Assembly (NCBI RefSeq): GCF_937425535.1
Contig: NZ_OW485601.1
Location: forward strand, 2,320,501 to 2,384,500
Length of the DNA stretch: 64,000 nt
From: Rhodovastum atsumiense
GTDB taxonomy: Bacteria; Pseudomonadota; Alphaproteobacteria; Acetobacterales; Acetobacteraceae
Reading direction: 5' to 3'
Numbering within the stretch: position 1 is the first letter of the stretch; every line of letters starts with the position of its first letter. Under the pieces are notes generated by a model. The model ran no database searches. It had not been told where the DNA came from and saw nothing but the letters and a program-made list of their open reading frames with translations. Both the position numbers and the translations under genes were made by a program. Shown piece by piece: positions 1 through 64,000 of this stretch.

Positions 1-63
1 CGGCCGGTTCAGGGTGAGACGACGCCAGCCATCGCGCGCCTCCACCCGGATCGCTTCCTCCAT
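1..63 (-). CDS. Enoyl-CoA hydratase/isomerase family protein (N-terminal 21 residues only, cut by window edge)
   Basis: Only the first 21 codons lie in the window. The reading frame starts with ATG at 63 on the minus strand and runs off the left edge. The visible peptide contains DGWRRLTLNRP, which matches the first beta strand of crotonases (typically D-G-V-x-x-L-T-L-N-R-P). A GAGGA ribosome-binding motif lies about 8 bases upstream of the ATG. Family members hydrate or isomerise acyl-CoA thioesters, often in beta-oxidation. The catalytic region is outside the window, so the substrate cannot be stated. Confidence 0.55.
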   Translation of the reverse strand, partial: MEEAIRVEARDGWRRLTLNRP

Positions 64-149
64 TCCCGTTTTCCTCAGGGTTGTTTGTGCCGGAGCGTGC
101 CATTCCACCCCGGCGCGTGACAAGGCGCCGAGAGGCAGGGGGCGTCGGG

Positions 150-1037
150 TCAGGCGCGGCGGCGCTGCGCCATCACCAGGCCCGCGGCGATCAGGCCGAT
201 GCCCGCGGCGTGATAGAGGTGGACATGCTCGCCGAGGAACACGACCGCGAGCAGCGTGCCGAAGATCGGCATCAGGTGCACGTATTGCCCGGCGCGGGCC
301 GGCCCGATCAGTTCGACGCCGCGATTGAACGCCAGGTACGCCAGGAAGGAGGGAAACACCGCCACATAGGCCATCGCGGCCACGGCGCCCGTGCTGAACA
401 GGATGTGCCGCCCGGCCGCCAGCTCCGCCAGGTAGAACGGCAGCAGCACCAGCAGGCCGAGCACGAAGCTCGCGACCAGGAAGCTCAACGGATGCACCAC
501 CGGCCGGCGCCGCAGCAGGGCGGTGTAGAGCGCATAGGCCACCACCGCCCCGAACACCCACAGGTCCCCGGTATTGAACGACAGCGCGGCCAGCGTCGCG
601 AACGAGCCTTCTCCGGCAATCACCAGGACGCCCGCCATGGACACGAAGGTCCCGGTGATCTCCCGGGTCCGCGGGCGGTCGCCGAACAGCACGACTGCCC
701 ACAGCAGGATGCAGAGCGGGATGGCGGATTGCAGCAGCACGCCGTTCAGGGCCGTGGTGGTGCGCAGTCCGGTGTAGACCATGGTGTTGAAGGCGGCGAT
801 GCCGGTCGTCGCCAGCGCCAGGGTGATCACCCAATGCCGGCGCAGCACCGGCAGGTCACGGGCGAGGTGGGGCCAGGCGAAGGGCAGGGCGATCGCCAGG
901 GCGCCGACCCAGCGCCAGAACGCCAGCGAGACAGGCGGCACGGCGTCGCGCACCGCCCGTCCGGTGATGAAGTTGCCGGACCAGAACAGGGGCGGGGTCA
1001 GCATCAGCAGCCACGCCGTTCGCCACAGCCGTTGCAT
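150..1037 (-). CDS. DMT superfamily (EamA) inner-membrane transporter
   Basis: This 295-residue protein has about ten hydrophobic segments in two similar halves, the usual size and layout of EamA-type drug/metabolite exporters. Near the N-terminus is PPLFWSGNFITGRAV, a typical first-helix signature of the family. The C-terminal half carries LAFNRGVELIGPARAG and a final helix ending in basic residues. I chose ATG at 1037 because a GGAGGG motif lies 4 bases upstream; a GTG at 1040 is also possible. The substrate cannot be inferred. The gene is transcribed away from the udgX-like gene to its right. Confidence 0.85.
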   Translation of the reverse strand: MQRLWRTAWLLMLTPPLFWSGNFITGRAVRDAVPPVSLAFWRWVGALAIALPFAWPHLARDLPVLRRHWVITLALATTGIAAFNTMVYTGLRTTTALNGVLLQSAIPLCILLWAVVLFGDRPRTREITGTFVSMAGVLVIAGEGSFATLAALSFNTGDLWVFGAVVAYALYTALLRRRPVVHPLSFLVASFVLGLLVLLPFYLAELAAGRHILFSTGAVAAMAYVAVFPSFLAYLAFNRGVELIGPARAGQYVHLMPIFGTLLAVVFLGEHVHLYHAAGIGLIAAGLVMAQRRRA

Positions 1038-1199
1038 CACGCCCTCCGCCCGGGTGTCCGGGCGTCGGCCCGAATCGTAACGGAATGCTGGCGCGGGTGG
1101 CCGCTGCTGTCATCACGGGGCGGGGCGGAGCTCCCTTGCAGCGGGAGGACAGCTTGGTCGCAGCCGATCTTTCCGCCGCTCCCGACGTTGCCGGTGTCG

Positions 1200-1832
1200 A
1201 TGGAGGCGCCCATGCCCTCACCCGACCATCCCGCGCCGCCCGGTTCCCCGCTGGCCCTGGCCGCGGCCGAGGCGCTGGAATGCCGCCGCTGCCCGCTCTG
1301 GCAGCACGCGACCGGCACGGTGTTCGGCGAGGGGCCGGCGGATGCGCGGATCATGCTGGTGGGCGAGCAGCCCGGCGACCAGGAGGACCGTGCCGGCCGT
1401 CCCTTCGTGGGACCGGCCGGCCAGCTTCTCGACCGGGCGCTGGCGGAAGCCGGTCTCGACCGCAGGGAACTGTATGTCACCAATGCCGTGAAGCATTTCA
1501 AGTTCGTGACACGCGGCCGGCGGCGCATTCACGCCCGACCGGATTCCGCGGAGATCGCGGCCTGCCGGTTCTGGCTGAATATTGAACGAAACGAGGTAAA
1601 CCCGGCCTTGACCGTGCTGATGGGGGCCTCGGCCGCCCGTGCGGTATTGGGACGCACTATCACCATCGCGCGAGAGCGCGGCCGGGCCATCAAGTTATCG
1701 GAAGCCATTATATTTGTAACTGTACATCCTTCATATTTATTGCGCATTCCCGACGCGGCCGCCAAACAGAATGAATACAATATGTTTATTGCAGATCTGA
1801 GGCGCGTCGCCGAGCTTTCCCTGCCACGCTGA
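1200..1832 (+). CDS. udgX: UdgX-type uracil-DNA glycosylase (covalent uracil-DNA cross-linking family)
   Basis: This 210-residue protein belongs to the iron-sulphur uracil-DNA glycosylase superfamily. Visible motifs are a paired cysteine C28-x-x-C31, the UdgX-specific GEQPGDQED at 55-63, FVGPAGQLLDRAL at 69-81, TNAVKHFKF at 94-102 and the R-loop RRRIH at 107-111, with HPS at 176-178. In characterised UdgX the histidine of the KRRIH loop attacks the sugar and leaves the enzyme covalently bound to the abasic site. His111 is the equivalent here. ATG 1200 is favoured; ATG 1212 is a slightly shorter alternative. The last 240 bases are noticeably more AT-rich and use rarer codons than the flanks. 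Longer upstream extensions of the frame are not real coding sequence. Confidence 0.9.
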   Translation: MEAPMPSPDHPAPPGSPLALAAAEALECRRCPLWQHATGTVFGEGPADARIMLVGEQPGDQEDRAGRPFVGPAGQLLDRALAEAGLDRRELYVTNAVKHFKFVTRGRRRIHARPDSAEIAACRFWLNIERNEVNPALTVLMGASAARAVLGRTITIARERGRAIKLSEAIIFVTVHPSYLLRIPDAAAKQNEYNMFIADLRRVAELSLPR

Positions 1833-1932
1833 TCAGCCCATTGATAGCCGAGGGTTCCATACCTGTTGATCTGGTCGCAAGATCGTGACAGCAGGGGGAT
1901 GGGCCAAATGCGGCTACAGCTGGAGAGGCGTG

Positions 1933-2694
1933 ATGGGATCGTATTCCCCTGGGGTTGCTCGTGGCGTGGCGGGGCTTTCGGCCGGGTCCGCGAATGCGTC
2001 GGTTGCTGACGCGGGCGGAGCCGAGCATCATATTCCTGACTACCTGAATGAGATTTACTGGTGGACCTATATCCACCCGCGCGCCATTCGCTTTTTCGAG
2101 CGCCCCTGGCTGGTCAACCTGATCCTGTGGGGCAAGTACGTCACCATGCGCGACGCCGCGGTGGCGGAGCTGGGTGAAACCCTTCCCGGCCGCACCCTGC
2201 AGATCGCCTGCGTGTATGGCGACCTGACCCCCCGTCTGGCGGCGCGCGTGCCGGAAGGCTCGCAGCTCGACGTGCTGGACGTGGTGCCGGGCCAGTTGAG
2301 GAACCTGCGGCGGAAGCTGCCCGAGAACGCGCCGGTGAAGCTGCTCGAGATGGACAGCTCGGCGATGCATCTGCCGGACGCCACCTACGACCGGGCCCTG
2401 CTGTTCTTCCTGCTGCACGAAATGCCGGTGCCGGTGCGCGAGGCGACGCTGCGCGAGGCGCTGCGGGTGGTGCGTCCGGGCGGCAAGCTGGTGATCGTGG
2501 ATTTCGCCAAGCCGTCCAAATGGCATCCGCTGAAATATCTCTGGCATCCCGTGCTGACCCGGTTGGAGCCCTTTGCGCCGGATCTGTGGACCCATCCGGT
2601 CGACACCTGGCTGCCGGCCTCCCATCGCGACAAGGTCACTGCCCGCGCCTCATATTTCGGCGGCTTCTACCAGAAGCTCGTGATCACGGTCTGA
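1933..2694 (+). CDS. rquA: RquA-type rhodoquinone biosynthesis protein (methyltransferase fold)
   Basis: This 253-residue protein has a class I SAM-methyltransferase fold and closely resembles RquA, which converts ubiquinone to rhodoquinone. Visible traits are YWWTYIHPRAI (42-52) and WLVNLILWGKY (59-69), the altered SAM-binding loop ACVYGD (92-97), the acidic strand LDVLDVVPGQL (112-122), LLFFLLHEMP (156-165) and LRVVRPGGKLVIVDF. RquA proteins replace the usual glycine-rich loop, and family studies show that SAM serves as amino donor rather than methyl donor. ATG 1933 is preferred over a GTG at 1885 because GGAGAGG lies 6 bases upstream. Rhodoquinone serves fumarate-reducing anaerobic respiration at the inner membrane. 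No fumarate reductase genes are in the window. Confidence 0.82.
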   Translation: MGSYSPGVARGVAGLSAGSANASVADAGGAEHHIPDYLNEIYWWTYIHPRAIRFFERPWLVNLILWGKYVTMRDAAVAELGETLPGRTLQIACVYGDLTPRLAARVPEGSQLDVLDVVPGQLRNLRRKLPENAPVKLLEMDSSAMHLPDATYDRALLFFLLHEMPVPVREATLREALRVVRPGGKLVIVDFAKPSKWHPLKYLWHPVLTRLEPFAPDLWTHPVDTWLPASHRDKVTARASYFGGFYQKLVITV

Positions 2695-2770
2695 ACCAGT
2701 GCGCCCCGCGAGCCCCCGGCCTTCCGGCCGTGGGGCGGACGTGGGCAGCGACCATCTCGCTGCGTTGCAA

Positions 2771-2795
2771 GCCCGGGCATGGTCCCGGGCGTTTT
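2771..2795 (+). terminator. Candidate terminator downstream of rquA
   Basis: An inverted repeat, gcccggg (2771-2777) and cccgggc (2784-2790), with a 6-base loop is followed by gtttt. It lies 76 bases after the rquA stop codon. A third CCCGGGG copy follows immediately, so the element may instead be a simple GC palindrome. Confidence 0.4.
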
Positions 2796-3057
2796 CATGC
2801 CCGGGGCATGCCCGGCCGTCATGATCGCGCAGCCTTCTCCGCTCGGCCCCTGAAGCGCGGCGGCGCGCAGGGACTCCCCCCTCACGTATCGGCTGGAACC
2901 ACATCTTTGCAGGCTGCGTTCCAGCCTGGCAGCGATCGGGGATGATCGCTCGGTGGGTCCGGGTGGCGTCCGGCGTGGGCTCGTGGTGCTGTCCAGGCAA
3001 ACAGTTGGTAAAGAATGATCGCGGGAAATAAAACTTGTCATCCATAGCGATAAATAA
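2796..3057. other. Intergenic stretch with no recognisable gene
   Basis: This is part of the 575-base gap between rquA and the DUF427 gene. Short open frames here resemble no known protein and lack good ribosome-binding sites. Base composition changes from GC-rich (up to about 2990) to clearly AT-rich (from about 3000), where the small-RNA gene and two promoters sit. Confidence 0.5.
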
Positions 3058-3112
3058 AAGAAAAGGGCCACCCAAGAGGGGCGGCCCAAGTTTGTTAGTT
3101 CAGGGAGGAAAC
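3058..3112 (-). ncRNA. Candidate small RNA, resembling the alphaproteobacterial suhB/alpha-r8 (MmgR) family
   Basis: A compact transcription unit lies on the minus strand. A near-consensus promoter at 3119-3147 would start transcription at about 3112. The transcript then carries the unpaired motif UUUCCUCCCU (complement of 3101-3110), followed by CUUGGGCC and a 9-bp hairpin (3065-3087) ending in a U-rich tail (3064 downwards). Length is about 55 nt. The anti-Shine-Dalgarno-like UCCUCCC box directly ahead of a terminator hairpin beginning GGGCC matches my memory of the suhB/alpha-r8 sRNA family, which includes MmgR, a regulator linked to polyhydroxybutyrate storage. The promoter, box and terminator are seen directly; the family name is inference. 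No open frame here competes convincingly. Confidence 0.7.
3065..3087 (-). terminator. Rho-independent terminator of the small RNA
   Basis: Read on the minus strand, GGGCCGCCC pairs with GGGTGGCCC (nine pairs, one of them G-U) across a 5-base loop. The stem is followed by TTTTCTTTTATTTA (3064 down to 3051). This is a classic intrinsic terminator and fixes the 3' end of the small RNA. Confidence 0.8.
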
Positions 3113-3118
3113 ACGAGT

Positions 3119-3147
3119 TCTATACTCACATGCGCGTGAGCGGTCAA
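3119..3147 (-). promoter_or_regulatory. Sigma-70-type promoter for the small RNA
   Basis: On the minus strand a -35 box TTGACC (3142-3147) is separated by exactly 17 bases from a -10 box TATAGA (3119-3124). Predicted transcription starts 6-7 bases further, near 3112. This is one of the clearest consensus promoters in the window. Confidence 0.75.
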
Positions 3148-3174
3148 GAGATTTTGATATCTCACTATCGTAAC

Positions 3175-3203
3175 TTGTTTGGTATCAACTTATAGTTTAT
3201 AAA
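3175..3203 (+). promoter_or_regulatory. Candidate promoter for the DUF427 gene
   Basis: A -35-like TTGTTT (3175-3180), a 17-base spacer and a -10-like TATAAA (3198-3203) lie in AT-rich DNA upstream of the ATG at 3271. The predicted leader is about 60 bases. It lies back to back with the small-RNA promoter on the other strand. Confidence 0.45.
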
Positions 3204-3270
3204 CACTGCTTGAATATTGCGCTTTGGAGTCGATGGCAGGCTGTCTGCTTTTCTCGAGGAGGAGACGCCC

Positions 3271-3552
3271 ATGAAGGCAAGCTGGAATGGTCGGGTGCTC
3301 GCCGAAAGCGACGACATCGTCACCGTGGAAGGCAACGCCTACTTCCCCGCCACTGCCCTGGATCGCAGCCTGGTAGTCGAGAGCAGCCATACCAGCACCT
3401 GCCCGTGGAAGGGCACGGCGCATTACTACTCGGTGCAGGTGGACGGCAGGACCAATCCCGATGCCATCTGGTACTACCCGCAGCCAAAGCCGGCCGCCCG
3501 GCAGGTCGCCGGGCGGGTCGCGTTCTGGAAAGGTGTTGAGGTCACACCATAG
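3271..3552 (+). CDS. DUF427 domain-containing protein
   Basis: This is a 93-residue single-domain protein. The sequence KASWNGRVLAESDDIVTVEGNAYFP, present in two parts, then SSHTSTCPWKGTAHYYSV and NPDAIWYYPQPKPAA match the DUF427 beta-barrel fold. The C-P-W-K-G motif and the W-Y-Y-P-x-P segment are the conserved family features. The start at 3271 is supported by GAGGAGGAG at 3256-3264. The biochemical role of the family is not established. The gene appears to be a single unit read from its own promoter. Confidence 0.85.
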   Translation: MKASWNGRVLAESDDIVTVEGNAYFPATALDRSLVVESSHTSTCPWKGTAHYYSVQVDGRTNPDAIWYYPQPKPAARQVAGRVAFWKGVEVTP

Positions 3553-3623
3553 GCTACGGCCCGGTCTGCCCGCCCGCGCAGAACCCGGATCCGCCCCCGG
3601 GGCCAGCCCGGCGGTGGCGTCGG

Positions 3624-3989
3624 TTACTTCGGGCGTTCCACCAGCGCGGCGGCATCGAGCGGCAGGACCGCCCCCATCCATAGCGCATGCTCGAGATGGT
3701 CTGCCCGCGGCCGTCCGGTATCGGGATGTACCAGGATGGTCAGGCCACGGCGGTTCAGCGCCAGGAAGGGAATCAGCAGCGCGGCGTCTCCGGAGGTGAA
3801 GGCGATCTGGTACATGGGCCCAGGGTGTGGCCCGACCTTCACCTCGTGCCAATGGCCGAACCGGGCAGCCGGATGATGTTCGGCGACACGCTCGCGCAGC
3901 CACGCGGCGGTGGCACGGCTTTCCTGGTCGAAATAGACGTGGGCATGCCACGCGGTGATGGTGCCGACGTTCTCGGGATCGTCGAACAT
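3624..3989 (-). CDS. DOPA 4,5-dioxygenase family protein
   Basis: About 121 residues from ATG 3989. The sequence shows the family pattern AWHAHVYFD near the N-terminus, GHWHEVKVGPHPGPMYQIAF in the middle and LTILVHPDTGR near the end. The three His-rich strands are the presumed metal-binding set of the DOPA-dioxygenase-like fold (a vicinal oxygen chelate relative). Fungal and plant homologues cleave DOPA in betalain-type pigment formation; bacterial members have uncertain substrates. An AGGAGGA motif precedes the ATG at a longish spacing, so an upstream start cannot be excluded. The gene is leftward, like the DsbA-like gene to its right. Confidence 0.82.
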   Translation of the reverse strand: MFDDPENVGTITAWHAHVYFDQESRATAAWLRERVAEHHPAARFGHWHEVKVGPHPGPMYQIAFTSGDAALLIPFLALNRRGLTILVHPDTGRPRADHLEHALWMGAVLPLDAAALVERPK

Positions 3990-4136
3990 GGGATGGATGT
4001 TTCCTCCTGTTGCCTGGGCGTGTGCTGCGGGCGGGATTCCTGCACACATGATCATTTTTCCGATTCCCAAGCATTTTTGCCGGGATTCCCGCAAGCCCAG
4101 GCTGCACCACCGGCCGGCCCGGCCGGCCGCCTCACC

Positions 4137-4811
4137 TCATGCCGGCGATGGCGTCGACTGCCGGGAGATGACCTCATGGGCCCGGGCGAAGGCTTCGGCC
4201 ATCGTCGCCGCCGGCACGGCCCCCGAGAACAGCACGTAATTGCTCATGACGAAGCCGGGAACGCCGTCGAGACCGGCGGCGCGCGCGGCCTGGTCCTCGG
4301 CGAGGACTTCCGCGCGTCCCGCCGGACCGGACAGCAGCGCGCCGACCGCTTCCGGATCGAGCCCGGCGCTGCCGGCGATCCGGGCGAGCGTCGCGGCATC
4401 CCCGATATCCTGGCCTTGTGTGAAGAAGGCGCGGAACAACGCCTCCACCACGACATCCTGCACGCCTTCCCGTCCGGCCTGCCAGATCACCCGGTGCGCG
4501 GCGATGGTATTGGGCGTGCGGCGTATCAGGTCGAACCGGAAATCTAGCCCGACGGCCGCCCCCGCCTCGGCCGCGCGGGCCTCGGCTTCCTGGGAGCGCG
4601 CCCAGGAGCCGAATTTGGCGATGCGATGGTCGCGCCGGTCCATGCCGGCTTCGCCGATCTCCGGATTGATCTGGAAGGGGTGCCATTGCACCGAAAATAC
4701 CAGCCCCTGGGCGGCGAGCAGCGGCAACGCCCGTTCGAGCTGGCGCTTGCCGATGTAGCACCACGGGCAGGTCACGTCGGAGATCACGTCGATGCGTCCG
4801 GTCGCGGCCAT
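4137..4811 (-). CDS. DsbA family oxidoreductase (FrnE-like thioredoxin-fold protein)
   Basis: A 224-residue protein beginning IDVISDVTCPWCYIGKRQLE after a short leader. The C-P-W-C motif sits at the start of the first helix, as in FrnE and other cytoplasmic DsbA-like oxidoreductases. Other family marks are NPEIGEAGMDR, APNTIAAHR-like (RRTPNTIAAHRVI), LFRAFFTQGQDI and the cis-Pro region VPGFVMSNYVLFSGAVP. There is no signal peptide, so it probably acts in the cytoplasm. An AAGGA motif supports the start at 4811. Relatives include 2-hydroxychromene-2-carboxylate isomerases and polyketide-associated FrnE; the substrate is unknown. Confidence 0.88.
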   Translation of the reverse strand: MAATGRIDVISDVTCPWCYIGKRQLERALPLLAAQGLVFSVQWHPFQINPEIGEAGMDRRDHRIAKFGSWARSQEAEARAAEAGAAVGLDFRFDLIRRTPNTIAAHRVIWQAGREGVQDVVVEALFRAFFTQGQDIGDAATLARIAGSAGLDPEAVGALLSGPAGRAEVLAEDQAARAAGLDGVPGFVMSNYVLFSGAVPAATMAEAFARAHEVISRQSTPSPA

Positions 4812-4901
4812 GGCAGTTCCTTCTCGTGCGGGGGGCGCCGCGCTTGCCGGGGGCGCGCGCGATCAACATGTACACCCCGGCATCACCGCTCGGGAGGACT
4901 C

Positions 4902-5603
4902 ATGGACGCGCCGCGCTATCACACCGCCCTGATCGTCGGCACCGGCCCTGGGCTCTCCGCCTCGCTCGCCCGGCTGTTCGCCCGCAACGGGATGAACGTT
5001 GCCCTGGCCGCACGCGACACCACGAAGCTCGCCGAGCTCTGCGCCGACACCCGTGCCTCCGCCCATGCCTGCGACGCGCGCGATCCGCTCGCCGTCGCCG
5101 GGCTGTTCCAGGAGGTGCAGGCCCGGCATGGTGCCCCGGACCTGGTGATCTACAACGCCTCGGCCCGGGTGCGCGGCCCGGTCGGTGACCTCGATCCCGA
5201 GGCGGTGCGCACCTCGATCGAGGTGTCTGCCTTCGGCGCCTTCCTGGTGGCGCAGCAGGCGGCCCGGCTGATGCTGCCGAAAGGTCGCGGCGCGATCGCC
5301 CTGACCGGGGCGACGGCGGGGGTCAAGGGCTTCGCCGGCTCGGCCGGCTTCGCCATGGGCAAGTTCGCGCTACGGGGGCTGGCGCAGACGCTCGCGCGCG
5401 AGCTGGGGCCGAAAGGCATCCATGTCGCGCATTTCGTCATCGACGGCGCCATCCGCAGTGCGGCCCAGACGGGCGCGGAAGAGCGGCCGGATGCCACGCT
5501 GGATCCGGACGCGATCGCGGAAAGCTACTGGCAGGTGCTGCACCAGCATCGCAGCGCCTGGAGCTGGGAGGTGGAGCTGCGGCCCTGGGTGGAGACCTTC
5601 TGA
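4902..5603 (+). CDS. SDR family protein with atypical active site (Phe in place of catalytic Tyr)
   Basis: A 233-residue Rossmann-fold protein of the short-chain dehydrogenase/reductase superfamily. The cofactor loop reads GTGPGLSAS (13-21), not the usual T-G-x-x-x-G-I-G. The N-N-A-G motif is replaced by YNASA (84-88). The catalytic Y-x-x-x-K is F150-A-M-G-K154. Ser of the triad is represented by LTGATA (134-139). GGGAGGA directly upstream supports ATG 4902. Because the catalytic Tyr is missing, ordinary SDR chemistry is doubtful, but the rest of the fold is well preserved (LARELGPKGIHVAHFVIDG). It may be a binding protein or a specialised reductase. Confidence 0.85.
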   Translation: MDAPRYHTALIVGTGPGLSASLARLFARNGMNVALAARDTTKLAELCADTRASAHACDARDPLAVAGLFQEVQARHGAPDLVIYNASARVRGPVGDLDPEAVRTSIEVSAFGAFLVAQQAARLMLPKGRGAIALTGATAGVKGFAGSAGFAMGKFALRGLAQTLARELGPKGIHVAHFVIDGAIRSAAQTGAEERPDATLDPDAIAESYWQVLHQHRSAWSWEVELRPWVETF

Positions 5604-5606
5604 AGT

Positions 5607-7446
<1,840 letters not shown>

Positions 7447-7499
7447 CGCCAGGACTGCGGCGGAGAATGCCGTCGCGCCGCAGCCCTGGCCCTTGATTT

Positions 7500-7551
7500 G
7501 GTGTTCCGGTCGATGCGACGGAACCGACGCATGTGTCGCGATCGGAACACC
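7500..7551 (+). promoter_or_regulatory. Long imperfect hairpin between glnK and amtB
   Basis: ggtgttccg (7500-7508) pairs with cggaacacc (7543-7551). The stem extends inward with one mismatch (tcg/cga) and an inner GATGCG/CGCATG pairing. It sits in the 173-base leader of amtB and is followed by ggactttt. It could attenuate read-through from glnK or stabilise the glnK transcript. Confidence 0.5.
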
Positions 7552-7619
7552 GGACTTTTGTGCCGATCGGCGCCCCTGGCGGGTGCCAAACGCACGCCCT
7601 TCATAAGGACTGCAACATA

Positions 7620-8969
7620 ATGAAGAGTTTGCTGCAGCGCGCCCTCCCGGCGTTGCTTCCGGTGCTGGGCGTGCTGCTCACCGCCGCCCCGGCCTGGGCC
7701 GAGGAGACGCCGAAGATCGATTCCGGCGACACCGCCTGGATGCTGACCAGCACGGCGCTGGTGCTGCTGATGACCATCCCCGGCCTGGCGCTGTTCTATG
7801 CCGGCATGGTGCGCAAGAAGAACGTGCTCGCCACCATGATGCAGTCCTTCGCCATCACCTGCCTGGTGACGGTGGTATGGATGGTGGCTGGCTTCTCCAT
7901 CGCCTTCACCAACGGCAACGCCTTTTTCGGCGATTTCTCGCGCTTCATGCTGAGCGGCATCGGCGAGGCGTGGGACAAGCCGTTCACCCTGGGCGCGGGC
8001 ACGGACGCGGCGGTCCCGACCACGGTCCCCGAGACCGTGTTCATGATGTTCCAGATGACCTTCGCGATCATCACCCCGGCGCTGATCGCCGGCGCCTTTG
8101 CCGACCGGCTCAAGTTCTCGGCATTGTGCGTGTTCATGGTGCTGTGGTCGCTGCTGGTTTACGCGCCGATCGCGCACTGGGTGTGGGCGCCGACCGGCTG
8201 GCTGGCCGGGCTGGGCGCGGCCGACTTCGCCGGCGGCACGGTGGTGCACATCAACGCCGGTGTCGCCGGCCTGGTCTGCGCGCTGGTGCTGGGCAAGCGC
8301 ATCGGCTACGGCACCGACAACATGGCGCCGTTCAACCTGGCGCTCGCGGTGATCGGTGCCTCGCTGCTGTGGGTGGGCTGGTTCGGCTTCAACGCCGGTT
8401 CGGCGGTGGCGGCCTCGGGCCGTGCCGGCATGGCGATGGCGGTGACGCAGATCGCCACTGCGGCGGCGGCGCTGGGCTGGATGTTCGCCGAGTGGATCAC
8501 CAAGGGCAAGCCCTCGGTGCTGGGCGTGATCTCCGGCGCGGTGGCGGGTCTGGTGGCGATCACCCCGGCCTCGGGCTTCGTGCTGCCGGGGGCGGCGCTG
8601 GTGATCGGCGTGGTCGCCGGCGTGATCTGCTTCTGGTCGGCGACCTGGGTGAAGCATGCGCTCGGCTATGACGACAGCCTGGACGCCTTCGGCGTGCACG
8701 GCGTCGGCGGCATCGTCGGCGCGCTGCTGACCGGCTGGTTCGCCTATGGCCCGCTCTCGGCCGATGCCGGGCATCCGGACGGCGTCTACATCGGCAGCCT
8801 GGCGCAGGTGAAGATCCAGGCGATCGCGGTGGCGGCGACCGTCACCTACACCGCCGTCGCCACCCTGGTCATCCTGCTGGTGGTCGGCGCGGTGGTCGGC
8901 CTGCGGGTGAGCCAGGAGGAGGAGCGCGAGGGCCTCGACGTGGTGCTGCACGGCGAACGCCTCGGCTGA
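7620..8969 (+). CDS. amtB: Ammonium transporter Amt
   Basis: A 449-residue membrane protein with a cleavable signal peptide ending in PAWA-EETPK, followed by eleven predicted membrane segments. Family signatures are [28 protein letters not shown], the first channel histidine in [14 protein letters not shown] and the second in [18 protein letters not shown]. These two histidines line the pore and are required for ammonium deprotonation and conduction. The cytoplasmic tail is short. The upstream PII gene would encode its direct inhibitor under nitrogen sufficiency. The start at 7620 lies just after AAGGAC at 7608-7613. Confidence 0.95.
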
Positions 8970-8995
8970 TCCGCGGCAACCCCGGGTTTCGTCCC

Positions 8996-9029
8996 AACCC
9001 CCTCCCGTCGCGGGAGGGGGTTCTTCATG
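8996..9029 (+). terminator. Intrinsic terminator of the glnK-amtB unit
   Basis: A perfect 12-bp stem, aaccccctcccg (8996-9007) with cgggagggggtt (9011-9022), has a 3-base loop and is followed by cttcat. It lies 27 bases after the amtB stop codon and ahead of ftsK. Confidence 0.8.
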
Positions 9030-9111
9030 TACGGTTTTTCGGTCAGCGCGTTGTACGGTAGACTTCGCACGGCGCGGCAGATCGGTCCGCGAAGCTGGGG
9101 GGTTATACCGC

Positions 9112-11610
9112 ATGCCTGCTGCTGTTCAGGCCCGCCGCGAGGCGGGCCGACTTGCTTCCCCCACGCTGCGTTCCCTGGCTCACCGGCGCCTGGCGGAACT
9201 GGCGGCGGTGGTGCTGGCGCTGGTCGGCGTGGCCCTGCTGCTGGCGCTGGCGAGCTACGACCCGCGGGACCCTTCGTTTAACACCGCGACGGTGCGGGTC
9301 GCGCGCAACATGATGGGCCAGCCCGGCGCGCTGGTGGCTGACCTGCTGCTGCAGGGATTCGGCTTCGCCGGGTTGCTGCCGGGCATCGCCCTGCTGGCCT
9401 GGGCGTGGCGGATCGGCTCGCACCGGGGCCTCGCCAACCTGCCGCTGCGGGTGATCGCGCTGGTGGCGGCGCTGCCGGTGAGCGCGGCCGTGCTGGCGGC
9501 AATCCCCGGCCCGAAGGGCGAGCAGATCACCTGGCCCACCGAGGCCGGGCCCGGCGGCGCCGCCGGGGCGGTGGCGAAAGTGGATGTGCTGGCGGCAGGG
9601 CAGGACCTGCTGGGGGCGGCCGGCCCGGTGCTGGTCTGGACGCTGGCGGCCATCCTCGCCGGCATGCTGGTGGTGCTGGCCCTGGGACTGACCGCGGGGG
9701 AATGGCACGTGGCGCTGGGCATGGCCCGGCGCGCCGGCGGCGCGGCGCGGGCGGGCGGTGGGATGCTGGGCCGGGCGCTCGGCCGGGCCGGATCGGCCTC
9801 GGTCGGCGTGCTGCAGCGGATCAACGGCTCGCGGCCGGAGCGCGAGTCCGAGCCGGAGCCCGTCCCGGTGGCCGAGCCGACGGCCGCGCCGGCGTTCATG
9901 CCGCGGCGGGAGCCGCGCATCACCATGCCCCCTGCCGCGGAATCGGCCCCGCCGGCCGCGCGGGCGCTGACCGGCACCGCGATCCCGCCACCCCCTCCCG
10001 CGGCCGAACCGCCGAAGAAGGTGCCGGTGGTGCCGAAGAAGCCGACCCCGGCCCCGGCGCCACTACGGCAGGAGAGCTTCTCGGTGGAGGCGGGCTGGCG
10101 CTTCCCGCCGCTCGACCTGCTCAAGCCGCCGCCCTCGCGCGCCAACAGCGGCGCGCCCACCGAGGAAGCCCTGCAGGCGAATGCGCGGCTGCTGGAATCG
10201 GTGCTGTCGGATTACGGCGTGCAGGGCCAGATCGTGGAGATCCGGCCCGGCCCGGTGGTGACGCTGTACGAGCTGGAACCGGCCCCGGGCATCCGCAGCG
10301 CCCGCGTGATCGGGCTCGCCGACGACGTGGCCCGCAGCCTCTCCGTCACGGCGGTGCGCATCGCCACCGTCTCCGGGCGCAACGTGATCGGCATCGAGGT
10401 GCCGAACGCGCGGCGGGAGACGGTGTACCTGAGCGAATTGCTGAACACCGAGGCCTGGCAGAAGCATCCGGCGCGGCTCGCGCTGACGCTCGGCAAGGAC
10501 ATCGGCGGCGGGGCGATCATCGCCGACCTCGCGCGCATGCCGCATCTGCTGGTGGCCGGCACCACCGGATCGGGCAAGTCGGTCGGGATCAACGCCATGA
10601 TCATGTCGTTGCTCTACCGGCTGTCGCCCGACCAGTGCCGGCTGATCCTGATCGACCCGAAGATGCTGGAACTGTCCGTCTATGACGGCATCCCGCACCT
10701 GATGGCGCCGGTGGTGACCGAGCCGGCCAAGGCCGTGGTGGCGCTGAAATGGACGGTGCGCGAGATGGAGCGGCGCTACCGCGCCATGAGCCAGCTCGGC
10801 GTGCGCAACATCGGCGGCTACAACGACCGGGTGGCGGAGGCGCAGGCGCGCGGCGAGGTGGTGACGCGCCGGGTGCAGACCGGCTTCGATCCGGAAACCG
10901 GCAAGCCGATCTTCGAGGAAGTTCCGCTCGCGCTGGAGAAGCTGCCGTTCATCGTCGTGGTGATCGACGAGATGGCCGACCTGATGATGGTCGCCGGCAA
11001 GGAAATCGAGGCGGCGGTGCAGCGCCTCGCGCAGATGGCGCGCGCGGCGGGCATCCATGTGATCATGGCGACACAGCGTCCGTCGGTGGACGTGATCACC
11101 GGCACCATCAAGGCCAATTTCCCCACCCGCATCAGCTTCCAGGTGATCAGCAAGTTCGACAGCCGTACCATCCTGGGCGAGCAGGGGGCGGAGCAACTGC
11201 TCGGCCAGGGCGACATGCTCTACATGATCGGCGGCGGGCGCATCACCCGCGTGCACGGTCCCTTCGTCAGCGACCGCGAGGTCGAGGACGTGGTGGCCTT
11301 CCTGCGCGAGCAGGGCGAGCCGCAGTATCTGGAGGAAGTGACCGAGGCCGCCGAGGAAGGCGGCGAGGGGCTCGCCATGTCCGGCATCGCCGGGGCGAGC
11401 GACGGCGAGAAGGGGCTGTTCGACCAGGCCGTGGCGATCGTCTCGCGCGAAGGCAAGGCAAGCACCAGCTTCATCCAGCGCCACCTGCAGATCGGCTACA
11501 ACCGCGCGGCGCGGCTGATCGAGCAGATGGAGAAGGAAGGCATCGTCGGGCCTGCCAATCACGTGGGCAAGCGCGAGGTGCTGGTGCGCAGGACTTCCGA
11601 CGACGACTGA
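9112..11610 (+). CDS. ftsK: DNA translocase FtsK
   Basis: An 832-residue protein. The first 200 residues hold about four membrane helices (for example [20 protein letters not shown]). A proline/alanine-rich linker occupies about 230-340. The motor follows, with Walker [16 protein letters not shown] near 485, Walker [16 protein letters not shown] near 620 and the conserved [19 protein letters not shown]. The C-terminal winged-helix gamma domain [28 protein letters not shown] binds the KOPS/FRS DNA guide motifs. It acts at the division septum, pumping chromosome termini and activating XerCD recombination. The linker is short, as is common in alphaproteobacteria. Confidence 0.95.
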
Positions 11611-11633
11611 GCCCAGGCGCTAGGGTGGACGCG

Positions 11634-11680
11634 CGGGAAAGCAAGGGGCAGGGGGCCCCTTGCCCCCGGGTGTCTCGCGA
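11634..11680. repeat. GC hairpin in the ftsK-exporter gap
   Basis: caaggggc (11642-11649) pairs with gccccttg (11655-11662) across a short G-rich loop, with a GGGGGC/GCCCCC extension nearby. It resembles the cggcaggggcc/ggcccctgc block at 24259-24281 and probably belongs to the same class of dispersed intergenic hairpins or serves as the ftsK terminator. Confidence 0.5.
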
Positions 11681-11740
11681 GAAGCGGGCATGACCCTTTG
11701 TGGGTTTCGCCCGTGGCGCCCGCGCTGCCATGGTGGCGGC

Positions 11741-12928
11741 ATGCCGAGCCCCGCCTGGCTGCCCCTGTTGCTCGGGTTCCTGACCGCGGTCGGGCCCGTC
11801 TCCACCGACATGTACCTTCCGGCCTTCCCGGCCATCGAGGCAGCGCTCGGCGGCCATGCCGGCACGGCGCAGGCCACGCTGGCCGCCTGGTTCGCCGGGC
11901 TCGCGGTCGGGCAGGTCACCCAGGGCAGCCTGTCCGACCGGTTCGGGCGGCGCTGGCCGCTGGTCGCCGGCACCGCCATCTACACGCTGGGCACCGCGGG
12001 CTGCGCGCTGGCCCCCGACCTTGCGACGCTGTCGGCCTGCCGGCTGGTCGCGGCCTTCGGCGGCTCGGCCTCGATGGTCATTCCCCGCGCCATCGTGCGC
12101 GACCTGACGGACGGGCACGCGGCGGCCCGGATGATGAGCCGGCTGATGCTCATCATGGGGGCGGCGCCGATCCTGGCCCCCTCGCTGGGCGGGCTGGTAC
12201 TGGCCTTCGCCGGATGGCAGGCAATCTTCTGGATCTGTGCCGCCTACGGGGCGATCTGCTGCGCCCTGGTCGTGGCCTGGCTGCCCGACACGCTGCCGCC
12301 GGAGCGGCGGGTGCGGCTCAACCTCGCCGGGTTGGTCAGCCGCTACGGCGCGATCCTGTACGAGCGCAGCTTCATCACCCATGCCCTCGCCGGCGGGTTC
12401 ACCACCTTCGGCATGTTTGCCTATCTCGGCGGCTCGCCGGCGGTGTTCATTGACATCTACCGACTGTCGCCCTCGGCCTATGGCGCGCTGTTCGGCGCCT
12501 GCGCGGCCGGCTTCATCGCCGCCTCGCAGTTCAACCCGTTCCTGGTGATGCGCTTCGGCCCGGGGCGGGTGCTGCGCGCGGCGGTGCGGACCATGCTGCT
12601 CGCCAACATCGTGCTGCTGGGGATCGCCTGGGCGCGGCCGGCGGATTTCCTGTACGTCATCACCCCGATCTTCGTGACCATGGCCTGCGCCGGCGTGATC
12701 CTGCCGAACGCGACCGTGGGCGCGCTGAGCCGGCATGCGGCGCATGCGGGCAGTGCCTCGGCGCTGATGGGCACGCTGATGTTCGTGCTGGGCGCGGTCA
12801 GCGGATTGCTGGTCGGCCTGGCGAGCGACGGCACGGCGCGACCGATGGCGGCGCTGCTGGCGATCGGCGCGCTGGCGGCGACCCTGGCCGAACTGGGGCG
12901 CGGCGGCGGGGGCCAGGGGATGCGGTGA
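11741..12928 (+). CDS. Bcr/CflA family multidrug efflux MFS transporter
   Basis: A 395-residue, 12-helix major facilitator protein. The hallmark TDMYLPAFPAIEAALG in the first periplasmic turn and the motif A loop GSLSDRFGRRWPL are typical of the Bcr/CflA subfamily of drug:H+ antiporters. [23 protein letters not shown] corresponds to motif C of the family. I prefer ATG 11741 because it gives the usual family length; ATG 11690 would add 17 residues. Bcr/CflA proteins export bicyclomycin, chloramphenicol or other compounds, and the actual substrate is unknown. Confidence 0.9.
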   Translation: MPSPAWLPLLLGFLTAVGPVSTDMYLPAFPAIEAALGGHAGTAQATLAAWFAGLAVGQVTQGSLSDRFGRRWPLVAGTAIYTLGTAGCALAPDLATLSACRLVAAFGGSASMVIPRAIVRDLTDGHAAARMMSRLMLIMGAAPILAPSLGGLVLAFAGWQAIFWICAAYGAICCALVVAWLPDTLPPERRVRLNLAGLVSRYGAILYERSFITHALAGGFTTFGMFAYLGGSPAVFIDIYRLSPSAYGALFGACAAGFIAASQFNPFLVMRFGPGRVLRAAVRTMLLANIVLLGIAWARPADFLYVITPIFVTMACAGVILPNATVGALSRHAAHAGSASALMGTLMFVLGAVSGLLVGLASDGTARPMAALLAIGALAATLAELGRGGGGQGMR

Positions 12929-13044
12929 GGACGCGCAATGCGCCCAATCCTGCCTTCTTTCCATGGCATTCCCGTTGCATCGACCTGTTCGCGCATAAAG
13001 GGCGGCGTCTGCCACCGCCGCATCACACGAGGACATCTGCTTCC

Positions 13045-13788
13045 ATGAGCCTGATCGTCGGCATCCCCGCCTGCTGCAAGGAAATCAGCGGGTCCATCCA
13101 GCACGCGACGCCCTCGCGCTACGGGGCGGCGCTGGTGGGAGGGGCGGGGGCGCATCCGGTACTGTTGCCGCCCGTGGGGGAAGGCCTGGTCACGGTGCTC
13201 GACCGGCTGGATGGGCTGCTGCTCTCGGGCAGCCCGAGCAACGTGGAGCCGCGGCTTTACGGCGTGTCCCACTCGCTGACCCCGGACCGGCACGATCCGC
13301 AGCGCGACGCCACCACCCTGCCGCTGATCCGCGCGGCGCTGGCGCGGGGGCTGCCGGTGCTGGCGATCTGCCGCGGCATCCAGGAACTCAACGTGGCGCT
13401 CGGCGGCACGCTGCACCAGCAGGTGCAGGACCTGCCCGGCCGGATGGATCACCGCGGCGGCCCCGGCACGCCGGAGCAGCGCTACCGGCCGAAGCACAAG
13501 GTGCTGCTGTCAGGGCAGTTGGCCCTGATGCTGGGCAAGACCGAGACCATGGTGAATTCGCTGCACGAGCAGGCGCTCGACCGTCCGGGCGAGGGCGTGG
13601 CGGTGGAAGCGCTCGCCGAGGACGGCACCATCGAGGCGGTGCGCGTGACCGGCGTGCCGGGCTGGGCCTATGGCCTGCAGTGGCATCCCGAATGGCAGTT
13701 CGCGGAGAACGAGGACAGTCTCGCGATCTTCCGCGCCTTCGGCGAGGCCTGCCGCGCCTATGCGGCCGGCTGGCGCAAGGCGGCGTAG
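13045..13788 (+). CDS. Gamma-glutamyl-gamma-aminobutyrate hydrolase family protein (class I glutamine amidotransferase fold)
   Basis: A 247-residue class I amidotransferase-like hydrolase. The nucleophile elbow is LAICRGIQELN with Cys109. The catalytic His lies in YGLQWHPEWQ near residue 218, followed by acidic residues. The segment LLLSGSPSNVEPRLYG is the oxyanion region typical of PuuD relatives. PuuD splits gamma-glutamyl-GABA in putrescine degradation. No other putrescine genes are nearby, so the natural substrate is open. A CGAGGAC motif lies upstream of ATG 13045. Confidence 0.88.
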   Translation: MSLIVGIPACCKEISGSIQHATPSRYGAALVGGAGAHPVLLPPVGEGLVTVLDRLDGLLLSGSPSNVEPRLYGVSHSLTPDRHDPQRDATTLPLIRAALARGLPVLAICRGIQELNVALGGTLHQQVQDLPGRMDHRGGPGTPEQRYRPKHKVLLSGQLALMLGKTETMVNSLHEQALDRPGEGVAVEALAEDGTIEAVRVTGVPGWAYGLQWHPEWQFAENEDSLAIFRAFGEACRAYAAGWRKAA

Positions 13789-13805
13789 GCCGCGGGGCGG
13801 GTCGC

Positions 13806-14159
13806 TCAGCCGGCTTCGACGTTGACGATGCGGAAGACGAGGCCGGCGGCATCCGGCCCGCGCAACGTCACCAGCTCGCCGGGGCGGAACACCCGCCCGT
13901 CCAGGGTCCAGAGCGGCGCGTCATCGCCGCCCCTGGTGCTGCGCAAGGCCCAGCCGCTCTCGACCTGGACCAGTTCGGTGGCCCGCTCGGTACCGTCGGG
14001 CAGCACCCGCAGCGCCGGCCAGGGCAGCGGGTCGGCGAGATAGGCCTGCACGTCGATCTGTCCCTGCGGGGTGAGGCAGGCGCGCAGCTCGATGCGGTCT
14101 GCCAGGTCCCCTTCCGGCCGGTCCGGCGCATAGGCCAGCAGCATCGTCACCTTTGCCAC
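13806..14159 (-). CDS. Conserved hypothetical protein
   Basis: A 117-residue soluble protein that I do not recognise as a named family. It begins MAKVTMLLAYAPDRPEGD and ends with GPDAAGLVFRIVNVEAG. It is rich in short beta-strand-like segments (LVQVESGWALRS, PLWTLDGRVFRPGELVTL) and has no signal peptide or membrane helix. It lies 61 bases downstream of kup on the same strand and may be co-transcribed with it. Codon use matches the neighbours, supporting a real gene. Confidence 0.6.
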   Translation of the reverse strand: MAKVTMLLAYAPDRPEGDLADRIELRACLTPQGQIDVQAYLADPLPWPALRVLPDGTERATELVQVESGWALRSTRGGDDAPLWTLDGRVFRPGELVTLRGPDAAGLVFRIVNVEAG

Positions 14160-14220
14160 GCGATGGCCTCCCTCCTGCTCGGGGCGTTCCCGTTCTTCAT
14201 GGACTGCGGCGGCGTGGCCG

Positions 14221-16113
14221 TCATATTGCTACGCGCACGCCCAGTTCCACCACGCGATCGCTGGGGATGCGGAAGAATTCGGTGGCCGAGACGGCATTGC
14301 GGGCCATCAGCAGGAACAGCCACAGCCGCCACAGCGACATCTTCGGCGTCGTGGCCGACACGATCGTCTCGCGGCCGAGGAAGTAGCTCGCCTGCATCGG
14401 GTCGAACTCGACGCCCTTGGCGCGCAGCTCGGCCAGGTCGCGGGGGATGTTGGGGCTTTCCATGAAGCCGTAGCGGATCACCACGCGGTGGATGCCGGGC
14501 GCGAGCTGCTCGACGCCGGTGCGCTCGGCCTGCCGGATTTCCGGGATGTCCTCGTTGTGGACGGTCACGAACAGCACCCGCTCGTGCAGTACCTTGTTGT
14601 GCTTGAGGTTGTGCAGCAGCGCATTGGGCACGTAGTCGGGGTTGCCGGTGAGGAAGATGGCGATCCCGGGGACGCGGATGGTGCGCGATTGCGGCAGGCG
14701 GGCCAGGAAGCTCGCCAGCGGCAGGCTGTCCTGCTTCCAGCGCGAGAGCAGCAGGTCGCGGCCGCGCTTCCACGAGGTCATGATCGCGACCAGCGCGCCA
14801 CCGAGCACCAGCGGCACCCAGCCGCCTTCCGGCACCTTCAACACGTTGGAGGCGAAGAAGGCGAAATCGATCAGGAAAAACAGGCCGAACACGCCGACCG
14901 CGAGCGGGCGGGACCAGCCGTACTGGCGACGGAACACCACCATGGCCAGCACGCAAGTACAAGTGAAGGTGCCGGTCACCGCGATGCCGTAGGCGGCGGC
15001 GAGTGAATCGCTGGTGCGGAAGGTGACCACCAGGATCAGCACCCCCAGCAGCAGGGCGAAATTCACCTGCGGCAGGTAGATCTGGCCTTCCTCGGTGGCG
15101 CTGGTGTGGCTGACGGCCATGCGCGGCAGGAAGCCAAGCTGGGTGCATTGGCGGGCGATCGAATAGGCGCCGGAGATCATCGCCTGGCTGGCGATGACGG
15201 TGGCGGCGGTGGCCAGGATCACCATCGGCAGGCGCAGCCAGTCCGGGCCGAGCTTGAAGAACGGATTGTCCACCGCGGTCGGGTCGCTCAGCACCAGCGC
15301 GCCCTGGCCGAAATAATTCAGCACGAGGCAGGGCAGCACGTAGAACAGCCAGGCCAGGCGGATCGGTCGGCGGCCGAAATGGCCCATGTCGGCGTACAGC
15401 GCCTCGGCCCCGGTGACCGTCAGCACGATCGCGCCCAGCGCCACGAAGGCGGTCCAGCGGTAATGCACGACCAGCTCGAAGGCGTAGAACGGGTTGACCG
15501 ACTGCAGCACATAGGGATGGCCAACCAGTTCGATCACGCCGAGCACGCCGAGCGTGCCGAACCAGACCGCCATGATCGGGCCGAACACCCGGCCCATGGT
15601 CTCGGTGCCGTGGGATTGCACCAGGAACAGCAACAGGATCACCACGGCCGAGCCGGGCAGCACGAATTCCTTCAGCTCGGGGGAGACGACCTCCAGGCCC
15701 TCCACGGCCGAGAGCACCGAGATGGCGGGGGTGATGGTGCCGTCACCGAAGAACAGGCAGGCCCCGGAAATGCCGACCAGTGCCACCACCCGGTGCATGC
15801 GGCTGCCCTGGGAGACGCGCAGCGCCAGCGCCATCAGGGCGAGGATGCCGCCTTCCCCGCGGTTGTCCGCCCGCATGATCAGGATCACGTACTTGATGGT
15901 GACCACCAGCACCAGCGACCAGAACATGAGCGAGAGGATGCCCATGACTTCCCAGGTGGTCATGCCGTCGCCCTTGAAGACCTCAAGGCTGGCCTTGAAG
16001 GCGTAGAGCGGGCTGGTGCCGATGTCGCCGTAGACGACGCCGAGCACGCCGAGCAGCAGCCCGAGCCTGACCCCGGGACGCGCGCCGGCGGCTTCGATTG
16101 CCGCGACGTTCAT
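14221..16113 (-). CDS. kup: Low-affinity potassium transport system protein Kup
   Basis: A 630-residue KUP/HAK/KT potassium uptake protein. Residues 20-35 read [22 protein letters not shown], given here in part as the diagnostic [15 protein letters not shown]. Further on are [37 protein letters not shown] and [15 protein letters not shown]. About twelve membrane helices are followed by a cytoplasmic domain containing [10 protein letters not shown]-like sequence and [11 protein letters not shown]. Kup takes up K+ with protons and matters at low pH or under osmotic stress. Length and motifs are complete. Confidence 0.95.
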
Positions 16114-16338
16114 CGACCTGCGCCGTTCCCGACAGCTTCGGCATCATCCTGTCGGCCGGCGACGGCTCGGTTCATCTGCGACCCCCTGGAACCGGGGGAA
16201 CTGCAGATCCTCCCGGAGTGTGTGCGCGGACGGATACGCGGGCCTCCTGACCGGTGCAAGCATACCGCCGCCAGCGTCGCCGGGGGAACCCGGCCCGGCC
16301 GGGGGTCGCGGGCTTGTGGAGGGCGGGGGAGGGCTGGT

Positions 16339-17031
16339 TCAGCCGCGGGCGCCGAAAATGGCGCTGCCGACGCGCACATGCGTGGCGCCCTGGGCGATGG
16401 CGGTCTCGTAGTCCGCCGACATGCCCATCGACACCACCCCCAGCCCGTGCCGCGCCGCGCGGTCGGCCAGCCAGGCGAAATGCGGCGCCGGATCCCCCTC
16501 GAGCGGCGGGATGCACATCAGGCCGAGCAAGGCCGTCCCGAAGCGGGCCTTGCACTCTTCTATAAAAGTGTCGGCTTCGGCGCGGGGGATGCCGGATTTC
16601 TGGGCCTCGTCGCCCACGTTCACCTGCACCAGCAGACCGGGGGTGCGGCCCTCGCGGGCGATCGCGTCGGCGATCGCATCGGCGAGGCGCGGACGGTCGA
16701 GCGACTCGATGACATCGGCGACGCGGACCGCCTCGCGCGCCTTGTTGGTCTGCAGGCCGCCGATCAGGTGCAGGCGCAGGCCGGGGTGGCCGGGGCGCAA
16801 GGTGGGGAACTTGGCGGTGGCTTCCTGCACCCGGTTCTCGCCGAAGATATGTTGCCCGGCGGCGAGCGCTGCCTGCACGGCAGAGGCCGGATGGGTCTTG
16901 GAAACGGCGATGAGGGTGACATCCTCGGGCCGCCGGCCGGCGCGGCACGCGGCCGCGGCGATCCGTTCACGCACCTGGGCGAGTCGGGCGGCAAGCTGGG
17001 CGGCGGTATCGGCGGAGGAGAGTTCTGGCAT
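16339..17031 (-). CDS. yggS: YggS family pyridoxal phosphate homeostasis protein
   Basis: A 230-residue PLP-binding TIM-barrel protein. The PLP lysine lies in LIAVSKTHPAS (around residue 45). GENRVQEATAKFP, RLHLIGGLQTNKAREA, VNVGDEAQKSGI, LMCIPPLE and LGVVSMGMSADYETAI with RVGSAIFGAR follow in the usual order. YggS/PLPBP buffers free PLP and affects amino-acid and keto-acid pools. The E. coli IGxLQxNK motif reads IGGLQTNK here. Its ATG at 17031 overlaps the ATG of the divergent ThiE-like gene by two bases. Its own ribosome-binding site is weak. Confidence 0.92.
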   Translation of the reverse strand: MPELSSADTAAQLAARLAQVRERIAAAACRAGRRPEDVTLIAVSKTHPASAVQAALAAGQHIFGENRVQEATAKFPTLRPGHPGLRLHLIGGLQTNKAREAVRVADVIESLDRPRLADAIADAIAREGRTPGLLVQVNVGDEAQKSGIPRAEADTFIEECKARFGTALLGLMCIPPLEGDPAPHFAWLADRAARHGLGVVSMGMSADYETAIAQGATHVRVGSAIFGARG

Positions 17032-17032
17032 G
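17014..17032. promoter_or_regulatory. Divergent overlapping start codons within a CATG palindrome
   Basis: The four bases catg at 17029-17032 contain ATG for both strands: 17030-17032 on plus and 17031-17029 on minus. A strong GGAGGAGAG (17014-17022) sits 7 bases upstream of the plus-strand start and lies within the yggS coding region. Each gene's ribosome-binding region is therefore inside the other gene. Confidence 0.7.
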
Positions 17033-17617
17033 GACAAGAGGCTTGTCGGCTGGGCCCGTGCGGTCAAGTCGCGACAACGCTGGAACGGCCGTGCCAGGGG
17101 CGCGGTGCTGTGGCTGTTCACCGATGCGCGGCGGCTGCCCGACCCGCTGCCGGCGGTGGCTCGCCTGCCACGGGGACTCGCGGGGGTGGTGCTGCGGCAT
17201 GACGAGGCGCCGGAGCGGGCGGCGCTCGGCCGGGCGGTCGCGCGGCTGTGCCGCCGGCGCGGACTGGCGCTCGCCGTGGCGGGGGACTGGCGGCTGGCGG
17301 CGGCGCTGCGCGCGGGGCTGCACCTGCGTGGCGGGCGCCGGCCGGCGGGCGCGCCGCGCTGGATGGAGGCGGTGACCAGTTCGGTGCATGGCGTGGCGGA
17401 GCTGCTGCGGGCGCGGCGGATGGGGGCATTGGCTTTTCTCTCCCCGGTCTTTCCGACCGCGAGCCATCCCGGGGGAGCGGGACTCGGTCCGTGCCGGTGG
17501 GGGCTGGCGGTCCGGCGCAGTGGCGGCGCCGTCGCGGCGCTGGGCGGCATGACCGGCGATTCGGTGCGGCGCCTGCGGGGTTGTGTCGCGGCCGGCGCGA
17601 TTGGTGGTCTGCGCTGA
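17030..17617 (+). CDS. Thiamine-phosphate-synthase-like (ThiE/TenI family) protein
   Basis: A 195-residue protein recognisable as a short ThiE/TenI barrel. It contains LFTDARRLPDPLPAVARLP, AGVVLRHDEAP, LALAVAGDW, HLRGGRRPA, AVTSSVHGVAELLRAR, GALAFLSPVFPTASHPGG and AALGGMTGDSVRRL. In true ThiE the phosphate is held by G-P-I/V-F-x-T-x-T-K and S-x-H. Here the FPT motif continues ASHPGG and SVHG replaces the S-x-H-T/S form, so full thiamine phosphate synthase activity is doubtful. Such short homologues are often annotated as thiamine phosphate synthase in related genomes. GGAGGAGAG supports the ATG at 17030. Confidence 0.75.
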   Translation: MDKRLVGWARAVKSRQRWNGRARGAVLWLFTDARRLPDPLPAVARLPRGLAGVVLRHDEAPERAALGRAVARLCRRRGLALAVAGDWRLAAALRAGLHLRGGRRPAGAPRWMEAVTSSVHGVAELLRARRMGALAFLSPVFPTASHPGGAGLGPCRWGLAVRRSGGAVAALGGMTGDSVRRLRGCVAAGAIGGLR

Positions 17618-17831
17618 TCGCTTGTGGCGGTTGGGACACAGTGTTTCGGAAATGCCATGCCTGCTTCGTTGCGCGGGTTGCGGCTTCCGGAACGGAGCGC
17701 CAATACTCCGCCCAGGTCCGGCTGCCCCTCCCGTGCGGGGATGTCGTCCGTCCGGTGCGGATGGATCTGAAGGGGAAACGGGGCGGGGCCTGCCAAGCCC
17801 GCCGGTTTGTCGGCGACATGTGGAGGATCGA

Positions 17832-19205
17832 ATGCGCAAGCTCCTGCTGGCCAGCGTGGCCATGTTGAGCGGCACGGTGGGTCTGGCGTCTGTCGCCAGT
17901 GCCCAGCTGCAGACCCAGTACCCCTATACGGCGCCGCAAGGCAGCACCCCGGTGGCGACTCCGGGCACCGGCACGGCGATCCAGTCGTTCACCAGCAACC
18001 CGCCGCTGGCGTCGTCGAACGTGACGGTGCGTCTGGCCGGGCGCCTGACCGCGTACTTCGCCGCGGGCTCGGACAGCGGCCGCAACAATTCCAGCGTGAG
18101 CGGCAACAAGCTCTCCGGCTACTCGATGTGGGAATACGCCCGCCTGTATCCCAGCTTCGATGCGGTTGCGGCGAACGGCCTGAAGTTCGGTGCCTTCCTC
18201 GAAATCCGCCAGGACAACGGTGCCGCCGCGACGGCGAGCCCCTCGGGGTCGAACAACAGCCGCGGTGCGCTCTACTTCCGTCGTGAGACCGGCTACTTCG
18301 GCACCGATCAGCTGGGCTTCCTGCGCTTCGGCGCCACCGACCAGCCGACCTCGCTGTTCGTCACCGGCACCTTCGAAAACTTCAACGACGGTGGCTGGAA
18401 CGGCGACGTTCCGAACTTCTTCACCGGCCGCACGATCCCGGGCTGGATTGCGCCGGACGTCGGCGCCCTGTACTCGACCACCAAGGTCGTGTACCTGTCG
18501 CCGAAGTTCTTCGACGTGCTCGATTTCGGCGTGTCGTATGAGCCGGGCACCGGCACCGTCGGTGGCAACTCGAGCGGCCAGTGCCCGGTCGCTGGCACGG
18601 GCTGCGATGCCCTGTCCTCGACGACCTCTGCCACCGAAGCGGCCCGTCGCCGCAACACCCTCGACGCCGTGGCGCGCGTGCGCACCGCGGTTGGTCCGTT
18701 CGGGATCGCCGGCACCGTCGGCACCATCCAGTCCGGCCACGTGCAGTACAACGGCGGCTCGTCGCTCACCGACTATAAGGGCCTGAGCGTCCTCGATGCC
18801 GGTCTGCAGCTGACCTATGGCGGCCTCGCGGTCGGCGGCCACATCGACGCCGGTCAGTTCAACAGCGGCTATGCGCTGTCGCCGAAGGGCGCTGGCAACT
18901 CGTTCGGTTGGTTGGTCGGCGCGTCCTATGCGTTCGGCCCGGCGATCGTCGGTGCGAGCTTCTACCAGTTCCAGAACCCCGGTGCGTGGACCCAGACCAA
19001 CACCTCGGTTGGCCAGACCCGCAACGAAGTCGGCGTGGCGGTTGGCGGCACGCTGACGGTGGCGCCGGGTGCCTACCTGTTCCTGTCCTACCTGTATGGC
19101 CAGCGCCACCAGGCGGGCTTCGACTTCCTGAACAATGCCAACGGCACCACGAACAACAACGTGAAGGCGCAGGGTATCGCGCTCGGCACGCAGCTGCGCT
19201 GGTAA
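17832..19205 (+). CDS. Outer-membrane porin
   Basis: A 457-residue secreted protein. The signal peptide MRKLLLASVAMLSGTVGL continues to a cleavage site after SVASA. The mature part is Gly/Asn/Ser-rich with alternating hydrophobic strands such as VRLAGRLTAYFA, GLKFGAFLEIRQD, FGIAGTVGTIQSGHV and VGVAVGGTLTVAPGAYLFLSYLYG. It ends in a strand finishing with Trp (GIALGTQLRW), as outer-membrane barrels do. This is the general alphaproteobacterial porin type, and passive diffusion of small solutes is the likely role. GGAGGA lies 4 bases before ATG 17832. Codon use is strongly biased to preferred codons, consistent with high expression. Confidence 0.9.
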   Translation: MRKLLLASVAMLSGTVGLASVASAQLQTQYPYTAPQGSTPVATPGTGTAIQSFTSNPPLASSNVTVRLAGRLTAYFAAGSDSGRNNSSVSGNKLSGYSMWEYARLYPSFDAVAANGLKFGAFLEIRQDNGAAATASPSGSNNSRGALYFRRETGYFGTDQLGFLRFGATDQPTSLFVTGTFENFNDGGWNGDVPNFFTGRTIPGWIAPDVGALYSTTKVVYLSPKFFDVLDFGVSYEPGTGTVGGNSSGQCPVAGTGCDALSSTTSATEAARRRNTLDAVARVRTAVGPFGIAGTVGTIQSGHVQYNGGSSLTDYKGLSVLDAGLQLTYGGLAVGGHIDAGQFNSGYALSPKGAGNSFGWLVGASYAFGPAIVGASFYQFQNPGAWTQTNTSVGQTRNEVGVAVGGTLTVAPGAYLFLSYLYGQRHQAGFDFLNNANGTTNNNVKAQGIALGTQLRW

Positions 19206-19250
19206 GCCGGCTTCGGCTGAAGTCTCTGCCGGGTCTCGATCCGGTCGGAA

Positions 19251-19281
19251 GGGCGGTGGTCTCCACCGCCCTTTCTTTTTT
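19251..19281 (+). terminator. Intrinsic terminator of the porin gene
   Basis: gggcggtgg (19251-19259) pairs with ccaccgccc (19263-19271) over a 3-base loop. The stem is followed by tttctttttt (19272-19281). It lies 46 bases after the porin stop and is the strongest terminator on the plus strand in this window. Confidence 0.9.
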
Positions 19282-19366
19282 CCGGCCCGGCAGCCTTTCC
19301 CCCTGACCTTGGCGCGGGGACGGGGGTCCTGTATTGGTGCGCAGTTTCTTCTCACGCAGGCAGTGC

Positions 19367-19888
19367 ATGTCCCCGAGGCTTACCACCTTTTCCGTCCTGC
19401 TGATGACCGGCCTGATGCTGGCCGGGTGCAAGACTTCGCCAGTGAGCGAGACCGAATACAACGACCCGCGCTATACGGGGCCGGGCCAGGGACGCGCATT
19501 CGGTAGCGACGGGCTGATCCTGTTCGGCGGGCGCAGCAAGACACCTTCGGAGGAAGGTGGCAGCGGGCTCGGGGTGAATGCCTATCTGTGGCGGGCGGCG
19601 CTGGACACGCTGTCGTTCATGCCGCTGGCTTCCGCTGACCCGTTCGGCGGTGTCATCATCACCGATTGGTACCAGCCCCCCTCGGCGCCGGGCGAGCGCT
19701 TCAAGGCGACCGCCTATATCCTCGGGCGGCAATTGCGGGCCGACGCCGTGCGCATTGCTGTGTTCCGCCAGGTGCAGGAAGGCGGGCAATGGGTCGACGC
19801 CCCGGTCAGCGCGGTGACCACCAGCGACATCGAGAACAAGGTGTTGGCGCGGGCACGGGAATTGCGCACGCAGGCAACGGGAAGCTGA
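19367..19888 (+). CDS. DUF3576 domain-containing lipoprotein
   Basis: A 173-residue lipoprotein. The signal sequence ends in the lipobox LAGC at about residue 21. The mature protein shows SDGLILFGG, GLGVNAYLWRAALDTLSFMPLASADPFGGVIITDWY and a C-terminal domain with RADAVRIAVFRQV and IENKVLARARELR. This is the DUF3576 pattern found in alphaproteobacteria next to leuS-lptE. The function is unknown; an envelope role is likely from the lipid anchor and the neighbourhood (porin, LptE). ATG 19367 is preferred because it gives a normal lipoprotein signal; in-frame TTG/GTG codons lie upstream. Confidence 0.85.
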   Translation: MSPRLTTFSVLLMTGLMLAGCKTSPVSETEYNDPRYTGPGQGRAFGSDGLILFGGRSKTPSEEGGSGLGVNAYLWRAALDTLSFMPLASADPFGGVIITDWYQPPSAPGERFKATAYILGRQLRADAVRIAVFRQVQEGGQWVDAPVSAVTTSDIENKVLARARELRTQATGS

Positions 19889-20016
19889 TCGCGCGGCTGC
19901 GGCGACGCGGCCTGAACGGGTCGCGTCGGTGATTCGTTCGGGGCGCCATGACGGTTGCCGGGGCGGCTGATCTGGCCGATACAGACAGGCCACGTGTTTT
20001 CAGACAGATCGGCCCC

Positions 20017-22659
20017 ATGAGCAACGTGACCGTCGACGCACCTGCCTCCATTCCAGCGGCCGAGGCGCCGCGTTACGATTTCCGGGCCGCCGAGCCGCGC
20101 TGGCAGACCGAGTGGGAACGGCGTGCCTGTTTCCATGTCGAGGACGTGCCCACGGACGGCCGGCCCAAATACTACGTGCTCGAGATGTTCCCGTATCCCA
20201 GCGGGAAAATCCACATGGGGCACGTGCGCAACTACACGCTCGGCGACGTGGTGGCGCGCTACAAGCGGGCGCGCGGCTGTTCGGTGCTGCACCCGATGGG
20301 CTGGGACGCGTTCGGCCTGCCGGCGGAGAACGCCGCACGCGAGCGCAACATCCATCCCGCTCGCTGGACCTGGGACAACATCGCCAACATGCGTGCCGAG
20401 CTGAAGCGCATGGGGCTGTCGCTCGACTGGCGGCGGGAATTCGCCACCTGCGACCCCGCCTATTACGGCCACCAGCAGAAGCTGTTCCTGGACATGCTGA
20501 AGGCCGGGCTGGTGGAGCGGCGCGAGAGCTGGGTGAACTGGGATCCGGTCGACGGCACGGTGCTGGCCAACGAGCAGGTCATCGATGGCCGCGGCTGGCG
20601 CTCGGGCGCCCTGGTCGAGAAGAAGAAGCTCTCGCAGTGGTTCCTGAAGATCACGGATTTCGCGCCGGAGCTGCTTTCGGCGCTGGATGGCCTGGATCGC
20701 TGGCCCGAACGCGTGCGGCTGATGCAGGCGAACTGGATCGGCCGCAGCGAGGGCGCGCGGCTGCGCTTCGCCCTGGCGGCGCCGGAAGCCGGCATCGACG
20801 GGATCGAGGTCTATACGACCCGGCCCGACACGCTGTTCGGCATGTCCTTCCTGGCGATCGCGGCGGAGCATCCGCTGGCGGCAGCGATCGCGGCCCGTAA
20901 TCCCGATGCGGCGGCCTTCATCGCCGAATGCCGCCGCCTGGGCACCAGCGAGGCGGCGATCGAGGCGACCGAGAAGAAGGGCTACGACACCGGCCTGCGG
21001 GTCCGCCACCCGTTCCTGCCGGACGCGACCTATCCGGTCTGGATCGCCAACTTCGTGCTGATGGAATACGGCACGGGCGCCATCTTCGGCTGCCCCGCCC
21101 ACGACCAGCGCGACCTGGATTTCGCTCGCAAATACGGGCTGACGGTGACCCCGGTGGTGCTGCCGGCGGGCGAGGACGCGGCAGGCTTCACCATCGGCGA
21201 CAAGGCCTTCGACGGCGTCGGCGTGATGATCAATTCGGGCTTCCTGGACGGCAAGCCGGCGCCCGAGGAAGCGAAGGCCGTGGCGATCGCCGAACTCGAA
21301 CGGCTGGGCATTGGCACGGGGGTGGTGAACTGGCGCCTGCGCGACTGGGGCGTCAGCCGGCAGCGCTACTGGGGCTGCCCGATTCCGGTGATCCATTGCG
21401 ATGCCTGCGGCGTGGTGCCGGTGCCCGATGCCGACCTGCCGGTGAAGCTGCCCGAGGATGTCAGCTTCGACCGGCCCGGCAATCCGCTCGATCATCATCC
21501 GAGCTGGAAGAACGTGGCCTGTCCGTGCTGTGGGCGGCCGGCCCGGCGCGAGACCGACACCTTCGACACCTTCGTCGACAGTTCCTGGTATTTCGCCCGC
21601 TATTGCAGCCCGACCGCGGCAGTGCCGCTGACGCGGGCGGCGGTGGACCACTGGATGCCGGTCGACCAGTACATCGGCGGCATCGAGCACGCGATTCTGC
21701 ACCTGCTCTATTCGCGCTTCTTCACCCGCGCGATGAAGGCCACCGGCCATGTCTCGCTCGACGAGCCCTTCGCCGGGCTGTTCACGCAAGGCATGGTGAC
21801 GCACGAGAGCTACAAGAGCGCCGACGGGCACTGGCTCTACCCGGAAGAGATCGAGAAGCGCGCCGATGGCACGGCCGTGCATCGCCAGAGCGGCGCCCCG
21901 GTGACGGTCGGGCGCGTCGAGGCGATGTCGAAGTCGAAGCGCAACACGGTGGATCCCGGGGCGATCATCGACCGCTTCGGCGCGGACACGGCGCGCTGGT
22001 TCATCCTCTCCGACAACCCGCCCGAGCGGGACATGGAATGGACCGAGTCGGGCGTGGTCGGCGCCTATCGCTTCACCCAGCGGCTGTTCCGGCTGGCGGA
22101 GAGCGTCGCCGCATTGCCGGCGACCGACGAGGTGCCGCAGGATTTCTCGCCGGCGGCGCGGACGCTGCGGCGGGCCACCCACCGGACCATCGCGGCGGTG
22201 ACCGAGGCGCTGGAAGGCTTCGCCTTCAACGTGGCGGTGGCCCGGGTCTACGAATTCGCCAACGCCATCGCCGAGGCCGAGAAGGCCGCGGACTCGCCCG
22301 ACCTGCGCTGGGCCCGGCGCGAGGCGGTGGAGATCGTCGCCCGGCTGGTCTCGCCGATGATGCCGCATCTGGCCGAGGAGATCTTCGCGCGGCTGCGGCC
22401 CGGCAGCGAGGTGCTGGTGGCCGAGCTTGGCTGGCCGGATTCGGATGCCGCGCTGGCGGCGGCGGAGACGGTGACGATCGCGGTGCAGGTGCTCGGCAAG
22501 CTGCGCGGCTCGATCGAGGTGGCGCCCGGCGCCACGGAGGCGGAGGTCCTGGCAGCGGCCGCGGCCGAGCCGAATGTCGCGCGGGCCATCGGTGAGCGCC
22601 GCGTGGTCAAGCGCATCTACGTGCCGGGACGCATCGTCAACTTCGTGGTGGCGGGGTAA
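20017..22659 (+). CDS. leuS: Leucine--tRNA ligase
   Basis: An 880-residue class I aminoacyl-tRNA synthetase. The HIGH motif appears as HMGH within [13 protein letters not shown] near residue 65. The large CP1 editing insert has [23 protein letters not shown] and [15 protein letters not shown] with the editing aspartate. The KMSKS loop is [12 protein letters not shown]. The C-terminal anticodon-binding region and the terminal domain [13 protein letters not shown] are complete. It charges tRNA-Leu and removes misactivated amino acids. ATG 20017 is preferred over an in-frame extension upstream. The stop lies only 4 bases before the lptE start, which indicates an operon. Confidence 0.97.
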
Positions 22660-22663
22660 CGCC

Positions 22664-23191
22664 ATGGCGGCCGGATCCCGACCCATGCTGTCACGACGCC
22701 TGGTGCTCGGCGGGGCGCTGCTGCTGACGGCGCCGGGCTGCGGGTTCCGGCCGATCTACGCCTCTGGAACCGAAGGCCCGGCGCAGGCCGGGCTGTCGGC
22801 GATTTCGGTGGGCCTGATTCCCGAACGCACCGGGCAGTTGCTGCGCCAGGCCCTGCAGGCGCGCCTGCAGCGGGGGCCCGAGCAGCCCAAGCGCTATGAC
22901 CTTTTGGTCGGGGTCTCGGTGGCGCAGGAAGGCATCTTCATCCAGCGGGATTCGACGATCACCCGCATTCGCTATATCGGGCAGGCGACATGGACGCTGG
23001 CGGCCCGCGATGCCACGCGGGCGACCGTCACGTCCGGGGCGGCACGTTCCGTGGACGGGCTGAACGTCTTCAACCAGCAGTATTTCGCGACGGAGCTGGA
23101 AGGCGAGGCGGTGACCAAGCGCATCACCGAGGCCCTGGCGGACCAGATCACGCTGCAGTTGGCGACGTACTTCGACAAGCATCCCACCTGA
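22664..23191 (+). CDS. lptE: LPS assembly lipoprotein LptE
   Basis: A 175-residue lipoprotein. The signal LVLGGALLLTAPGC gives the lipobox, followed directly by GFRPIYASG, a sequence typical of alphaproteobacterial LptE. The middle has a two-strand/two-helix layout (ISVGLIPERTGQLLRQALQARL) and an alpha/beta ending with EAVTKRITEALADQITLQLATYF. LptE plugs the LptD barrel in the outer membrane during lipopolysaccharide export. The position between leuS and holA is the standard order. ATG 22685 is a possible shorter start. Confidence 0.88.
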   Translation: MAAGSRPMLSRRLVLGGALLLTAPGCGFRPIYASGTEGPAQAGLSAISVGLIPERTGQLLRQALQARLQRGPEQPKRYDLLVGVSVAQEGIFIQRDSTITRIRYIGQATWTLAARDATRATVTSGAARSVDGLNVFNQQYFATELEGEAVTKRITEALADQITLQLATYFDKHPT

Positions 23192-23215
23192 GCGAAGCCG
23201 AACGGCGGGACGCCC

Positions 23216-24229
23216 ATGAAGCTCGAGCCGCGCCGTGTCGAGGAGGTTCTGCGCGATCCGGCGCGGGTTCGCGCCGTGCTGCTGTATGGCGACGATGTGG
23301 GACTGATCCGCGAGCGCGGGGCCCGGCTGGTGCGGGCGGTGATCGGCGGCGCCGACGACCCGTTCCGTCTGGCTGAGCTGGAACGTGAGGGGTTCGGGGC
23401 GATCCCGGCGGAGATGGCGGCCCTGGCCCTGACCGGAGGACGGCGGGTCGTGCGCGTCCGCGAGGCCACCGATGCCGCCACCACGGCCGTGCAGGCGGCG
23501 TTGTCCGGGCGCGGCGAGGCGTTGCTGGTGCTGGAGGCGCCGGGGCTGGCGTCGAAGTCGAAATTAAGGGCTCTGATCGAGCGGGCCAGCGATGCCGTGG
23601 CGATCGGCTGCTATCCGCTCGATGAACGCGGTCTGGAGCAGGTGATCCGTTCGACCCTGTCGGGGCTGAAGGTTTCGGTGGACGATGAGGCGGTCGGCTG
23701 GTTGGCCGGCCAGCTCGGCAGCGATCGCGCGGTAACGGCAGGGGAGCTGGAAAAGCTGGCGCTGTTCGTGGGGCCGGGCGGGCGCGTGGACCTGGAAGCG
23801 GCGCGGTCCTGCGTGGGCGATGCGGCGGGGTTGTCGCTGGAAGACGCGTTGTTCGCCGCGACCTCCGGGGATGTCGCGGCCACCGATCGCGCGCTGGAAC
23901 TGGCGATGGCGGAAGGGGCCGCCAACGTGCAGGTGGTGCGGGCCGGGCTTGGACATATCCAGCGCCTGCAGCGGGCGCGCGCGCTGATGCAGGATGGATT
24001 CTCGGCGGCCGAGGCGGCACGGGCGGCCAGGCCGCCGGTGTTCTTCCGGCGCGTGGCGGCGTTTACCCAGGCGCTGAACCTCTGGTCGCCGGCCGCGCTG
24101 GAATGGGCGGCCAACCGGCTCTGGGACGCGGAACGGGCCTGCAAACGCACCGGTGCACCGGCGGATACGATCGCGCGCAATGCGGTGATCGGCCTGGCGC
24201 AGCGGGCGATGGTGGCGCGGCGGCGCTGA
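23216..24229 (+). CDS. holA: DNA polymerase III subunit delta
   Basis: A 337-residue clamp-loader delta subunit. It has the opening RAVLLYGDDVGLIRERG, the AAA+-like first domain (TGGRRVVRVREATDA, EALLVLEAPG), the linker region GWLAGQLGSDRAVTAGELEKL and the collar domain (VQVVRAGLGHIQRLQRARALM, ETLNLWSP-like region ALNLWSPAALEW). Like other delta subunits it lacks a functional Walker A. It opens the sliding clamp by binding one beta subunit. The gene lies 24 bases after lptE in the same operon. Confidence 0.92.
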   Translation: MKLEPRRVEEVLRDPARVRAVLLYGDDVGLIRERGARLVRAVIGGADDPFRLAELEREGFGAIPAEMAALALTGGRRVVRVREATDAATTAVQAALSGRGEALLVLEAPGLASKSKLRALIERASDAVAIGCYPLDERGLEQVIRSTLSGLKVSVDDEAVGWLAGQLGSDRAVTAGELEKLALFVGPGGRVDLEAARSCVGDAAGLSLEDALFAATSGDVAATDRALELAMAEGAANVQVVRAGLGHIQRLQRARALMQDGFSAAEAARAARPPVFFRRVAAFTQALNLWSPAALEWAANRLWDAERACKRTGAPADTIARNAVIGLAQRAMVARRR

Positions 24230-24234
24230 AGCGA

Positions 24235-24410
24235 AGGCGAGGGCTCTGCCCTCGACCCGGCAGGGGCCAGGAGGCCCCTGCACCCCAGTCTCGCTGCGCG
24301 GCACAGAGTATTGGGTTCCAAGGGCGAAGCCCTTGGTGGAGGTCCAGGAGGCGAAGCCTCCTGGTAGGATCGGGCCGCGAAGCGGACCGATGGGCAACGC
24401 CCCGCCGCGG
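24235..24410 (+). repeat. Dispersed intergenic hairpin repeat, copy B (compound)
   Basis: The gap between holA and parB is filled by hairpins. cggcaggggcc/ggcccctgc is at about 24259-24281. Then comes a block nearly identical to copy A: ccaagggc-gaa-gcccttgg (24318-24336), ccaggaggc-gaa-gcctcctgg (24344-24364) and a GGGCAACGCCCC end. The first loop is gaa here and ttc in copy A, meaning it is inverted relative to its stem. Convergent genes flank the block, so it may terminate both. Confidence 0.85.
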
Positions 24411-25310
24411 TCAGCCCCGGTTCAGTTGTGCGATCACCCCGTCTAGCTGATCGAGCGAGCGGTAATGGATGCGCACCATCCCGCCCTTGCCATCGAAGCT
24501 GATCTCGACCTTGAGCCCCAGGCGTTCGGAGAGTTCATTCTCCAGCGCCTGGGTTTCCGGATCCTTGCTGCGGGTGCGCGTGCGGCTGGGATCGGCCCCG
24601 TCGGCGGCCTGGTTGGCCAGGGCTTCGGTCTGGCGAACGTTCAAGCCGCGGGCGATGACCTGCTGGGCGGCCTTTTCCGGATCGGGCAAGGCGAGCAGGG
24701 CGCGGGCATGGCCGGCAGTGAGTGCGCCGTCGCGCACCCCTGCCTGCACCGAGGCGGGAAGGTTCAGCAGGCGGAGGGTATTCGCCACATGGCTGCGTGA
24801 CTTGCCGACCGCGGTAGCCAGGCTTTCCTGTGTCATGCCGTAGTCGTTGAGCAGCCGGCGATAGCCTTCGGCTTCCTCGATGGCGTTCAGGTCCTGGCGT
24901 TGCAGGTTTTCCACCAGCGCCGCGGCCATGGCGTCGACATCGTCGAGGTCGCGCACCAGGGCCGGCACTTCGTGCAGGCCGGCGGCCTGGGCGGCGCGCC
25001 AGCGGCGTTCCCCGGCGATGATCTGAAAGCGCCCGGGCTGGTCGGGATGGGGGCGGGCCAGCAGCGGCTGCAGGATGCCGCGGGCCTTCACCGACTCCAC
25101 CAGTTCGGTCAGGCTCGCAGGGTCGATCGGCCCGCGCGGCTGGAAGGGACTGGGCTCGAGGAATTCGACCGGGATCTGCCGGCTGCCGGTCGGGGCGGGG
25201 GCCGGGGCAAGGGCTGACGGGGCGGGAGCGAGATCCGCGCCGAAGCTGACGTCACCGATCAGGGCGGCAAGTCCACGGCCGAGGCGTGGGCCCGTGTCAC
25301 GACGGGTCAT
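24411..25310 (-). CDS. parB: Chromosome-partitioning protein ParB
   Basis: A 299-residue ParB. The N-terminal GRGLAALIGDV box, which contacts ParA, is followed by IPVEFLEPSPFQPRGPID, the CTP-binding GERRWRAAQAAG motif, LVENLQRQDLNAIEEAEGYR and the helix-turn-helix MTQESLATAVGKSRSHVANTLRLL. A C-terminal dimerisation domain ends KVEISFDGKGGMVRIHY. ParB binds parS, loads as a CTP-dependent clamp and spreads. Two parS sites lie 1.4 kb upstream within the same cluster. Its ATG overlaps the parA stop (ATGA), so translation is coupled. Confidence 0.96.
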   Translation of the reverse strand: MTRRDTGPRLGRGLAALIGDVSFGADLAPAPSALAPAPAPTGSRQIPVEFLEPSPFQPRGPIDPASLTELVESVKARGILQPLLARPHPDQPGRFQIIAGERRWRAAQAAGLHEVPALVRDLDDVDAMAAALVENLQRQDLNAIEEAEGYRRLLNDYGMTQESLATAVGKSRSHVANTLRLLNLPASVQAGVRDGALTAGHARALLALPDPEKAAQQVIARGLNVRQTEALANQAADGADPSRTRTRSKDPETQALENELSERLGLKVEISFDGKGGMVRIHYRSLDQLDGVIAQLNRG

Positions 25311-26155
25311 GCGGCCTGGCCGAGCAGGGCACGCTCGCGCTTGAGCAATTCCCCGGCGAGGCGGACGTAAGCCTGGGCCCCCGGCGAGCGGGCATCATAG
25401 AGGATGACCGGCTTGCCATGGCTCGGCGCTTCCGAGATACGGATATTGCGGGGGATGACGGTTTCGTAGACCTGCTCGCCGAAGAAGCCGCGGGCATCGG
25501 CGGCAACCAGGTCGGACAGGTTGTTCCTGCGATCGAACATCGTCAGGACGATTCCCTGCAGGCGCAGGCCCGGGTTGAGGCCGCGCCGCACCAGTTCGAT
25601 GGTGTGCATGATCTGGCTGATGCCTTCCAGGGCGAAGAACTCGCACTGCAGGGGCACCAGGACGGCATCCGCCGCCACCAGGCCGTTCAGCGTCAGCAGG
25701 CCGAGGCTGGGCGGGCAATCGATCAGCACATAGGCGAAGTTGCGCAGCTCCGGGTTGCCGCGCAGCGCATCCCGCAGGCGGAATTCGCGGCGGGGTTCGC
25801 CGACCAGCTCGATCTCGGCGCCGGCCAGATCGGGCTCGGCGGGGATGATCGTCAGGTTCGGGACGGAGCTTTGGCGCAGCACTTCGGCCGAGGGCGCCTC
25901 GTTGGCCAGCAGGGCATAGGTCCCGTTGCCGCGGTCGTTGCGGCCGATGCCAAGACCGGTCGAGGCATTGCCCTGCGGGTCGAGGTCGATCAACAGCACC
26001 CGGTGGCCGGCCGTGGCCAGGGCGGTGGCAAGGTTGATCGTGGTGGTCGTCTTGCCGACGCCACCCTTCTGGTTGGCCACGGCGAGGATGCGTGGCGCGC
26101 CATGCGCGGACGGGGGAGGGGAGGAGGTAAGGGACTCAGGGGGCATTTCGGACAC
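25307..26155 (-). CDS. parA: Chromosome-partitioning ATPase ParA
   Basis: About 282 residues. The deviant Walker A motif VANQKGGVGKTTTTINLATAL is followed by VLLIDLDPQGNASTGLGI, YVLIDCPPSLGLLTLNGLVAADAVLVPLQ (Walker B region) and VYETVIPRNIRISEAPSHGKP. This is the chromosomal ParA/Soj type that moves ParB-parS complexes along the nucleoid. The start is GTG 26155, or ATG 26146 with nine residues trimmed by three codons. Its beginning overlaps the rsmG stop by about 20 bases. The low-complexity Ser/Pro leader before ILAVANQ is variable in the family. Confidence 0.96.
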   Translation of the reverse strand: MSEMPPESLTSSPPPSAHGAPRILAVANQKGGVGKTTTTINLATALATAGHRVLLIDLDPQGNASTGLGIGRNDRGNGTYALLANEAPSAEVLRQSSVPNLTIIPAEPDLAGAEIELVGEPRREFRLRDALRGNPELRNFAYVLIDCPPSLGLLTLNGLVAADAVLVPLQCEFFALEGISQIMHTIELVRRGLNPGLRLQGIVLTMFDRRNNLSDLVAADARGFFGEQVYETVIPRNIRISEAPSHGKPVILYDARSPGAQAYVRLAGELLKRERALLGQAA

Positions 26156-26759
26156 GGTCGATCTCGCTGATCCGGAGAATCGAAGCGGCTGTGTCGGTTC
26201 GACTCGGCGTCCGCTCGACCGTCATGTGCCACTCTGCGGACGCGGCGGTCAATTCGTCATCGACGCTTCGGCCTTTGAGAAACAGGCAAACGCCGCCCGA
26301 TGCAAGCAGCGGGTGCGACCAGCCGAGCAGGGTCGGCAGTGGCGCGAGGGCGCGGGCGGTGACCAGGGGGGCGGGGGGCAGGGTGACGGCTTCGATGCGG
26401 GTGGCGTGCACGGTGGCGGGGGCGGCGGTGCGTCGGGCGGCTTCCCGCAGGAAGGCGGCCTTGCGCTGGTCTGCTTCCACCAGATGGAAAGGAATGCCCG
26501 TTACGATTGCCAGCACCAACCCCGGCAGCCCCCCGCCGGACCCGAGGTCGATGGCATGGGAGATCCCGGCCGGCACCAGCGGGGCAAGCTGCAGGCAATC
26601 GACGATGTGGCGCTGCCAGAACTCGGCTTCGTCGTGCCGCGAGATCAGGTTGATCGTGCGGTTCCAGCGCAGCAGCGTCTCGGCGTAGAGGTCCAGGCGC
26701 TCACGTGTTTCACGTGAAACACCGGGTATCTCGGTCGGGGCGTGTTTCACGTGAAACAC
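26136..26759 (-). CDS. rsmG: 16S rRNA (guanine-N7) methyltransferase RsmG
   Basis: A 207-residue SAM methyltransferase. [13 protein letters not shown] is followed by the SAM motif [17 protein letters not shown], the acidic strand [17 protein letters not shown], and [19 protein letters not shown] with LFLKG near the end. It methylates G527 of 16S rRNA. The start is GTG 26759 inside a parS palindrome. The first residues FHVKH and, slightly later, VSRET are the translations of two parS sites. The start overlaps the mnmG stop by 13 bases. Confidence 0.95.
26706..26721. promoter_or_regulatory. parS: parS centromere site 1
   Basis: A perfect 16-bp palindrome, TGTTTCACGTGAAACA, identical to the canonical bacterial parS consensus. 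It lies inside rsmG, where it encodes part of VSRET. ParB from the same cluster should bind it. Confidence 0.95.
26743..26758. promoter_or_regulatory. parS: parS centromere site 2
   Basis: A second perfect 16-bp parS, TGTTTCACGTGAAACA, lies 21 bases from the first. On the minus strand it encodes the last codons C-F-T and the TGA stop of mnmG, and in another frame the first codons FHVKH of rsmG just after its GTG start. Confidence 0.95.
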
Positions 26760-28612
26760 ACGGCGTTGCGCTGGCGGACATAGGCCATGATGGCGGTGAG
26801 CGCGGCCGGGGTCATGCCCTGGATCCGGGCCGCCGCGCCCAAATTGGCCGGGCGAGCGGCGGCCAGCTTCTCGCGGATTTCCGTCGAAAGCCCGCCGATC
26901 AGCCGATAATCGAGATCGTGGTCCAGTTTCATGCTTTCATCGCGGCGGAACGCACGCACATCCGCCTCCTGGCGTGACAGATAGCCCGCATAGAGTGCCT
27001 CCACCTCGATCTGGCCGCGCACCCGTGGGGGCAGGTCGCGCAGCCAGGGGAACTGGCCCTCGATGAAATCGACCGGGATGCGGGGATGGCCGAGCAGGTC
27101 GAGCAGCGAGCGCGGCTGGCCGTCGGCCCGCACCGGCAGGCCAACGGCGCGGAGCACGCTGGTGCCAATCGTCTCGGCGCGCGCCCGGGCTCGTGCGGTT
27201 TCCACTGCCGCGCCGTGGTCCTGGTAGGCCGAGGCGCGCGCCGGGCCGATACAGCCCCAGTCCATGCCACGCCCGGTCAGGCGCAGGTCGGCATTGTCCG
27301 CCCGCAGCGTCAGGCGATACTCGGCGCGCGAAGTGAACATCCGGTACGGCTCGGTGACGCCCTGGGTGGTCAGGTCGTCGATCAGCACGCCGATATAGGC
27401 ATCGGCCCGGTCCAGCACGACCGGCAGACTGTCGCCACAGCGCCGGGCCGCGTTGAGACCGGCCATCAGCCCCTGGGCCGCCGCTTCCTCGTAGCCGGTG
27501 GTGCCGTTCACCTGACCCGCGAGGAACAGCCCGGCCACCGCCTTCAGTTCCAGTGACGGCAGCAAGGCGCGCGGGTCGATATAATCGTACTCGACGGCAT
27601 AGCCGGGACGGACCATGCGCGCATGCTCCAATCCCGGGATGGTGGCGAGCATGGCTTCCTGCACGGCGGCGGGCAGGCTGGTGGAAATGCCGTTGGGGTA
27701 GACGGTGTCGTCCTCCAGCCCCTCCGGTTCCAGGAAGATCTGGTGACGCTCGCGGGCGGCGAAGCGCACCACCTTGTCCTCGATGGACGGGCAGTAGCGC
27801 GGGCCCCGTCCCGAGATCTGTCCCCCGTACATCGCCGAGGCCGCGAGATTGGCACGGATCAGCTCGTGCGTGGCCGGGGTGGTGGCGGTGATGCGGCAGG
27901 CGATCTGCGGGTTGGTGATCCGCTCCGTCAGCACGCTGAACGGTTCCGGAGCGGCATCGCCGTGATCCGCTTCCAGCCCGTCCCAGTCGATCGAGCGCCG
28001 GTCGAGCCGCGGCGGCGTCCCCGTCTTGAGTCGCCCGAGCGGCAGCTCAAGGCGGGCGAGCGTCGCCGCAAGCCCGAGCGACGGCGCTTCGCCCACCCGA
28101 CCGGCCGGCGTGGTTTCATGCCCCACATGGATGACACCGCGCAGGAAGGTGCCGGCGGTCAGCACCGCGGCGCCGCACGGAATTCGCGCGCCATCCGCGC
28201 AGATCACCGCAACCAGCCGTCCGGCGACGATCTCCAGGTCCTCCGCCGCCGCGGCGCTGATCGTCAGGTTTGGCTGCTCGGCCAGCAGGCGCTGCATCGC
28301 CTGCCGGTACAGCGCCCGGTCCGCCTGGGCGCGCGGGCCACGGACCGCGGGGCCCTTGCTGCGGTTCAGCAGCTTGAAATGGATGCCGGCCTGATCGGCG
28401 ACACGGCCCATCACCCCGTCCAGCGCGTCGATCTCGCGCACAAGGTGGCCCTTGCCGATGCCGCCGATCGCCGGGTTGCAGGACATCTCGCCGATCGTGT
28501 CCAGGCGATGGGTCAGCAGCAGCGTACGGGCCCCCATCCGCGCCGAAGCTGCGGCGGCCTCGCAGCCGGCATGGCCGCCGCCGATCACCACCACGTCGTA
28601 GCGTTCATTCAT
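26747..28612 (-). CDS. mnmG: tRNA uridine-5-carboxymethylaminomethyl modification enzyme MnmG
   Basis: A 621-residue FAD protein. From ATG 28612 it reads [22 protein letters not shown] (FAD motif, quoted here as [10 protein letters not shown]), then [75 protein letters not shown] and [18 protein letters not shown]. With MnmE it installs the cmnm5 group at wobble U34 of several tRNAs, using FAD and methylene-tetrahydrofolate. The protein ends at a TGA encoded inside parS site 2. Confidence 0.96.
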
Positions 28613-28762
28613 CCCGGCCTCTCTTCCGGCGCGAGGGTCACGACACGACGGCACAGGCCGTCGCACCGGAACACTCCCTGTGAAGTGGGTGCTCCGATTC
28701 ACGCGAGGAGCGGACGCCTCTGCCGGGACCGGAACACGAGATGCGGCGCAAGGCCGCCTTGG

Positions 28763-30079
28763 CTACTTGCCTATACAAAATGCCCGGAACACGGAATCGA
28801 GAATGTCCTCGACCCCGACTTGTCCGGTGATGCGGCCGAGCGCCCGCCGCGCCAGCCGCAGATCCTCGCCGCGCAGTTCCGGCAGGGGGGCGGCCAGCGC
28901 ATCCTCGAGCCGCGCCGCCGCTTCCACCAGGGCGGCCCGGTGCCGCGCCCGGGTCAGCGGCGGTGGCCCGGCGCCCTCGACCAGAGTGCGCGCTCGTTCG
29001 GCCAAAAGCGCGCGCAGCCGGTCGAGCCCGGTTCCGGTCGGGGCGCAGACACCAAGATCGGCGGTTGGCGGTACCGGGGCGATGTCGATCTTGGTGGCGA
29101 CCCACAGGATGGGGGCCGCCTGCGGCAGTGCCGTGCCCGGTTCCGGGGCCGAGGCGTCCAGCACGGCGATCACCAGATCGGCCGTCTCCGCCCGTGCCCG
29201 CGCGCGGCGCACGCCTTCGGATTCGATCAGGTCCGTGGTGTCGCGCAGCCCGGCGGTGTCCAGCAGCGTCACCGGCACGCCCGCGATGTCGAGCCGCACT
29301 TCCAGCACGTCACGGGTGGTGCCGGGCAGGGGAGAGACGATCGCGACTTCCCGCTGCGCCAGGGCATTCACCAGCGTCGATTTGCCCGCGTTCGGTGCCC
29401 CGGCCACGGCGAAGACCAGGCCCTCGCGCAGGCGCTCGCCGCGGTGGCGGTCGTTCAGGTGCGCCGCGATTTCGGCCGCCAGCGCCGCGATCTCCGCCGC
29501 TGCTTCCGCTTCCAGCTCCGGCGGCAGGTCCTCGTCGGGGAAGTCGATCAGCGCTTCCTGCCGGGCCAGCAACGCGGTCAGCCGGTCGCTCCAGTCGCGA
29601 TAGATCGCCCCCAACGCGCCATCGAGCTGGCGCAGGGCTTGCCGGCGCTGGCCCTGGGTTTCCGCCTCGACCAGATCCGCGACCGCCTCGGCTTCCAGCA
29701 GGTCGAGCTTTCCGTTCAGGAAGGCGCGCCGGGTGAACTCGCCCGGCTCGGCCGGGCGCGCGCCGGCGGTGACCAGCGCGTCGCTCACGGCCGCCAGAAC
29801 GGCGCGGCCGCCGTGCAGATGCAGTTCCGCGCCGTCCTCGCCGGTGTAGCTGCGCGGCCCTGGGAACCACAGCACCAGCCCGCGGTCCAGCACCTCGCCA
29901 TCCGCCGCGCGCAGGCTGCGCAGCGAGGCCAGCCGCGGTGGCGGCCGGCGGCCGCAAAGACGGTCGAGGATGTCGCCGGCGCGAGGGCCGCTCAGCCGCA
30001 GCACTGTCAGCGCCGCGCGCCCCGCGCCCGAGGCCGGGGCGAAGATCGTGTCCTGGTCCGCGCCGGCTTGCACCGTCAC
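28763..30079 (-). CDS. mnmE: tRNA modification GTPase MnmE
   Basis: A 438-residue potassium-dependent GTPase. The N-terminal folate-binding domain ([39 protein letters not shown]) is followed by a helical domain interrupted by the G domain: G1 AGAPNAGKSTLVNAL, G2 GTTRDVLEV, G3 DTAGLRDT, and G4 reading TKID in place of NKxD. It ends in the catalytic C-terminal FCIGK (C-x-G-K). It acts with MnmG. The start is GTG 30079 or, with better spacing to AAGGAG, GTG 30073. It overlaps the stop of the gene upstream. Confidence 0.95.
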   Translation of the reverse strand: MTVQAGADQDTIFAPASGAGRAALTVLRLSGPRAGDILDRLCGRRPPPRLASLRSLRAADGEVLDRGLVLWFPGPRSYTGEDGAELHLHGGRAVLAAVSDALVTAGARPAEPGEFTRRAFLNGKLDLLEAEAVADLVEAETQGQRRQALRQLDGALGAIYRDWSDRLTALLARQEALIDFPDEDLPPELEAEAAAEIAALAAEIAAHLNDRHRGERLREGLVFAVAGAPNAGKSTLVNALAQREVAIVSPLPGTTRDVLEVRLDIAGVPVTLLDTAGLRDTTDLIESEGVRRARARAETADLVIAVLDASAPEPGTALPQAAPILWVATKIDIAPVPPTADLGVCAPTGTGLDRLRALLAERARTLVEGAGPPPLTRARHRAALVEAAARLEDALAAPLPELRGEDLRLARRALGRITGQVGVEDILDSVFRAFCIGK

Positions 30080-30432
30080 TCCTTCCCGGGTTCGGCCGGC
30101 AGCATCAGCGCGGGCACCCGGCCGCCGTCACGGACATGCTGTTCCAGCACCGCGTCCACGTCCTCGCGCGTCGCCACCTTGTACCAGATGCCCTCGGGAT
30201 AGATGACCAGGGCCGGACCTTGTTCGCAGCGATCGAGGCAGCCTGCCATGTTCACGCGGATATTGGTGAGCCCGAGTTCCTTCACCCGTACCTTCATGTA
30301 GTCGCGCAGGGCTTCCGAGCCCTTGGCCGCGCAGGAGCCGCGGCGGTACCCGTCCGGGCGGCGGTTGCAGCAGACGAAGATATGCGCCTCGAAATGCAAA
30401 GGCGGGTCATCGGGCCGGCGGGCGTTCGGCAT
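30076..30432 (-). CDS. Thioredoxin-like [2Fe-2S] ferredoxin domain protein
   Basis: A 118-residue protein with [11 protein letters not shown] near the N-terminus, [14 protein letters not shown], then [28 protein letters not shown]. The four cysteine positions C-x(10-12)-C ... C-x3-C fit the (2Fe-2S) ferredoxin family of thioredoxin fold. GAGGTG upstream supports ATG 30432. The stop overlaps the mnmE start, so the two are probably co-transcribed; a link to electron supply for tRNA modification is only a guess. No membrane segment is seen. Confidence 0.85.
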
Positions 30433-30577
30433 GGCACCTCGCTTCCCGCGTCGCCCTGCGGGCGGGCGGGGATGGTGGAAGAGCGGTGGTCGGCCCCGGT
30501 CCGGTGGCGGATCATCCCTCGCGGGTCGGGGCCGAGCACCTATCTGCAATCGACCGATCCGACGCAAGGACCCCGCC

Positions 30578-32623
<2,046 letters not shown>

Positions 32624-32688
32624 CAGAAACGTCCTCTGGCAGTGCCATCCGGCCGTTCTTGCCCGCCCTTTCCTCAGGACACCCTGGC

Positions 32689-33162
32689 TTGCCCCAGCTT
32701 TCCCTGCATACGCCGATCGGCGACCTCACCCTCTCCGAGGAAGACGGAGCGATCGTGGCCCTCGACTGGGGGTGGGGGCGGGACCAGACGGAAACGCCGC
32801 TGCTGCTGCGCGCGCGGGAGCAGTTGCATGATTACTTCGACGGCCTTCGCGTCACCTTCGACCTGCCGCTCGAACCCGCGGGAACGCCGTACCGTCGTCG
32901 TGTCTGGCAGGCGCTCTGCGCGATCCCGCCGGGCGAGACCCGCAGCTATGCCGATATTGCCCGCAGCGCCGGGGGATCTCCCCGTGCGGTCGGCGGCGCC
33001 AATGCCGCCAATCCCATCCCGATCCTGATCCCCTGCCACCGTGTGGTCGCGACCAACGGATTCGGCGGCTATTCCGGCGGTGACGGACTGCCGACCAAGC
33101 GCTTCCTGCTCGACCTGGAGAGCCGCATGCTGGTGCGCCCGATCCAGGCGGCGCTGTTGTGA
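32689..33162 (+). CDS. ogt: Methylated-DNA--[protein]-cysteine S-methyltransferase
   Basis: A 157-residue alkyl-transferase. It begins PQLSLHTPIGDLTLSEED and includes GTPYRRRVWQALCAIPPGETRSYADIA, GGANAANPIPILIPCHRVVA with the acceptor Cys in the PCHR motif, and GGYSGGDGLPTKRFLLDLE. It repairs O6-methylguanine by irreversible transfer to that Cys. The likely start is TTG 32689, giving the conserved N-terminus, with AGGA upstream. A TTG at 32620 overlapping the previous stop would add 23 poorly conserved residues. Confidence 0.92.
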   Translation: MPQLSLHTPIGDLTLSEEDGAIVALDWGWGRDQTETPLLLRAREQLHDYFDGLRVTFDLPLEPAGTPYRRRVWQALCAIPPGETRSYADIARSAGGSPRAVGGANAANPIPILIPCHRVVATNGFGGYSGGDGLPTKRFLLDLESRMLVRPIQAALL

Positions 33163-33202
33163 CCCTGCTCTGCTTGCAATCGCTGAACATGATGGAACAG
33201 CC

Positions 33203-34174
33203 ATGACGAAGGCCATCCGCATCCACGCCCATGGCGGCCCCGAGGTGCTGCGTTGGGAGGACGTTCCCACGCCGGAGCCCGGCCCGGGCGAGGCCCTGGT
33301 CCGCCACGGGGCGGTCGGCCTGAACTATATCGACGTCTACTTCCGCACCGGCCTGTACAAGACCGCGCTGCCGGCCGTGCCGGGGATGGAAGCGGCCGGC
33401 ACGGTGGTGGCGGTCGGGGACGGCGTGACCGAGGTGAAGCCGGGCGATCGCGTCGCCTATGCCACCGCCCCGATCGGTGCCTATGCCACCGAGCGCGTCA
33501 TCGCTGCCGACCGTCTGGTAAAGTTGCCGGACGGGATCGATTTCCACACCGCCGCGGCGATGATGCTGCAGGGCATGACCGCGCAGTACCTGCTGCGCCG
33601 GACCTATGTGGTGAAGGCGGGCGACACCATCGTGGTGCATGCCGCCGCCGGTGGCGTCGGCCTGATCATGTGCCAGTGGGCGAAGCATCTCGGCGCCACC
33701 GTGATCGGCGTGGTCTCGACGCCGGAGAAGGCCGAGCTTGCCCGCGCGCACGGCGCCGCCCATGTCGTGGTCGGGCATGCCGGGCTGGTTGCCGAGGTCA
33801 AGCGCATCACCGGCGGGGCCATGGTGCCGGTGGTCTATGACAGCGTCGGCAAGGACACCTTCACCACCAGCCTCGACTCCCTGGCGCCGCTCGGGCTGAT
33901 GGTCAGCTTCGGCAATGCCTCGGGGCCGGTCGGTCCGATCGATGTCGGCCTGCTCGCGGCCAAGGGCAGCCTGTACCTGACCCGGCCGAACCTCGCGACC
34001 TACACCGCCAAGCGGGCCGATCTCGTCCGCGCGGCCGAGGACCTGTTCGAGGTGGTGGGGAAGGGGGCGGTGCAGATCCGCGTCAACCAGACCTTCCCGC
34101 TGCAGGAGGCCGCCAAGGCCCATGTGGCGCTGGAGGCCCGGCAGACCACGGGCAGCACGGTCCTGCTGCCATAG
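33203..34174 (+). CDS. NADPH:quinone reductase-like zinc-independent alcohol dehydrogenase family protein
   Basis: A 323-residue MDR-superfamily enzyme of the QOR type. It begins KAIRIHAHGGPEVLRWEDV, with VGLNYIDVYFRTGLY, PGMEAAGTVVAVGDGV, the nucleotide-binding VHAAAGGVGLIMCQWAKHLGATVIG and VYDSVGKDTF. It lacks the structural zinc cysteines. QOR enzymes reduce quinones by one electron with NADPH. The gene lies 40 bases after ogt in the same direction. The ATG 33203 start is consistent with the family N-terminus. Confidence 0.9.
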   Translation: MTKAIRIHAHGGPEVLRWEDVPTPEPGPGEALVRHGAVGLNYIDVYFRTGLYKTALPAVPGMEAAGTVVAVGDGVTEVKPGDRVAYATAPIGAYATERVIAADRLVKLPDGIDFHTAAAMMLQGMTAQYLLRRTYVVKAGDTIVVHAAAGGVGLIMCQWAKHLGATVIGVVSTPEKAELARAHGAAHVVVGHAGLVAEVKRITGGAMVPVVYDSVGKDTFTTSLDSLAPLGLMVSFGNASGPVGPIDVGLLAAKGSLYLTRPNLATYTAKRADLVRAAEDLFEVVGKGAVQIRVNQTFPLQEAAKAHVALEARQTTGSTVLLP

Positions 34175-34281
34175 GCAGGGCGGCCCGTACTCCGAAGAGG
34201 TGAAAGACACAGGGGCGTACGCAGCCTGCCCATGCACTGCGCGCGCTTCTGCTGTCGCCCGGCTGCCCCGATCCTGCCGGC

Positions 34282-35760
34282 ATGACCGAAAGCGACAGCA
34301 CGCCGCCTCCAGCCCCTCTTGCAACCGCAACCGGGGCAGCGCGGTCGTCGCCTGTCGTCCCGGTCGAGCGGCGGCGTGCCCGCCTGACCGCGATGATCGT
34401 GGCCTGCGCCCTGTTCATGCAGAACCTGGACAGCACGGTCATCGCCACCGCGCTGCCCACCATGGCCCGGGCCTTCGGCGCCGATCCGGTCCACATGAAC
34501 GTGGCGCTCACCGCCTATCTGTTGAGCCTGGCCGTGTTCATCCCCGCGAGCGGCTGGATGGCCGACCGCTTCGGCGCCCGCAACGTGTTCCGGGTGGCGA
34601 TCGCGGTGTTCACCCTGGCCTCGGTGCTGTGCGGCAGCGCGCAGTCGCTGTCCTCCCTGGTGGTGTTCCGGGTGCTGCAGGGCCTGGGCGGGGCGATGAT
34701 GCTTCCGGTCGGCCGGCTGCTGCTGCTGCGCAACACGCCGAAATCGGACCTGGTGGCGGTCATGGCCTGGTTCACCACGCCCTCGCTGATCGGCCCGGTG
34801 GTGGGGCCGCCGCTCGGGGGCTTTCTCACCACTTATTTCTCCTGGCGCCTGGTCTTCGACATCAACATCCCGATCGGCATCATCGGCATCGTGCTGGTCA
34901 CCCTGTTCATCGAGGACGTGCGCGAGCCGAGCGATTCCAGGTTCGACTGGGTCGGTTTCGCCTTCGCCGGCCTGTCGCTGGGCTGCCTGATGTTCGGGCT
35001 GGAGACGGTGGGACGGGGCATCGCGCCCGAATGGCTGACCGGTGCCACGCTCGGCGTCGGCCTGCTCGCGGGCCTGGCCTATGCGCTGCACGCGCGCCGG
35101 CATCCGGCGCCGCTGCTCGACTTCACCCTGCTGCGCTACCGCACCTTCCTGGTCTCGGTCATCGGCGGGACGTTGTTCCGCGTCGGCGTCGGCGCGATCC
35201 CCTTCCTGCTGCCGATGATGCTGCAACTGACATTCGGCCAGAGCGCGGTGCAGAGCGGTCTGATCACCTTCGCCAGCGCCGCCGGGGCGTTGGTAATGAA
35301 ACCGGTTGCCATGGCGGTGCTGCGTCGCTTCGGTTTCCGCGACACCTTGCTCTGCAACGGCATCCTCTCGGCGCTGCTGCTTGCCCTGTGTGCCGGGTTC
35401 AATCCGGGCTGGCCGGTGGTGGCGATCTACGCGGTGTTGCTCGCCGGCGGGTTTTTCCGTTCCCTGCAATTCACCGCCTACAACGCGCTGGCCTTCGATG
35501 ACATCCCGCGGACGCGGATGAGCGCGGCGACCAGCCTCTACAGCACCATCCAGCAGGTTTCGCTGACGCTGGGCATTTCGGTGGGGGCGGCCTCGCTGAC
35601 CGTCGCCATGGCCCTGCGGGGCGAGACCGCGCCGGGGCTCGGCGATTTCTCGGTGGCGTTCCTGGTCGTGGCCCTGGTGTCGCTGCTGGCGGCGCCGACC
35701 TCCCTGGGCATGTCGCGCAACGCCGCGTCCGAGATGAGCGGCCATCGCCAGCGCGACTGA
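34282..35760 (+). CDS. DHA2 family multidrug efflux MFS transporter (EmrB/QacA type)
   Basis: A 492-residue transporter with 14 predicted helices. LFMQNLDSTVIATALPTMARAFG is the first-helix signature of DHA2 exporters (motif D1), followed by SGWMADRFGARNVFR (motif A) and RVLQGLGGAMMLPVGRLLLLR (motif C-like). The central pair of helices gives the 14-TMS arrangement. No membrane-fusion EmrA partner is adjacent. The first 35 residues are cytosolic and proline-rich. The substrate is unknown. The gene converges on ptsP with a gap of only 18 bases. Confidence 0.9.
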   Translation: MTESDSTPPPAPLATATGAARSSPVVPVERRRARLTAMIVACALFMQNLDSTVIATALPTMARAFGADPVHMNVALTAYLLSLAVFIPASGWMADRFGARNVFRVAIAVFTLASVLCGSAQSLSSLVVFRVLQGLGGAMMLPVGRLLLLRNTPKSDLVAVMAWFTTPSLIGPVVGPPLGGFLTTYFSWRLVFDINIPIGIIGIVLVTLFIEDVREPSDSRFDWVGFAFAGLSLGCLMFGLETVGRGIAPEWLTGATLGVGLLAGLAYALHARRHPAPLLDFTLLRYRTFLVSVIGGTLFRVGVGAIPFLLPMMLQLTFGQSAVQSGLITFASAAGALVMKPVAMAVLRRFGFRDTLLCNGILSALLLALCAGFNPGWPVVAIYAVLLAGGFFRSLQFTAYNALAFDDIPRTRMSAATSLYSTIQQVSLTLGISVGAASLTVAMALRGETAPGLGDFSVAFLVVALVSLLAAPTSLGMSRNAASEMSGHRQRD

Positions 35761-35778
35761 AGCCGCGCGGCGCGAAGA

Positions 35779-37686
35779 TCACTCCGCCGCTTCGCCCGCT
35801 CCCATCACCAGGGCCTGGATCTTCACCGGGTCGGATTGCTCCATCACGCGCCGGGCGAAGCGGGCGCAGTCATCGATGCTGACCGCGCGCACCGCCTGCT
35901 TCACCCGCGGCACGGCAGAGGCGTTCATGCTGAAGCTGCGCAGCCCCAGGCCGAGCAGCAACGGGGTGAGCCGGGGATTGGCCGCCAGTTCGCCGCAGAC
36001 CGAGACGGGCTTGCGGATGCGCAGCGCCGCCTCGGTGGCGAACTGCACCAGCCGCAGCACCGCTGGGTGCAGCGGATCGTACAGCGACGCCACGTCGCTT
36101 TCGCTGCGGTCCACCGCCAGCGTGTACATCGTCAGGTCGTTGGTGCCGATGGCGAAGAAATCCGCCTCCAGTGCCAGTGCATCGGCTGACAGCGCGGCAC
36201 CGGGGGTCTCGATCATGATGCCGAGCGGCGGGATCGGGTCGGGCAGGCGCTCGCCGCGGCGGCGCAGGCGGCGCACCACACGTTCGTATACTTCGCGCGC
36301 GGCGCGGACCTCGCCGACCGTGGTGACCATGGGCAGCAGCACGCGGGTGGGGCCGGCAGTGGCGGCGCGCAGGATGGCGGCGAGCTGGGTCTCGAACAGC
36401 TCGGGCCGGCGCAGCAGCAGCCGGATGCCGCGCAGGCCCAGCGCCGGGTTCTGCTCGCCCACCTCCGGCACCACACCCTCGCTCTGCAGTGCCTCGATGT
36501 CCTTCTCGCCGCTCCAGTCGAGCACGCGGATGGTGACCGGATCGCCGGCCATCGCCTCGATGATGGTGCGGTAGGTCTCGGTCTGCGCCTGCTCGTCGGG
36601 CAGGGTCTCGCGGTTCATGAACAGGAACTCGCTGCGCAGCAGGCCGATGCCGGCGGCCCCGGCCTGCGCCACCAGCGGCAGCTCGGCCGGGATCTCCATG
36701 TTCGCCTGCAACTCGACCGTCTGGCCGTCCGCGGTGATGGCGGGCAGGCGACGCAGCCGGGCGAGCTTCTGGCGCTCGCGGGCGAAGGCGGTGACGGCGC
36801 GGCGGGCGGCGGCGAGGGTGGCGGGGTCGGGATGGATCACCACGGTGCCGGCAGCGCCGTCCACCACCACGGTGTCGCCCGGCCGTGCCGCCTGGGAAAG
36901 GCCGGGCACGCCCAGCACCGCCGGCAGGCCGAGCGCGCGCAGCATCACCGCGGTATGGCCGTCGGAGCCGCCTTCGTCGGTGGCGACCCCGCCCAGCCGC
37001 GAGGGATCGAGCAGCGCGGCGTCGGCCGGGCGCAGCGACTCACAGACCAGCACGGAGCCTTCGGGAACGCTGGCGAAGCTGCGGAACGGCGTCTGCGTCA
37101 GGTTGCGCACCAGGCGCCGGCCGACTTCGCGGACTTCCCCGGCCCGGCGAGCCTTGCCGGCGGGGTCGTCATCACCGGGCACTGCCATGATGGCGGCGGC
37201 GATCGCCTCGGTCTCGTCGGCGACCGCGGTTTCGGCCGAGACCAGCATCTCGGTGACGCGCCGGCGGGCGCCGCGGACCAGCCGCGACGGGCCGAGCATC
37301 TGCAGATAGGCATCGAGCAGTGGGGTGATCTCGGCCTGGCTGTTCTCGGGCAGCATGCCCAGCCGGGCACGCAGCTTCAGCACCTGCTTGCGTGACTGCG
37401 CCACCGCGGCGTCCAGCCGCGTGGCCTGGGCGGGGATATCGGCGGCTGCAATCTTCTGGCGGACCATCTTGGTCCGTGGCTCGGTGGCCCCGAACACCGG
37501 GCCGATCGCGACCCCGGCGGAGACCGGGATGCCGTTCAGCCGACGTTCGTCCTGCTGGGGGACGGGGCTGCGCGGACGGCGGCGTGGCGGGCGCGCAGCC
37601 TCACCTTCGGGCTGATCGGCCGGCGGGGCGGTTTCGTCGGGCTCCCGCATGGCGCGAGGGGAGGGTGGATTGCCCGTCGTTTTCAT
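35779..37686 (-). CDS. ptsI: Phosphoenolpyruvate--protein phosphotransferase (Enzyme I)
   Basis: A 635-residue Enzyme I. After a basic/proline-rich tail of about 65 residues, LNGIPVSAGVAIGPVFGA starts the EI domain. The phosphoryl-acceptor histidine lies in DEGGSDGHTAVMLRALGLPA. The PEP-binding barrel has GIGLLRSEFLFMNR, RVLDWSGEKD, NPALGLRGIRLLL, PMVTTVGEVRAAREVY, GIMIETPGAAL and FFAIGTNDLTMYTLAVDR, with CGELAANP near the end. There is no GAF domain, so it is a classic EI rather than PtsP of the nitrogen branch. It phosphorylates HPr using PEP. The following HPr gene is 50 bases upstream on the same strand. Confidence 0.93.
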   Translation of the reverse strand: MKTTGNPPSPRAMREPDETAPPADQPEGEAARPPRRRPRSPVPQQDERRLNGIPVSAGVAIGPVFGATEPRTKMVRQKIAAADIPAQATRLDAAVAQSRKQVLKLRARLGMLPENSQAEITPLLDAYLQMLGPSRLVRGARRRVTEMLVSAETAVADETEAIAAAIMAVPGDDDPAGKARRAGEVREVGRRLVRNLTQTPFRSFASVPEGSVLVCESLRPADAALLDPSRLGGVATDEGGSDGHTAVMLRALGLPAVLGVPGLSQAARPGDTVVVDGAAGTVVIHPDPATLAAARRAVTAFARERQKLARLRRLPAITADGQTVELQANMEIPAELPLVAQAGAAGIGLLRSEFLFMNRETLPDEQAQTETYRTIIEAMAGDPVTIRVLDWSGEKDIEALQSEGVVPEVGEQNPALGLRGIRLLLRRPELFETQLAAILRAATAGPTRVLLPMVTTVGEVRAAREVYERVVRRLRRRGERLPDPIPPLGIMIETPGAALSADALALEADFFAIGTNDLTMYTLAVDRSESDVASLYDPLHPAVLRLVQFATEAALRIRKPVSVCGELAANPRLTPLLLGLGLRSFSMNASAVPRVKQAVRAVSIDDCARFARRVMEQSDPVKIQALVMGAGEAAE

Positions 37687-37736
37687 GTCTGCCGTCCTTG
37701 CAGGCGCGCGACAGGCATCGGCTTGCTGCTGCGTCG

Positions 37737-38039
37737 TCAGTCCTGCTCGTTGAACCCCGCTTCGACCAGGGCCGCGAGCGCGTCCATCGCTTCCTTGGCG
37801 TCCCATCCCTCGGCCCGCAGCTCGATCGTCGATCCCAGGCCGGCGCCCAGCATCATCAGCCCCATGATGGAGCGCGCGGGAACCACCTGTCCGTCCTTCA
37901 CCACGTCCACCGCGGCCCCGTAGCGCTCGGCCAGGGTCACGAACTTCGCCGCGGCGCGGGCATGCAGGCCGCGACGATTGGTGATGGTGAGGGTGCGCGT
38001 GAGGACGGGAGTGGCATCGGGGCCGTCGGCCTCGCTCAT
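37737..38039 (-). CDS. ptsH: HPr family phosphocarrier protein
   Basis: A 100-residue HPr with a 12-residue N-terminal extension. The EI phosphorylation site His26 lies in NRRGLHARAAAKFV. The HprK regulatory serine Ser57 lies in VPARSIMGLMMLGAG. Both sites are kept, so the protein can be controlled by EI and HprK. Its start overlaps the EIIA(Man) stop by four bases. It is the central carrier of the regulatory relay encoded by this cluster. Confidence 0.95.
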   Translation of the reverse strand: MSEADGPDATPVLTRTLTITNRRGLHARAAAKFVTLAERYGAAVDVVKDGQVVPARSIMGLMMLGAGLGSTIELRAEGWDAKEAMDALAALVEAGFNEQD

Positions 38040-38569
38040 CCGCCGCCTTCCTTGGCAGCGGGAACGGCCGGGGCGACGGTGACGGCGGCCCCGCCGGCCA
38101 CCACCGGGGGGCCGGTCATGGGGGCGACGGAGACCCCGTTCAGGCAGCGCGCGGGGACTTCGCTTCTGCGGGTGTTGGGCAGCACGTGGCTGGCCGCGGC
38201 GATGTATTTGCGCCCGGCCATCTGCGCGCAGTCCACCGCATCCGCGAGCGGCTGGTTGGAGCGCACCTTCGCCAGCTTCACCAGCATCGGCAGGTTCACC
38301 CCGGCGATCACCTCGACATTGCGGCGATCCATCTGCGAGATGGCGAGGTTGCTCGGGGTGCCGCCGAACATGTCGGTGAGCAGCACCACCCCGTCGCCGG
38401 TGTCCACGGTGTCGATGCAGCGCTGGATCTCGGCGCGCCGCCCCTCGATGTCGTCATCGGGCCCGATGCAGACCGTGGCCACGTTCCGCTGCGTGCCGAC
38501 GACATGTTCCATGGCCGAGCGCAACTCGTCGGCGAGACGGCCATGGGTGACCAGTACAAGACCGATCAT
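38036..38569 (-). CDS. PTS EIIA component of the mannose family
   Basis: A 177-residue protein. The first 130 residues are an EIIA(Man)/ManX domain: IGLVLVTHGRLADELRSAME with the phosphorylated His9, GDGVVLLTDMFGGTPSNLAI, and VNLPMLVKLAKVR. The last 45 residues are a low-complexity Ala/Pro/Val tail with a C-R-x-L-N-G motif, not part of the domain. No EIIB/EIIC partners are in the window, so the role is regulatory. It lies 8 bases from rapZ and overlaps ptsH. Confidence 0.92.
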   Translation of the reverse strand: MIGLVLVTHGRLADELRSAMEHVVGTQRNVATVCIGPDDDIEGRRAEIQRCIDTVDTGDGVVLLTDMFGGTPSNLAISQMDRRNVEVIAGVNLPMLVKLAKVRSNQPLADAVDCAQMAGRKYIAAASHVLPNTRRSEVPARCLNGVSVAPMTGPPVVAGGAAVTVAPAVPAAKEGGG

Positions 38570-38577
38570 GGATGTTG

Positions 38578-39561
38578 TCAGGCCTCCTGTGCCTGGACGG
38601 ACGGTCCGGGCGGCCGGCTGGCGTCGGGGAATCCAACGTCCGACGCCAGCGCCGGTGCGCGCGCGCGAGCTTCCTCGCGGATCAGTTCACGATGGGTCGT
38701 GGTCACTCGCCAGCCTGCCTGGGTCAGATGGAACGCGAGCCTCTCGACAATGTGAACCGAGCGATGCCGTCCTCCCGTGCACCCCACCGCGATGGTTGCA
38801 TACTTCTTGCCCTCTTGCACGAACCTCGGCAAGACCAGCCCCAGCAGACCAGTCAGCGCGATGAAGAAGGCCCGGTAGTCGGGGTCGGATTCGATATACG
38901 CTCCAACGGCCGGCTCAAGCCCGGTATGGGGCTTGAGTGCCTGAACATAGTGCGGATTGCGCAGAAACCGCGTGTCGAAGACCATGTCGGCCTCGCGGGG
39001 CAGGCCCGCAGGGAATGCGAAGGAGACCAGCGTGACCGACAGGCCTGCAAGTGGCTCGCGCTGCCCTTCCGCACCATAGCGCTGGTCGATCAGGCGGCGT
39101 AGCTCCGCCAGCGGCAGCTCGGAGGTGTCGATCACCAGGTCGGCCACCTCCCGCAGCTTGGCGGTCAGCGCCTGCTCGGCGGCGATGCCCTCGGCGACCC
39201 GGCCGCGCGGCGAAAGCGGGTGGCGGCGGCGTGTCTCCGTATAGCGGCGCTGCAGGATGGCCTCGTCCGCCCAGGCGAAGATCAGCTCCGGCCAGATGGC
39301 GGGGTTGAGGCGCAGCCGGGCCAGCGTGTCCAACACCCCCTGCGCGTCGAAGCCGCGGCTGCGGGCGTCCACGCCGATCGCGATCCGCCGTCCCGTGCCG
39401 GACGCGGGGGGCGCCACCATGCCCTCGATCAGCTCGAGCGGCGGGTTGTCGATCGCCTCGTAGCCAAGATCCTCGAGTGCCCGCAGGATCGAAGCCTTGC
39501 CGGCCCCGGACAGGCCGGTCACCAGCACGACCGGTTGCCGGATGGGGGCGCCCTCGCTCAT
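38578..39561 (-). CDS. rapZ: RNase adapter RapZ (YvcJ-type nucleotide-binding protein)
   Basis: A 327-residue RapZ/YvcJ protein. The N-terminal P-loop reads VTGLSGAGKASILRALEDLG; Ala follows the Lys where Ser/Thr is canonical. EAIDNPPLELI, GVDARSRGF, FAWADEAILQRRYTETRRRHPL and the C-terminal domain DMVFDTRFLRNPHY, AIGCTGGRHRSVHIVERLA (as VGCTGGRHRSV) follow. In enterobacteria RapZ guides RNase E to a small RNA that controls amino-sugar synthesis. In alphaproteobacteria it sits with HprK/HPr but its target is less known. The start overlaps the hprK stop (ATGA). A ~30-residue Pro/Ala tail is present. Confidence 0.93.
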   Translation of the reverse strand: MSEGAPIRQPVVLVTGLSGAGKASILRALEDLGYEAIDNPPLELIEGMVAPPASGTGRRIAIGVDARSRGFDAQGVLDTLARLRLNPAIWPELIFAWADEAILQRRYTETRRRHPLSPRGRVAEGIAAEQALTAKLREVADLVIDTSELPLAELRRLIDQRYGAEGQREPLAGLSVTLVSFAFPAGLPREADMVFDTRFLRNPHYVQALKPHTGLEPAVGAYIESDPDYRAFFIALTGLLGLVLPRFVQEGKKYATIAVGCTGGRHRSVHIVERLAFHLTQAGWRVTTTHRELIREEARARAPALASDVGFPDASRPPGPSVQAQEA

Positions 39562-40028
39562 GTGACCGTCCCCATATCCCCGGCCGCGAAGGCCCCGGCC
39601 AGCGCTTCCCGCCGGCCCTGGGCGCAATCCAGCGCCAGTTCCACACGCTGCGCCGCCGAGGCGGCAAAGGGGTCGAGCACGATCATGGGCAGGTCCAGGA
39701 CCGGGTGGCGGGCCGGCTGCGGCAGGCGGTCCATCCGCCCCCCCAGCGTGACCACGAGCGCGAGCCGGGCTCGTGGCAGATGCGGCAGCCGCAGCAGGCC
39801 GAGCCCGCGCACTTCCAGCAGCCCGGCCAGCACCGCGGGCGGGCTGGCGCAGCCGTCGCTGATATCCACGCGGTCGTCCGCCACCAGGACGAACCCCCGG
39901 TCAAGCAGTCGGAGCAGCAGGTCCGACTTCCCCGCGCCGGAAGGGCCGATGAGCAGCACTCCCGCGCCGTTCCGTGCTGCGCAACTCCCGTGCATCTGCA
40001 TGGCGTGGAAGATGGCGTCTCCTGCCAT
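39558..40028 (-). CDS. hprK: HPr kinase/phosphorylase, short alphaproteobacterial form
   Basis: A 156-residue protein corresponding to the catalytic C-terminal half of HprK. The P-loop is LLIGPSGAGKSDLLLRLLDRGF, followed by VADDRVDIS and VRGLGLLRLPHL (HprK signature region). The N-terminal domain of Firmicute HprK is missing, as usual in alphaproteobacteria. It phosphorylates or dephosphorylates the serine of HPr according to metabolic state. ATG 40028 is favoured; an ATG at 40004 is possible. Translation is coupled to rapZ. Confidence 0.92.
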   Translation of the reverse strand: MAGDAIFHAMQMHGSCAARNGAGVLLIGPSGAGKSDLLLRLLDRGFVLVADDRVDISDGCASPPAVLAGLLEVRGLGLLRLPHLPRARLALVVTLGGRMDRLPQPARHPVLDLPMIVLDPFAASAAQRVELALDCAQGRREALAGAFAAGDMGTVT

Positions 40029-40140
40029 GCAACGGAAGTCCGAAATCGGGACTGCCCCGGCCCCGGTGCCCGGACGGCATCCCTGCCTGCCGGCGCGGTG
40101 CGCTTGCCCGGTGCGGAGCGGTATGCCAGCGTCCGGGATC

Positions 40141-41100
40141 ATGACGTTCATGCCCGGCACTCTCCTTCGACAGCAGATTGCGGCGGCCGCTTCCCGCATC
40201 GCACCCTGGATCCGTCATACCCCCGTATTGAGACTGGCCCCCGGCGATCTGGGGCTGCCGCTCGCGCTCAGCCTGAAGCTGGAGCTGCTTCAGTATACCG
40301 GAAGTTTCAAGACGCGTGGGGCATTCAATCATTTATTAACATTGCGGGAGACCGGCTCCCTGCCGCCGGCGGGGGTGATCGCCGCCTCAGGCGGCAATCA
40401 CGGGGCCGCGGTCGCGTACGCAGCGCAAACGCTCGGGGTGCCCGCGGAGATCTTCGTGCCGGAGGCCACGCCGCCGGCCAAGCTGGCGCGGATCGAGGCC
40501 TGCGGCGCGCGGCTGGTGCGCGGCGGCGCCAGCTATGCGGATGCCCTGGCGGCGAGCCGGATGCGGGCGAGCGAAACCGGCGCGGTGGAAGTGCATGCCT
40601 ATGATCACCCGGCGGTGCTGGCCGGCCAGGGCACCACGGCCCGCGAGTTCGAACGCGATGCGCCCGATCTCACCCATGTGCTGGTGGCCGTCGGCGGCGG
40701 CGGGCTGATCGGCGGCATGGCCGCCTGGTACGCCGGCAGCGTCGGCGTGATCGCCGTGGAGCCGGAAGCCTGCCCGAGCCTGCATGCAGCGCTGGCGGCC
40801 GGGCAGCCGGTGGACGTGCCCGCGGGCGGAGTGGCGGCCGACGCCCTCGGCGCGCGTCGGGTGGGGGCGCATATGTTCCCGATCGCACAAGCCTGCGTGA
40901 GCGCCTCGGTGCTGGTGCCCGACACCGCGATCCGCGCGGCGCAGCGCCTGCTGTGGGAACGCGTGCGGCTGGTGGCCGAGCCGGGCGGGGCAACCGCGTT
41001 GGCGGCGCTGCTCTGCGGCGCGTGGCAGCCGCCGGCTGGTGCGCGGGTGGGTGTGCTGGTCTGTGGCTCTAATACCGACCCCGCCTCCGTCACCGCCTGA
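40141..41100 (+). CDS. Pyridoxal-phosphate-dependent serine/threonine dehydratase
   Basis: A 319-residue fold-type II PLP enzyme. The PLP lysine is in YTGSFKTRGAFNHLL, the phosphate loop is SGGNHGAAVAYAA, and the tetraglycine-type loop is VAVGGGGLIGGMAAW. TPAxLR appears as RHTPVLRL. Serine/threonine dehydratases convert Thr to 2-oxobutyrate and ammonia; there is no C-terminal ACT-like domain, so it resembles the catabolic or racemase-related type rather than biosynthetic IlvA. It is read divergently from hprK, 112 bases away. ATG 40141 or 40150 could start it. Confidence 0.88.
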   Translation: MTFMPGTLLRQQIAAAASRIAPWIRHTPVLRLAPGDLGLPLALSLKLELLQYTGSFKTRGAFNHLLTLRETGSLPPAGVIAASGGNHGAAVAYAAQTLGVPAEIFVPEATPPAKLARIEACGARLVRGGASYADALAASRMRASETGAVEVHAYDHPAVLAGQGTTAREFERDAPDLTHVLVAVGGGGLIGGMAAWYAGSVGVIAVEPEACPSLHAALAAGQPVDVPAGGVAADALGARRVGAHMFPIAQACVSASVLVPDTAIRAAQRLLWERVRLVAEPGGATALAALLCGAWQPPAGARVGVLVCGSNTDPASVTA

Positions 41101-41115
41101 GCGACGCGCGCGGCC

Positions 41116-42282
41116 TCAACTTCCGTTGACGCCGCGCCCCCGCGGCGCCCCCACCAGGTGGCCGAGCGGCGTGAGTGCCGGCACGTGGTCGCAGACGATC
41201 TTCAGGATCGCCAGCAGCGGCACCGCCAGCAGCGCCCCGGCCACCCCCCACATCCAGTCCCAGAAGAACAGCGCCACGATCAGCAGCACCGGATTGAGGG
41301 TGAAGCGCTTCGCCACCAGCATGGGGGTGATCGCCTCGCCCTCCGCCATGTGGATCAGCAGGTAGATGAAGGGCGGCAGCAGCGCCCACCAGATGCCGTC
41401 GGTCGCGAACAGGGCGACCAGGAAGAACAGCATCATCCCCAGCGCCGGGCCGAGGATGGGGATGTAGTTCAGCAGGAACGCCACCGTTCCCCACAGCAGC
41501 GGGTCGGGCATCCCCTGCGCCCACATCTGCAGGCCGTTGGCGATGCCCACCAGCAGGTTCATCGCCGTGATGGTGAGCAGATAGGCCGATATGTTCTCCT
41601 CGATCTCCTCGGCGATGCCGACCACGCGCTTCTTGTCGGCGAGCCCCGGCAGGATCTCGACCAGCCGGCGCAGCAGGGTATCGCCGGCGACCAGCAGGAA
41701 GAACAGCACTACCCCGAGCGTCAGCGCCTGCCCCAGCGCGGCGCGGGTGCCCTGGAGCACCGAGACCCCCATCCCGCCGACATTGGGAGGGGACTGCACC
41801 ACCACGCGCTGCGTGCCTTCCGGCGGCGGCTGTTCAGTCAGGTGCTGTGCCTGCTCGAGCGCCTTGCGCAGCTCGCCGATCGGCCGACTCAGCACCACCA
41901 GCCGTTCCTGCAGCTTCGGCAGCGTTTCCGGCGCGCGCGAGAGCCACTGCGACGCCGGCACCGAGATGGCGGTGCCCACCCCCGCGATCAGCATGAACAG
42001 CCCGGCGATCAGCACCAGCGCGGCGAGGGCCGGCGGCAGGCGCAGCCGGTTGGTCAGCAGCCGCTTGGGCGGCCCGAGCAACAGGTTCAGCACGATCGCG
42101 AACAGCAGCGGCAGGACGATGTCGGCCGCGGCATGCAGCACCGCCAGTACCGCGAGGACGGTGAGGATCACCAGGCAGATGGTGGCGACATCGGGGTTGG
42201 CCCGTGCCATTTCGGCGCGCGCCTCCCGCCGGCGCTCGGCCTCGTCATCCGGCGCGGGAAGGGGGCGGTCGCGCGCGTCCAT
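41116..42282 (-). CDS. AI-2E family transporter (PerM/TqsA-like)
   Basis: A 388-residue membrane protein with about eight helices. It contains VLAVLHAAADIVLPLLFAIVLNLLL, GVGTAISVPASQWL, the long extramembrane helix region, and the conserved core GLQMWAQGMPDPLLWGTVAFLLNYIPILGPALG, quoted in part as FLLNYIPILGP. TPMLVAKRFTLNPV is near the C-terminus. Family members export autoinducer-2 or act as Na+/H+ antiporters; the name does not prove an AI-2 role. ATG 42282 is used. It converges on the threonine dehydratase gene with a gap of 15 bases. Confidence 0.88.
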   Translation of the reverse strand: MDARDRPLPAPDDEAERRREARAEMARANPDVATICLVILTVLAVLAVLHAAADIVLPLLFAIVLNLLLGPPKRLLTNRLRLPPALAALVLIAGLFMLIAGVGTAISVPASQWLSRAPETLPKLQERLVVLSRPIGELRKALEQAQHLTEQPPPEGTQRVVVQSPPNVGGMGVSVLQGTRAALGQALTLGVVLFFLLVAGDTLLRRLVEILPGLADKKRVVGIAEEIEENISAYLLTITAMNLLVGIANGLQMWAQGMPDPLLWGTVAFLLNYIPILGPALGMMLFFLVALFATDGIWWALLPPFIYLLIHMAEGEAITPMLVAKRFTLNPVLLIVALFFWDWMWGVAGALLAVPLLAILKIVCDHVPALTPLGHLVGAPRGRGVNGS

Positions 42283-42480
42283 GCCCTGGCGCAACGCCGG
42301 CGGAGAGGCGGCGTTGCCTGTGCCTGTGGCGGCAACCAGGAGGCGATATTACCGGATTCCTGGTAATGCTGAAGGTTCAGCCAGTCGCGCGGCGGTGCGG
42401 GGGACACTTGATCCACCTTCGCGCCGTCATATCATTGCCACGACCATTTAGGGGCTGCGGCCCCGGGGGGCTCCAAGATC

Positions 42481-42945
42481 ATGTTCGACTCATCCCGTCT
42501 CTGCGCCACCGACGTGATGACACGCGAGGTCATCTCGGTGGCGCCGGATGCCACCCTCATGCAGGCGGCCCAGCTGATGCTGGACCACGGCATAGGCGCG
42601 CTTCCGGTGCTCAAGGACGGCCGCCTGCTCGGCATCGTCTCCGAGGCGGATCTGGTTCGTCCCGACGAGATCGCCGAGGACCGCGCCCGCTGGTGGCTCG
42701 ACATGCTGGCCGAAGGCGACGAGCTCTCGCCCGAGTACCTCGCCGCCATTCACGAGCGGAACCGGCCGGTCAGCAAGGTCATGCAGACCGACGTGGTCAC
42801 CGTCACCGAGCTAACGCCGCTGCGCGACGTCGCCAAGCTGATTGCCAGGAACAACATCCGCCGCGTGCTGGTGGTGGAGGGCGACCAGTTGCGCGGCATC
42901 GTCGCCCGGCGCGACCTGGTCAAGGCGCTGGCCAAGGGCGGCTGA
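42481..42945 (+). CDS. CBS domain-containing protein
   Basis: A 154-residue protein made of a CBS-domain pair. CBS1 covers about 8-62 (VMTREVISVAPDATLMQAAQLMLDHGIGALPV, LGIVSEADLVR). A short helical insert of about 30 residues follows, and CBS2 covers about 96-150 (VMQTDVVTVTELTPLRDVAKLIARNNIRRVLVV, GIVARRDLVKAL). Such modules bind adenine nucleotides and sense energy state; the partner is unknown. The last 135 bases lie opposite the 3' end of the esterase gene. Confidence 0.88.
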   Translation: MFDSSRLCATDVMTREVISVAPDATLMQAAQLMLDHGIGALPVLKDGRLLGIVSEADLVRPDEIAEDRARWWLDMLAEGDELSPEYLAAIHERNRPVSKVMQTDVVTVTELTPLRDVAKLIARNNIRRVLVVEGDQLRGIVARRDLVKALAKGG

Positions 42946-43950
42946 CCGGCTGCCGTCCTGGCCACGCAGCAGGAAGTCCAGGATCGCGCCGGTGGCGTTC
43001 ACCGCGTCCGAGCGCTGTCCGACGATGAAAGAGGGCAGCCAGGCCGCGGTGCCCGGCCAGTCGTGGCCGCCGCCCTCGAGCAGCAGCGCCTCGACCGCGC
43101 GGCCCGCCGGGCAGTTCATCGCGCTCTCGCGCAGCACCGGCACGACCGGGTCGGCCGATGTCGCGGGGGCGCGGGTGAATGGCCCGGCGCAGCCATTGGC
43201 CTGTGCCCAGTAGGCCAGGGTCTCGGGGATGGACAGGATGGTGCCGCGTGGTGTCTCCCCGCCGCCATAGGGCACCATCGGATCGGCGGTGCCATGGATC
43301 ACCAGGAACGGCACCGCCGGTGGATGCGGGCAGGCGGACGCGGCGGTGGCGAACAGGTTCGAGGCCACTACCGCCACGCCCGCGACCTTCATCTCGCCTG
43401 AACAGGCCAGGGACTGCGCCATGAAGCCACCGGCGGAGAACCCGACCAGGTAGATCCGCTTCGGGTCGACGGGCATGCGCGCGGCCACATCCGCCACCAG
43501 GGTCTTCAGGAAGGCGGCATCCGCGATCCCCTTTGCCTCGGTGGGGCTGACCCCCCAGGCACGCCAGACCCCATCGGGGTAGGCGACCGTGAAGCCCCGG
43601 CGCAGGGCCGCTTCCGACAGCCCGGACATTTCCTCCAGCCCCTCGCCGGTGCCGAGCCAGCCATGCAGCGCCACCACCAGCGGCCGCGCGCCGGTCGCCT
43701 TTGGCGGGGCCTGCAACACGTAGCTGCGCTGGCGGTCGCCGATCTGCAGCACCACGCGTCGGATATCCGGCGGTGCCACCACGGCCGAGGTGGCACGGGC
43801 GGCCAGGGATTCGACCATCAGGAAGCCGGCGATCAGGATGGTGGCCCAGAAGCCGCCGAGTCCGGCGGCAAGGAAAACACGCAATCCGGACAGCCAGCGG
43901 CGGCGGCCAGACCGTGCCGGCGGGGCACGGGGCGGGGAATGGGGCATCAT
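42811..43950 (-). CDS. Polyhydroxybutyrate-depolymerase-family esterase (alpha/beta hydrolase) with antisense-derived C-terminal tail
   Basis: A 379-residue protein anchored by a helix at about 22-47. The hydrolase core has LVVALHGWLGTG, the nucleophile elbow YLVGFSAGGFMAQS with Ser172, VIHGTADPMVPYGG with Asp223, and EGGGHDWPG with His296. This is the LpqC/PHB depolymerase family (feruloyl-esterase-like). Family homology ends around residue 330 (ILDFLLRG). Residues 336-379 are encoded opposite the end of the CBS gene and look like shadow sequence, so the tail probably arose by loss of an earlier stop codon. The N-terminal anchor suggests a periplasmic active site. Confidence 0.85.
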   Translation of the reverse strand: MMPHSPPRAPPARSGRRRWLSGLRVFLAAGLGGFWATILIAGFLMVESLAARATSAVVAPPDIRRVVLQIGDRQRSYVLQAPPKATGARPLVVALHGWLGTGEGLEEMSGLSEAALRRGFTVAYPDGVWRAWGVSPTEAKGIADAAFLKTLVADVAARMPVDPKRIYLVGFSAGGFMAQSLACSGEMKVAGVAVVASNLFATAASACPHPPAVPFLVIHGTADPMVPYGGGETPRGTILSIPETLAYWAQANGCAGPFTRAPATSADPVVPVLRESAMNCPAGRAVEALLLEGGGHDWPGTAAWLPSFIVGQRSDAVNATGAILDFLLRGQDGSRSAALGQRLDQVAPGDDAAQLVALHHQHAADVVPGNQLGDVAQRR

Positions 43951-44047
43951 GCCCGCAGAACGCCGCGGTGCCTGACCGGCTGCGTTGACTTGTTCGTGCC
44001 CTGGCCGCCGCTGGAAGCCCCTGGCATGTCAGCGGTATATCGGTGCC

Positions 44048-44722
44048 ATGGACACGATCTTCCGCGGTGGACTGGATACCCCCGGCGGCCGGCGGCTGGC
44101 CTGGATGGACAGCCTGCTGGTGGATCACGCCGTGCTGCGTCTGGCCTGGACCAATGCCGGCGCGGTCATCCCGGGACGACTTTACCGGTGCAACCATCCC
44201 ACGCCCGGCCGGCTGACCGCGCTGGTCGGGCGCTGGGGCATCCGCACCGTGATCAATTTGCGCGGCGCCACCGGCAACGGCTCCGACGCGCTTTCCCGCG
44301 AACGCGCCCGCCAGCTCGGGCTGTTCTTCGTGGACATGCCGCTCTCCAGCGGCCAGCCGCCGGCGCGCGACAGCGTGCTGGCGCTGGCGGCCGCGCTGCA
44401 GACCATGGAAGAGCCCGGCCTGGTGCACTGCAAGTCGGGCGCCGACCGGGCGGGTTTCGCCGGGGTGGTGTTCCTGTTGCTCAACGGCGTGCCGACCGCC
44501 GAGGCGCTCGCCGCCCAGCTCTCGTTGCGCTGGGGGCACCTGGCCCGCTCGCGGGCGGGGATCCTGGATACCTTCTTCCAGGCCTATGCGCTGGAGGCGG
44601 AGGGCCGCAAGGCGTTCCTGGACTGGGTGCGGGAGGACTACGATCCCGACGCCATCGCCCGCAGCTTCGTCCCCGGGCGGTGCGGGCGCTTCATCAACGA
44701 CCGGGTGCTGCGCCGGGAATAG
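44048..44722 (+). CDS. Dual-specificity/tyrosine-protein-phosphatase-like protein
   Basis: A 224-residue protein with the C-x5-R phosphatase loop LVHCKSGADRAGFAGVV. RLYRCNHPTPGRLTALV, GIRTVINLRGAT and FFVDMPLSSGQPPA precede it, as in the Siw14/DSP-like bacterial phosphatases. The general acid probably lies upstream in the short acidic loops. A C-terminal segment with YDPDAIARSFVPG is shared with relatives that act on phospholipid or lipid A, but the substrate is not known. ATG 44048 is chosen. It converges on chvG with a 43-base gap. Confidence 0.85.
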   Translation: MDTIFRGGLDTPGGRRLAWMDSLLVDHAVLRLAWTNAGAVIPGRLYRCNHPTPGRLTALVGRWGIRTVINLRGATGNGSDALSRERARQLGLFFVDMPLSSGQPPARDSVLALAAALQTMEEPGLVHCKSGADRAGFAGVVFLLLNGVPTAEALAAQLSLRWGHLARSRAGILDTFFQAYALEAEGRKAFLDWVREDYDPDAIARSFVPGRCGRFINDRVLRRE

Positions 44723-44765
44723 GGCCGGGGCTGCGTGCCCGGCCCGCAGCCGCCTTGCCCGTCGT

Positions 44766-46445
44766 TCAGGCCGCCTTCGGCAGGCGGACGGTGAAGCTCG
44801 CGCCGACCACCTGGCCGTGCTCGTCCCGGCGGTTCTCGGCGCTGATCCGCCCCTTCAGCGCTTCCACGATCTGCCGGCTGATCGACAGCCCCAGCCCGGA
44901 ATGCTGGCCGAAGCTCTCCCCCTGCGGCCGTTCCGAATAGAAGCGGTCGAAGATGTGCTCGAGCTTGGCCTCGGGGATGCCCGGCCCCTCGTCGGTGACG
45001 CTGATTTCCACCATGCCGCCCACGTCGCGCGCGCTGAGCCCGATGCGGCCCCGCGGCGGGGAGAACGACAGGGCGTTGCCGATCAGGTTGCGGAACACCT
45101 GCACCAGCCGCCCTTCCACCGCCCGCACCACCAGCCGTCCCTCGCCCAGGCTCAGGTCGATATGCGGCGCGTCCTCGCTGCGGGTGGTCTCGTTGATCTC
45201 GGCCAGCGTCGCCAGGATCGGCGCCACGTCGACCGGTTCGGTGGCCACGCGCGAGAGTTCCGCATCGACGCGGGAGGCATCGCTGATGTCGGAGATCAGG
45301 CGGTCGAGCCGGCTCACGTCCTCGGCGATGATGGCGAGCAGGCGGCGCTGCTTCTCCGGGTCCTCGATGCGGCGCAGCGTCTCGATGGCGCTGCGGATGG
45401 AGGAAAGCGGGTTCTTGATCTCGTGCGCCACGTCGGCGGCGAAGCGTTCGATCGCGTCCATCCGCGCCCACAGCGCCCGTGCCGAATCCGACAGCGCCCC
45501 GGCCAGCTCGCCGATCTCGTCGCGGCGCTCCAGCAGCATCGGCGGCACCGCGCCGGCACGGCCGCGGCCCTCGCGCATCTGCTCGGCCGCCCCGGCCAGC
45601 CGCAGGATCGGGCGGGCGATGGTGAGCGAGAGATACCAGGACAGCATCACCGTCAGCACCAGCGCCAGCGAGAACAGCCCCAGGATCGACAGCCGCACCG
45701 CCAGCAGGCTGTCATCCACCTCGCGGGCCTCGCGGGTGAGCAGGATGATGCCCACGGTGTGGCGGTTGCGCTGCACCGGCTCGGCCACCGTCACCAGCAG
45801 GCGGTTGTCCTGGGTACGACGGATATAGGGCGGCATCTCGCGCGACTGGTTGGTGCCGGACAGCCGCACTTCTTCCCGTACGTCGGGCTGCCAGTCGGCG
45901 CCGGCGGCGGTGGAGCCGGTATCGAGCATCGGAATCTGGTTGCCGTGCGGCAGGAAGGACAGCAGCCGGTCATAGATATGGCCGATGGTGCCGAGCACCG
46001 GGCCGCGATCCACCGCGGGCGGCAGCGGCTCGGTCACCACCGCGCCGCCGGCGCCCTCGCGCACCCGGCTGTCGGCCACGGTCATGCCATCCGGCGCATA
46101 GACCTTCGCCTGGGCGTTCGGGGTGGGCTCGGTCAGGCGACGCAGCAGCGGCCGCGCCATCTCCGGCACCAGCCGGGGCTTGTCGATCTCGTCCTCCCGC
46201 ACCGCGGTCTCGCCGAGCGCGCCGGCATAGATGCGGCCCTGCTCGCGCAGCGTGCTGACCTCGGCCTGCAGCAGCCCGTTCTGGTACTGGTCCAGATAGA
46301 GCAGCGCGGCCAGCAGCAGCACCAGCGGCACCGCGTTGACCGCCAGGATGCGGCGCAGCAGCGGCGGCACCCAGCGCACGCGCCGGCGCCGCTCCGACTT
46401 GGCCGGGGCGTCGAGCGGCGCGGACAGGATGCCACTGTCGGGCAT
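44766..46445 (-). CDS. chvG: Sensor histidine kinase, ChvG/ExoS type
   Basis: A 559-residue kinase. Helix 1 is at about 33-51 (LAVNAVPLVLLLAALLYL). A periplasmic sensor domain follows (about 52-270, with STLREQGRIYAGALGE as in stimulus-sensing ChvG proteins). Helix 2 lies near 275-295, then HAMP, then the HisKA box FAADVAHEIKNPLSSIRSAIETL with its His, and the HATPase domain VFRNLIGNALSFSP, VTDEGPGIPE and GLGLSISRQIVEAL. ChvG senses envelope or acid stress signals in alphaproteobacteria. ATG 46445 is 10 bases after the chvI stop codon. Confidence 0.9.
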   Translation of the reverse strand: MPDSGILSAPLDAPAKSERRRRVRWVPPLLRRILAVNAVPLVLLLAALLYLDQYQNGLLQAEVSTLREQGRIYAGALGETAVREDEIDKPRLVPEMARPLLRRLTEPTPNAQAKVYAPDGMTVADSRVREGAGGAVVTEPLPPAVDRGPVLGTIGHIYDRLLSFLPHGNQIPMLDTGSTAAGADWQPDVREEVRLSGTNQSREMPPYIRRTQDNRLLVTVAEPVQRNRHTVGIILLTREAREVDDSLLAVRLSILGLFSLALVLTVMLSWYLSLTIARPILRLAGAAEQMREGRGRAGAVPPMLLERRDEIGELAGALSDSARALWARMDAIERFAADVAHEIKNPLSSIRSAIETLRRIEDPEKQRRLLAIIAEDVSRLDRLISDISDASRVDAELSRVATEPVDVAPILATLAEINETTRSEDAPHIDLSLGEGRLVVRAVEGRLVQVFRNLIGNALSFSPPRGRIGLSARDVGGMVEISVTDEGPGIPEAKLEHIFDRFYSERPQGESFGQHSGLGLSISRQIVEALKGRISAENRRDEHGQVVGASFTVRLPKAA

Positions 46446-46455
46446 GCGGAAGAGC

Positions 46456-47157
46456 CTACGACTCCTTGTAGCGATAGCCGATGCCGTAAAGCGTCTCGAT
46501 ATGGTTGAAGGTATCGTCCACGGCACGGAACTTCTTGCGTACACGCTTGATATGGCTGTCGATGGTACGGTCGTCCACATAGATGTTCTCGCCATAGGCC
46601 GCGTCGATGAGCTGGTCCCGTGACTTCACCATCCCCGGGCGGGTGGCGAGCGACTTCACCAGCAGGAACTCGGTGACGGTCAACTGGATGTCCTTGCCGT
46701 GCCAGAGGCACTGGTGCTTGCTGTCATCCAGTACAAGCTCGCCGCGCGTCATCACCCCGGTGGGCGCGGCTCCGGAGCCCTCGGCCCGGCTGGTCTCGTT
46801 GCGCCGCAGCAGGGTGCGGATGCGCTCGAGCAGCAGGCGCTGGCTGAAGGGCTTGGTGATGTAGTCGTCGGCCCCCAGCCGAAGCCCCATCACCTCGTCG
46901 ACTTCCTCGTCCTTGCTGGTGAGGAAGATCACCGGCAGGGACGAACGCTGGCGCAGCCGCTGCAGCAGCTCCATGCCGTCCATGCGGGGCATCTTGATGT
47001 CGAGCACGGCGAGGTCGACGGGACGCGACGTCAGTCCCTGCAGCGCGCTCTCGCCATCGGTGTAGGTGCGGACCTGATAACCTTCCTGCTCCAGGGTCAT
47101 GGCGACGCTGGTGAGGATGTTGCGGTCATCATCCACCAGGGCGATCGTCTGCTTCAT
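46456..47157 (-). CDS. chvI: Response regulator, ChvI type
   Basis: A 233-residue OmpR/PhoB-family regulator. The receiver domain begins [24 protein letters not shown] with phospho-acceptor Asp in [18 protein letters not shown], and [34 protein letters not shown] contains the switch Thr and Lys. The C-terminal winged helix reads [31 protein letters not shown] and [13 protein letters not shown]. The whole is strikingly like ChvI of rhizobia. It acts with the adjacent ChvG. In related bacteria chvGI sits next to hprK and pckA, as is nearly the case here. Confidence 0.94.
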
Positions 47158-47264
47158 CGGAAATCTCTCCGGAGTGTGCCTTGCGGTGCGCTTCCCAGCT
47201 TCCGCGCGGCGACGGCAATATGACGTTCAATTGTGGCGCATTGCGGATGGAGGGTGAACGAAAT

Positions 47265-48014
47265 ATGGCACATGCCGAGACAGCCGAGGATTCTCCCGCC
47301 CTGATCAGCCGCCGGCTGCTGCGGGCGGCGCGCGTGGGGTCGCTGGGCACCGTGATCGAGGCCCAGCCCTTCACCACCCTGGTCACCCCGGCGACCGCGC
47401 CGGACCTTTCCATCCTGCTGTTGCTCTCGACCCTCTCCGAGCACACCCGGCACCTGATGGCCGATCCGCGCTGCTCGCTGCTGGTGGTGGGCCCCCCGGT
47501 CAGCGCCAACCCGCAGACGGCGCCGCGGGTGACCATCACCGGGATTGCCGAGAAAGTGGCCGATCCGGCGCTGAAGGCCCGCTGGCTGGCGGTGCACCCC
47601 TATGGCGCGCTGTACGCCGACTTCGCCGATTTCGCGCTGTGGCGGATCCGCCCGCGCCAGGGCCTGTTCGTCGGCGGCTTTGCCCGGGCGAAGCGGCTGC
47701 GCGAGGCCGACCTTGCACCGGATCCCGCCGCCGTCGCGGCGGTGGCGGCCGCCGCCGGGGAAATCATGGCCCATTGCAACCAGGACCATGCCGACGCCCT
47801 GCGGCTCATCGCCCGGCAGGCGCTGGAGGAGGAACCGACCAGGAATTTACCTGCCGAAAGTCACACCTGGAACATGGTGGGTGTGGACGTGGATGGCTGC
47901 GATCTGGCACTCGGTGAGCGGGTGATCCGCGTGGCGTGGGAGGCGCCGGTCAGCGATCCGGGGGATGTGCGCAGCGAACTGGCACGCCTGGCTCGACTCG
48001 CCCGCGGCGGCTGA
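47265..48014 (+). CDS. HugZ family pyridoxamine 5'-phosphate-oxidase-like protein
   Basis: A 249-residue protein. The N-terminal split-barrel flavin-type domain has LLRAARVGSLGTVIEAQPFTTLVTPATAPDLSILLLLSTLSEHTRHL, quoted as VGSLGTV and LSEHTRHLMADPRCSLLVVG. The C-terminal DUF2470 domain begins AAAGEIMAHCNQDHADALRLIA and includes VDVDGCDL. HugZ proteins take part in heme breakdown, while others in this family are of unknown function. The gene is divergent from chvI and co-directional with pckA 99 bases downstream. GGAGGG upstream of ATG 47265 is rather far; an in-frame ATG at 47247 is an alternative. Confidence 0.85.
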   Translation: MAHAETAEDSPALISRRLLRAARVGSLGTVIEAQPFTTLVTPATAPDLSILLLLSTLSEHTRHLMADPRCSLLVVGPPVSANPQTAPRVTITGIAEKVADPALKARWLAVHPYGALYADFADFALWRIRPRQGLFVGGFARAKRLREADLAPDPAAVAAVAAAAGEIMAHCNQDHADALRLIARQALEEEPTRNLPAESHTWNMVGVDVDGCDLALGERVIRVAWEAPVSDPGDVRSELARLARLARGG

Positions 48015-48113
48015 CCGGTCCCTGCGGCCCGGCCCGGCCCAATGACGAACGGAACCGATCCAGGAAATCAGGCCGGCGCGTCGCTGCGCGCCAGGCCGTT
48101 GGGGGACAAAAAC

Positions 48114-49730
48114 ATGACCTATCCCTTCGCACTTGCGAAAAATCAGCGTGGATCGCCGCTCGACGGCACCGGCGTGTGCCCTGACCGGGCAGTCCATGCC
48201 AACCTGACCGCGCCGGCGCTGGTTGCGCACGCGCTGCGCCGTGACGAAGGCACGCTGTCGGCCGATGGCGCCCTGATCGTGCGCACCGGCGTGCACACCG
48301 GCCGCTCGCCCCAGGATAAGTTCGTGGTCGACGAGCCCGCGACCACGGCGGATGTGTGGTGGGGCAAGGTCAACCAGAAGCTCGCGCCCGAGAAGTTCGA
48401 GGTGCTGAAGGGCCGCGTCCAGGCCTACTTGCAGGGCCAGGAGCTGTTCACCCAGGATCTCTACGCCGGCGCCGATCCCGCCCGGCGGGTGCGGGTGCGT
48501 ATCGTCACCACCGGCGCCTGGCAGGCCCTGTTCGCCCGCAACATGTTCATCCGCCCGCGCGAGGAAGAACTGGCCGGCTTCGAGCCCGACTACGTCATCC
48601 TGCACGCCCCCCGCTTCCAGGCCGATCCGGCGCGGGACGGGGTGCGCAGCCCGACCGCGATCGCGCTGTCCTTCTCGCAGAAGCTGATCGTGATCACCGG
48701 CACCGAATACGCGGGCGAGATCAAGAAATCGATCTTCACCGTCATGAACTGGCTGCTGCCGCCGCAGGGCGTGCTGCCCATGCATTGCAGCGCCAATGTC
48801 GGCCCCGACGGCGAGGTCGCGCTGTTCTTCGGCCTGTCCGGCACCGGCAAGACCACGCTCTCTTCCTATCCGGCCCGGCCGCTGATCGGCGACGACGAGC
48901 ACGGCTGGGGTCCGGACGGCGTGTTCAACTTCGAAGGCGGCTGCTACGCCAAGGTGATCAACCTCAGCGCCGAGGCCGAGCCGGAAATCTGGGCGGCCAG
49001 CCACCGCTTCGGCACCGTGCTGGAAAACGTGGTGGCGGATGCCTACGGGCGGCTCGACCTTGGCGACGGGCGCTTCACCGAAAATACCCGATCCTGCTAC
49101 CCGATCGACGTCATTCCCAACGCCGTGCCGGCCGGGCGCGGCGGGCAGCCCCGCAACGTGGTGATGCTGACCGCCGACGCCTTCGGCGTGCTGCCCCCGA
49201 TCGCCCGGCTCACACCGGCCCAGGCGATGTACCACTTCCTGTCGGGCTACACCGCCCGTGTGGCCGGCACCGAAAAGGGTCTGAGCGCGGAACCGCAGGC
49301 GACCTTCTCCACCTGCTTCGGCTCCCCCTTCCTGCCACGACGGCCGGAAGTCTACGGACACATGCTCGCCGAGCTGATCGCCCGGCATGGCGCCGATTGC
49401 TGGCTGGTCAACACCGGCTGGAGCGGCGGCAGCTACGGCGTGGGCTCCCGCATGTCGATCCGCCACACCCGCGCCCTGCTGCGCGCGGCCCTGGACGGCA
49501 CCCTGGCCAAGGGCAGCTTCCGTCGGGAACCGTTCTTTGGGCTGTCGATCCCCGAGGCCGTGCCGGACGTGCCGGCCGAGGTGCTCGACCCACGCCAGTC
49601 CTGGGGCGACAAGGCAGCCTACGACGCGACCGCCCGGGACCTGCTCGCACGCTTTGAGGCCAACTTCGCGACTTTTGCCGAACACGTGGACGAGGAAGTG
49701 AAAGCAGTCGCGCTCAAGGCGGCCGCCTGA
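48114..49730 (+). CDS. pckA: Phosphoenolpyruvate carboxykinase (ATP)
   Basis: A 538-residue enzyme, matching alphaproteobacterial PckA (about 536). It contains IVRTGVHTGRSPQDKFVVDE, MHCSANVG, the kinase-1 loop FGLSGTGKTTLSSYPARPLIGDDEHGW and the metal and nucleotide site EGGCYAKVI, with TENTRSCYPIDVIPN and SGYTARVAGTE. It converts oxaloacetate and ATP into PEP, the first committed step of gluconeogenesis. PEP also drives EI of the nearby phosphotransferase cluster. GGGGGA 7 bases upstream supports ATG 48114 over ATG 48042. Confidence 0.96.
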   Translation: MTYPFALAKNQRGSPLDGTGVCPDRAVHANLTAPALVAHALRRDEGTLSADGALIVRTGVHTGRSPQDKFVVDEPATTADVWWGKVNQKLAPEKFEVLKGRVQAYLQGQELFTQDLYAGADPARRVRVRIVTTGAWQALFARNMFIRPREEELAGFEPDYVILHAPRFQADPARDGVRSPTAIALSFSQKLIVITGTEYAGEIKKSIFTVMNWLLPPQGVLPMHCSANVGPDGEVALFFGLSGTGKTTLSSYPARPLIGDDEHGWGPDGVFNFEGGCYAKVINLSAEAEPEIWAASHRFGTVLENVVADAYGRLDLGDGRFTENTRSCYPIDVIPNAVPAGRGGQPRNVVMLTADAFGVLPPIARLTPAQAMYHFLSGYTARVAGTEKGLSAEPQATFSTCFGSPFLPRRPEVYGHMLAELIARHGADCWLVNTGWSGGSYGVGSRMSIRHTRALLRAALDGTLAKGSFRREPFFGLSIPEAVPDVPAEVLDPRQSWGDKAAYDATARDLLARFEANFATFAEHVDEEVKAVALKAAA

Positions 49731-49737
49731 AGAAAAT

Positions 49738-49839
49738 CCGGGGCGCTGCCCCGGCCCCGGCAGGAGGCTTTGCCTCCTGCACCTCCACGTCGTGCGCATG
49801 CACGCATTCGCGTGACGGGCCGAAGGCCCTTGGATCCCA
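49738..49839 (-). repeat. Dispersed intergenic hairpin repeat, copy C (opposite orientation)
   Basis: The convergent gap between pckA and the VOC gene holds CCGGGGC-GCTGCCCCGG (49739-49754), gcaggaggc-ttt-gcctcctgc (49760-49780) and gggcc-gaa-ggccc (49817-49829), followed by ttggatcccat. Read on the minus strand this gives GGGATCCAAGGGC ... GGAGGTGCAGGAGGC, matching copies A and B. It may also terminate both genes. Confidence 0.8.
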
Positions 49840-50211
49840 TTACTTTCCGCAATGCGCCTCGATGCGGTAACCATCCGGATCCTTGACGAAGGCAGCATAG
49901 TATTTCGGCCCGTATTCCGGACGCAGGCCGGGACCACCATTGTCGGTGCCACCGGCGGCCAAAGCCGCGGCATGAAAGGCATCCACCGCCTCCCGGCTGT
50001 CGGCGGCAAAACAGAAATGCAGGCCGGAACGCTCATCCGGCGGCACCGGCACATCCGTCGGCCCGAGCCAGAAGACGCCCTCCTCACGACCGTATCCGAT
50101 CGACTCCGTGCCGTCCGAAACACGGCGCCCCCCCAGCGGCGCAAGCGCCGCGTCGTAGAAGCGACAAGAGGCCGCGAGATCACGCACACCAATGGAAACA
50201 TGGTCGAGCAT
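49840..50211 (-). CDS. VOC family (glyoxalase/bleomycin-resistance fold) protein
   Basis: A 123-residue single vicinal-oxygen-chelate module. It starts LDHVSIGVRDLAASCRFYDAALAPLG, has SGLHFCFAADSREAVDAFHAAALAAGG in the middle and ends FVKDPDGYRIEAHC. His near the N-terminus and the C-terminal Glu are the usual metal ligands. GGAGGAG lies upstream of ATG 50211. Family members range from glyoxalases to dioxygenases and resistance proteins, so the substrate cannot be named. Confidence 0.88.
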   Translation of the reverse strand: MLDHVSIGVRDLAASCRFYDAALAPLGGRRVSDGTESIGYGREEGVFWLGPTDVPVPPDERSGLHFCFAADSREAVDAFHAAALAAGGTDNGGPGLRPEYGPKYYAAFVKDPDGYRIEAHCGK

Positions 50212-50307
50212 GGCTGGTTCTCCTCCCCTTTTTAACCATCCAACCGCTTGCGACGACAGTAACGCCGGCACTCGCCGCCGGTGCGGGCGGGGCAGGGCGC
50301 TCCCGGA

Positions 50308-51414
50308 TTACCTGCCGGACGCCACGTCGCGGACATGCTTCGCGAGCGCGATCGCCGCGGTGAGGCCTGGGCTTTCGATGCCGAACAGGTTCACCAGCCC
50401 CGGCACGCCATGCGCCTGCACGCCCTGCACGGTGAAATCCTGGCCGGGCGCGCCGGGCGGCACCGTCTTCGGGCGGATTCCGGCATAGCCGGGCTGCAAC
50501 GCACCGTCCTGCAGCCCGGGCCAGTAGCGGCGCACCGCCGCGTAGAAGCGGTCGGCACGCCGCGGATCGACGTTGTAGTCGATGCGGTCGATCCACTCGA
50601 CATCCGGGCCGAAACGCGCCTGGCCGCCCAGGTCGATGGTCAGGTGCACGCCAAGGCCGCCGGGTTCCGGCACCGGATAGATCAGTCGTGAGAACGGCGA
50701 GCGGCCCGACAGGGTGAAGTAATTGCCCTTGGCGAAATAGGCGGTGGGCACCAACTGTTCCGGCATGCCGGCCAGCCTGTGGGCCAGCGCCGGCGCGTGC
50801 AGCCCTGCCGCGTTCACCAGCACGCGGCAGCGCAGCGCCATCGCCTCGGCACCACCCACCACGACCTCGATGCCGTCCTCGCCGACGCGTCCACCCTCGA
50901 CCGGGCTGTGGAAGACGAAGACGGCGCCGGCCTGCTCGGCCTCACCCTGCAGCGCCAACATGTAGGCGTGGCTGTCGAGCACCCCGGTGACCGGGGAGGA
51001 CAGCGCGGCGGTGCAGACGAGGTTGGGTTCCAGTGCTCGCGCCTCCGCCGCCGTCAGCAGGCGCATGTCCTCCACGCCATTGGCCTCGGCCCGCGCCTTG
51101 ATGCCGGCGAGGCGGTCGTTTTCGCTTTCGGACGTGGCGACGATCAGCTTGCCGCAGGCGGCGAAGGGCACGCCGCGATCACGGCAGAAATCATAGAGCA
51201 TCCGTCGCCCCTGCACGCAGAACCGCGCCAGCAGGCTGTCCCGGGGATAGTAGATGCCGGCGTGGATGACCTCGCTGTTGCGGCTTGAGGTTTCGGTGCC
51301 GATGGTCCCGGCCGCTTCCAGCACGATCACCTCGCGGCCCGCGAGCGCCAGCGCGCGGGCCACCGCGATGCCGACCACGCCCGCGCCCACCACCACGCAT
51401 TCGACCTCTTCCAT
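50308..51414 (-). CDS. L-2-hydroxyglutarate-oxidase-like FAD-dependent oxidoreductase
   Basis: A 368-residue DAO-family flavoprotein. It has the FAD motif [29 protein letters not shown] (quoted as [15 protein letters not shown]), then [90 protein letters not shown] and [18 protein letters not shown]. These are the marks of LhgO/L2HGDH proteins, which oxidise L-2-hydroxyglutarate to 2-oxoglutarate and pass electrons to quinones. No lysine- or glutarate-pathway genes are adjacent. It runs leftward like the ornithine-cyclodeaminase-like gene. Confidence 0.88.
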
Positions 51415-51529
51415 GTCGGCTCCTGCCCTGCTTCGGGGGCGTCACCCCGAACCGCCGGAGTCCGGCGGCAATTCCAGGAATGGTCGAATCAATAATTGGC
51501 CGCATCAATCGCGTTTTGGCATCCGGCCA

Positions 51530-52462
51530 TTATCCGGCATCGATCTGCCGCAGCACGTGATGCGCCACATAGATGTCCTGCAGCGCCATGCCATGGGATT
51601 TGAACACCGTGACCTGTTCCTCGCTGCTGCGGCCGGGATGCCTGCCAAGCAGCACGTCCCCCAGTTCCGGCAGGGTTTCCCAGTGCAGCACGCCTTCCTC
51701 GATCGCGGGCAGCAGGTCGCCCGATTCCAGCCGGGCCGTTTCCCGTGAATCGACCGCGACGACATCGGCGCGCCGCACCGCTTCCAGGTCGAGTTCACGA
51801 TGGTCGAGCCGGTTCACCCCGGCGGCATTGATGTGCATGCCCGGCGCAAGCATCGCCCCATCCAGCACCGGGGTCGCCGCGGAGCGGGTCATCACGTTGA
51901 CGATGTCGGCGCCGGCGACCGCTTCGGGGACCGAGGTAACCGGTTCCACATCCAGGTCGAGGCGCGCCGACATGTCGCGGCAGAAGGCGCGCAGGCGGTC
52001 GGTCGTGCGGGCATGGACGCGCACGGTGCGGATCGGACGGACGGCGAACACCGCCTCGATCTGGGTGGTCATCTGCCGCCCCGCCCCGATGCAGCCAAGC
52101 ACCGAGGCATCGGTCGTGGCGAGCGCGCGCGTGGCCACACCGGTGGCGGCACCGGTCCGCAGCGCCCCCAGTCGCCCGGCATCGATCAGGGCACGGGTCT
52201 CGCCGGTCGCGGCATCGAGCAGCACCATCAGGGCGGTGTGGCCCTGCGGCAGCACGTAATAAGCCTTGAACCCGACGACGCCGAGGGCGACGGAGGTGCC
52301 TTGCAGGATGTGCAGCGTCCCGGGACGCGCGCGCGTGCGTTGGCGGGGCGCATCGAAGGCGGTGCCGGTGGCGCGGTCACGGAAGGCCTGCTCGACCGCG
52401 TGCAGCGCGTCCTTCATCGACAGCACGCGATCGACCTCTGCTTCGCTGATGTGTCGGACCAT
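51530..52462 (-). CDS. Ornithine cyclodeaminase/mu-crystallin family protein
   Basis: A 310-residue NAD(P)-dependent enzyme. Its N-terminus VRHISEAEVDRVLSMKDALHAVEQAF, quoted as VDRVLSMKDALHAVEQAF, is typical. It has GFKAYYV with the active-site Lys, GRLGALRTGAATGVATRALA, the nucleotide motif LGCIGAGRQMTTQIEAV, and DIVNVMTRSAATPVLDGAMLAPGMHINAAG. Members act as ornithine cyclodeaminase, alanine dehydrogenase or delta1-pyrroline-2-carboxylate reductase; which applies here is unclear. A run of ten G residues ends three bases before the ATG and must serve as the ribosome-binding site. Confidence 0.88.
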   Translation of the reverse strand: MVRHISEAEVDRVLSMKDALHAVEQAFRDRATGTAFDAPRQRTRARPGTLHILQGTSVALGVVGFKAYYVLPQGHTALMVLLDAATGETRALIDAGRLGALRTGAATGVATRALATTDASVLGCIGAGRQMTTQIEAVFAVRPIRTVRVHARTTDRLRAFCRDMSARLDLDVEPVTSVPEAVAGADIVNVMTRSAATPVLDGAMLAPGMHINAAGVNRLDHRELDLEAVRRADVVAVDSRETARLESGDLLPAIEEGVLHWETLPELGDVLLGRHPGRSSEEQVTVFKSHGMALQDIYVAHHVLRQIDAG

Positions 52463-52465
52463 GTT

Positions 52466-52475
52466 CCCCCCCCCC
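52466..52475 (-). promoter_or_regulatory. G10 homopolymer as ribosome-binding site
   Basis: Ten consecutive C on the plus strand (G on the coding strand) lie immediately ahead of ATG 52462 with only AAC between. The run overlaps the expected Shine-Dalgarno position and could change length by slipped-strand replication. Confidence 0.6.
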
Positions 52476-52577
52476 GCTGCGGCCGGGCCGGTGTGGACGC
52501 CGGCCCATTTTAGGGCAATGCCGGCCGGACCGATGACGGTCGGCCGGTAAAGCCTGCTCGTGAGGGGCCAGCCGTGC

Positions 52578-52859
52578 TCAATAGCCGTAATAATAGCCGC
52601 GCTGCGGCGGCGCCTCGTAGTAACGCGGGGGCGGCGAGGGAGTGGTGACGGCCCCGCCGACGGCGCCGAGGCCGCCACCGATCAGGGCACCCGTCGCGGC
52701 CCCCCGGCCGCCGCCCGCCAGGCCGCCGATGGCCGCCCCCGTGCCGGCCCCGAGCAAGCCACCGCCAATGGCACGCTGGCTCGGGTCATAGGGATTGGTG
52801 CAGGCGCCCAGGGCGAGTGCCAGGCCCAGGGCTGCCGTCACAGTGGCCATACGGGTCAT
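52578..52859 (-). CDS. Small glycine-zipper lipoprotein
   Basis: A 93-residue lipoprotein. The signal peptide ends with ALALGAC as the lipobox near residue 20. The mature part has a glycine-zipper-like stretch AIGGGLLGAGTGAAIGGLAGG with GALIGGGLGAVGGAV, and ends in a Tyr/Pro-rich tail PPQRGYYYGY. Such proteins resemble YMGG/17-kDa-antigen-like envelope proteins. AAGGAG upstream supports ATG 52859. The function is not known. Confidence 0.85.
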   Translation of the reverse strand: MTRMATVTAALGLALALGACTNPYDPSQRAIGGGLLGAGTGAAIGGLAGGGRGAATGALIGGGLGAVGGAVTTPSPPPRYYEAPPQRGYYYGY

Positions 52860-53069
52860 CTGTATCCGCTCCTTGTGGATCACGATCCCAAAACGTCAAG
52901 CGCGGCTGTTGGTTCTGACGCATTGGTCATATCCATGCATGCGCTTTCGGGCATGATGCTGCATTCCCGGAATGGCAACACCCTGGCGAAGGCCGGGCCA
53001 CATGATGGCGAATGATGGCGGCGGTGCTGCCGGCGTGGAACCTGTCGCAAACATGACCGTTTGCCGGCA

Positions 53070-54833
53070 ATGACGCTGCAGCAGGGGATTGCATTCGCCA
53101 TCGTGGGCGCAATGCTCGTGTTGTTCGCGTCCGACCGTATTCGATACGACATCGTCGCGTTGCTGGCGCTATCGGTGGCTGCCCTGTCCGGTGTGGTGCC
53201 CCCGCGGGCAATGTTCGACGGCTTCTCCAATCCGGTCGTCATCGTGATCGCCGCGGTGATGGTGATGGGGCGCGCGGTCGAGAATTCGGGGATCATCGAG
53301 AGGCTGGTGCGCCCGGCGCTGCAATCCCTGCGTACGCCGACATTGCAGGTCGGCACGCTGACCGCCTGCGTCACGCTGTTGTCGGCCTTCATGAAGAATG
53401 TCGGCACGCTCGGCGTGTTCATGCCGATCGCGCTGCGCACCGCGGCGCGCAGCGAGCGGTCTCCATCGATCTACCTGATGCCCCTGGCCTTCGGTTCGCT
53501 GATCGGCGGCACCATCACGCAGATCGGCACCTCGCCCAATCTGCTGATCTCGCAGGTGCGGCGCGATCTCGGCGGGGAGGCCTTCGGCATGTTCGACTTC
53601 ACCCCGGTCGGGTTGCCGCTGGCGCTGCTGGCCACGGTCTTCCTGGCCGTGGGCTGGCGGCTGATCCCCCGCAAGGATGCCGCGCTGCGCGCCGACACGG
53701 CCTGCGAGGGCGTGACCAGCGAGGTCACGGTCCCGGCCGATTCCCCCCTGGTCGGGCGCACGCTGGGCCAGATGGAGGAACAGGGCGCCGGCGACATCGT
53801 GACCATCGAACTGGTGCGCGCCGCGGAGCGGCATCCGGCACCCGATCCCGCGATCCCGATCGAAGGCGGTGATCTCCTGTTGCTGCAGGTCGATCCTGTC
53901 GCGCTGCGGCCGTTGCTCGAATCCGGCCAGCTTGCCCTGGCCGCCGCGCGGGACTTGCCGCCGGCCCCCGGCCCGGGCGGGATGGAGACGGTGGAAGCCG
54001 TCGTGCTGACCGACTCTCCGCTGGTCGGGCAATCGGCCCGGAGCCTCTGCCTGCGTACCGAGCATGGCGTGAACCTGCTCGCGATCGGGCGCAACGGCCG
54101 GCGCATCCGCACGCGCCTGCGTGACACCAGGCTGCGCAGCGGCGATCTGCTGGTCCTGCAGGGGCGCGGCTTCGCCTTGGCCGACACGCTGACCGTGCTC
54201 GGCTGCCTGCCGGTATCGGTGCGTTCACTGGCCCCGCGGCCGCGGCGTTCGGGGGCGTTCTCGCTCGCCATCCTGGTCGTCGTGCTCGTGCTCGCGTCCA
54301 CCCGCATGCTGCCGGTGGACCTGGCCTTCTTCCTGGGTGCCGTCGCGGTGGTGGTCGTGGGGGCGGTGACGCCGGGCGAGGCCTACGAGGCGATCGACTG
54401 GCCGATCGTGGTGATGCTTGGCTGCCTGATCCCGGTCGGGGAGGCGCTGCACCGGACCGGGGCCGCCGACCTGCTGGGCGCGCTGCTGTCGTCGCTGGCG
54501 CATGGCCTGCCGCCGATCCTGGCGCTCGGCCTGATGCTGGTGGCGAGCATGGCGGTCACGCCGTTCCTGCACCATGCGGCGGCGGTGGTGGTGATGGGGC
54601 CGATGGCGGCGGCGGTCGCGGGCAATCTGGGGCTCAGCCAGGACGCTTTCCTGATGGCGGTGGCGCTCGGGGCGTCCTGCGATTTCCTGACGCCGATCGG
54701 CCACCAGAACAACCTGCTGGTGATGGGGCCCGGCGGCTACAGTTTTGGCGATTACTGGCGGCTCGGCCTGCCGCTCTCCGTGCTGGTGGCGGTGATGGGG
54801 ACCGGATTGATTGCCCTGGTATGGGGCGTGTGA
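53070..54833 (+). CDS. SLC13/DASS family permease with two RCK-C (TrkA-C) domains
   Basis: A 587-residue inner-membrane protein. The N-terminal helices include MTLQQGIAFAIVGAMLVLF and VIVIAAVMVMGRAVENSG, with the SNT-type LLSAFMKNVGTLGVFMPIAL motif and GTITQIGTSPNLLIS. Two TrkA-C-like regulatory domains (about 210-290 and 305-385; SPLVGRTLGQME, DSPLVGQSARSL) split the permease. The C-terminal half has VTPFLHHAAAVVVMGPMA and GASCDFLTPIGHQNNLLVMGPG. Such transporters move anions such as sulphate or dicarboxylates with Na+ or H+. ATG 53070 is chosen over a TTG at 53061. Confidence 0.88.
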   Translation: MTLQQGIAFAIVGAMLVLFASDRIRYDIVALLALSVAALSGVVPPRAMFDGFSNPVVIVIAAVMVMGRAVENSGIIERLVRPALQSLRTPTLQVGTLTACVTLLSAFMKNVGTLGVFMPIALRTAARSERSPSIYLMPLAFGSLIGGTITQIGTSPNLLISQVRRDLGGEAFGMFDFTPVGLPLALLATVFLAVGWRLIPRKDAALRADTACEGVTSEVTVPADSPLVGRTLGQMEEQGAGDIVTIELVRAAERHPAPDPAIPIEGGDLLLLQVDPVALRPLLESGQLALAAARDLPPAPGPGGMETVEAVVLTDSPLVGQSARSLCLRTEHGVNLLAIGRNGRRIRTRLRDTRLRSGDLLVLQGRGFALADTLTVLGCLPVSVRSLAPRPRRSGAFSLAILVVVLVLASTRMLPVDLAFFLGAVAVVVVGAVTPGEAYEAIDWPIVVMLGCLIPVGEALHRTGAADLLGALLSSLAHGLPPILALGLMLVASMAVTPFLHHAAAVVVMGPMAAAVAGNLGLSQDAFLMAVALGASCDFLTPIGHQNNLLVMGPGGYSFGDYWRLGLPLSVLVAVMGTGLIALVWGV

Positions 54834-54854
54834 GCGCCGCTGCGGGGGGAGGGA

Positions 54855-55016
54855 TCAGGCGGGCGGGTGGGCCTCGGTGCGGTCATCCCCTTCCAGCATG
54901 GCCTGCAGGGCGTCGATCTCCTCCTCGATGGCGCGGCGCAGCCGTTCATCGGCCATGAGGGCCAGTACCTTGCGGCGCCGCGCGAGCAGGTCCCGCAGCC
55001 CCTGGGTATCGTTCAT
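54855..55016 (-). CDS. Small hypothetical protein
   Basis: A 53-residue acidic, mostly helical peptide with RDLLARRRKVLALMADERLRRAIEEEIDALQAM in the centre (quoted for its coiled-coil-like heptads LLARRRKVLALMADE). ATG 55016 gives a compact product; the frame remains open upstream to 55223 but that part looks noncoding. I do not recognise the family. GC-rich codon use fits a real gene, but confidence is modest. Confidence 0.4.
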   Translation of the reverse strand: MNDTQGLRDLLARRRKVLALMADERLRRAIEEEIDALQAMLEGDDRTEAHPPA

Positions 55017-55724
55017 CGCCTGCCCTGCGTGTTCTCTCGGGCGGGAGGCAGGCGCCGGCCGGGGGGAGTCGGTGACGGGCGCTTCGTCCGGCCGGGTGGT
55101 GACGATCCCACCGACCCCGGCATTGTGCTCATTAAGGAACGGCATTGGCGGCAAGGCGGCGGCTTGGTGAAATACTGATTCGAACTGTGGAATGGTAATG
55201 GGGGTGATAGTGTAGGTCGTCATCAGGCAAATGCAGTCGCACTGCGAAATTCCGTATGTAAAATAATGTTATGACACATTCCAGGAGCGCTCCATCCCTT
55301 GACAGCAAGCAAGCGTATTTGTCCAGTCGATTCGCATACGTATTATAACGGAGGTTATAGTATCGGCGGAACGCCTTGGATTTGTGAGCCAACAGGGGAA
55401 GGGCCTCGATGCAGGGGGCAGGATGGGCCGCGATGCGCTCTTTCATGCTTCCCGCATTTCTGCCGTGCCGCAGGATAGCGCGTGGCAGACCGCTAACGAC
55501 GTGCCTGCAATGGTCTGAAAGCCAAAACTATAATAAACAGAAACTATATTTCCATTGACATTACCCACAACAAATAGAAAAACCTCAAATAACAACGGAT
55601 GATCGTAACCTTGTTGTTGCGGTTTGTTCCGGTGAAATCGATTTGCCCGGCGGACCAGAGTGGCGATGACCGGTTGGGCTTGTGACTTTCCAGTTTCAAT
55701 TCACACCGGTGTCAAAGACGCAAC
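55017..55724. other. AT-rich intergenic stretch of about 700 bases without a clear gene
   Basis: From about 55130 on, the DNA is much poorer in GC than anywhere else in the window apart from the small-RNA region. A short minus-strand frame at 55132-55446 has an amino-acid mix typical of noncoding sequence. An inverted repeat, tataac-ggag-gttata, lies at about 55343-55358. TTGACA hexamers occur at 55299 and 55555 but neither has a matching -10. A TATAAT at 55529 is reported separately. Confidence 0.6.
55505..55534 (+). promoter_or_regulatory. Weak candidate promoter upstream of the chemoreceptor gene
   Basis: A perfect TATAAT (55529-55534) has a poor -35 (CTGCAA, 55505-55510) at an 18-base spacing. 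It would give a leader of about 185 bases for the downstream MCP gene. The -35 match is weak, so this is tentative. Confidence 0.3.
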
Positions 55725-57425
55725 ATGGCCTCACTTGTGCAGACGTTTCGCAAGCCGCGCCTCGCGCTGCGGCTGCAGTCCATCGTGGCGATCGCGGCGC
55801 TTGCCCTGATCCTGCTGGCCGGGTTGGCGGCCTTCGATCGCTACGGGGCCATGTACGCCGAACGCACCGCGAAGCTGCGATCGCTGGTCGATTCGGTCAT
55901 CTCGATCGCGGCAACCCTGGACAGGCAGGTGCAGGGCGGAACCCTGACGCGTGAGCAGGCCTTCGCCACCTTCCGCGACATCGTGCGACCGATGCGATTC
56001 GATAATGGAAACGGCTATTTCGTCGTCTATACGATGGACGGCGTGCTGCACGTGCTCGGGCCAACCCCCGAAAAGGAAGGCATCAACCGGCTCGATCTCA
56101 AGGACACGCAAGGCCAGCCGATCGTGCAGCTCCAGTTGGCCGCGGCCCGCGCCGGCGGTGGCACCAGCTTTGCCTGGTATCCCAAGCCCGGTACCAGCGA
56201 GGCCTTGCCCAAGCTGATGTACAGCGCGCCGTTTCCTCAATGGGACCTCGCGGTGGTGTCCGGCATCTATACCGACGACCTGCGCGCCGAATTCTGGACT
56301 GGCGTGGAGCGCCTGGCGGCGATGGCGGGACTGCTGGTGCTGTTCGCCGTCGCCACGGCGTGGCTGGTCGCCCGCAGCATCAGCCGCCCGCTCGCGCATC
56401 TGCAACAGGCGATGACGGCGGTCGCCCGGGGCGATCTGGAGACGGCCATCCCCGATACCGACCGTGGCGACGAGATCGGCGAGATGGCGGTCACGTTGCA
56501 GGTGTTCCGCGATACCATGGCCACGCAACAAACGACCGGTCGGCGTGAAGCCCAGCGCCAGCAGGACGAACTGGCGAAGCAGCATCGGCTGAACGACCTG
56601 ACCGCTGGCTTCCAGGGCCGCATCACGCGGATGACCGAGACACTCTCTGGCGCCTCGGCCATGCTGGAGGCAACGGCCCGGTCGATGTCGTCCACCGCGG
56701 CGCAGACCAATGCCCGCGCCGCGACGGTCGGCGCCGCCACCGAGGAAGCACGGAACAGCGTGCAGACGGTGGCGAGCGCCGCGGAGCAACTCACCGCCTC
56801 GATCGCCGAGATCAGTCGGCAGGTGGGGCAATCAGCGACGGTCGCGGTGGGCGCGGTCGCCAAGGCCCGGCAAACCGACACGGTGGTCCGTGCGCTCGCC
56901 GAGGGGGCCGGACGGATCGGGCAGGTGGTGGATCTCATCACCGGCATTGCCGGGCAGACCAACCTGCTGGCGCTGAACGCGACCATCGAGGCCGCCCGCG
57001 CCGGCGAGGCCGGGCGCGGCTTTGCCGTGGTCGCCTCCGAAGTGAAGAACCTGGCCCAGCAGACGGCGCAGGCGACCAAGGATATTGGCGAGCAGATCAG
57101 CCGCATCCAGGGCACCACCGGTCAGGCGGTGGCGGCGATCCAGGAAATCGCCACGACCATCGAAGCGGTCAGCGCGATTGCCACCACCATTTCCACGGCG
57201 GTCGAACAGCAACGCGCCGCCACCGACGAGATTGCCCGCAGCATCGAGCACACGGCGTCCAGCACGCGTGCGGTGGCGACCAATATCGGCGACGTCAATC
57301 AGGCGGCGCACGCAACCGGGGCCGCTGCCGCGCAGGTGCTGGCCTCGGCCGGGGAGCTGGCGCAACAGGCGGCCGGGCTGTCGGGGGAAATCAACCAGTT
57401 CATCCTCGGCACCCGCGCGGCATGA
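55725..57425 (+). CDS. Methyl-accepting chemotaxis protein with single Cache sensor
   Basis: A 566-residue receptor. Helix 1 is at about 20-40 ([19 protein letters not shown]). A periplasmic single-Cache domain follows (about 45-190, with [20 protein letters not shown] and [15 protein letters not shown]). Helix 2 lies at about 195-215, then HAMP ([20 protein letters not shown]), and a long coiled-coil signalling domain whose tip reads [28 protein letters not shown], quoted as [15 protein letters not shown]. Such Cache domains bind small carboxylates or similar ligands. No che genes are nearby. The gene stands alone after the AT-rich gap. Confidence 0.92.
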
Positions 57426-57453
57426 GCCGTGTCCCCGCTCGGCCGGACCGGTG

Positions 57454-58617
57454 CTACTGCCGGAGTTTCCAGGCGCCGTTCTGCAGGGTGACGAGCACGC
57501 GGCTCTGTTCGTCCACCCCGAAGCGCTCGCCGGGCCGGAAGTTGTAGATCGCCTGCACGCCGACGACGTTGCGGGTGCTGACCAGGGCGTCGCGCAGCGC
57601 GGTGCGGAAGGCGGGGGTGCCCGGGGTGGCGCCGGTCGCGAGCGTGCGGCCGAGGGCGTCGAAGGCAACCAGGAACGAATCGTAGGCATAGCCGGCGAAG
57701 GGGTTGATCGCCGTGTCGCCGTTGGCCTGCTCATACAGGCGGCGGAAGGTCGCGGCGGCGTCGCGGAGCGGGTTGCCGGGCGGGAGCTGGTCGGCCACCA
57801 CCAGCGGGCCGGCCGGCGCGATCACGCCGTCGGCCGCGCGGGCAGCGAGGCGGAGGAACTCCGTGTTGATGATGGCGTGCGAGCTGTAGACCGGGCCCTG
57901 CCAGCCGCGCTCGGCGAGGGCGAGGTGCGGCAGTGCCCCGGGCGCGCCCGAGCCGCCGGTGAACATCGCATCCGGGCGGCGTGCCATCATCTTGAGGATC
58001 TGCGGTGTTACCGAGGCGTCGTTGCGGGCGTAGCGCTCGTCGGTAACGATGCGGATGCCGAGCGGATCGGTGTTCTGCTTCAGCCCGGCGAGCACCGTGT
58101 CGCTGAAGGCGTCGTTGAAGCCGATGAAGGCGACGCTGCGGATGCCCGCCGCCTTCATGTGCTGCGCGACCGCGCTGAGCACCAGCGGCATCGGCTGGGG
58201 GATGCTGACTTCCCAGGCGCCGCGCTCGCCCGCGATCGCGCCGTTGGCGGTGTAGACCATCGGGACCCCGGCCTCGGCGGCGACGCTGTAGACCGCGTTG
58301 GAAACCGGTGTGCCGGCCGAGCCGACCAGCACGTCGACATGTTCCTCCTCGATCAGCTTGCGGGCCGCCCGCGCCCCGGCCGAGGGGTCGGACTGGTCGT
58401 CGATCGAGATGACGCGGACCTTCTGGCCGGCGATCATGGGCGTGCCCGCCGCCGCCGCGGCAAAGCCCTTCATGTAAGGCTGGCCAAGCGAGGAGACCGG
58501 GCCGGTCATCGACATCACCACGCCGAGCGTGACATCGGCCCGCGCGGCGGCGCTGGCGAACAACGAGGCCGCCAGCACGAGAAGCGCGGCCAGGGCATAA
58601 GCGGGCGATTTTCTCAT
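57454..58617 (-). CDS. Branched-chain-amino-acid-type ABC transporter substrate-binding protein
   Basis: A 387-residue periplasmic binding protein with a signal peptide ending SAAARA-DVTLG. The mature domain has the LivK-like pattern VVMSMTGPVSSLGQPYMKGF, VRVISIDDQSDPSAGARAARKLIEEEHVDVLVGS, MVYTANGAIAG and AGIRSVAFIGFNDAFSDTVLAGL. It should capture an amino acid or related small molecule for the permease encoded divergently 246 bases away. The specific ligand cannot be read from the sequence. Confidence 0.9.
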   Translation of the reverse strand: MRKSPAYALAALLVLAASLFASAAARADVTLGVVMSMTGPVSSLGQPYMKGFAAAAAGTPMIAGQKVRVISIDDQSDPSAGARAARKLIEEEHVDVLVGSAGTPVSNAVYSVAAEAGVPMVYTANGAIAGERGAWEVSIPQPMPLVLSAVAQHMKAAGIRSVAFIGFNDAFSDTVLAGLKQNTDPLGIRIVTDERYARNDASVTPQILKMMARRPDAMFTGGSGAPGALPHLALAERGWQGPVYSSHAIINTEFLRLAARAADGVIAPAGPLVVADQLPPGNPLRDAAATFRRLYEQANGDTAINPFAGYAYDSFLVAFDALGRTLATGATPGTPAFRTALRDALVSTRNVVGVQAIYNFRPGERFGVDEQSRVLVTLQNGAWKLRQ

Positions 58618-58863
58618 GGCGCGTCTCCGTGAGGCGGATGCCGGCGAAACGGGGGCGGACTATCCGCCCGGCCGGCAGGGCTGTCCACACGGTTTCACCG
58701 CAGTCGCGGGAGGAACGCGGGGGGTGTCGTTGCAACGGATTGACGCTGCCGCGCGAATGCTCTCTGAGAGCGCGCGCGCCGCGATGGCGCACGGGGCCGC
58801 AGCCGGGCCATCCCGACCCGCCGGCGTGATGGGGATGCCGGCCATGCCAGGCACTGCAACAGG

Positions 58864-59919
58864 ATGACCGCCGAACTCGCAGCCCTGCTGGCGCAGGACG
58901 GGATCGCCAATGGCGCGATCTATGTGCTGGCGGCACTCGGCATCGTGCTGGTGTTCCTGGTCACGCGGGTGATCTTCGTCCCCTTCGGCGACCTCGTGGC
59001 CTGCACCGCGCTGACCCTCGCCACGCTGGAGGAGCGGCGCCTGCCCGGCACGCTCTGGCTGGTGCCCGCGCTCGCGGTGCTGGCCTTCGCCTTCGAGGCG
59101 GTGACGCTGTGGCGGGCGGGGGCGGCGGCGCGGTTGCCGCGCGCGGCGCTCGCCTGGCTGGCGCTGCCCGTCCTGCCGGTGGTGGCGACGCTGGCCGCGA
59201 CGCGGTGGGACCTGCCGGACGGGGTGCTGGTGGCGCTGACCGTCGCGCTCGTGCTGCCACTCGGGCCGTTGCTGCACCGGGTGGTGTTCCGGCCGATCGC
59301 GGATGCGCCGGTGCTGGTGCTGCTGATCGTCGCGGTGGCGCTGCATTTTGCGCTCTCCGGGCTGATGCTGATCGCCTTCGGGCCGGAGGGGATGCGGCCA
59401 CGGCTGTTGCTGGGCGGCGCGGTCGAGATCGGCGGGCTGGTCTTCACCGGGCAGATGCTGCTGATGCTCGGGACCTCGGCGGCGATGTCGCTGCTGCTGT
59501 GGCTGTTCTTCGAGCACACCATGCCGGGGCGGGCGCTGCGCGCCACCGCGGTCAACCGGGTGGGGGCGCGGCTGATGGGCATCCGGCCGGCGGGCACCGG
59601 CGCGGTCGCCTTCCTGCTCGCGGCCGGGCTCGCGGGCGTGGCGGGCGTGCTGATCGGGCCGATCAACACGCTCGCCTACGAATCCGGGTTCATCATCGGG
59701 CTCAAGGCGTTCGTTGGCGCCATCATCGGCGGGCTCGCGAGCTATCCGGGGGCGGTGGCGGGGGCGCTGTTCGTCGGGCTGCTGGAAAGCTTCACCGCGT
59801 TCTGGGACAGCCAGCTCAAGGAAGTGGTGGTGTTCGCGTCCCTGCTGCCCGTGCTGGTGCTGCGCTCGCTGCTCGCGGGCGGCGGCGCGGATGAGAATGA
59901 GGCGGAGGAAGAACTGTGA
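58864..59919 (+). CDS. livH: Branched-chain amino acid ABC transporter permease LivH
   Basis: A 351-residue inner-membrane permease with about eight to ten helices. It starts AQDGIANGAIYVLAALGIVLVFLVTRVI, has ALHFALSGLMLIAFGPEG and the LivH coupling region GRALRATAVNRVGARLMGI followed by AFLLAAGLAGVAGVLIGPINTLAYESGF and FVGAIIGGLASYPGAVAGALFVGLLE. The stop overlaps the LivM-LivG start (GTGA), so translation is coupled. It forms half of the membrane channel. Confidence 0.92.
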   Translation: MTAELAALLAQDGIANGAIYVLAALGIVLVFLVTRVIFVPFGDLVACTALTLATLEERRLPGTLWLVPALAVLAFAFEAVTLWRAGAAARLPRAALAWLALPVLPVVATLAATRWDLPDGVLVALTVALVLPLGPLLHRVVFRPIADAPVLVLLIVAVALHFALSGLMLIAFGPEGMRPRLLLGGAVEIGGLVFTGQMLLMLGTSAAMSLLLWLFFEHTMPGRALRATAVNRVGARLMGIRPAGTGAVAFLLAAGLAGVAGVLIGPINTLAYESGFIIGLKAFVGAIIGGLASYPGAVAGALFVGLLESFTAFWDSQLKEVVVFASLLPVLVLRSLLAGGGADENEAEEEL

Positions 59920-61691
59920 ACCGCGCCCGGACACACCGCACATTGGCACTTCGCCTTCTGGCCGTGGTGGTCCTGGCCGTGCTGCCGCTCGGGCTCGGGC
60001 CGTATGGCGTCACGCTGATGAACTATATCGGCCTCTCGGCGCTGGCCGCGCTCGGGCTGGTGCTGCTGACCGGGGTGGGCGGGCTGACCTCCTTCGGACA
60101 GGCGGCCTTCGTCGGCATCGGCGCCTACGCGACCGCGGTGCTGACCACGGAATTCGGGGCCTCGCCCTGGCTCGGCCTGCTCGCCGGGCTCGCGGTCGCG
60201 GGCGCGGTGGCGATGGTGCTCGGGGCGGCGACGCTGCGGCTGTCGGGGCATCTGCTGCCGCTCTCGACCATCGCCTGGGGGCTCGCGCTGTTCTTCCTGT
60301 TCGGCAATCTCGACCTGCTCGGGCGGCACACCGGCATCAGCGCGATCCCGCCGGTGACGCTCGGCGGCTGGTCGCTCGGCTCGGCCGCGGCGTCGTACTA
60401 CCTCGTCTGGGGCGCCACCGTGGCGGCGCTGCTGCTGGCCGCACGGCTGCTGGAAAGCCGGCAGGGACGCGCCATCCGGGCGCTGCGCGGCGGCACGGCG
60501 ATGGCCGAATCCCTGGGCATCGACACGTTCCGGGTGCGGCTGTGGGTGTTCGTCATCGCCGCCCTCTGCGCCGCCCTCTCGGGCTGGCTGTTCGCGCATG
60601 TGCAGCGCGTGGTCAGTCCCAGCGCCTTCGAGCTCCGCGCGGGGATCGAGCTGCTGTTCATGGCGATGCTCGGGGGGGCGGGGCATGTCGGCGGCGCGGT
60701 GGTCGGCGCGGCGCTGGTCACGCTGGGCCGCGATGCCTTGCAGGACGGGCTGGCGCGGTTCGGGCCGGGGATGGGACGGGCCGAGATCGTGGTGTTCGCG
60801 GCGTTGTTCATCCTGGTGCTGCAGACCGCGCGCGGCGGCATCCTGCCCGCGCTCGGGCGCTGGCTGCCGCGGCGCGACCCGCCGCCGCCGGAGCCGGCGC
60901 CGCCCTTGCCGCGCCGGCCCTGTCCCACGCCCGGCGAGACGCTGCTGGCGGTCGAGGGGCTGGAGAAGCGCTTCGGCGGGCTGGTCGCGGTCGGCGGGGT
61001 ATCGTTCGACGTCCGGGCCGGCGAGATCCTGGGGCTGATCGGGCCGAACGGCGCCGGCAAGAGCACCACCTTCAACCTGGTCACCGGGGCGCAGCGCCCG
61101 ACCGCCGGGCGGGTGCGGTTCCGGGGCGCCGACGTCACCGGGGCGCCGGCGCGCCGGATGGCGGCGCTCGGGCTGGCGCGCACCTTCCAGCATGTGCGGC
61201 TGCGGCCTTCGATGACCCTGCTGGAGAACGTCATGCTGGGCGCGCATCTACGTGGCCGGGCCGGGCTGGTGGCCGGTGCGCTCGGGCTCGATCGCGCCGA
61301 GGAGACGGCGCTGCGGGCCGAGGCGATGCGGGCGCTCGCCCGGGTCGGGCTCGACGCGACGCCGCATGCGCTGGCGGGCAGCCTGGCGCTCGGGCAGCAG
61401 CGGGTGCTGGAGATCGCCCGCGCGCTCGCCGCGGATCCGGTGCTGGTGGTGCTCGACGAGCCGGCGGCGGGGCTGCGGCGGCTGGAGAAACAGGCACTCG
61501 CGGGGCTGTTGCGGGAGCTGCGCGCCGAGGGGATGACCATCCTGCTGGTCGAGCACGACATGGAATTCGTGATGGGGCTGGTGGACCGGATCGTGGTGCT
61601 GGATTTCGGGGTCCGGCTCGCCGAGGGCACGCCCGCCGAGATCCGCGCCGATGCGCGGGTGCAGGAAGCCTATCTCGGAGGGGTGGCGTGA
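59916..61691 (+). CDS. Fused branched-chain amino acid ABC transporter permease/ATPase (LivM-LivG)
   Basis: A 591-residue fusion. Residues 1-305 form the LivM permease with the helices LNYIGLSALAALGLVLLTGVG-like start (quoted GLSALAALGLVLLTG) and SLGIDTFRVRLWVFVIAALCAALSGWLF, quoted as FRVRLWVFVIAALCAALSG. A short Pro-rich linker at about 308-340 leads to the LivG ATPase: Walker A LIGPNGAGKSTTFNLVTG, the Q-loop region FQHVRLRPSMTLLENVMLGAH, the signature LALGQQRVLEIARAL and Walker B LVVLDEPAAGL. Its C-terminus has VEHDMEFVMGL. GTG 59916 overlaps the livH stop. Such fusions occur in several proteobacteria. Confidence 0.92.
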   Translation: MNRARTHRTLALRLLAVVVLAVLPLGLGPYGVTLMNYIGLSALAALGLVLLTGVGGLTSFGQAAFVGIGAYATAVLTTEFGASPWLGLLAGLAVAGAVAMVLGAATLRLSGHLLPLSTIAWGLALFFLFGNLDLLGRHTGISAIPPVTLGGWSLGSAAASYYLVWGATVAALLLAARLLESRQGRAIRALRGGTAMAESLGIDTFRVRLWVFVIAALCAALSGWLFAHVQRVVSPSAFELRAGIELLFMAMLGGAGHVGGAVVGAALVTLGRDALQDGLARFGPGMGRAEIVVFAALFILVLQTARGGILPALGRWLPRRDPPPPEPAPPLPRRPCPTPGETLLAVEGLEKRFGGLVAVGGVSFDVRAGEILGLIGPNGAGKSTTFNLVTGAQRPTAGRVRFRGADVTGAPARRMAALGLARTFQHVRLRPSMTLLENVMLGAHLRGRAGLVAGALGLDRAEETALRAEAMRALARVGLDATPHALAGSLALGQQRVLEIARALAADPVLVVLDEPAAGLRRLEKQALAGLLRELRAEGMTILLVEHDMEFVMGLVDRIVVLDFGVRLAEGTPAEIRADARVQEAYLGGVA

Positions 61692-62437
61692 GCGCGCTGC
61701 TCGCGGCCGAGGCGGTTTCGGTGTCCTACGGGCGGGTGGAGGCGGTGCGGGGCGTGTCGGTGGCGCTCGCCCCCGGGCAGATCGCCACCGTGATCGGGCC
61801 GAACGGGGCGGGGAAGTCCTCGCTGCTCGGGGCGTTGATGGGGCTGGTGCCCTGCCGCGGGCGGGTGGTGTTCGCGGGCGAGGAGATCGGGCGGCTCGGG
61901 GTCGAGGACCGGGTCGGGCGCGGCATCGCGCTGGTGCCGGAACGGCGGGAGCTGTTCGCTACCATGACGGTCGAGGAGAACCTGCTGCTCGGGGCCTGGG
62001 CGGTGCGGCTCGGGGGGCGGGCGCTGCGGCTGCGGCGCGACGAGGTGTTCGGGCGGTTCCCGCGCCTCGCCGAGCGGCGCGGCCAGCGCGCGGGCACGCT
62101 GTCGGGGGGCGAGCGGCAGATGCTCGCGCTCGGGCGGGCGCTGATGGGCCGGCCGCGCCTGTTGATGCTGGATGAGCCGAGCCTGGGGCTCGCGCCCCTG
62201 ATCGTGCGCGAGATCTTCCACATGATCCGGGGCCTGCGCGAGACCGGGGTGGCGATCCTGTTGGTCGAGCAGAACGCCCGGGCGGCGCTGGAGAGCGCCG
62301 AGCATGCCTATGTGCTGGAAACCGGCGAGGTCGGGTTCGCGGGACCGGCGGCGGCGTTGCTGCACGACCCGCGCGTGGTCGCGACCTATCTGGGCGGCGC
62401 GGAGGAGCAGGACGGCGGCACGAGGCCATTGAGGTGA
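61688..62437 (+). CDS. livF: ABC transporter ATP-binding protein LivF
   Basis: A 249-residue ATPase with Walker A VIGPNGAGKSSLLGAL, the LivF-type segment ALVPERRELFATMTVEENLLLGAW, the signature LSGGERQMLALGRALMG and Walker B LLMLDEPSLGLAPLIV, followed by LLVEQNARAALESAEHAYVLETG. Length and motifs are standard. The GTG start at 61688 overlaps the previous stop. It pairs with the ATPase half of the LivM-LivG fusion to power uptake. Confidence 0.94.
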   Translation: MSALLAAEAVSVSYGRVEAVRGVSVALAPGQIATVIGPNGAGKSSLLGALMGLVPCRGRVVFAGEEIGRLGVEDRVGRGIALVPERRELFATMTVEENLLLGAWAVRLGGRALRLRRDEVFGRFPRLAERRGQRAGTLSGGERQMLALGRALMGRPRLLMLDEPSLGLAPLIVREIFHMIRGLRETGVAILLVEQNARAALESAEHAYVLETGEVGFAGPAAALLHDPRVVATYLGGAEEQDGGTRPLR

Positions 62438-62460
62438 TGGGGGGACGGTCCTTCCTTCCC

Positions 62461-62484
62461 GCCGGAGCCGTGGGAAGCTCCGGC
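62461..62484. terminator. Candidate convergent terminator hairpin
   Basis: gccggagc (62461-62468) pairs with gctccggc (62477-62484) over an 8-base loop between livF and the lipoprotein gene on the other strand. No T-tract follows on either side, so it may need Rho or act as an mRNA stabiliser. Confidence 0.4.
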
Positions 62485-62514
62485 AATCGAAGGGACCACC
62501 TCGATCCAGCGCAA

Positions 62515-62937
62515 TCAGTCGATCTGGTTGGCCTGTAGAAAAAGCGACTGCGAGAGCGCCTCATAGAACCGTTGAAAAGGCGCCGGATCGGAGAGTTCGG
62601 ACTGATTGAGCTGCCCGGACGCCCGCACAATCGTCCTCGCTCCTTCCCCGGGGCGCACGCTGACAGTAAAGCGAACCAGCCCGGCACCGAATCGCGTGGC
62701 GGAAACGGTGCCCAGGACCGGATCCGCGCGATCAACCACGAAGCCAAGATCCTGCAAAGCGGCGAGTACGCCCTGGAAAACCTTGGCACGGTCACCCGTG
62801 TCGAAGACCCGCGTCGAGATGGCGCGCTGTGCGACTTGCGTGTTGGTGGTCGCCAGAACCTGCTGTCGGCTATCCATCTGGCAGCCACCGAGGAGTGGCA
62901 AGGCCGCGGTGATCCAGATCGTAGCCGTGTAGCGCAT
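62515..62937 (-). CDS. Small envelope lipoprotein, paralogue 1
   Basis: A 140-residue lipoprotein. The signal peptide ends with LPLLGGC as the lipobox near residue 17. The mature domain contains STRVFDTGDRAKVFQGVLAALQDLGFVVDRAD, VLGTVSATRFG, VRFTVSVRP and FYEALSQSLFL. The same order of motifs appears in the neighbour (RRFDTGDEALMLQSAIGALQDLGF), so the two are a tandem duplication. ATG 62937 and ATG 62952 are both possible; the latter overlaps the upstream stop. The function is unknown. Confidence 0.75.
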   Translation of the reverse strand: MRYTATIWITAALPLLGGCQMDSRQQVLATTNTQVAQRAISTRVFDTGDRAKVFQGVLAALQDLGFVVDRADPVLGTVSATRFGAGLVRFTVSVRPGEGARTIVRASGQLNQSELSDPAPFQRFYEALSQSLFLQANQID

Positions 62938-62941
62938 GTGA

Positions 62942-63406
62942 TTAGATTTCATGGGCTGTGAGGAACACCGATTGCGCGATGCGCTCGAAGAACCCCTGGT
63001 ACAATGCCGGGTCGTCCAGCGTGTCACCCAGAGCAAGCATGGCGCCAGGTTGCGGCACAATCCGCTGAAAGGTTGCCCGTACAAGCATGGCCCGCTGTTG
63101 CGGGATGCGCCTGACCGAAACCTGAGCCCGGATTCGAGCCCCGGAGAGTTTGGATCCGACGATCACACCTGAAGCAGCCTGGCTTTCTTCAATCGTAAAA
63201 CCGAGGTCCTGCAAGGCACCAATGGCTGACTGAAGCATCAATGCTTCATCACCCGTATCGAATCGACGGGTCTGACGCGCACGAGCGGCAACTGCCGAGG
63301 CGGTGGGGGTGAGCGCTGCCGCCTGCTGTTCTGCTGTCGGGGCGCAGCCGACAACCGTCGCGAGCCACGGTGTCAGCGCGAGAGCGAAGGCTCGCCGACG
63401 GAGCAT
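62942..63406 (-). CDS. Small envelope lipoprotein, paralogue 2
   Basis: A 154-residue lipoprotein with a signal ending VVGC. RRFDTGDEALMLQSAIGALQDLGFTIEESQ, GVIVGSKLSGARIRAQVSVRR and LYQGFFERIAQSVFL match paralogue 1 at the FDTGD, ALQDLGF and FxxxxxQSxFL positions. The start touches the stop of the following lipoprotein gene by a single base, so they form a tight operon. I do not recognise a named family with certainty. Confidence 0.75.
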   Translation of the reverse strand: MLRRRAFALALTPWLATVVGCAPTAEQQAAALTPTASAVAARARQTRRFDTGDEALMLQSAIGALQDLGFTIEESQAASGVIVGSKLSGARIRAQVSVRRIPQQRAMLVRATFQRIVPQPGAMLALGDTLDDPALYQGFFERIAQSVFLTAHEI

Positions 63407-63825
63407 CAGAACGAGGACGAACGGTAGGTGAAGTCGCGAACGCGTCCGTTCTCATCAAACCGGATGATGATGGTGAGCGTACGCTGCGACGTCTGCGCAG
63501 CGCCTGACCTGCCGCCGACCCCGGCGAGAAAGAGCGCGTTCACCCCGCCCGAGGAATTCGAATAGATCTGCTCGGTGGCGATGCGGTCGTAAACCCAGGT
63601 TTCGCGCCGGCGCTCATCACTGGTGACGATGTTTGGCGATCCGAGCGCTGCCGCGACCTCGGCCCCGCTCATGCCCTGGCGGATTTCGCGCTGGACGGTG
63701 CCGACGGTAAGCCGGTCGCGGGCATCCTGGCCAGCCGCGACGTTGCGCGCATGTTCGCTCGCGGAGGTGCAGGCCGCCAAGGACAGCACCATGGCAACGA
63801 CAGTCAGGCGGTGGAAAAGCGTCAT
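63406..63825 (-). CDS. BamE/SmpA-like small lipoprotein
   Basis: A 139-residue lipoprotein with a lipobox LSLAAC near residue 19. The mature domain reads LTVGTVQREIRQGMSGAEVAAALGSPNIVTSDERRRETWVYDRI (quoted in parts), then TIIIRFDENGRVRDFTY. The G-M-S-x-x-E-V-x-x-x-L-G-S-P motif and the final F-D-x-N-G-x-V-x-x-F strand are the BamE/SmpA/OmlA pattern. Unlike BamE it has a long Ser/Asn/Gly insert around residues 85-105. The start overlaps the upstream stop (ATGA). Confidence 0.75.
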   Translation of the reverse strand: MTLFHRLTVVAMVLSLAACTSASEHARNVAAGQDARDRLTVGTVQREIRQGMSGAEVAAALGSPNIVTSDERRRETWVYDRIATEQIYSNSSGGVNALFLAGVGGRSGAAQTSQRTLTIIIRFDENGRVRDFTYRSSSF

Positions 63826-64000
63826 CGAGGCGAAGCTCCCGCAGTGTTGGCCGGTGCTTTGGCTTGCTGGCGTGCAGCAGCCTCACGCTCCCGGGCCGTA
63901 TTGATTTCAGCAACAGGACGAGGCGCTTCCGGCGCGGTTATGTCGGCAGGGGCAGATGCAAGCGATCGGCCGAGAGTGGCACCAAGTGGAGCGAAAAAGT
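63822..64000 (-). CDS. Uncharacterised protein, C-terminal part (gene runs off the right edge)
   Basis: A minus-strand frame enters from the right edge and stops at 63822-63824, overlapping the next start by ATGA. The visible 58 residues read FFAPLGATLGRSLASAPAD and later EINTAREREAAARQQAKAP, an Ala/Arg-rich helical tail. I cannot name the family. The four-base overlap and shared direction show that it is the upstream member of the lipoprotein operon. Confidence 0.55.
   Translation of the reverse strand, partial: FFAPLGATLGRSLASAPADITAPEAPRPVAEINTAREREAAARQQAKAPANTAGASPR

Follow-up and report, generated by a model that had tools for sequence, protein, structure and literature searches.

A predicted small RNA of probable alpha-r8 descent, below the Rfam cut-off, in an AT-rich island of Rhodovastum atsumiense

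The locus examined here is a short intergenic region, and the question that it raises is whether it encodes a small RNA (sRNA) and, if so, of which family. On one side a ubiE-like methyltransferase gene ends before it (1885-2694, plus strand, by gene search), and on the other it has a divergent neighbour, a DUF427 gene (PF04248 by profile match; 3271-3552, plus strand), within the 64-kb stretch of DNA that was analysed as a whole (the window). The initial annotation had described a minus-strand sRNA transcription unit in a local AT-rich island and had proposed that it might belong to the suhB/alpha-r8 family. The island is real: GC content is 42.3% at 3000-3240 vs 69.8% for the window, and the lowest-GC of the 6376 overlapping 241-nt stretches in the window starts at 2991.

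The sequence elements themselves are also present as described. Read on the minus strand from 3147 to 3050, the unit consists of a -35 element TTGACC (3147-3142), a 17-nt spacer, a -10 element TATAGA (3124-3119), the 7 nt ACTCGTG that separate it from the core, the anti-Shine-Dalgarno core or seed UUUCCUCCCU (DNA TTTCCTCCCT; 3111-3102; supported by alignment, covariance match and fold), an 8-nt insertion GAACTAAC (3101-3094, recognized by comparison with 67 other copies) that separates the core from AAACUUGG, then AAACTTGG, an intrinsic terminator hairpin of nine pairs, eight of them G-C, with a loop of five (3087-3065; terminator search and fold), and the U-rich tail TTTTCTTTTATTTAT (3064-3050). 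An ACUUGG (3091-3086; covariance match and alignment) stands ahead of the terminator stem and reaches into it. We call this alpha-r8-like sRNA unit (minus strand, about 3147-3050) the window copy. The sequence shows an isolated intergenic unit with promoter-like elements, a 10-mer unpaired in the predicted fold and a strong terminator, and the genome carries four canonical siblings at other places. We consider the unit, with a probability of about 0.78, to be a predicted gene for a trans-acting, probably Hfq-dependent sRNA of alpha-r8 (suhB/MmgR/Sis) descent.

The covariance search that the initial annotation had suggested gives an end-to-end match to Rfam RF00519 (suhB/MmgR, alpha-r8) at 3128-3050, over all 77 positions and with 36.8 bits in cmscan; the E-value is 4e-6 for 401 bases against the whole Rfam library and 1.8e-5 for the whole genome against this one family. 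The match is below the curated gathering score of 41, and cmscan found no Rfam match at gathering level anywhere in the window. R2, a sequence-only model built from 36 copies of other genomes with the window excluded, finds its best place in the 64 kb at 3112-3057 (20.8 bits, E 1.9e-5). The same model gives 37 to 63 bits to the four own copies above the cut-off, 35 to a fifth (L006), 17 to a sixth (L007) and 17-20 bits to three betaproteobacterial units, so that R2 separates the window copy from look-alikes by a small margin. These three units, from Dechloromonas and others (L153 5210-5273, L159 5049-5112 and L160 1285-1348), have the arrangement UUUCCUCCCU-N9..10-ACUUGGGCCGCCC-terminator directly before GGAG...ATG and no Rfam match at E 0.1. 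Their similar order, together with weak matches of the window copy to the anti-hemB, SorY and sbrA models, would fit convergence, by which an unrelated sRNA or leader acquired an anti-Shine-Dalgarno run ahead of a terminator; given the full-length RF00519 match, the separate match of R2 and the canonical siblings in the same genome, we think this very unlikely.

The genome (7.42 Mb, 9 contigs) contains four RF00519 copies above the cut-off, followed by the window copy and then by copies of 34.6 and 26.7 bits; anything below these resembles noise. At the same loose E-value all 14 control genomes give RF00519 matches, with one of the 14 over the cut-off, and 39 of 60 relatives have a copy above it. 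At L001 2140-3072, the own canonical copy is near an L-lactate permease gene. The 26.7-bit copy, L007 (1501-1599, on the 112-kb contig C6), shows a strong 5' hairpin when inspected by eye, has CTCTACA as its spacer and is possibly plasmid-borne; plasmid searches with it and with the window stretch gave no match.

For comparison, 75 loci were entered and filtered for the presence of ACTTGG. Of these, 28 failed: 6 were repeats, 20 were further copies, and L019 and L135 had no pattern placement; the 47 that passed and the 20 further copies make up the 67 other copies. The invariance of ACTTGG among the 47 is by construction, since the filter demanded it, and R2 likewise leans to ACTTGG; many of the 20 further copies have ACTCGG, and the ACUUGG of the window copy is ACUCGG in many relatives. 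L112 and L119, also among the 20, have one core change each, and L106 has only 17 nt upstream. Two types are common: in type A the 5' part usually ends TTGGACG, and type B has GTGTGACTGGCG, mostly after a 5' hairpin. In both, the downstream part is TTTCCTCCCT, then AAACTTGG or AAACTCGG, then the terminator. The window copy has TATAGAACTCGTG at the collar position, and its 8-nt insertion is absent from all 67 other copies examined, although extra spacing of lesser length is present in some. Real members of the family do tolerate changes in the spacer (56.1 bits for L158, with extra spacing; 26.7 bits for L007 with its CTCTACA). The exact window-type spacer pattern has no occurrence in the genome contigs, and a relaxed pattern found nine stretches: the RF00519 copy L158, the three betaproteobacterial terminator units and five without a terminator by eye. 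As a separate observation, six IMG/VR viral contigs (L162-L167, two sharing one stretch) carry TTTCCTCCCTAAACTTGGC and then a terminator by eye.

A DNA search with 861 bases across seven genomes of the genus returned the window itself, a 29-base match in G002 and nothing in the other five, i.e., no ortholog in six genus-mates; beside DUF427 homologs, cmscan of 20 out of 25 strong-match loci of other genomes gave no Rfam match at all. The missing ortholog and the score below gathering level are what one would expect of a decaying duplicate, a non-functional remnant whose core was kept by chance or through recent origin, but the core (10/10), ACUUGG, the 9-bp stem and the U tail are intact, the differences from the aligned copies lying in flank, spacer and stem, and a promoter-like element adjoins the unit; we regard decay as unlikely. 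Because core and terminator are kept, with 8 extra nt, no PhaR/AniA operator (see below) and no ortholog in the genus-mates, we read the window copy as a divergent sibling. Kinship with suhB/MmgR/alpha-r8, as initially proposed, is thus borne out by the covariance and R2 matches, the intact 10-mer, ACUUGG and the terminator; typical membership is not, given the low score, the extra nucleotides, a missing GGACG/GGCG collar and the absence of the operator and of an ortholog in the six genus-mates. The kind of RNA is already known, and the window copy is probably a divergent, rewired member of it below the Rfam cut-off.

The 5' end has two readings, and the promoter and the fold bear on both. With both strands counted, the 64 kb contain a single TTGACN-16..18-TATANN, the putative promoter of the window copy, and TTGAC-17..19-TATA arises in 0.03% of 20000 Markov sequences (45 nt, composition of the AT-rich island); a 9-of-12 match to plain sigma-70 hexamers arises in 4.1% of 20000 such 45-nt sequences. 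The promoter scan did not list the TTGACC/TATAGA site because it requires T at the last -10 position. The predicted short transcript (3112-3057 by R2 model and fold; about 57 nt, or 56-58, with an inferred start at 3112 or 3114) folds at -20.1 kcal/mol with a z-score of -4.05, and none of 200 shuffles folds equally well. In the predicted minimum free energy (MFE) fold the core is unpaired, its first three bases being only 0.47-0.61 unpaired in the predicted ensemble. A dyad, CTCAC-N6-GTGAG (3140-3125, 5-bp arms), is located inside the promoter spacer and could be an operator or, if the transcript is longer, its 5' hairpin; a second, GAGAT-N6-ATCTC (3163-3148), adjoins the -35 element, and neither is significant on its own. 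In predicted folds, a 5' hairpin upstream of the core is absent with a start at 3112 and present with a start at 3142.

The RNA would accordingly be either about 57 nt long with the seed at its tip or about 87 nt long with a 5' hairpin, and we somewhat favour the short form, since the TTGACC/TATAGA promoter is rare. The longer transcript (about 87-97 nt) would belong to the same family, the first dyad being the family's 5' hairpin, the start lying upstream (for example about 3152, from TTGATA-18-TGAGAT) and TTGACC/TATAGA standing inside the gene by chance. The RNA from 3142 does fold like its siblings, into 5' hairpin, linker, core and terminator, and its dyad-to-core gap of 13 nt, measured by eye, compares with 11-14 nt in siblings. 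However, the promoter further upstream is the weaker of the two, with 8 of 12, TTGAC..TATA is unique within the window and rare in the Markov controls, and the linker carries no GGACG/GGCG collar; we therefore hold the longer form to be a serious possibility and give it the lesser weight.

PhaR/AniA of Sinorhizobium meliloti represses mmgR and binds the promoter site CAATTGTGCACCGCAGCATTA (PMC12542648), and a published consensus is TGCRNYGCASMA (PMC6201568). The operator pattern TGCRNYGCA, sought within 130 nt upstream of each copy, is present at 38 of the 67 other copies overall (36/50 of type A, 2/17 of type B) and in 1.1% of shuffles; often it is TTGTGCACCGCAGCA or near it, just downstream of the -10 element. 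This wider comparison suggests that one sibling type often has the PhaR link known from MmgR and that the other seldom does. Upstream of the window copy no TGCRNYGCA is found within 130 nt, an absence not peculiar to it, because only two of the six other own copies (L001 and L002) have the operator; a PhaR gene is present in the genome. L002 has, besides its operator, an FGase gene beside it, and an alpha-r8 copy reportedly adjoins the FGase gene in most single-copy species, with extra siblings elsewhere (PMC12559287). On these two features L002 is likely to be the counterpart of MmgR, and the window copy, flanked by the DUF427 and methyltransferase genes and without an FGase neighbour, a rewired sibling. 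Having no PhaR/AniA site, the window copy probably responds to another signal than its MmgR-like siblings.

What the core might act on was addressed by target prediction, as initially suggested. An hfq gene is present (PF17209, E 8.5e-32). The genome contains 13 exact copies of the seed complement AGGGAGGAAA, five of them inside alpha-r8 genes; of the other eight sites, six precede an open frame at Shine-Dalgarno distance and two do not. The six precede genes for a CubicO-like hydrolase, a secreted protein, a hypothetical protein, an OprB carbohydrate porin, an enoyl-CoA hydratase-like protein and a protein on contig C5, names that beyond the Pfam matches were assigned by eye. Predicted duplexes of the window seed with these sites range from -19.3 to -24.6 kcal/mol, and canonical siblings are predicted to pair equally or better with several of them; the predicted targets belong to the whole sibling set, with none singled out for the window copy. 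None of the six sites lies before a substrate-binding protein (SBP) gene (five were classed by phmmer, the sixth, L152, by eye).

In the taxonomic family, AGGGAGGAAAC stands before ATG in 69/120 genomes, some sites being on the antisense strand of sRNA genes, and a control motif, AAGGAGGAAAC, in 65/120. SBPs account for 27 of 68 genes behind the seed complement vs 9 of 61 behind the control (Fisher p 0.0017; because the genomes are related, their sites are only partly independent), so that the control motif alone yields 15% SBPs. The first set comprised 78 sites (30 loci, 40 fetched, 5 from the own genome and 3 added), from which 4 antisense to sRNAs and 6 with frames < 60 aa were removed; fetched sites were taken in list order, skipping AAACGTCC rows, which are antisense to the sRNA itself. 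The control set comprised 70 (30 loci and 40 fetched in list order, one contig-end site skipped), less 1 flagged and 8 short. Both sets are samples in list order from longer lists, with a single control motif and with genomes with and without alpha-r8 pooled, and the SBP class was assigned by phmmer with representatives chosen by eye in both. Counts by Pfam (67 vs 61 members) agree with this: Peripla_BP_6 was counted 7 vs 3 times and TctC 6 vs 3; SBP_bac_8 (5) and DctP (4) compare with none among the 25 families shown. Target lists of this kind are noisy because the core and the generic Shine-Dalgarno signal overlap. Target prediction gave six own sites at Shine-Dalgarno distance and an SBP enrichment in relatives, but no SBP gene in the genome itself. 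The enrichment fits Caulobacter SisA, since the SisA target set is rich in receptors and transporters (PMC12559287), and the wider comparison suggests that alpha-r8 RNAs of this lineage act on uptake genes, like SisA in Caulobacter.

The DUF427 start region (window 3258-3281, minus strand) resembles an antisense of canonical type-A alpha-r8 RNAs, with an R2 match at E 0.023, and its ribosome binding site (RBS) is predicted to be complementary to canonical siblings, with a duplex of -25.2 kcal/mol (-18.1 or -21.3 for the window copy, by the length used). Duplexes with siblings at 23 other DUF427 homologs, of which L055 is out of frame, reach -11.3 to -21.3 (24 of 26 loci in all); the complementarity is strongest in this genome and was therefore rejected as a conserved feature. 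In the speculative scenario set out below, the window copy may also cross-talk with this divergent neighbour, whose RBS the canonical siblings are predicted to bind strongly.

In the mechanism that we propose, sigma-70-type transcription would start near 3112-3114, Hfq would hold the U tail, and the core would pair with Shine-Dalgarno regions of the AGGGAGGAAA type and block ribosome loading, the putative targets being uptake genes, which are favoured in related genomes, with the OprB carbohydrate porin among the six own exact sites. Pairing with Shine-Dalgarno regions, together with Hfq, is the most likely action on this model. A more speculative extension, which we consider rather doubtful, is that a duplicated alpha-r8 RNA was freed from PHB/carbon-store control by having no PhaR operator and was cut down to about 57 nt, which leaves the seed at its tip, under another regulator that reads both promoter dyads, so that the same anti-Shine-Dalgarno nutrient-uptake regulon would answer a second signal. 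Judged by titles on alpha-r8 RNAs of the group, no account of the window copy was found in the literature searched, and a 2016 phylogenetic survey of the family may cover it. The curated Rfam threshold overlooks it, and it offers a testable case of sibling sRNAs in which one seed is retained while promoter and 5' end are altered.

Among known systems, anti-hemB (RF02837) and SorY (RF02651) resemble the window copy in a CCUCC run ahead of a terminator; these matches are weak, at 25.5 bits vs a cut-off of 49.5 and 18.6 vs 111, respectively. The rhizobial AbcR1/2 (alpha-r15) and NfeR1 (alpha-r14) repress SBP genes through anti-Shine-Dalgarno motifs (PMC8844928), a target class similar to that predicted here, although they are separate families; the AbcR motif CUCCUCCC, moreover, is in a 5' hairpin loop and has no match to the AAAC extension used in our site counts. 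With suhB/MmgR (RF00519; alpha-r8 of S. meliloti) the window copy shares the core UUUCCUCCCU, ACUU before a GGGCC-type terminator, the size class and a full-length covariance match, and it differs in its score (36.8 vs 41 bits), in the 8 extra nt after the core, and in having neither a PhaR/AniA operator in the 130 nt upstream nor a place beside FGase. The SisA-D system of Caulobacter crescentus includes the sponge CrfA, and our comparison is of the sRNAs alone; unlike SisA-D, the window copy would have no weak 5' hairpin if it starts at 3112. As in the alpha-r8 RNAs MmgR and SisA-D, it has the internal 10-mer (10/10), unpaired in the MFE fold, and a Rho-independent terminator. The likeness to SisA-D (alphaR8) extends to the genome as a whole, which holds several siblings with the same 10-mer; according to the Caulobacter report, the siblings there have unrelated promoters and SisA, which uses on a 5' UTR the very 10-mer that the window copy carries, represses its targets by pairing through it (PMC12559287).
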